Shown: positions 1 through 21,774 of the stretch, piece by piece | Layout of the letters: the number at the start of each line of letters is the position of its first letter | Numbering within the stretch: the stretch's first letter is position 1 | Virus record (IMG/VR): IMGVR_UViG_3300046001_000488 | Location: 1-21,774 of that record | DNA: 21,774 nt | Direction: 5' to 3' (one strand) | Source: a virus | Notes under the pieces: generated by a model | What the model was told of the DNA's origin: nothing | Databases searched by the model: none | The model's input: the letters and a program-made list of their open reading frames with translations, nothing else | Made by a program: the position numbers and the translations under genes

Positions 1-27
1 TAAATATAACAAACAAAGGAGAAATAT

Positions 28-684
28 ATGAGCGTAGTAAAGGGACTCAAAAATATTAATGCCCTGCTCGACAAGCCAAAGTATGATGAAAACTCACCAA
101 AGGTAAAGTGGCTAAAACTTGCCGACGGTCAATCAGTAAAAATTCGTTTCATTGAGGAACTAGATGAAGACTCTGCAAACTATAATGCAGAACGTGGTCT
201 TGCTCTAGTTGTTAAAGAACACACAAATCCAAAAGACTACAAGCGCAAGGCTGTAGATACTATGGAATCAGAAGGTCGTGACTGGGCAGAAGAAATGCAT
301 CGCAAAGATCCAAAGGCTGGCTGGAGAGGTCGTCTTCGTTTCTATTGCAACGTCTTGGTAGATGATGGCATTGAAGCACCTTATGTTGCAATCTGGTCTA
401 TGGGTGTTAGCAAGCAATCTGCATTTAATACAATTCGTGAGTATGCTCTTGAAACAGGAAGCATCTCAAATGTAACTTGGAAAGTAAAGCGTAATGGTCA
501 GGGAACTGAAACATCTTACACAACTATTCCAGGTGCACCAGACACAGAGCCATTTAATTGGGGAGATATCAAGCCTTATCCTCTTGAGTTAGCATTAAAG
601 AATATTCCTTATGCTGAACAAGAAGCATTTTATTTAGGCTTTGACGGTCCATCAACTTCTTCTGCTACCAATATCGACTGGTAG
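28..684 (+). CDS. gp32-like single-stranded DNA-binding protein
   Basis: Probably coats single-stranded DNA during phage replication and recombination. The 218-residue product looks like the actinophage ssDNA-binding proteins related to T4 gp32: an N-terminal basic segment (VKGLKNINALLDKP), a core with VKWLKLADGQSVKIRF and EMHRKDPKAGWRGR, and the stretch PYAEQEAFYLGF near the end. It ends in NIDW, an acidic-then-aromatic tip reminiscent of the protein-docking tail of bacterial SSB. AAAGGAG at 15-21 sets the ATG start. It lies three bases upstream of the polymerase gene and in the same block as recA, which supports the role. The region around residues 76-92, where gp32 relatives carry zinc-binding Cys, has no Cys here; the only Cys is in FYCNVLV. 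The family call is from memory of motif patterns, so the exact family is less sure than the role. Confidence 0.8.
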   Translation: MSVVKGLKNINALLDKPKYDENSPKVKWLKLADGQSVKIRFIEELDEDSANYNAERGLALVVKEHTNPKDYKRKAVDTMESEGRDWAEEMHRKDPKAGWRGRLRFYCNVLVDDGIEAPYVAIWSMGVSKQSAFNTIREYALETGSISNVTWKVKRNGQGTETSYTTIPGAPDTEPFNWGDIKPYPLELALKNIPYAEQEAFYLGFDGPSTSSATNIDW

Positions 685-687
685 TAG

Positions 688-3600
688 ATGAATTACGTAG
701 GCTTACACGTACATACACACTATTCATTATTTGATGGTGTTGCTACTCCAGAAGAATATATAGACCGAGCAGTTGAACTTGGTATGCCAGCATTGGCTAT
801 CACAGATCACGGAACTTTATCTGGGCATCGGGAACTGTACCGAATTGCAAAAGCAAAGGGTGTAAAGCCAATTCTTGGCGTAGAAGGATATTTTTGTCCT
901 GATCGATTTGATAAGAGGGCAAAAGCAGAACGCACTGAGCCAACTGATATGGTGTATAACCATATTATCCTTCTTGCTAAGAATCAACTTGGTTTAGAGA
1001 ATCTAAACAAAATCAATGAAATCGCTTGGACTGAAGGATATTTCAGCAAACCTCGCTTTGACTTTGAAGTTCTTGAAAAGTATAGTGAGGGGATCATTGT
1101 ATTATCTGGATGTCTAAGCGGTATCATTGCAAAAGCATTAGAGCATGGGGAATATGCTCAGGCTAAAAAACATATTGAATGGTTTAGCCGTGTGTTTAAA
1201 GATGATTTCTATATGGAATTAATGCCACATAATGGAGCAGAAGTAAACAAGCAGTTGGCAGATTTAGCAGATGAATTTAAAATTCAAACTGTAGTTACTC
1301 CAGACTGTCACCATGTTGATGAATCACAAAAAGAAATACAAGAGTTTAAACTTCTTATGAACTCTCATGCCAAAGTACAAAAAGATACTACATATGAAAA
1401 GTCAAAGAAGCAAGATGGAATGATGAAGCGTCTTGATTATTTATATGGCGAAGACAGACAAATGTCATTTAATAAGTTTGATATTCACCTACTTTCATAT
1501 GATGAGATGAAGGTTGCCATGGAATCCCAGGGTATAGTTAGAGAAGATATGTATATTAACTCTATGACTATTGCCGATAAGGTAGAAGACTATGATATTA
1601 AAGATGGATTAAACCTATTGCCAGTGCAGTATAAAAATCCAAACCAAGAATTAGCAAATCTAGCATTTGCAGGATTAGAAGAAAAAAGACTAACCCCTAA
1701 CTGGTTAGGTAATGACGAATATGAAGTTCGTTTAATGGAAGAGTTAGAAATTATTAGAAACAAAGACTTTGCTCCATACTTTCTTGTTGTTCAAAGCATG
1801 ATTGCTTGGGCAAAGAAAGAAGGTATTATGGTAGGTCCAGGTCGTGGTTCCTCTGCTGGCTCTTTGGTTTGCTATGCCCTTGGAATTACAGAGATTGATC
1901 CAATTGAACATGGACTACTGTTCTTTCGATTTATTAATCCAGAACGAAATGACTTTCCAGATATCGACACAGATATTCAAGACAACAGACGTGAAGAAGT
2001 TAAAGACTATCTAGTTAGACAGTATAGGCACGTAGCATCAATTGCAACCTTTCTTCAATTTAAAGATAAAGGTGTGGTAAGAGATGTTGCACGAGTTTTA
2101 GATATTCCGCTAACAGACGTAAACAAAGTTCTTAAACTTGTTGATACATGGGATGAATATTGCAGTTCTAAAACTACGGCTTGGTTTAGAGAAAAATATC
2201 CAGAAGTGGAAATTTATGGAGATAAGTTACGAGGACGTATTCGTGGCACTGGCATTCATGCTGCTGGTGTGGTTACTAGCAAAGAGCCTATATTTAGACA
2301 CGCTCCAATGGAAACTCGCTCTAGTCCTGGCAGTGATGATCGTATCCCAGTTGTTGCAGTGGATATGGAAGAGGCTGAAAAGATTGGTCTTATTAAGATT
2401 GATGCACTTGGTCTTAAGACACTAAGTGTTATTCAAGATACAATTCAAATGGTTAAAAAGAATCACTTTAAGGATATCAACTTACTTGAGATTGACCTAG
2501 AAGATTCAAACGTATACGAGATGCTTTCAAGCGGGTATACAAAGGGTGTATTCCAGTGTGAAGCAACACCATATACAAACCTTCTAGTTAAAATGGGTGT
2601 AAAGAATCTTAATGAACTTGCAGCATCTAATGCTTTAGTTCGTCCTGGCGCTATGAATACTATTGGAAAAGATTATATTGCTCGCAAACATGGTAAGCAA
2701 AATGTATCCTATACCCATCAGATTATGAAAGAATTTACCAGTGATACATATGGGTGTATTCTATATCAGGAACAGGTTATGCAGGCTTGCGTTCACTTAG
2801 GTGGTATGTCAATGTCTGATGCTGATAAAGTTCGTAAGATCATTGGAAAGAAGAAAGATGCGAAAGAGTTCGACGTTTATAAAGAACAGTTTGTTGCTGG
2901 TGCTTCTGCCTATATTGCTCCCAATCAGGCTCGTGATTTATGGCATGACTTTGAAGCGCATGCGGGATACTCGTTCAACAAGTCTCATGCGGTTGCTTAC
3001 TCTACGGTCTCGTATTGGACGGCGTGGTTAAAGTATTACTACCCTCTTGAGTTTATGTTTGCACTCCTTAAGAATGAAAAGGATAAAGATGGAAGAACTG
3101 AATATCTTATTGAAGCAAAAAGAATGGGCATTAGCATTAAACTACCTCACATTAACGATTCAGATATCGATTTTAAAATTGAGGGTAAGGGTATTCGGTT
3201 TGGGCTCACTGCTATCAAGTACATATCTGATAAAATTGCAGAAAGATATATTGCAGCACGACCATTTAGTTCGTACAAAGAACTTGAAGAATTTACCTTT
3301 ACAAAAGGCAACGGAGTAAACAGTAGAGCATTACAAGCATTAAGGGTTATTGGTGCTGCAAACTTTCCAGATAATCCACGCAATGAAGAAGAGATTAAAG
3401 AAAATCTTTATGACTATCTAAATCTTCCAGAGTTTAACATTACAGTTCCATCTCACTATCATGCCTTTATTCAAGAGGTTTGTGACTTTGAGGAAAGAGG
3501 GTCGTTTATTCTTATGGGTATGGTTAAGAGCATTAAGCGTGGTAAGGGATGGTCTAGAGTTGAAGTTCTTGATAAAACTGGATCTGTTGGAATTTTTGAT

Positions 3601-3972
3601 GAAGAGCAGACATCAATTGAGCCAGGAAAGACTTATCTACTGTTGGCTACAGATAATAGAATTGTTTCTGCAATTCCAGTTGAAGACATTAAAGGTTCTT
3701 CAAATGCTCTTGTAAAGTTTTTAAATTATAAACAATTACCATTTACAGACGAGGAAATGTTTGTGGTTTCTTTTAAGCCAAGAATAACTAAGACTGGGAA
3801 AAAAATGGCTTCATTAACCTTGGCAGATACTAGTAGAGATCTACATCCAGTTACTGTATTCCCAACTTCATTTGCACAAGCATATATGCATATTGAAGAA
3901 GGTAACTCATATAAATTTAAGTTTGGAAAGACTAAGGATGGAACAGTGATAATGGAGGAAGTAAATGGTTAG
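688..3972 (+). CDS. dnaE: DNA polymerase III alpha subunit (DnaE-type, with PHP domain)
   Basis: Replicative family C DNA polymerase of 1094 residues. The N-terminal PHP domain (about 1-270) has metal-site residues that look intact: H7, H9, D16, D40-H41, E66 and the DCHH cluster at 206-209. The palm carries GPGRGSSAGSLV and the catalytic aspartates D425 and D427 in PDIDTDI, plus D572 in KIDALGLKTL, matching the three E. coli Asp residues. A helix-hairpin-helix region ending in VIGAANF (about 870-895) is followed by two OB-fold-like stretches, roughly 930-1000 and 1030-1090. It is somewhat shorter than typical bacterial DnaE. I see no clear QxxLF-type clamp-binding motif before the OB region. 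The ATG follows the upstream stop (TAG at 682-684) by three bases, with no strong Shine-Dalgarno, so coupling is likely. A full DnaE in a phage is less common than a PolA- or PolB-type enzyme. Confidence 0.97.
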   Translation: MNYVGLHVHTHYSLFDGVATPEEYIDRAVELGMPALAITDHGTLSGHRELYRIAKAKGVKPILGVEGYFCPDRFDKRAKAERTEPTDMVYNHIILLAKNQLGLENLNKINEIAWTEGYFSKPRFDFEVLEKYSEGIIVLSGCLSGIIAKALEHGEYAQAKKHIEWFSRVFKDDFYMELMPHNGAEVNKQLADLADEFKIQTVVTPDCHHVDESQKEIQEFKLLMNSHAKVQKDTTYEKSKKQDGMMKRLDYLYGEDRQMSFNKFDIHLLSYDEMKVAMESQGIVREDMYINSMTIADKVEDYDIKDGLNLLPVQYKNPNQELANLAFAGLEEKRLTPNWLGNDEYEVRLMEELEIIRNKDFAPYFLVVQSMIAWAKKEGIMVGPGRGSSAGSLVCYALGITEIDPIEHGLLFFRFINPERNDFPDIDTDIQDNRREEVKDYLVRQYRHVASIATFLQFKDKGVVRDVARVLDIPLTDVNKVLKLVDTWDEYCSSKTTAWFREKYPEVEIYGDKLRGRIRGTGIHAAGVVTSKEPIFRHAPMETRSSPGSDDRIPVVAVDMEEAEKIGLIKIDALGLKTLSVIQDTIQMVKKNHFKDINLLEIDLEDSNVYEMLSSGYTKGVFQCEATPYTNLLVKMGVKNLNELAASNALVRPGAMNTIGKDYIARKHGKQNVSYTHQIMKEFTSDTYGCILYQEQVMQACVHLGGMSMSDADKVRKIIGKKKDAKEFDVYKEQFVAGASAYIAPNQARDLWHDFEAHAGYSFNKSHAVAYSTVSYWTAWLKYYYPLEFMFALLKNEKDKDGRTEYLIEAKRMGISIKLPHINDSDIDFKIEGKGIRFGLTAIKYISDKIAERYIAARPFSSYKELEEFTFTKGNGVNSRALQALRVIGAANFPDNPRNEEEIKENLYDYLNLPEFNITVPSHYHAFIQEVCDFEERGSFILMGMVKSIKRGKGWSRVEVLDKTGSVGIFDEEQTSIEPGKTYLLLATDNRIVSAIPVEDIKGSSNALVKFLNYKQLPFTDEEMFVVSFKPRITKTGKKMASLTLADTSRDLHPVTVFPTSFAQAYMHIEEGNSYKFKFGKTKDGTVIMEEVNG

Positions 3973-4978
3973 CATGGAAGATGTATTAGCACAACTTAAC
4001 CCAAAGTTAAGAAAGACTATTATGGTTGGAGATTCAGTTCCACCAACAGAGTATGCACAAACTCCTAGTTTTGGTTTAAACCGTGCACTAGCAGGTGGTC
4101 TGCCTTATGGTCGTCAAGTGCTTATCTGGGGATCAAAGTCTTCTGCAAAGTCCTCCCTATGCCTTCAAATGGTTGGTTTAGCACAAAAAGAGGGCAAGGT
4201 CTGTGCTTGGATTGATGCAGAAATGTCTTATGACAAAGTTTGGGCAGAACGTCTTGGTGTTGACTCATCTAAGTTAATTTACTCACAGGCTCGCACTATT
4301 AATGAAATGGTTGATGTAGGCACAAACTTAATCAATGCAGGTGTTGATATTGTTGTAGTTGATTCAATTACTTCCTTGTTGCCAGCAATTTATTTTGAAA
4401 AAGATTCAGATGAACTTAAACAATTAGAAAATACAAAACAGATTGGTGCAGAATCTCGTGACTTTAGCAATGCGTGGAAGATGATTAATTATGCAAATAA
4501 TAAAGTTAAGCCTACATTATTTGTATTAATATCTCAGTCTCGTAATAACATTAACGCAATGTATACAAGTCAACAGCCAACAGGTGGACAGGCTACTAAA
4601 TTTTATTCGTCAACAGTTATTAAACTGTTCTCATCAGAATCAGATAATCAAGCAATTAAAGGTAAGATTAAAATTGGTGATAAGTTGATTGAAGAAAAAG
4701 TTGGAAGAAAAATTCGTTGGGAACTGCAGTTCTCTAAGACTTCTCCAGGATTTCAATCAGGCGAATATGATTTTTATTTTAGAGGTGACGAGGTTGGGAT
4801 AGATTCCATTGGTGATCTTGTAGACACAGCAGAAGCCTCTGGGTTAGTTAACAGAACTGGTGCTTGGTATCAATTAGAAGATGGAACAAAAGTTCAAGGT
4901 AGAGATGGATTTATAGCACGAGTAAGGGAAGATCTTGACTTACAACAAAGTCTTAAAGATAAACTTATAAATGGCTAA
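3965..4978 (+). CDS. recA: RecA/UvsX-type recombinase
   Basis: ATP-dependent strand-exchange protein of 337 residues. The Walker A is relaxed: GSKSSAKSS at 56-64, with Ala61 where bacterial RecA has Gly before the Lys. T4 UvsX also departs from the canonical motif. The catalytic Glu is E86 in IDAEMSYD, Walker B is VDIVVVDSITSLL, and the loop TGGQATKFYSS matches the RecA L2 / end-of-core region. The C-terminus keeps the IGDLVDTAEASGLV and GAWYQLEDG blocks found in RecA. It overlaps the polymerase gene by 8 bases. GGAGGA at 3954-3959 places the start at 3965 rather than the second ATG at 3974. It presumably acts with the ssDNA-binding protein and the downstream resolvase-like nucleases in recombination-dependent replication. 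Confidence 0.96.
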   Translation: MVSMEDVLAQLNPKLRKTIMVGDSVPPTEYAQTPSFGLNRALAGGLPYGRQVLIWGSKSSAKSSLCLQMVGLAQKEGKVCAWIDAEMSYDKVWAERLGVDSSKLIYSQARTINEMVDVGTNLINAGVDIVVVDSITSLLPAIYFEKDSDELKQLENTKQIGAESRDFSNAWKMINYANNKVKPTLFVLISQSRNNINAMYTSQQPTGGQATKFYSSTVIKLFSSESDNQAIKGKIKIGDKLIEEKVGRKIRWELQFSKTSPGFQSGEYDFYFRGDEVGIDSIGDLVDTAEASGLVNRTGAWYQLEDGTKVQGRDGFIARVREDLDLQQSLKDKLING

Positions 4979-5153
4979 AGAATTTACAGTATATCCTGGA
5001 AAATTTCCATGCAAGAAATGTGGATTTGAAGTTCTATCTTTAAGATATTGGGGCGAGTCTGGAGATGCAACTTGGATGTGTCCAGAAAAACATATATCTA
5101 AAGTCAACATGATTCCTGCTAAAAAGAAGAAGAGTGATTTTATAGATGAGTGA
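4971..5153 (+). CDS. small zinc-ribbon protein
   Basis: A 60-residue protein with a single probable zinc site: C14 and C17 (FPCKKCGFE), C37 and H41 (MCPEKH). The tail is rich in Lys (PAKKKKSDFIDE). It overlaps the end of recA by 8 bases and the next gene by 8 bases, so it is translated as part of the recombination operon. The zinc ribbon and basic tail would suit nucleic-acid or protein contact, but no specific function can be assigned. Confidence 0.75.
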   Translation: MAKEFTVYPGKFPCKKCGFEVLSLRYWGESGDATWMCPEKHISKVNMIPAKKKKSDFIDE

Positions 5154-5445
5154 AAGAGGAGAGTCTAAAAGAATTGGTGCTAAGCAGCACAAGAATTCTG
5201 GTAGAAATAATACTAAAGGAGATGCCTCTTGGCATAACTTTGTATTAGATTTTAAAGAGTGCTCTAAATCTTTTACACTTAATCAAGATGTTTGGGCAAA
5301 AGCAGTTACTGATGCACTTAAGAAGAGTATGGATCCAGCATTAGTTATTGTATTGGGCGAGGGTACAAAGAAGGTACGTCTGGCTATCATAGAGTTAGAA
5401 CTACTAGAACAGTTAATAGAAGGAGAACAAAATGACAGAGGGTAA
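5146..5445 (+). CDS. small PD-(D/E)XK nuclease, Holliday-junction-resolvase-like
   Basis: A 99-residue basic protein. RIGAKQHKNSGRNNTKGD followed by VLDFKECSKSFTL has the layout of small phage resolvase-like PD-(D/E)XK nucleases: a Gly-Lys-rich lead, the KGD metal Asp (D26), then D35-x-K37 in place of the usual ExK. These are followed by an Lx-helix region and a beta strand (PALVIVLGEG). It overlaps its neighbours by 8 and 14 bases inside the recombination operon, which fits a junction or repair nuclease. The Asp-for-Glu exchange is allowed in the fold. The assignment comes from motif spacing only. An alternative is a conserved phage protein that keeps the fold without the activity. Confidence 0.55.
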   Translation: MSERGESKRIGAKQHKNSGRNNTKGDASWHNFVLDFKECSKSFTLNQDVWAKAVTDALKKSMDPALVIVLGEGTKKVRLAIIELELLEQLIEGEQNDRG

Positions 5446-5743
5446 AGAGCAAACAACGTTAGAAATGATTAATGGTTTGGCAGAGATTGCCGAGTTCATG
5501 GAAGATGAAGAACTTAATATTGCTCTAACAATGATTGCTAAGTTAATCATTAAACCAGATATTCCTATGCCAGTTGCAGCAATTGAAATTGTTAGACTTC
5601 AGGCTATTGCAGGAAAGTTAGCGCTAAAGGCTACCTGGATGGCAAATGTTGATAAGAATAACAGAGCAAAGAAAAATATTTACTATACGGCAGCAGAGGC
5701 AGTAAACAACTTAGTATCAGCACTTAAATACATAATGCGATAA
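5432..5743 (+). CDS. conserved helical protein of unknown function
   Basis: A 103-residue protein, almost wholly alpha-helical by its residue pattern, acidic in the first third (LAEIAEFMEDEELNIAL) and basic in the last (NVDKNNRAKKNIYY). No Cys pairs, membrane segments or catalytic motifs are visible. AGGAG at 5421-5425 gives a clear start, and the gene overlaps the upstream nuclease by 14 bases. It is the last gene of the recombination operon before a new promoter. I do not recognise the family. A helical adaptor or accessory of the replication proteins would fit the position, but that is a guess. Confidence 0.7.
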   Translation: MTEGKEQTTLEMINGLAEIAEFMEDEELNIALTMIAKLIIKPDIPMPVAAIEIVRLQAIAGKLALKATWMANVDKNNRAKKNIYYTAAEAVNNLVSALKYIMR

Positions 5744-5745
5744 CA

Positions 5746-5754
5746 TGCTATAAT
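5746..5754 (+). promoter_or_regulatory. extended -10 promoter (TGCTATAAT)
   Basis: TG-C-TATAAT sits in the 32-base gap between two genes, with only a poor -35 (TTAAAT at 5724-5729, 19-base spacing). Extended -10 promoters of the sigma-70/sigma-A type can work without a good -35. It would start transcription near 5761 and drive the Cas4-like nuclease gene, whose AAGGGGAT ribosome site follows at 5765-5772. Confidence 0.6.
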
Positions 5755-5775
5755 TATATAAAACAAGGGGATATA

Positions 5776-6591
5776 ATGACAAAAAGTTTATTACAGCAGG
5801 TTATGCTTAAGAGTGTTTCTAGAAAAAGCACAATACTAGATGCAGATGCTTTGATTGAAAAGATTAAATCAGGATACGTTGTAAATCGTGGTCCAAAGTT
5901 TCAGACAAAGAAAACATTTGCTCCATCAACAATTGCCTATAGCCATGGAGAATGTCCACGCTACTGGTATTTAGCATTTGATGGTGCTACGTTTGAAGAC
6001 AATGCAGATGCTTATGGTGCAGCAAATATGACTGCTGGAACTCTTTCACATGGAAGAATTCAAGATGCAATGATGAATGCTGGAGTTGCAAAGGTTTACC
6101 GTGATGATGATAATAACCCAACAACTGAATTTAAAATTAGATATGATGATCCACCAATCTTTGGATATGGCGATGCCATGCTTGACTGGGAAGGCGAAGA
6201 GGTTGTTGGAGAAATTAAAACAATGCTCAACGAAGGATTTGAGTATCGTAAGAATTCAATGAAGCCTAAGTCTGGTCACCTTATTCAATTACTTATTTAT
6301 ATGAAAATTCTTGGTAAGAAAAAAGGTGTATTGATTTATGAGAACAAAAACAATCACGAACTATTAGTTCTTCCAATTGAAGTAGACGATTACTATCGTC
6401 AATGGATTGATGCAACTTTTCAATGGATGCGTGAAGTTCGTAAGGCTTGGGTAGATCGTACACTTCCAACTAAAAACTATCGTGCAAACTCTAAGATATG
6501 CAAGACATGCCCAATCAAGGCAGCCTGCGATGAAGCGGGTACTGGAGTCCTTAAGATTAAATCTATGGAGGGGCTGATTGAAACTTTGTGA
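5776..6591 (+). CDS. Cas4/RecB-like PD-(D/E)XK exonuclease with Fe-S cysteines
   Basis: A 271-residue nuclease of the Cas4/AddB-like PD-(D/E)XK group. Visible active-site residues are H92 (LSHGRIQDAM), D133 (GYGDAML), E146 and K148 (VGEIKT) and Q171 (HLIQLLIYM). Four cysteines have the 4Fe-4S arrangement of Cas4: C60 (HGECPRYW) far upstream and C242, C245, C251 (CKTCPIKAAC) near the end. Family members trim DNA ends from single-strand breaks or tails. Next to the RecA, SSB and RuvC-like genes the likely role is DNA end processing for recombination or replication. There is no Cas1, Cas2 or CRISPR array in the window, so a spacer-acquisition role is not supported. It has its own promoter upstream. 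Confidence 0.88.
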   Translation: MTKSLLQQVMLKSVSRKSTILDADALIEKIKSGYVVNRGPKFQTKKTFAPSTIAYSHGECPRYWYLAFDGATFEDNADAYGAANMTAGTLSHGRIQDAMMNAGVAKVYRDDDNNPTTEFKIRYDDPPIFGYGDAMLDWEGEEVVGEIKTMLNEGFEYRKNSMKPKSGHLIQLLIYMKILGKKKGVLIYENKNNHELLVLPIEVDDYYRQWIDATFQWMREVRKAWVDRTLPTKNYRANSKICKTCPIKAACDEAGTGVLKIKSMEGLIETL

Positions 6592-6868
6592 CAGATGTGA
6601 TACCTATTTTGAACCTAAAGTAACTTATCAAATTTACTGCAGCGTTGAGTGTAGAGATGCTGCAACTAAAGATAAAATTACTGAAAGGTATCATATCACT
6701 CGTCGCCAAAAAAGAAAAGGCAAAAAAAGATTTTGTTTAGGTGGATGCCAAACTCAGTTATCAATCTATAATGATTCTGGGTTTTGCTCTAGTTGTAATG
6801 TAAGTGAAAAACAAGTGGCAAAAATGTTAAAAGAATTGAAAGGTTTTATTGATTATGAGCAAGAATAA
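6578..6868 (+). CDS. double zinc-finger protein
   Basis: A 96-residue protein with two four-Cys sites: C4, C7, C21, C25 (CDRC and CSVEC) and C53, C57, C70, C73 (CLGGC and CSSC), joined by a strongly basic linker (ITRRQKRKGKKR). This suggests nucleic-acid binding. The start is TTG at 6578, chosen because GGAGGGG at 6567-6573 lies just upstream and the reading frame begins with the first CxxC. It overlaps the nuclease gene by 14 bases. No family is recognised. It could be a small transcription or recombination accessory factor. Confidence 0.7.
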   Translation: MKLCDRCDTYFEPKVTYQIYCSVECRDAATKDKITERYHITRRQKRKGKKRFCLGGCQTQLSIYNDSGFCSSCNVSEKQVAKMLKELKGFIDYEQE

Positions 6869-7451
6869 GTGGGGAATAGAAACTATTCCTAAAACTATTT
6901 GTGCTATTGATGCTAGTACTAATAGTCTTGCATTTGCCTTGTTTGATACCCAAGAAAAAACATTAGGTGTAGTAGGAAAAATAAACTTTCAAGGAAATAA
7001 TACATATGAAAAGGTAATGGATGCCTGTAAAAAAACAAAGGCTTTCTTTGATTACTATGGTGGATTTGAGGCTATTGTTATTGAGCATACCGTTTTTATG
7101 AACTCCCCAAAGGTTGCTGCTGATCTAGCCCTTGTTCAAGGAGCGCTACTTGGTGCTGCTGGTTTAACTGGCACAAAGGTTATAGGAACTGTAGCCCCAA
7201 TTACTTGGCAAATATTTATAGGTAATGGAAAGTTAACTAAGGATGAAAAGTTTTTTATAAGATCAAAAAATCCAGGAAAGTCAGAAGCCTGGCACAAGTC
7301 TAATGAAAGAGAAATAAGAAAGCAAAAGACTATTAGATTTATTAATATGCAGTATGATAAAAATATATTAGACAATGACATTGCAGATGCAATTGGAATT
7401 GGTCATTGGTCTATAAATAATTGGAACAAAGCAATTGGAGTTGATAAATAA
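6849..7451 (+). CDS. RuvC-like Holliday junction resolvase
   Basis: A 200-residue RNase H-fold nuclease. The first metal Asp is D21 in AIDASTNSLAFALF, followed by E79 in IVIEHTVF and D177/D180 in DNDIADAIGIG, which is the RuvC order. PKVAADLALVQGALLG between them corresponds to the helix after the second acidic residue. It would cut branched DNA arising in recombination or before packaging. The start is either TTG 6849 or ATG 6855: GAAAGG at 6838-6843 is 5 bases from the TTG and 11 from the ATG. The segment at about 125-165 is Lys-rich and probably binds DNA. It overlaps neighbours at both ends. Confidence 0.82.
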   Translation: MIMSKNKWGIETIPKTICAIDASTNSLAFALFDTQEKTLGVVGKINFQGNNTYEKVMDACKKTKAFFDYYGGFEAIVIEHTVFMNSPKVAADLALVQGALLGAAGLTGTKVIGTVAPITWQIFIGNGKLTKDEKFFIRSKNPGKSEAWHKSNEREIRKQKTIRFINMQYDKNILDNDIADAIGIGHWSINNWNKAIGVDK

Positions 7452-8095
7452 TGCCTGAGTTAAATGCAAATATACCACCAATAGAATGCTATGTGCGTGG
7501 AAACTTTTTAAGAGATCAGTTAGATAGTCATGACCAATATTTTCCATGTGTAATATTTGGAGTTTCAAGCATCAAAGCCAGAAGCCCACTATTTCATTTT
7601 ATGATGGAAGATGGTGGCATTTGGTGGAGAATGCCTATCAATGCATTTTGTGCTAAACCAGATGTCCCAGAAGAACCAATTCATAATCTTGTTTTATGGA
7701 ACTCCTTTAGCCCACATGTTTCTGTTACAAAGTTTCAGGCATTAAGCAATATGAGAATGTCTTACGTAGATAGAACTCAGACTACTATTCCTGGAACATA
7801 TTTATTTACCCTTGACTGGCACAGTCCAGAAACAAATATACTAGATGATGGATATTCAGAAAATCCAGGTCAGCATAAATGTGGGCATGTTATCCAAAGA
7901 GATGATGGTAATTTTGCAATACAGCCAAATAATCGGGTAAGAATAAAAGAACCATCCTTTGTAACAAAGAAAGATCTAGTAATACAAAGACTGATTAATA
8001 CAAATAAATGGGACGTAGAGAGTTACGATAAGTGGATTCTCGAAGACTCTAATGCATACAATTATGATGTTTTAGACTCTGAGGTTGACAAATAA
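7451..8095 (+). CDS. conserved phage protein of unknown function
   Basis: A 214-residue soluble protein with features I associate with conserved unknowns in aquatic phages: IPPIECYVRGNFL at the start, SPLFHFMMEDGGIWWRMPINAF, GTYLFTLDW, and QHKCGHVIQRDDGNFAIQPNNRVRIKEP. The CGH/HKC cluster and the aromatic-rich central strands suggest a compact beta-rich fold with a possible metal site. It starts in a TAATG overlap with the resolvase gene and so belongs to the replication block. No catalytic motif is certain and no function is claimed. Confidence 0.75.
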   Translation: MPELNANIPPIECYVRGNFLRDQLDSHDQYFPCVIFGVSSIKARSPLFHFMMEDGGIWWRMPINAFCAKPDVPEEPIHNLVLWNSFSPHVSVTKFQALSNMRMSYVDRTQTTIPGTYLFTLDWHSPETNILDDGYSENPGQHKCGHVIQRDDGNFAIQPNNRVRIKEPSFVTKKDLVIQRLINTNKWDVESYDKWILEDSNAYNYDVLDSEVDK

Positions 8096-8099
8096 CATT

Positions 8100-8255
8100 A
8101 TGGCTGGTAAACTATATACATCAGAGGTTTGGCTTCGTAAGAGATATCTTATGGATAAAAAATCTCCTGAAGATATTGCAAAAGAGTGTGGGGCAAGCGT
8201 AGAAACAATCTATGTTTATCTTGCAAAATTTGGATTAAGGAAGAGTAGACGATGA
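8100..8255 (+). CDS. small helix-turn-helix protein
   Basis: A 51-residue protein starting at an ATG five bases after the previous stop. Residues 21-48 form a homeodomain/resolvase-type HTH pattern: KSPEDIAKECGASVETIYVYLAKFGL, followed by a basic tail KSRR. It is almost entirely DNA-binding domain. It overlaps the following gene by ATGA. It may be a small regulator or a helper for the packaging genes that follow. The ribosome site is weak. Confidence 0.65.
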   Translation: MAGKLYTSEVWLRKRYLMDKKSPEDIAKECGASVETIYVYLAKFGLRKSRR

Positions 8256-8380
8256 ATAAAGCACAAAAGATTTTGATTGGTCTTGGCATTGCTGGTGCGG
8301 TGGGAATAACCTATGTTGTTACAGCACTTAGAGGTTTGCCAGAAGCCTTTGATTGGGAAGATGATGAGTCAAGTGAGTGA
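8252..8380 (+). CDS. small single-pass membrane protein
   Basis: A 42-residue product: MNKAQK, a hydrophobic stretch ILIGLGIAGAVGITYVVTAL long enough for one membrane helix, then an acidic tail (EAFDWEDDESSE). It starts in an ATGA overlap with the HTH gene and overlaps the next gene by 20 bases. It could be a small inner-membrane effector, but nothing in the sequence gives a specific function. Confidence 0.6.
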   Translation: MNKAQKILIGLGIAGAVGITYVVTALRGLPEAFDWEDDESSE

Positions 8381-8624
8381 ACATACAGAACTAAAGATTA
8401 CCGTTGACCAAGTAAATCATCCACTACACTATACTTCTGATCCAAGTGGTATAGAGGCAATTCAAATTACAAGACACAGAAATTTTAATATTGGCAATGC
8501 CTTTAAATACTTGTGGCGAGCAGGTTTAAAGGATGAAGCAAGAACAATCCAAGATCTTGAAAAGGCAATCTTTTATATCAAAGATGAAATCAATAGACTA
8601 GAGGGTAAATATAGTGTCAAGTGA
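8361..8624 (+). CDS. DUF3310 family protein
   Basis: An 87-residue protein. VNHPLHYTSDPSGIEAIQ, NAFKYLWRAGLKDE and TIQDLEKAIFYIKDEI are the hallmark blocks of DUF3310, a small phage family sometimes labelled a nucleotide kinase without firm proof. The start is ATG 8361 or ATG 8364; upstream extension to 8313 reads through the previous gene in another frame and is not believable. GGGAAG lies immediately before the start, so coupling to the membrane-protein gene is likely. Confidence 0.8.
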   Translation: MMSQVSEHTELKITVDQVNHPLHYTSDPSGIEAIQITRHRNFNIGNAFKYLWRAGLKDEARTIQDLEKAIFYIKDEINRLEGKYSVK

Positions 8625-9150
8625 AATGGAATTAGTGGAACACCTTGATGAAGTAAATAAAGTTGTTACTGAATACCTTAAAGGTCAAGATCCAACAAAG
8701 ATTTCTAAAGATTTGGACATGCCAAGAACTCGTGTTGTAGCATTAATTAATGAGTGGAAAGTTATGGCGTCAGCAAATGATGCTATCCGTGCTCGTGCTA
8801 AAGAGGCTCTTGCTGGAGCAGATACACATTACAGCAAACTTATTACCAAGGCTTATGAAGTTATAGATGAATCAAGTCTGACTAATAATCTTAGTGCAAA
8901 GACTCAAGGCATTAAACTTGTTATGGATATTGAAAAGTCAAGAATTGAAATGTTACAAAAAGCAGGTCTGCTTGAGAACAAAGAACTTGCAGAAGAGATG
9001 GTTGAAATTGAACGCAAGCAAGAAGTTTTAATTGGAATTCTTAGAGATGTTGCGTCTGAGCATCCAGAGATTCGTGATTTAATTATGCACAGGCTATCTG
9101 CTATTGCTAAAGAAGGTGAAGTGATTACAATTGTCCACGATGTTCAATGA
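8614..9150 (+). CDS. terminase small subunit
   Basis: A 178-residue protein directly before the large terminase. It has an N-terminal HTH-like segment (GQDPTKISKDLDMPRTRVVALINEWK, about 24-50) that would recognise phage DNA, then a long, charged helical region (about 60-160) of the type that forms the oligomer ring. The start is GTG 8614, supported by GAGGG at 8601-8605. It overlaps the previous gene by 11 bases and the large subunit by 20. The call rests on position and architecture; small terminases vary greatly in sequence. Confidence 0.75.
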   Translation: MSSEMELVEHLDEVNKVVTEYLKGQDPTKISKDLDMPRTRVVALINEWKVMASANDAIRARAKEALAGADTHYSKLITKAYEVIDESSLTNNLSAKTQGIKLVMDIEKSRIEMLQKAGLLENKELAEEMVEIERKQEVLIGILRDVASEHPEIRDLIMHRLSAIAKEGEVITIVHDVQ

Positions 9151-10915
9151 TTTTTTTGAGATATTAAAAGAGAATCATTTTGTTGAGAAACCAGTAGATG
9201 TAAAGACGTTTGTACAGTCTCCAGACTATCTTGGTCAGCCACTGCTTTCTGATATTCAATATGAAATAGTAGAAGCGATGAGTCAGATCTATCGTAAAGA
9301 AGATTTGATTGAACTTATGGGGCAGGAAAAAGGGTTAAGTCATTTTAATAAATATACTAAGAATGAACTCATTCTGCAACTTGGCAAGGGATCTGGCAAA
9401 GACTTTATATCAACGGTATCATGTGCATATGTAGTATATAAACTACTATGCTTAAAAGATCCAGCAACTTATTTTGGTAAACCTCCTGGAGATGCTATTG
9501 ATATTATTAACGTTGCTGTTAACGCTCAACAGGCTAAGAATGTTTTCTTTAAAGGTTTTAAAACAAAGATTGAAAAGTCCCCTTGGTTTGCTGGAAAGTA
9601 TAATGCTAAAGCAGACTCAATAGAATTTGACAAGGCTATCACTGTTTACTCTGGTCACTCAGAAAGAGAATCTCATGAAGGTTTAAACTTACTTATGGCA
9701 GTCCTTGATGAAATTTCTGGTTTTGCTACAGAGGTTGGAACTGGTAATGAACAAGGTAAGACTGCAGATAATATTTATAAAGCATTTCGTGGAACAGTAG
9801 ACTCTCGTTTTCCAGACTTAGGTAAGGTGGTTCTTCTTTCATTCCCACGTTACCAAGGTGACTTTATTTCTCAACGGTATGAATCAGTTATTGCTGAGAA
9901 AGAAACTATTGAACGTAAACATACTTTTATTATGAATGAAGATTTACCACATGATGATCCAGGAAATCAGTTTGAAATTTCGTGGGATGAAGATACAATA
10001 CTCCAATACAAAATACCAAGAGTATATGCATTCAAAAGACCAACATGGGAAGTAAACCCTACTCGTAAAATTGAAGACTTTAAACTAGCATTTTATACAG
10101 ACCTTGGTGATGCGATGATGCGCTTTGCCTGCATGCCTACATACTCATCAGATGCATTCTTTAAGCAAATTGAAAAGGTTGAAAAATGTATGAACACTAG
10201 AAACCCACTAGATTCATTTAGAAGGTTTGAAGAAACATTTAAGGCTGATGAAGATAAAATTTATTATATCCATGCTGACCTTGCACAAAAGCATGACAAG
10301 TGTGCAGTTGCAATTGCTCACGTAGATAAATGGGTAAACATTCAAGTAATTAAAGATTATGAACAGGTAGCACCTATAGTGGTTGTAGATGCTGTAGCCT
10401 GGTGGGAACCAAGAGCAGAAGGTCCAGTTAATTTATCTGAGGTAAAGCAATGGATTATTAATCTACGTAGACAAGGTTTTAATATCGGTATGGTTTCATT
10501 TGATAGATGGCAGTCATTTGATATTCAAAATGAACTTCAAGCCGTAGGTATTAGAACTGAAACTGTTTCCGTTGCTAAAAAACACTATGAAGATTTGGCT
10601 ATGATGATTTATGAAGAAAGAGTTTCTATTCCAAGAATACCAATTCTTCTTGAAGAAATGTCAGAGTTAAAAATAATGAAAGGTAATCGTGTAGATCACC
10701 CCCGTAAAAAATCTAAAGACTTAGCAGATGCTGTATGTGGAGCCGTATTTGGTGCCATATCTCATACTGCAAAGACTAATAATACAGAGATAGATGTCCA
10801 CACATGGAGTTCTAGCACCCGACTTGCACAAAAGCAAAGGGATATGGTAGAATTAGGTAATCGAGAAATTCCTGACGACGTTAAGGATTTCCTTGATAAA
10901 TTCAACATAATATAA
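9131..10915 (+). CDS. terL: terminase large subunit
   Basis: A 594-residue packaging motor. The ATPase domain has Walker A GKGSGKD at 85-91 and Walker B LLMAVLDE with D193-E194. The RNase H-like nuclease domain has D383 (YIHADLAQ), D458 (VSFDRWQ) and D533 (KDLADAV), the usual three metal aspartates. FPRYQGDFISQRYE fits the coupling region. The start is TTG 9131 (GAAGGTG about 11 bases upstream) or ATG 9140. It cuts concatemeric DNA and drives it into the prohead at the portal. No portal gene follows it here; the next head-type gene is nearly 9.3 kb downstream. Confidence 0.95.
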   Translation: MSTMFNDFFEILKENHFVEKPVDVKTFVQSPDYLGQPLLSDIQYEIVEAMSQIYRKEDLIELMGQEKGLSHFNKYTKNELILQLGKGSGKDFISTVSCAYVVYKLLCLKDPATYFGKPPGDAIDIINVAVNAQQAKNVFFKGFKTKIEKSPWFAGKYNAKADSIEFDKAITVYSGHSERESHEGLNLLMAVLDEISGFATEVGTGNEQGKTADNIYKAFRGTVDSRFPDLGKVVLLSFPRYQGDFISQRYESVIAEKETIERKHTFIMNEDLPHDDPGNQFEISWDEDTILQYKIPRVYAFKRPTWEVNPTRKIEDFKLAFYTDLGDAMMRFACMPTYSSDAFFKQIEKVEKCMNTRNPLDSFRRFEETFKADEDKIYYIHADLAQKHDKCAVAIAHVDKWVNIQVIKDYEQVAPIVVVDAVAWWEPRAEGPVNLSEVKQWIINLRRQGFNIGMVSFDRWQSFDIQNELQAVGIRTETVSVAKKHYEDLAMMIYEERVSIPRIPILLEEMSELKIMKGNRVDHPRKKSKDLADAVCGAVFGAISHTAKTNNTEIDVHTWSSSTRLAQKQRDMVELGNREIPDDVKDFLDKFNII

Positions 10916-10933
10916 CAACTAATAAGGAGAAAG

Positions 10934-12001
10934 ATGAATTCATTTAAGAAAGTATCGCTAATCATCGCTGCAGCCCTGACTAGCACAATGCTTGTATCGC
11001 CAGCGGCTAATGCCAATGCTGGAACTGTCACATTAACAGTGGCGGGATCTGCAGCAACGGGAGGAACAGTAGCAACAACTCCTGTATCACTTCCAGTACC
11101 AGCAGATAACAGCGTAGATGCAGCCGATGCATTGAAGATTGCAGTAACAGGCGTTGACACAGGCACAGTTGTTTCAGCAGTTGCAGTAAATGCAACTATT
11201 GTTCCAGCACTTGCAACATCAACTGCTCCAGTAACAGCATCTTCTGGCACATCATCACTAACAATTAATACAGGAACAGGAAACACAGCAGACTTTTATG
11301 TTTACACTAAGAGCACTGCAGTTGGTACAGTTTCTGTAACAAGAGCAGGCACAACAACCGTGTACTACGTACAAGGTTCAGCAGGTGCTTTGAACTCTAT
11401 TACACTTACCACTCCTGCATCAGCAGCAGCAGGTACTTCACAGGTAATCAAGGTATCAGGATACGATGTATTCGGCAACCTAAAGGGTGGAGCCACAATT
11501 AATACTTTGGTTTCAAACTCTGGAGCAGCAACAGCAACTGCACTAACATCAGACACAGCAACAGCAACACTTGGAACTAAGGAGCAGACAATTCTAATGC
11601 CTGCATCTGGCGCTGTCACAGTGGTTGCATATGCAACAGTAGCAACAGCCGTAACAGGCTTGTCAGCACCAGTTGGTTCTGTAAGCGCTACAATTGCAGT
11701 TCGTGATCTTGCTTCAGAACTTTCAGCAAAGAATGCAGAAGTTGCTTCACTTATTTCACAACTTGCAGTTTCCAATGCAGCACTTGCAGCAGAACGTGCT
11801 GGACGTGCAGCAGATAAGGTTGCATCAGATAAGGCACTTGCAGACGCAAAGATTGCTTCTGATTCAGCAACAGTAACCGCAAAGGTAGCATCTGACCTTG
11901 CACTTGCAACTGCAAAGGCAGAACACAAGGCAAAGTTTAATGCACTTGCTAAAAAGTGGAATGCAAAAAATCCACGTGCTAAGGTTGCACTAATTAAGTA
12001 A
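10934..12001 (+). CDS. exported Ala/Thr-rich protein with Ig-like region and coiled-coil tail
   Basis: A 355-residue product. It has a classic signal peptide: MNSFKKVSL, a hydrophobic core, and the cleavage site ANANA|GT near residue 29. Residues 30-250 are rich in Ala, Thr, Val and Gly with beta-strand alternation and Ig-like blocks (about 150-240, with SGYDVFGNLKGGATI). Residues 255-330 form an Ala-rich coiled coil (LASELSAKNAEVASLISQL), and the end is basic (FNALAKKWNAKNPRAK). AAGGAG at 10924-10929 fixes the start. Its codons are heavily GCA/ACA and its base composition looks richer in G+C than the neighbours, which hints at origin from a host cell-surface protein. It ends in a strong terminator. 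Possible roles are surface remodelling, adsorption or exclusion of other phages; none is demonstrated. Confidence 0.8.
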   Translation: MNSFKKVSLIIAAALTSTMLVSPAANANAGTVTLTVAGSAATGGTVATTPVSLPVPADNSVDAADALKIAVTGVDTGTVVSAVAVNATIVPALATSTAPVTASSGTSSLTINTGTGNTADFYVYTKSTAVGTVSVTRAGTTTVYYVQGSAGALNSITLTTPASAAAGTSQVIKVSGYDVFGNLKGGATINTLVSNSGAATATALTSDTATATLGTKEQTILMPASGAVTVVAYATVATAVTGLSAPVGSVSATIAVRDLASELSAKNAEVASLISQLAVSNAALAAERAGRAADKVASDKALADAKIASDSATVTAKVASDLALATAKAEHKAKFNALAKKWNAKNPRAKVALIK

Positions 12002-12016
12002 TTAACTTAATAAATT

Positions 12017-12047
12017 AGGGGGCTAGCATTAGTTAGCCCTCTTTTTT
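12017..12047 (+). terminator. rho-independent terminator
   Basis: AGGGGGCTA and TAGCCCTCT form a 9-bp stem with one G-U pair and an 8-base loop, followed by a run of T (12042-12047). It closes transcription of the packaging and exported-protein genes just before the extended -10 promoter at 12059. Confidence 0.9.
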
Positions 12048-12058
12048 ATGGAATAAAA

Positions 12059-12067
12059 TGATATAAT
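12059..12067 (+). promoter_or_regulatory. extended -10 promoter (TGATATAAT)
   Basis: TG-A-TATAAT lies just downstream of the terminator, with no recognisable -35, so the extended -10 would carry recognition. Transcription would begin near 12074, at the left arm of the inverted repeat at 12073-12097. It drives the exported 834-residue protein and probably the holins behind it. Confidence 0.65.
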
Positions 12068-12072
12068 AAGAC

Positions 12073-12097
12073 TATTAGTCACCACCATAGACTAATA
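12073..12097 (+). promoter_or_regulatory. 5'-leader hairpin or operator
   Basis: Perfect 8-bp inverted repeat TATTAGTC / GACTAATA with a 9-base loop. The predicted transcript starts at or next to the left arm. It could act as a 5'-end hairpin that protects the messenger, or as a repressor site overlapping the start point. Confidence 0.5.
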
Positions 12098-12110
12098 AAA
12101 TGGAGAATAA

Positions 12111-14615
12111 ATTAAAAAAATACTAATCAAAAGTGGATTAGCGGGGTTGCTTTTAACTTTATGGATGATATTTTCTCCTGTAAATTTTGCTAATGCTAAC
12201 GAGCCACCAGCCCCATCAGAGCAAGTAGTCGTAAGCCCAGCACAGCAGGCAGTTAATGCAGCACTTGCAACGGCAACTACTGAAGTTGCTCAGGCAGTTA
12301 CAGCATCAACAGCAGCATCAACAGCAGCATCAAGTGCAGTTACAGCAGTCGTTGCTTCTAATACAGAAGTAGCACAAGCAAACTCAGCAGTCACAGCAGC
12401 CGTAGCAGCGGTAGCAGAAGTTGCAAATACAACAACAGTTGTGGCAACAGCAACAGCAGTAGTTAGCGATGTAACAACTGCAATAACCTCAGTAACAACA
12501 GCGGTTGCAGCAATACCAGCAACTGCAACAACAGCAAGTCCAGAGGTAGAAACCGCCCAGGCAGCAGTTCAAACGGCAACTACAGTTATAACAACCGCAG
12601 CAGAAACAGTTATATCAGCATCTAACACTATTTCAGCAACACCTCTTACCACAGTTGCAGAGGTAGCAACAGCCGTAGCAACAGAAGCGGCACAAGCAGC
12701 AACAGCATCTACCTCTATACAAAATGCAACCGTTCAGACACAAGAAGCAAATATTTCAGTAGCAGCCGCAACTACGGCGGTAGCAGCAGTAAATACTGCA
12801 CGGACAGAGGCTCAAACACAATTAACTCAAGCAAATGTAGCAATCAATAATGCTCAAGATGCAGTTAACTCCCTTGCAGCAACTATTGGTACAACAACAA
12901 ATGTTTTATCTAATGTAGATGACGCTGGCGTTCGCATGAACCTACCGTTTAATTTACAGATGGGTGGAGTAACATATAACAATGTTTACGTTGGATCTAA
13001 TGCAACAATTACCTTTGGGGTAAATGAAGGTGCAAATTATTATTCTACCCCTAATGCACCTTCTATTTCTATTGCAGGGTATGACTGGACTACCTGGAGT
13101 AATGGATCTGGAATTACATACTCAACAACTACTAATACACTAAGCGTTGCTTGGGATCTTAGAGTTTATCCTTTAACTACTGCCGAAACACAAATGACTC
13201 AAGTTAGATTTAATGCAGATGTAAACCCATCAGATGGCGCATGGCAAGCAGATGTAAGTGTTACTGGACCTATTCCAAATGGCGCTAGATTTAATGTAAG
13301 AGAAACCACTAATGGCACTGTAACAGATATTAATAACACAAGCACTGCCACAGGATTTACTGGAACAATCAGTCAAGGCGCTGCATTTACTCCTACCCCT
13401 GATCCAGACAATGCTACAGTGTTAGCAGCAATTGATACAGCAAATGCACAAATTGCTACTTTAAATTCTGCCATTACAAATGTTGTGGCTACTAACACTG
13501 CCACCACTACAACAGTGTCAACAATTGTTCCTATTGCTATAATTTCTGCAAACACTATTACTCAGTTAAATACCGCAACTACATCATTGAATGACAAAAT
13601 AGCAGCACTTGCAACTATATCTACTGCTGTTGAAAAAGTAAACACTGCACCAACAATTATTGAATCAGCACAAGCAGTTATCAATGCGGTTCCTGCACCT
13701 ACTCCAGAGCCAATTCCTGAACCAATACCAGATCCAATACCAGAGCCACCAGTTATTGAACCACCAGTAGTTGAGCCACCTGCAGAAGAACCACCAGTAG
13801 AGGAACCACCAAGTGAAGAGCCTCCAACTGAAGAGCCACCAATAGAGGAGCCACCTGTAGAAGAAGAACCTACAGAAGAAACACCAATAGAAGAAACACC
13901 AATAGAGGAAGAATTACCTATAGAAGAACCTGTAGAAGAAACTGTAGAAGAAGAACTACCTGCTGAGGAACCAGAAGCGGGATCTGAAGAAGCAGTAGAA
14001 GAATCTGTTGATGATGCATTATCTGATGGCAAAATAGATTCAGAAGAAGCAGAAGATATATTAAATGAACTTGCAAGTGATGGTGAAGTAACTGCAGAAG
14101 AAGTTCAGGATCTGGCAGATGCTTTATCCGAAGACGGAAAATTAACTAATGCAGAAAAAGAATTAGTAGCAGATGCTCTTGTAGAGTCTCTTGCTCCTGG
14201 AGAATCTTTGACTAAAGAACAAATACAAGACGCTGGAATTCAATACAAAGATTTGCCTGCATCTACTCCAGTTGAAGTAAGACAAGATGAAAATGGTAAC
14301 GAAGTTGTTATTACAGCAGAAGTAGCGGCATCTTTAGTATTGCTTGAAAATCCTGCAGATCTATTATCAACAGCATTTTCAGATCCTGGAGCAGCACTTC
14401 AAGCACTAGGAAACATAGGCGCAGATATGTCTGAAGCAGAAAGAGAAGAGGCAACAGATATGGTTGTTGCAACAGTTGTAGCAGCAGGTGCAGCAATTAA
14501 TGCTGCTGCAGTTGCCGCAGGAGGAGCCACTGGAGGTGGCACTGGGGGCGGAGGAAATTCTGGTGGAGGTTCAGGAGCCAATTCACCAGGTTCACGAGGA
14601 GGAAGAAAATGGTAA
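12111..14615 (+). CDS. large exported modular protein, apparent ATT start
   Basis: An 834-residue product if translation begins at ATT 12111. GGAG at 12102-12105 is 5 bases upstream, an in-frame TAA lies just before (12108-12110), and the first residues are (M)KKILIKSG then a hydrophobic core ending FANA|NE, a textbook signal peptide. The first conventional in-frame start, TTG 12147, would remove the basic n-region and has no spaced ribosome site. Layout: Ala/Thr-rich helical region (about 35-265); a beta domain resembling nidogen-like modules (about 267-425; MNLPFNLQMGGVTYNNVYVG); a second helical region (435-525); a Pro-Glu spacer (about 527-623); three 18-residue DG repeats (638-691); a conserved-looking acidic/Ala region; and a Gly/Ser tail (805-834). 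It could be a secreted adhesin or envelope spacer. Function unknown. Confidence 0.7.
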   Translation: MKKILIKSGLAGLLLTLWMIFSPVNFANANEPPAPSEQVVVSPAQQAVNAALATATTEVAQAVTASTAASTAASSAVTAVVASNTEVAQANSAVTAAVAAVAEVANTTTVVATATAVVSDVTTAITSVTTAVAAIPATATTASPEVETAQAAVQTATTVITTAAETVISASNTISATPLTTVAEVATAVATEAAQAATASTSIQNATVQTQEANISVAAATTAVAAVNTARTEAQTQLTQANVAINNAQDAVNSLAATIGTTTNVLSNVDDAGVRMNLPFNLQMGGVTYNNVYVGSNATITFGVNEGANYYSTPNAPSISIAGYDWTTWSNGSGITYSTTTNTLSVAWDLRVYPLTTAETQMTQVRFNADVNPSDGAWQADVSVTGPIPNGARFNVRETTNGTVTDINNTSTATGFTGTISQGAAFTPTPDPDNATVLAAIDTANAQIATLNSAITNVVATNTATTTTVSTIVPIAIISANTITQLNTATTSLNDKIAALATISTAVEKVNTAPTIIESAQAVINAVPAPTPEPIPEPIPDPIPEPPVIEPPVVEPPAEEPPVEEPPSEEPPTEEPPIEEPPVEEEPTEETPIEETPIEEELPIEEPVEETVEEELPAEEPEAGSEEAVEESVDDALSDGKIDSEEAEDILNELASDGEVTAEEVQDLADALSEDGKLTNAEKELVADALVESLAPGESLTKEQIQDAGIQYKDLPASTPVEVRQDENGNEVVITAEVAASLVLLENPADLLSTAFSDPGAALQALGNIGADMSEAEREEATDMVVATVVAAGAAINAAAVAAGGATGGGTGGGGNSGGGSGANSPGSRGGRKW
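12301..12333 (+). repeat. 12-bp tandem repeat in the Ala/Thr-rich region
   Basis: CAGCATCAACAG occurs twice head to tail and then a third time in part (12301-12312, 12313-12324, 12325-12333). It encodes the Ala-Ala-Ser-Thr pattern and could expand or shrink by slippage. Confidence 0.8.
13690..13980 (+). repeat. Pro-Glu repeat spacer (coding)
   Basis: Imperfect tandem units of the form PxPEP, then EEPPxEEPP, then EExPIEE within the 834-residue exported protein. Such Pro-Glu tracts usually form stiff, extended, highly acidic linkers, here placed between the beta domain and the DG repeats. The DNA repeat is imperfect because the variable residue and the codon third positions drift. Confidence 0.85.
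14022..14183 (+). repeat. three exact-period 54-bp (18-residue) DG repeats (coding)
   Basis: The units begin SDGKIDSEEAED, SDGEVTAEEVQD and EDGKLTNAEKEL, and are spaced exactly 54 bases apart (14022, 14076, 14130). Each has an Asp-Gly turn followed by a polar E-rich helix, like half of an EF-hand. A degenerate fourth copy (APGESLTKEQIQD) follows with a 3-residue shift. The same DGKLT-AE pattern appears at the end of the holin-like protein at 14793-15077. Confidence 0.85.
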
Positions 14616-14791
14616 GAATAATAAAGAATATCCTAAAGGATATGGTAGACCAGGCATGGACTCTTCTTGGAATGTTTATTGCCTGGGTTGTATTGGATGG
14701 TAGTGCCAAGACTATTGTTGGATATGGAATCATAGCAACATCAGTCTTATGGATAATTACTAGCCCTATTCGAAATAGAGAGGAAGAATAA
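14609..14791 (+). CDS. holin-like small membrane protein
   Basis: A 60-residue protein with a basic start (MVRIIKNILKD), two hydrophobic segments (about 14-30, AWTLLGMFIAWVVL; and 34-52, IVGYGIIATSVLWII) and a charged tail NREEE. It overlaps the exported-protein gene by 7 bases, and GAGGAGG at 14596-14602 gives a strong start. Size, topology and location next to another membrane protein suggest one half of a holin or holin/antiholin pair. A small membrane accessory protein is the alternative. Confidence 0.6.
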   Translation: MVRIIKNILKDMVDQAWTLLGMFIAWVVLDGSAKTIVGYGIIATSVLWIITSPIRNREEE

Positions 14792-14792
14792 A

Positions 14793-15077
14793 GTGGCAAC
14801 TAAAAAAACAGCAGTAGCCCCTAAAAAAGAGAGTCCACAAAAGGCTCTTCCAAATATCTTAATGCGTATTGTAGCGGTATTTGCAGCATCAGGATTATCA
14901 GTCTTAGGAGCAGGAGCAGTAGTAGGAATTGACACCATTCAAGCAGTAATGCTTGCAGGTCTATTAGGCGTAGCAACAGTGGTTGAAAGGCTGGCTAGGG
15001 CTTTTTTGGACGATGGAAAACTTACAATAGCAGAAATAAATGATGCATTTAAGACTGTAGATAAAAAGGCTAATTAG
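14793..15077 (+). CDS. holin-like membrane protein
   Basis: A 94-residue protein starting at GTG 14793, with GAGAGGAAG about 7 bases upstream and one base after the previous stop. The layout is a Lys/Pro-rich cytoplasmic start (1-20), two membrane segments (about 23-45 and 48-66), and a charged end LDDGKLTIAEINDAFKTV. Hydrophobic helices with a DGKLT-x-x-EIN-x-AF end recall actinophage holins, as best I remember. It would form membrane lesions that let the endolysin (17939-18724) reach the wall, although that gene is 2.9 kb away and has its own promoter. Confidence 0.65.
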   Translation: MATKKTAVAPKKESPQKALPNILMRIVAVFAASGLSVLGAGAVVGIDTIQAVMLAGLLGVATVVERLARAFLDDGKLTIAEINDAFKTVDKKAN

Positions 15078-15093
15078 TCATTGTAGGTTATAG

Positions 15094-15123
15094 TTGACAG
15101 CCCTCCCCAGGCGATGGTATACT
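15094..15123 (+). promoter_or_regulatory. sigma-70-type promoter (TTGACA-18-TATACT)
   Basis: TTGACA at 15094-15099, an 18-base spacer and TATACT at 15118-15123 make one of the best promoters in the window. Transcription should begin near 15130. It serves the HslV-like gene and overlaps the palindrome at 15100-15148. Confidence 0.85.
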
Positions 15124-15148
15124 TAAATATACCAATCTGGGAGAGGGC
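15100..15148 (+). promoter_or_regulatory. nested palindrome over promoter and ribosome site
   Basis: The outer arms are GCCCTCCCCAG (15100-15110) and CTGGGAGAGGGC (15137-15148), complementary except for one inserted base. The inner arms are GGTATA (15116-15121) and TATACC (15128-15133), perfectly complementary around CTTAAA. The left outer arm lies in the promoter spacer. The right outer arm contains the GGGAGAGGG ribosome site of the gene starting at 15155. A transcript reading through from the holins could fold and hide that site; one started at the local promoter lacks the left arm. It could also serve as an operator. Confidence 0.75.
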
Positions 15149-15154
15149 ATTGTC

Positions 15155-15679
15155 ATGACTTGTATTGCTGTAGTCAAACATGAAGATAAGATCTATATGG
15201 CTGGAGATCGTGGTGCCTCTGATGATGGAACAATTTTAGCACTTGATGCACCAAAGGTTTGGAAGATAGGTCCGTATCTAATTGGTTATGCTGGATCAAT
15301 GGATGGTGAAAGAATTAGATATAACTTTAAACCATCTGCACCAAACATTAAAGATATAGATAAATTTATGCAAACTAGGTTTATTAAAGAACTTCGTGAT
15401 TTTTATAATGAGTTTTGGGTAGACACATCAAAAGAAGGTGATCTTGGTTTAATTATTTGTGTTCGTGGTGAAATATATGAACACAGTTCCGTAGACATGT
15501 CTTTATCTAAATATACAGTTCCTTATCTTGCAATGGGGTCTGGTGCAGAATATGCCTATGGAGTTTTATATGCAACAGATAAACAAAAAAATGCAAGGAA
15601 TCGTGTAATTTCAGCGGTATCAGCAGCAATTAAATTTAACCCATCATGCATGGGTCCAGTTGACGTGGTGAGCATTTAA
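15155..15679 (+). CDS. HslV/proteasome-beta-like Ntn hydrolase peptidase
   Basis: A 174-residue protein of the Ntn-hydrolase fold used by HslV and proteasome beta subunits. After removal of Met1 the nucleophile would be Thr1 (MTCIAVV). Asp17 (MAGDRG) and Lys33 (APKVWKIG) fall at exactly the mature positions of the proteasome catalytic triad. The GSG motif (LAMGSGAEYA, 128-130) and GPVDVVSI near the end also match. The length is typical of HslV, and no propeptide is visible. No HslU-like ATPase is in the window. It may degrade peptides, process phage proteins or target host factors in the cytoplasm. It has a dedicated promoter and palindrome. The alternative is a diverged Ntn hydrolase with another substrate. 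Confidence 0.85.
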   Translation: MTCIAVVKHEDKIYMAGDRGASDDGTILALDAPKVWKIGPYLIGYAGSMDGERIRYNFKPSAPNIKDIDKFMQTRFIKELRDFYNEFWVDTSKEGDLGLIICVRGEIYEHSSVDMSLSKYTVPYLAMGSGAEYAYGVLYATDKQKNARNRVISAVSAAIKFNPSCMGPVDVVSI

Positions 15680-15688
15680 GGATATACT
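15660..15688 (+). promoter_or_regulatory. promoter for a near-leaderless transcript (TTGACG-17-TATACT)
   Basis: TTGACG at 15660-15665 and TATACT at 15683-15688 are spaced by 17 bases. The expected start is close to 15694-15696, which is the ATG of the next gene, so the messenger would be leaderless. The -35 lies inside the end of the HslV-like gene. Confidence 0.7.
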
Positions 15689-15693
15689 TAGGT

Positions 15694-15900
15694 ATGGATG
15701 AAATAGAAAATATCTTAGATGATATATCAAGTTATGAAGAGTTTGAGATTTGGTTAAATAACGGAATTGATCGGGGCTGGATAACAGAACCGTTCTGTAA
15801 TACACATGAAGGAGATCCCTTTATGACAGACGAAGAGTCAGAAGAGTGGGAAGCAGGTGGCGACCCATGTCAAGTAGTAATCAAAATAAAGGAGCAATAA
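15694..15900 (+). CDS. small acidic conserved protein of unknown function
   Basis: A 68-residue, very acidic protein (EIENILDDISSYEEFEIW) with the blocks GWITEPFCNTHEGDPF and AGGDPCQVVIKIKEQ, which look like a conserved phage family. C and H in FCNTH and C in DPC could bind metal, but no fold is assigned. The ATG sits five bases after a TATACT box, so translation may be leaderless. TAAGGA at 15677-15682 is a rather distant alternative ribosome site. It ends in a TAATG overlap with the subtilase gene, so the two are probably expressed together. Confidence 0.72.
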   Translation: MDEIENILDDISSYEEFEIWLNNGIDRGWITEPFCNTHEGDPFMTDEESEEWEAGGDPCQVVIKIKEQ

Positions 15901-16781
15901 TGAAAAAAATAGCAGTGGGGTTAATTGCAGTATTTGGCTTAACAATATTACAGCCAGCATATGCAGAAGATAAAAAGTCAATTGTAATTATTGACACAGC
16001 AGTAGACACATCTTTGCCAGAGTTACAAGGAAAGATTGTTCACGAGGTTTGTTTAATGGAAGAACTTCGTTGTCCAAACAAGAAGTCTTTCATGGAAGGT
16101 CCTGGATCAGCAACACTTCCAGTTCCGCAGGTATATTCTGGAGGATTTGGTCACGGAACACAAATGTCTTTGGTTGCAACTAGAACTAATCCAAACATTA
16201 ACATTGTATTTATTCGCATATTCCCTATGGATCGAAATGGAAATGTTGCTACAAGTGCTGCTAATGCAAATAGCACTGTAAAGCAGGCTCTTGATTGGGT
16301 TATTACAAACAAAACAAAGTTTAATATCGTTGCAGTATCTGCATCAGTTGGTCAAAGACCAACAAAGCGTGGTGCAAATTATTGCTCTATCAATAGATTT
16401 GATGCTGGATTAAAGTCTTCAATTGCATCCCTAAAGTCAATTGGTGTAGCATCAGCCTTTGCTGCGGGAAATGATAGAGACAAAGAAAGAATTAATTATC
16501 CAGCATGTCTATCTGATTCAGTTGCAATTGCCTCTGTTAGTGATAGAGGAACTACAGAAACATACAACAATGAGTCTGCAGATATTGATTTTTATGCTCT
16601 TGGAAGATATGATTTACCAACTGGAAATGTTTCAGGAACATCTTCTGCAACTGCTGCTTTTGCAGCATACTGGGCTAAGTCATATGCTGGTAACTATCAA
16701 ACCACATACGACTATCTAAAGTCTATTGCAATTACATCAGACACAAAGAGAGTTAATACTGTCGTTGATGTTTTAAAGTAA
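15900..16781 (+). CDS. exported subtilisin-like serine protease (S8)
   Basis: A 293-residue subtilase with the complete active site: D32 (VIIDTAVD), H85 (GGFGHGTQMS), oxyanion N191 (FAAGNDRD) and nucleophile S248 (SGTSSATAAF). The signal peptide MKKIAVGLIAVFGL...AYA|ED is cleaved near residue 22. The start is ATG 15900, with AAAGGAG five bases upstream; a start further upstream would remove the signal character. Four Cys (51, 58, 162, 203) could form two disulfides outside the cell. No propeptide domain lies between the signal peptide and the catalytic core, which is unusual because secreted subtilisins normally need one. It probably acts on the cell surface or the medium. It may derive from a host or mycosin-like protease. 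Confidence 0.93.
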   Translation: MKKIAVGLIAVFGLTILQPAYAEDKKSIVIIDTAVDTSLPELQGKIVHEVCLMEELRCPNKKSFMEGPGSATLPVPQVYSGGFGHGTQMSLVATRTNPNINIVFIRIFPMDRNGNVATSAANANSTVKQALDWVITNKTKFNIVAVSASVGQRPTKRGANYCSINRFDAGLKSSIASLKSIGVASAFAAGNDRDKERINYPACLSDSVAIASVSDRGTTETYNNESADIDFYALGRYDLPTGNVSGTSSATAAFAAYWAKSYAGNYQTTYDYLKSIAITSDTKRVNTVVDVLK

Positions 16782-16788
16782 AAGGTCT

Positions 16789-16864
16789 TGGTCTGTAACT
16801 CAGTTGGCAGAGTGAGAAACTGTTAATTTCTAAGTCGTAGGTTCGAGTCCTACCAGACCAGCCA
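16789..16864 (+). tRNA. tRNA-Asn (GTT), CCA encoded
   Basis: The acceptor stem TGGTCTG / CAGACCA is perfect, the D stem is ACTC / GAGT, and the anticodon stem AGAAA / TTTCT has loop CTGTTAA giving GTT. The T arm is GTAGG-TTCGAGT-CCTAC. Discriminator G is followed by an encoded CCA (16862-16864). It begins seven bases after the subtilase stop. Confidence 0.95.
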
Positions 16865-16865
16865 A

Positions 16866-16939
16866 GCGAATATTGCATAGTGGTAGTGCGTAACCTTGCC
16901 AAGGTTAATGTGCGGGTTCGATTCCCGCTATTCGCTCCA
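16866..16939 (+). tRNA. tRNA-Gly (GCC), CCA encoded
   Basis: The acceptor stem GCGAATA / TATTCGC is perfect. The D stem GCAT / GTGC has one G-U, and the anticodon stem TAACC / GGTTA has loop TTGCCAA giving GCC. The T arm is GCGGG-TTCGATT-CCCGC. Discriminator T is followed by CCA (16937-16939). One base separates it from tRNA-Asn. Confidence 0.95.
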
Positions 16940-16940
16940 T

Positions 16941-17012
16941 GCCCTCATCGTCTAGTGGTTAGGACATCACCCTTTCACGGTGGTAACAGGGGTTCAATTC
17001 CCCTTGGGGGTA
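16941..17012 (+). tRNA. tRNA-Glu (TTC), CCA not encoded
   Basis: Acceptor GCCCTCA / TGGGGGT pairs with two wobbles. The D arm is GTC-TAGTGGTTA-GGAC, and the anticodon stem TCACC / GGTGG has loop CTTTCAC giving TTC. The T arm AGGGG-TTCAATT-CCCCT has a slightly unusual T loop. After discriminator A the DNA reads CTA, so CCA must be added enzymatically, unlike in its two neighbours. One base separates it from tRNA-Gly. Confidence 0.95.
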
Positions 17013-17024
17013 CTAAAAGTTTGG

Positions 17025-17030
17025 TATAAT
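17025..17030 (+). promoter_or_regulatory. -10 box upstream of the Hsp20 gene
   Basis: TATAAT preceded by GG, with only a weak -35 candidate (TTGGGG at 17004-17009, inside tRNA-Glu, 15-base spacing). Transcription would start near 17037 and leave a leader of about 50 bases ending in the AAAGGGGA ribosome site at 17075-17082. Confidence 0.5.
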
Positions 17031-17087
17031 AGTATTGTATCTGCCTACGGGGGATACATTAACTTATTCGCTTGAAAGGGGAATAAA

Positions 17088-17504
17088 ATGGTAACACAGT
17101 TCGCAATGGATCTATTCAATGATCCTTTTTTTATTGGCTTTAATAGAGAACTAAGCCGTCTCAATACAGCACACAAAACAAACTCTCAATCATATCCTCC
17201 ATATGATCTTCTTAAACTAGATGAAGATACATATAGACTGTCTCTTGCTATTGCAGGATTTACAAAAGAAGATATTAATGTTTCAGTAGACAATGGAACA
17301 CTTATTATTAAAGGTGAGATTGTTGAAGTTACAGACGCTGAAGTTGTTCATAAGGGGATTGCTGGTCGTAAGTTTACCCGCACATTTGCTCTTGGTGAAT
17401 ACATGGAAGTAACTGGGGCTGATCTTAAAGACGGTATGCTACATATCAATTTAGATCGCATTGTTCCAGAAGAAAAGAAGCCAAAGGTTATTAAGATAAA
17501 GTAG
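17088..17504 (+). CDS. Hsp20 small heat-shock protein
   Basis: A 138-residue alpha-crystallin-family chaperone. A short N-terminal arm (DLFNDPFFIGF) precedes the crystallin domain, which begins YPPYDLLKLDEDTYRLSLAIAGF and includes NGTLIIKGE, AGRKFTRTFALGEYMEV and DGMLHINL. The C-terminal I-K-I motif (KVIKIK) would dock between subunits. Hsp20 genes occur in several aquatic T4-like phages, where they are thought to help capsid assembly or protect proteins during infection. The gene has its own ribosome site and probable promoter. Confidence 0.95.
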   Translation: MVTQFAMDLFNDPFFIGFNRELSRLNTAHKTNSQSYPPYDLLKLDEDTYRLSLAIAGFTKEDINVSVDNGTLIIKGEIVEVTDAEVVHKGIAGRKFTRTFALGEYMEVTGADLKDGMLHINLDRIVPEEKKPKVIKIK

Positions 17505-17515
17505 TATAATATAAT
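17505..17515 (+). promoter_or_regulatory. overlapping TATAAT boxes before the structured RNA
   Basis: TATAATATAAT contains two overlapping -10 hexamers (17505-17510 and 17510-17515), directly after the Hsp20 stop. No good -35 or TG extension is seen. Starts near 17517-17522 would place the left arm of the following inverted repeat at the very 5' end of the transcript. Confidence 0.45.
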
Positions 17516-17518
17516 AGT

Positions 17519-17597
17519 CCCCATACAGGACCTTAGTGATGGTTTAGTTACCCATTTATATAAGACCAGGCGTACGTGCTTGAATACCTGTATGGGG
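17519..17597 (+). ncRNA. candidate structured small RNA
   Basis: Perfect 11-bp arms CCCCATACAGG (17519-17529) and CCTGTATGGGG (17587-17597) enclose 57 bases. The interior can form a smaller stem near ATGGT / ACCCAT (one bulged C, loop TTAGTT) and a short GCG-TACG-TGC hairpin. It is followed by CTTATATTTT, which could serve as a weak terminator tail. It lies in a 123-base non-coding gap between Hsp20 and the HNH gene. It is not a tRNA, because no T arm adjoins the 3' arm. It could be a small RNA, a terminator of unusual size or a DNA element. Confidence 0.5.
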
Positions 17598-17612
17598 CTT
17601 ATATTTTAGGTG

Positions 17613-17618
17613 TATAAT
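17613..17618 (+). promoter_or_regulatory. -10 box close to the HNH start
   Basis: TATAAT is ten bases from the ATG at 17628, so the transcript would begin only about 3 bases before the start codon. No Shine-Dalgarno is visible upstream of that ATG, consistent with a leaderless message. No -35 is recognised. Confidence 0.5.
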
Positions 17619-17627
17619 TAATATGCT

Positions 17628-17903
17628 ATGTCAGGTAAAGAATTGGCAGTTTATAATAAGCAACAATTCAAAAGGCGTCTGCAAGAGATTAAAGAGGCTA
17701 GTGGATGCGTAGACTGCGGAGAATGTAATCACATAGTTTTAGATTTTGATCACTTAAGAGATAAAAAATATAACATATCAAGAATGATTCATGATGGATT
17801 TTCTTGGGCAGCGATAAAAAAAGAAATAGCAAAATGTGAAGTAGTATGTGCAAACTGTCATAGAATTAGAACTTATGATAGGTTGACAAAGAACATAGCC
17901 TAG
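17628..17903 (+). CDS. small HNH endonuclease-like protein
   Basis: A 91-residue protein of the HNH/His-Me fold. It has zinc-ligand pairs C27-C30 (CVDC) and C74-C77 (CANC), the core D41-H42 (LDFDHL) and H78 in NCHR. The central IKKEIAKCEVVC matches short freestanding phage HNH proteins. It may be a homing-type nicking enzyme that inserted between Hsp20 and the lysin gene, or a domesticated packaging or repair nuclease. It probably has a leaderless transcript (see the -10 box at 17613). Its end contains the -35 of the endolysin promoter. Confidence 0.85.
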   Translation: MSGKELAVYNKQQFKRRLQEIKEASGCVDCGECNHIVLDFDHLRDKKYNISRMIHDGFSWAAIKKEIAKCEVVCANCHRIRTYDRLTKNIA

Positions 17904-17912
17904 TGCTATAAT
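17883..17912 (+). promoter_or_regulatory. strong promoter of the endolysin gene (TTGACA-18-TGCTATAAT)
   Basis: TTGACA (17883-17888), an 18-base spacer and TATAAT (17907-17912) with a TG extension (17904-17905): both consensus boxes and an extended -10. The leader of about 20 bases carries AGGAGGA at 17926-17932, six bases before the ATG. Confidence 0.88.
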
Positions 17913-17938
17913 TAACTATACCTATAGGAGGATAATTT

Positions 17939-18724
17939 ATGTCAGTAAAAGGAACAAGAGCACTTCTACTAGAAGTGATTCAAAAAGAAGTAGGAACCAT
18001 TGAAGGTCCTAAAGATAACGAAACAAAATATGGTGCATGGAGTAAGGCAAACTTTCTTCCATGGTGCGGAAGTTTTGTTAATTGGACAGCGATGACAGCG
18101 GGAGTTAAAATCCCAAATACAGTTTATACACCAGCAGGTGTGGCAGCATTTAAAAGTAAAAACAAATGGGTTCCTGTTAAAGGAAATAAGCCAGAAGCAG
18201 GTTGGGTAGTTTACTTTAACTTCCCTGGTGGAGCAGATATTGATCACGTTGGCTGGGTATTAAAAGATAATGGTGATGGAACATGTATTACTATTGAAGG
18301 AAACACTACAGCAGATGGTAAGAGTGGTAGCCAGTCTAATGGTGGAGAATGCGTAAAGAAACTTCGTGCGTATGGTCCTAATAAAAAGGGTCTTCCTGTA
18401 TTTATTGCAGGGTATGGATCAATTGATTACCCAGATGCAGATACACCAGCAGTTAAAACACTTGAAGAGAAAAAGGTTGCTCTTGCAGATGTTGCAAAAT
18501 CACAAGGTGTTGAAGTTCCTGCAGTCAAACTATTTAAACCACTTAAAAATGGTTCAAAAGGTCAAGGCGTAAAGAACATTCAAACAATGCTAAAACTTAA
18601 AGTTGATGGACAGTTCGGTCCAGGAACAGAAAAGGCTGTTAAAGCATTCCAAACAAAAGAAAAACTTAAAGCAACTGGAATAGTTGATGAAGAAACATTC
18701 AGAAGGTTAAAGGGCGTTAAGTAA
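17939..18724 (+). CDS. endolysin: CHAP amidase/peptidase plus peptidoglycan-binding domain
   Basis: A 261-residue lysin. The N-terminal CHAP-like domain (about 5-160) has catalytic C43 (LPWCGSFVNW), H103 (DIDHVGWV) and E120 (ITIEGNTT). A linker (165-195, Ala/Glu/Lys-rich) leads to a peptidoglycan-binding type 1 domain (about 200-258; GSKGQGVKNIQTML, VDGQFGPGTEKAVKAFQ, GIVDEETFRRL). It has no signal peptide, so it needs the holins to reach the wall. It has the strongest promoter and ribosome site seen here. CHAP plus PG-binding is usual for phages of Gram-positive hosts. The exact bond cleaved cannot be read from the sequence. Confidence 0.93.
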   Translation: MSVKGTRALLLEVIQKEVGTIEGPKDNETKYGAWSKANFLPWCGSFVNWTAMTAGVKIPNTVYTPAGVAAFKSKNKWVPVKGNKPEAGWVVYFNFPGGADIDHVGWVLKDNGDGTCITIEGNTTADGKSGSQSNGGECVKKLRAYGPNKKGLPVFIAGYGSIDYPDADTPAVKTLEEKKVALADVAKSQGVEVPAVKLFKPLKNGSKGQGVKNIQTMLKLKVDGQFGPGTEKAVKAFQTKEKLKATGIVDEETFRRLKGVK

Positions 18725-18728
18725 TTAA

Positions 18729-18914
18729 ATGGCTCTTTATGAATATAAGTGCACTGGAAAGTGTTCTGGTATAGTTTCAAAACAGAGATCAATTAAAGAA
18801 GACGATCCAGGGTATGATTGTGCAACTTGCAATCTACCACTGGAACGTGTATACTCTAATTTCGGGGTAATTTTAAATGGTTCAGGTTTCTATTCAACTG
18901 ATAACAGAAAGTAG
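18729..18914 (+). CDS. FmdB-like zinc ribbon protein
   Basis: A 61-residue protein. The start MALYEYKC, the two Cys pairs (C8 and C12; C31 and C34 in CATC) and the end ILNGSGFYSTDN follow the FmdB-type zinc ribbon pattern that is common in actinobacteria and other bacteria. It starts four bases after the endolysin stop without a strong ribosome site, so it may be coupled. The function of the family is poorly known. A regulatory or metal-sensing role is often assumed. Confidence 0.8.
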   Translation: MALYEYKCTGKCSGIVSKQRSIKEDDPGYDCATCNLPLERVYSNFGVILNGSGFYSTDNRK

Positions 18915-18917
18915 CGG

Positions 18918-18923
18918 TATACT
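18918..18923 (+). promoter_or_regulatory. TATACT box abutting a start codon
   Basis: TATACT ends exactly at the ATG of the next gene (18924), and a second in-frame ATG lies at 18933. A start near 18930-18933 would make the second ATG leaderless. Support is limited: there is no clear -35, only TTCAAC with 19-base spacing. Confidence 0.35.
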
Positions 18924-19178
18924 ATGAATACAATGATTGATGAAGAAGTTAAACCTAAAGAGTGGCAACTAAATGCGTTAGATCGTTGTGACAGTTGTGA
19001 GGCACAAGCCTATGTCAAGGTAAAAGGTTTGCCTGGAGAACTAATGTTTTGTAATCATCATTATAATAAGATTATGAATGATCCAGATGGGTATACAAAA
19101 ATGATGTCTTTTATGCTTGAAGTTATTGATGAGCGTGAAAAACTTATAGAAAATAGACTAACAGGGAGTCCAAACTAA
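18924..19178 (+). CDS. DUF7455-like CxxC/CxxH zinc protein
   Basis: An 84-residue protein with LNALDRCDSCEAQAYVKVKG followed by LMFCNHHYNKI: C22, C25, C43 and H45/H46 form a likely zinc site. This resembles a small conserved actinobacterial family found beside sigma-factor genes (family name from memory). The end is acidic and helical. The gene may start at 18924 or at 18933 (see the TATACT box). It ends in a TAATG overlap with the nuclease gene. The presence of this family is one of the better hints of an actinobacterial host. Confidence 0.72.
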   Translation: MNTMIDEEVKPKEWQLNALDRCDSCEAQAYVKVKGLPGELMFCNHHYNKIMNDPDGYTKMMSFMLEVIDEREKLIENRLTGSPN

Positions 19179-19585
19179 TGTATGAGTATTTTGTTAAAAA
19201 CGTAACAAATGTTGTTGATGGAGACACAATTGATGTAATCATTGACTTAGGGTTTGATATTTTATTTTCATCCCGTGTAAGGCTAGCAGGTATTGATACG
19301 CCAGAGTCTCGCACAAAAGATCTTGCTGAAAAGGCTCTTGGTCTTGAAGCCAAAGAGTATCTAAAGAAAAGTTTAAAGGATGCTAAATCTGTTATTATTA
19401 AAACAGAAAAGATGGACTCATCCGAAAAGTATGGTCGCATTTTAGGCTGGGTATACATTAATGGAGATACTGTATCTCTTAATGACATGATGATTAATCA
19501 TGGTTATGCTTGGGGATATCTAGGCGATACTAAAGTTAAAGACTTTGAAGCCCTTAAAAAAACTAGACTAAAATCTGGCAAATGA
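19178..19585 (+). CDS. staphylococcal-type nuclease (SNase/thermonuclease fold)
   Basis: A 135-residue nuclease with VVDGDT (12-17), RLAGIDTPE (35-43) and KYGRILG (84-90). R35, E43 and R87 fall at the same numbers as the catalytic residues of staphylococcal nuclease, and D40 and D14/D16 supply calcium ligands. There is no signal peptide, so it acts in the cytoplasm, perhaps recycling host DNA or RNA. AGGGAG at 19163-19168 serves the start, and the gene overlaps the next by 4 bases. Confidence 0.92.
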   Translation: MYEYFVKNVTNVVDGDTIDVIIDLGFDILFSSRVRLAGIDTPESRTKDLAEKALGLEAKEYLKKSLKDAKSVIIKTEKMDSSEKYGRILGWVYINGDTVSLNDMMINHGYAWGYLGDTKVKDFEALKKTRLKSGK

Positions 19586-19836
19586 AAACTGTATTTTATT
19601 TTACCGCACTTTGGTGCAGTCCTTGCAAAAAGGTAAAACCAATAGTTGAGGAGTTAAATAGAGATCAAACAGAAGTTAAATTTCAAATAATTGATGTTGA
19701 TGTAGAAATGGAAATAACTAAAAAGTTTGAAATTAAATCAGTGCCAACTTTTATTTTAATAAAAGACGGTATTGAGATTAATAGAATAATTGGAGCACAA
19801 ACAAGAGATTCATTGATTGGATTTATAAATGGCTAG
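19582..19836 (+). CDS. thioredoxin-like protein
   Basis: An 84-residue thioredoxin-fold protein with the redox motif WCSPC (C12 and C15) and cis-Pro55 in SVPTF. It is shorter than typical thioredoxin (about 105 residues) and lacks part of the first strand-helix pair, as in some phage versions. It would reduce disulfides in the cytoplasm, perhaps supplying ribonucleotide reductase or serving phage protein folding. It overlaps genes on both sides. Confidence 0.9.
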   Translation: MKTVFYFTALWCSPCKKVKPIVEELNRDQTEVKFQIIDVDVEMEITKKFEIKSVPTFILIKDGIEINRIIGAQTRDSLIGFING

Positions 19837-20164
19837 CGAAGAAGATGAAATCATAAATAGCCTTATTCTTAGTGGTGGTCTTGAGGTTGCTGCCTTAGAT
19901 GAAGACACTGGAGAAATGTTATATTCCTTTACTCCTAAGATAGAAAAGTTAATGCCAGATCTATACAAGGAGCACCTACAAACCGTAAACTCTGAGGTAA
20001 TGAATCTATGGGAAAAGGGATTTTTAAACCTAGAACTATTTGCCCCAGATCCAATCATAACAATAACAGAAAAGGCTTTAAATAAAGAAGAAATTGAAGG
20101 TTTATCTAAGCAGGAACGCTGGTCTTTGTTTGAAATCATCAGACTCCTTCAGCGTAAAGTCTGA
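19829..20164 (+). CDS. conserved phage protein of unknown function
   Basis: A 111-residue, mostly helical acidic protein. Blocks such as SGGLEVAALDEDTGEMLY, MPDLYKEHLQTVNSEVMNLWEKGF and ITITEKAL suggest a conserved phage family, because that pattern recurs in actinophages as far as I recall. No active site, zinc site or membrane segment is seen. Its position immediately before the head gene at 20197 may link it to structural or assembly functions, but the promoter at 20162 separates the two. Confidence 0.75.
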   Translation: MASEEDEIINSLILSGGLEVAALDEDTGEMLYSFTPKIEKLMPDLYKEHLQTVNSEVMNLWEKGFLNLELFAPDPIITITEKALNKEEIEGLSKQERWSLFEIIRLLQRKV

Positions 20165-20170
20165 TATACT
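20162..20170 (+). promoter_or_regulatory. extended -10 promoter (TGATATACT)
   Basis: TG-A-TATACT overlaps the stop of the preceding gene, with no convincing -35. Transcription would begin near 20177, and AGGAGG at 20184-20189 is the ribosome site for the gene starting at 20197. This probably drives the head-gene block. Confidence 0.6.
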
Positions 20171-20196
20171 TTAAACAGAAACTTAGGAGGTTTGCT

Positions 20197-21591
20197 ATGC
20201 CATATAGAGTTGGAGCCAAAGGCTCATTCGGATGTTCTGGATACCCAGCATTAAAAGAGGGTACCAATGAAGTCATGGGATGCCACCAGACAAGAGCAGA
20301 AGCAGCAGCACAAATTTATGCAATTAATCGTTCAGAAGGCAACATAGGAAAAAGTATGCATGAAATTAAAGAAGGCGACTTCGTAATGTATATGGGCGAA
20401 GATGATAAGAATATGGTTGGTCGTGTTGAGTATGTCATGACAAACCCTGGACTTCTTGGACTACCAGGATCAGAATATTCTATGGAATATATGGAAAATG
20501 ATAAGCCAGTTATTGTTCGTGAATATGAAGAAGAAGATGGCGCATGGGAAGAAAAATCATATGTTACTTATCATCGTATGTCTGAAGTTATTAGGATTGA
20601 ATCACTGTCTGTCTCAGTAGAGATGGTTATGGAGATGGGATCAAGCGGAACTGGAATTCCAGCAATGCCAGAACAATCTGATATGGAAAACATGTATAAT
20701 GTTCAAATTGGTAAATCAGAAGATTATTATTCAGATGATGAAGAGATGGACAAATGGAATAACATGACAAAGGCTTGTTGGGTTGGATATGAACAACGTG
20801 GCATGAAAGATAAAGGTGGACGCATGGTTCCCAATTGTGTCCCTATTGGTAAATCAGAAAGTGTACAAAAAGCAGAAAGCGTATCTGTTGGAGATCATGT
20901 TACTTTTGCAGTACCAAAACCACCAGATAAAACAGAGTCTGCTCATGGAGTTGTAGAAAGAGTAGAGCGTTCTGGAACAGTTAAACTTCCTGGAACTAAC
21001 GAAAGTGTTGAAGCATCTTCAGATAATCCAGCAGCAGTAGTTAGAGTCTATGCAACAAGTGAAAGTGGCAAAAGAACTAGAACTGATAGACGTGTTGTAA
21101 AACCTTTTAGTTCTTTAAGAGTGTTATCTGAGCCAATTGATAATGAAAAAATGTATGACGAAGACGAAATGGAAAAAGTTTCTGCAGCAAGACTGCAAGA
21201 GTTGGCAGATGCATATAATAAAAATAAAGAAGGCGATAGTCGAATTACAGTAGGAGCACTAAGACAAGTTTATAATCGTGGTATAGGAGCCTATAGAACT
21301 AACCCTTCATCGGTTCGTGGAAGTGTTTCTAGTGCAGAGCAGTGGGCTATGGGAAGAGTAAACGCTTTTATGGCTGGACTTCGTGGAAAGTTTCCTAGAA
21401 AGCCATTTGATTTAGATCTTTTTCCAAAAGGTCACCCAAGGTCTACCAAAAAATCTTTGTTTGAAAATTTTGCAAAAGATGTAGGAAAGCCACAAAGAGT
21501 TTCAAAACTTTTTGAAGAGCAGCCTATAACAGAAAATATTGAGAAAGGTTGGGGCGGATCTATATTTGACTTAAATCCGTTTAAAAAATAA
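20197..21591 (+). CDS. putative head-block protein with two Tudor-like domains
   Basis: A 464-residue protein. The N-terminal block (YRVGAKGSFGCSGYPALKEG and EVMGCHQTRAEAAAQIYAI) has two Cys. Two similar SH3/Tudor-like regions follow: about 59-134 (GDFVMYMG, VGRVEYVM, PVIVREYEEE) and about 229-310 (GDHVTFAVP, HGVVERVERSG, AAVVRVYA, FSSLRVL). These recall the hypervirulence-associated Tudor (HVA1) family. A GGRMVPNCVPIGK motif at about 208-220 is seen in phage capsid or portal-associated proteins. The end has a conserved-looking segment ITVGALRQVYNRGIGAYR with LFPKGHPRST. AGGAGG at 20184-20189 supports the ATG. The motifs suggest a structural or assembly protein, but the exact role is unknown. 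Confidence 0.6.
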   Translation: MPYRVGAKGSFGCSGYPALKEGTNEVMGCHQTRAEAAAQIYAINRSEGNIGKSMHEIKEGDFVMYMGEDDKNMVGRVEYVMTNPGLLGLPGSEYSMEYMENDKPVIVREYEEEDGAWEEKSYVTYHRMSEVIRIESLSVSVEMVMEMGSSGTGIPAMPEQSDMENMYNVQIGKSEDYYSDDEEMDKWNNMTKACWVGYEQRGMKDKGGRMVPNCVPIGKSESVQKAESVSVGDHVTFAVPKPPDKTESAHGVVERVERSGTVKLPGTNESVEASSDNPAAVVRVYATSESGKRTRTDRRVVKPFSSLRVLSEPIDNEKMYDEDEMEKVSAARLQELADAYNKNKEGDSRITVGALRQVYNRGIGAYRTNPSSVRGSVSSAEQWAMGRVNAFMAGLRGKFPRKPFDLDLFPKGHPRSTKKSLFENFAKDVGKPQRVSKLFEEQPITENIEKGWGGSIFDLNPFKK

Positions 21592-21734
21592 TGCCTAAAA
21601 GAAAAGTAGGATCTTTTAATCCATATCAAATTAAAGATGGATGGATCGTAAAAATGTATAAAGATGGAAGAATTAGATCTAAGATTGAACCATACGAACC
21701 TAAGCATAAGAAGAAGGTACAAAATAATGGCTGA
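21591..21734 (+). CDS. small basic protein of unknown function
   Basis: A 47-residue protein, short, basic and beta-rich (IKDGWIVKMYKDGRIRSKIEP, with the tail KHKKKVQNNG). It begins in a TAATG overlap with the preceding gene, and its stop overlaps the next gene. The compact fold and Lys-rich end resemble small phage assembly or DNA-binding proteins. No family is recognised. Confidence 0.55.
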   Translation: MPKRKVGSFNPYQIKDGWIVKMYKDGRIRSKIEPYEPKHKKKVQNNG

Positions 21735-21774
21735 CACATACACACCTAATGCTGGCATGAAGGCTGCAGCACGT
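21727..21774 (+). CDS. start of the next gene, cut by the window end
   Basis: Only 16 codons are visible: ATG at 21727 with AAGAAGG about 10 bases upstream, overlapping the previous gene by 8 bases. It reads MADTYTPNAGMKAAAR. This start resembles N-termini of actinophage head genes, but the fragment is too short for a firm call. Confidence 0.5.
   Translation, partial: MADTYTPNAGMKAAAR

Follow-up and report, generated by a model that had tools for sequence, protein, structure and literature searches.

The window analyzed here, a whole 21.8 kb virus contig from IMG/VR, comes from a phage whose terminase shares 54% identity with those of Streptomyces phages such as Coruscant and Karimac, and the phage is therefore actinobacterial. 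The low GC content of the window suggests a low-GC host, and the uncultured actinobacterial phages that form its group are probably from freshwater. The locus under study comprises two genes on the plus strand. The upstream gene (14793–15077), the presumed source of read-through RNA, encodes a 94-aa holin-like small membrane protein, which matches PHROG 443 (holin) with an E value of 0.003; its best PHROG match, which beats PHROG 443, is phrog_26427, whose label "nuclease" is probably a misnomer for a small membrane protein. The downstream gene (15155–15679), which is the controlled gene, encodes a 174-aa HslV/proteasome-like N-terminal-nucleophile (Ntn) hydrolase. An earlier reading of this DNA, made from the letters only and hereafter called the sequence-only reading, had already described it as HslV-like, a description borne out by matches to PF00227 (E = 9e-6, above the cut-off) and to the HslV family PHROG 1040 (E = 2e-22) and by the N-terminus MTCIAVV, where Thr directly follows Met as in HslV/proteasome-type Ntn hydrolases. 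On the profile match and the N-terminal Thr we assign the product to this class, with a predicted hydrolase activity. The terminator scan listed no plus-strand terminator between the two genes. An Rfam search of the window returned three tRNAs only, and the hairpin described below matched no described family. Three tandem tRNA genes (16789–17012) are followed by an Hsp20 gene (17088–17504), and the Hsp20, HslV-like and S8 protease genes of the window make up a protein-quality cluster.

The stop codon of the holin-like gene lies 16 nt ahead of a −35 element, TTGACA (15094–15099, plus strand), which is followed by the −10 element TATACT (15118–15123, plus strand). With 11 of 12 positions matching, an 18-nt spacer and a TG ahead of the −10 box (extended −10), this promoter of the HslV-like gene is by its sequence of the host type (σ70/σA-like). 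The −10 element is conserved in relatives, and the −35 element is kept in almost all of those that have a promoter here. The sequence-only reading had placed the RNA start near 15130. Among promoters of the TTGAC/TATACT type in the same phages that have an ATG no more than 14 nt from the −10 element, 125 of 131 have exactly 6 nt in between; if the genes behind them are leaderless, the first RNA base is the seventh nucleotide after the −10 element, which corresponds to 15130. The putative start was therefore set at 15129–15131 (plus strand) and calibrated at 15130, in agreement with the earlier placement. The next promoter detected in the promoter scan, TTGACG-17-TATACT (15660–15693, plus strand), is located within the end of the HslV-like gene, and the 68-aa gene that follows is leaderless by position (ATG at 15694). 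Leaderless-looking genes are common in these phages. In the relatives L083, L084, L085, L086 and L087, a conserved promoter-like TTGAC-17-GGTATACTTACATATACG falls within the last part of a coding sequence (..MGDGILTYTKTEDGR..), which reflects either a promoter or coding constraint.

The promoter is interleaved with a palindrome, the arms of which lie where the sequence-only reading had put them. The left outer arm GCCCTCCCCAG (15100–15110) sits between TTGACA and TATACT, and the right outer arm CTGGGAGAGGGC (15137–15148) contains the Shine-Dalgarno sequence GGGAGAGGG (15139–15147); between them, the inner left arm GGTATA (15116–15121), which overlaps the extended −10, pairs with the inner right arm TATACC (15128–15133), all on the plus strand. 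The stem also extends outward beyond its first description, because TGACA (15095–15099) pairs with TGTCA (15151–15155). The full left outer arm is thus TGACA-GCCCTCCCCAG (15095–15110), upstream of the transcription start, and the extension of the right arm reaches into the start codon (ATG at 15155), the A of which lies inside the stem. With a start at 15130, the left arm would always be missing from locally started RNA. One base in the right outer arm is bulged, which is why a general inverted-repeat finder missed the hairpin. The RNA from 15080 to 15175 was predicted to fold at −37.8 kcal/mol, compared to −22.8 ± 3.3 kcal/mol for 200 dinucleotide shuffles, none of which was as good (z = −4.6), whereas the RNA from 15130 to 15175 was predicted to remain open (−6.1 kcal/mol, no better than shuffles). 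The predicted probability that the Shine-Dalgarno sequence is unpaired was 0.11 in all four read-through lengths, 0.60 with the left outer arm cut off and 0.49 in RNA starting at 15129–15131. These predictions favor the earlier proposal that read-through RNA can fold shut while RNA started near 15130 stays open.

To follow the arrangement in other phages, we gathered relatives by four protein searches and one DNA-pattern scan of IMG/VR, giving several hundred loci, partly on the same contigs. An HslV-like start with enough upstream DNA was available at 319 loci, of which 302 had a promoter, and these were reduced to 152 distinct combinations of leader and upstream gene. The promoter TTGAC-17/18-TATACT was nearly always kept in the 152 distinct leaders, and in a first set the spacing was 17 or 18 in 126 of 129. 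Wherever a stem was present, its left arm lay between the −35 and −10 elements and its right arm was the ribosome site. The stems themselves differed, and included GCCCTCCCCAG/CTGGGAGAGGGC, CCCCTTCAACAG/CTGTTAGAAGGGG, CCCCTTTGG/CCAAAGGGG, TGCCTACCTCT/AGGGGTAGGCA and AAAGCCCCC/GGGGGGTTT. They were 13–21 pairs long, and 40 of the 47 different ones fully enclosed the hexamer most like a Shine-Dalgarno sequence; several relatives (L060, L055) have retained the outer stem but no longer have the inner right arm TATACC. When arms were swapped between leaders, the mean energy was −16.3 kcal/mol compared to −23.6 kcal/mol for the native arms, a value reached by none of 5,000 permutations. Shuffling the spacer gave z values of −2.8 to −5.7 in the hairpin class and no such excess in the other leaders. 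RNAalifold, applied to 25 sequences, found 9 consensus pairs, 7 of them with double compensatory changes, and these counts understate the pairing because the MAFFT alignment was not structure-aware. The compensatory changes that the sequence-only reading had proposed to look for in related phages therefore exist, and the pairing on whose conservation it had staked its case is both conserved and sense-strand specific (see below). From these comparisons, the pairing is under selection, the arms varying widely while staying matched. Among 25 representatives of the hairpin class, the predicted unpaired probability of the Shine-Dalgarno sequence was 0.09 in read-through RNA versus 0.51 in own-start RNA, compared to 0.40 versus 0.55 in leaders without the hairpin.

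Presence of the hairpin depended on the upstream neighbor. Of 96 leaders preceded by the holin-like gene, 93 had it, compared to 2 of 31 preceded by a CHAP endolysin gene and 2 of 18 preceded by a different small membrane protein gene, or 4 of 49 for these two common neighbors combined. On the HslV tree, which is short and mostly poorly supported, the hairpin and the upstream gene changed together (16 changes the same way, 0 opposite and 5 ties over all branches; about 6 of 7 independent contrasts the same way, 0 opposite and a median p of 0.03 over the well-supported branches), a test that is weakened because recombination may move the promoter, the left arm and the holin-like gene as one unit. 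The right arm ...GGGGTAGGCATG is common to sister lineages, but it is the holin-preceded group that has the left arm TGCCTACC to match it, and the lineage with the right arm GGGGTAGGCATG keeps that arm in several upstream contexts. Leaders without the hairpin, which have a CHAP or membrane-protein gene upstream, also sit downstream of same-strand genes. The idea that a close promoter of the CHAP or membrane-protein gene excuses them was dropped, as no closer strong promoter was found: these loci had no strict promoter in the 3 kb upstream, and a weaker one was present in 4 of the 18 membrane-protein cases. Silencing of the gene behind the promoter is thus not always needed. The CHAP and membrane-protein genes end 0–12 nt from the −35 element, so that a terminating ribosome would sit on the site of the left arm, and this may matter for these leaders. 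Leaders behind a 118-aa membrane protein (for example L030 and L048) carry another small palindrome, TAGATG-GTATACTTAAATATAC-GCATCTA, that stops just short of the Shine-Dalgarno sequence and does not lie over it.

At several loci (L055, L318, L165, L031, L078/L062 and L295) the holin-like gene and hslV are separated by an extra gene, and there it is the inserted gene that carries the hairpin on its own Shine-Dalgarno sequence, with an ATG, TTG or GTG start. The inserted genes comprise TP_methylase (PF00590), methyltransferase-like, weakly sulfotransferase-like and uncharacterised genes; a Pfam search gave no clear family for several of them, and none of the controlled genes was recognised as a homing endonuclease. 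In L031, hslV behind the inserted gene has a copy of the −10 element and right arm, without the left arm or the −35 element. The L031 insert itself (268–1108) is a methyltransferase-like gene with a TTG start and has a copy of the −10/right-arm segment (GGTATACTTAAGTATCACCTATCTGGAGAGGGCT) on either side, as if the segment had been duplicated by the insertion. In L055 and L078, hslV after the inserted gene has neither a matching stem nor a promoter of the kind sought, so that the direct block would be limited to the gene immediately following the holin-like gene, and silencing further downstream would need polarity. The gap that separates the holin-like gene from hslV is a hot spot at which unrelated accessory genes insert (L055, 2223–3004; L318, 1174–2001; L078, 1362–2216; L295, 1084–2001). 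A scan of 2.4 Mb of phage DNA for further cases of the device located it on no other genes than those inserted behind the holin-like gene; the one additional match near −15, in L175, was apparently due to chance. Since the hairpin is tied to the holin-like gene and moves to whichever gene is there, its function may be that of a boundary behind the lysis gene, as judged from these arrangements, and not something particular to HslV.

That the hairpin accompanies the holin-like gene whatever gene comes next would also be expected if it served the holin-like gene itself, by terminating its message or by forming or stabilizing its 3′ end, in which case the overlap with the ribosome site would result from tight gene packing. 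The stems have a high GC content, 3–4 T follow many of them, and T is slightly more frequent in the tails of the hairpin class than in the other tails (3.2 vs 1.9–2.1 of 6), although this count is rough because the search pattern often stopped inside a G run. However, no tail reaches 5 T of 6, stems of the L107 type enter the start codon without a T run, and the GC-rich arms enclose about 25–30 nt with an inner helix that is dispensable in L060 and L055, unlike a short-loop terminator. A short-loop GC stem followed by a T run, as in an intrinsic terminator, is not what we found, and the hairpin is absent from the list of the terminator scan. Moreover, a 3′-end element has no reason to use the Shine-Dalgarno sequence as its right arm, as the great majority of the different stems do, and there would be no reason for a left arm to evolve to match a right arm that is present in hairpin-less relatives. 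We therefore regard a role in 3′-end formation as unlikely. An RNase III-type event, in which the stem in read-through RNA would be cut, separating the holin-like message and destroying the next ribosome site, is compatible with the same anatomy in its outcome. The stems here, with 13–21 pairs, are within the range of phage RNase III sites, but no sequence or bulge feature shared by all of them was seen and pairing alone suffices for a block, making processing a distinctly improbable explanation.

The sequence-only reading had itself offered an alternative in which the palindrome is a DNA operator. In this view, a repressor would bind the dyad surrounding the promoter, and RNA would have no role. 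Promoter-centred dyads are frequent as operators, and this palindrome surrounds the −10 element, which its inner arms overlap. A protein-binding dyad is expected to be alike on both strands, whereas the stem was stronger in sense than in antisense RNA in 23 of 25 representatives (p = 4e-5). This sense-strand advantage exceeded the bias of swapped arms (−2.2 vs −4.6 kcal/mol), and the departures from complementarity are G-U pairs that favor the sense RNA. The arms have no conserved, strand-symmetric half-site sequence; they vary freely and yet remain complementary. When another gene lies upstream, the promoter stays and the dyad is gone, a loss that a promoter-bound repressor would not need. 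On the strand asymmetry and the freely changing arms we rejected the operator, which is very improbable. Finally, that a pyrimidine-rich spacer simply happens to pair with a purine-rich ribosome site is barely credible and is contradicted by the arm-swap test: composition has some effect, as arms swapped inside the class still reach −16 kcal/mol, but the native arms paired 7 kcal/mol better than the swapped ones (0/5000), and the spacer-shuffle excess was confined to the hairpin class.

We consider it likely that the hairpin is a translational block of read-through RNA of the T4 gene e type, acting in cis as a switch that senses the origin of the message. This transcript-origin switch, proposed in the sequence-only reading, has survived every comparative test run, which covered its sequence geometry and conservation, compensatory change, sense-strand specificity and dependence on the upstream neighbor. 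The host-type promoter directly behind the holin-like gene would give RNA from about 15130 with an exposed Shine-Dalgarno sequence, which would be translated. Read-through RNA from the upstream late/lysis genes would also carry the left arm and would fold into a 16–20 bp stem that covers the Shine-Dalgarno sequence and touches the start codon, so that the next gene would not be translated. Expression from the gene's own promoter would then be early and read-through late, and the hairpin would act as a boundary that prevents expression of the downstream genes from abundant late read-through RNA. Within longer RNA, leaderless starts are expected to be used poorly. With the gene at 15694 leaderless and the HslV-like gene blocked, both neighbors could thus be shielded from late RNA. 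More tentatively, the boundary may be bound to the position, any gene directly behind the holin-like gene receiving or re-evolving, inside its own promoter, a left arm whose sequence is complementary to that gene's ribosome site, so that late lysis-operon RNA could not express it; together with leaderless neighbors, a whole block of early-type genes might in this way be protected from late transcription with no terminator involved.

A switch of this transcript-origin kind, known chiefly from T4 and related phages, thus appears to be widespread in uncultured actinobacterial phages, where it is placed on a host-type promoter and has been rebuilt repeatedly with new sequences; our literature search found no paper on such leaders in actinophages. 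The occurrence of the same right arm with and without a left arm, and the movement of the hairpin to inserted genes, provide a natural experiment. With such a switch, a tightly packed phage genome could do without a terminator between late genes and the separately driven genes placed after them, and others can be sought by a simple rule, namely complementarity between a promoter spacer and the ribosome site downstream of it.

Related logic is found in the fold-back inhibition of IS10, where an additional 5′ arm, present in RNA started outside the element, covers the ribosome site of the transposase and is missing from RNA made from the element's own promoter. The present case differs in that it concerns a phage locus and no transposon, and in that the arm lies between the −35 and −10 elements of the gene's own promoter. 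In the leaders of homing endonuclease genes (T4 I-TevI, Aeh1 mobE), a hairpin sequesters the ribosome site in upstream-derived transcripts and so restricts the expression of a gene that lies within a different transcription unit (PMC3014915). The leaders described here likewise would sequester the ribosome site in transcripts from upstream genes, but the controlled gene is usually HslV-like and only sometimes an inserted accessory gene. The closest counterpart is T4 gene e (and also soc, 49 and I-TevI), the ribosome site of which is hidden in long early transcripts and free in RNA from the adjacent late promoter, which lies inside the 5′ strand of the hairpin; the arrangement is kept in related phages (PMC3014915). 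Similarly, the hairpin analyzed here is predicted, with support from covariation, to hide the Shine-Dalgarno sequence and start codon in the longer transcript, the local promoter would start RNA between the arms so that the 5′ arm is missing, and the arrangement is conserved in related phages. By contrast, the gene controlled here lies behind the lysis gene, whereas in T4 it is the lysis gene itself, and many different stems and several unrelated genes occur at the same position in a phage group that is actinobacterial. In place of the T4-type late promoter TATAAATA, the locus has TTGACA/TATACT, and its working would therefore be like that of gene e, as a variant in promoter and probably in timing.
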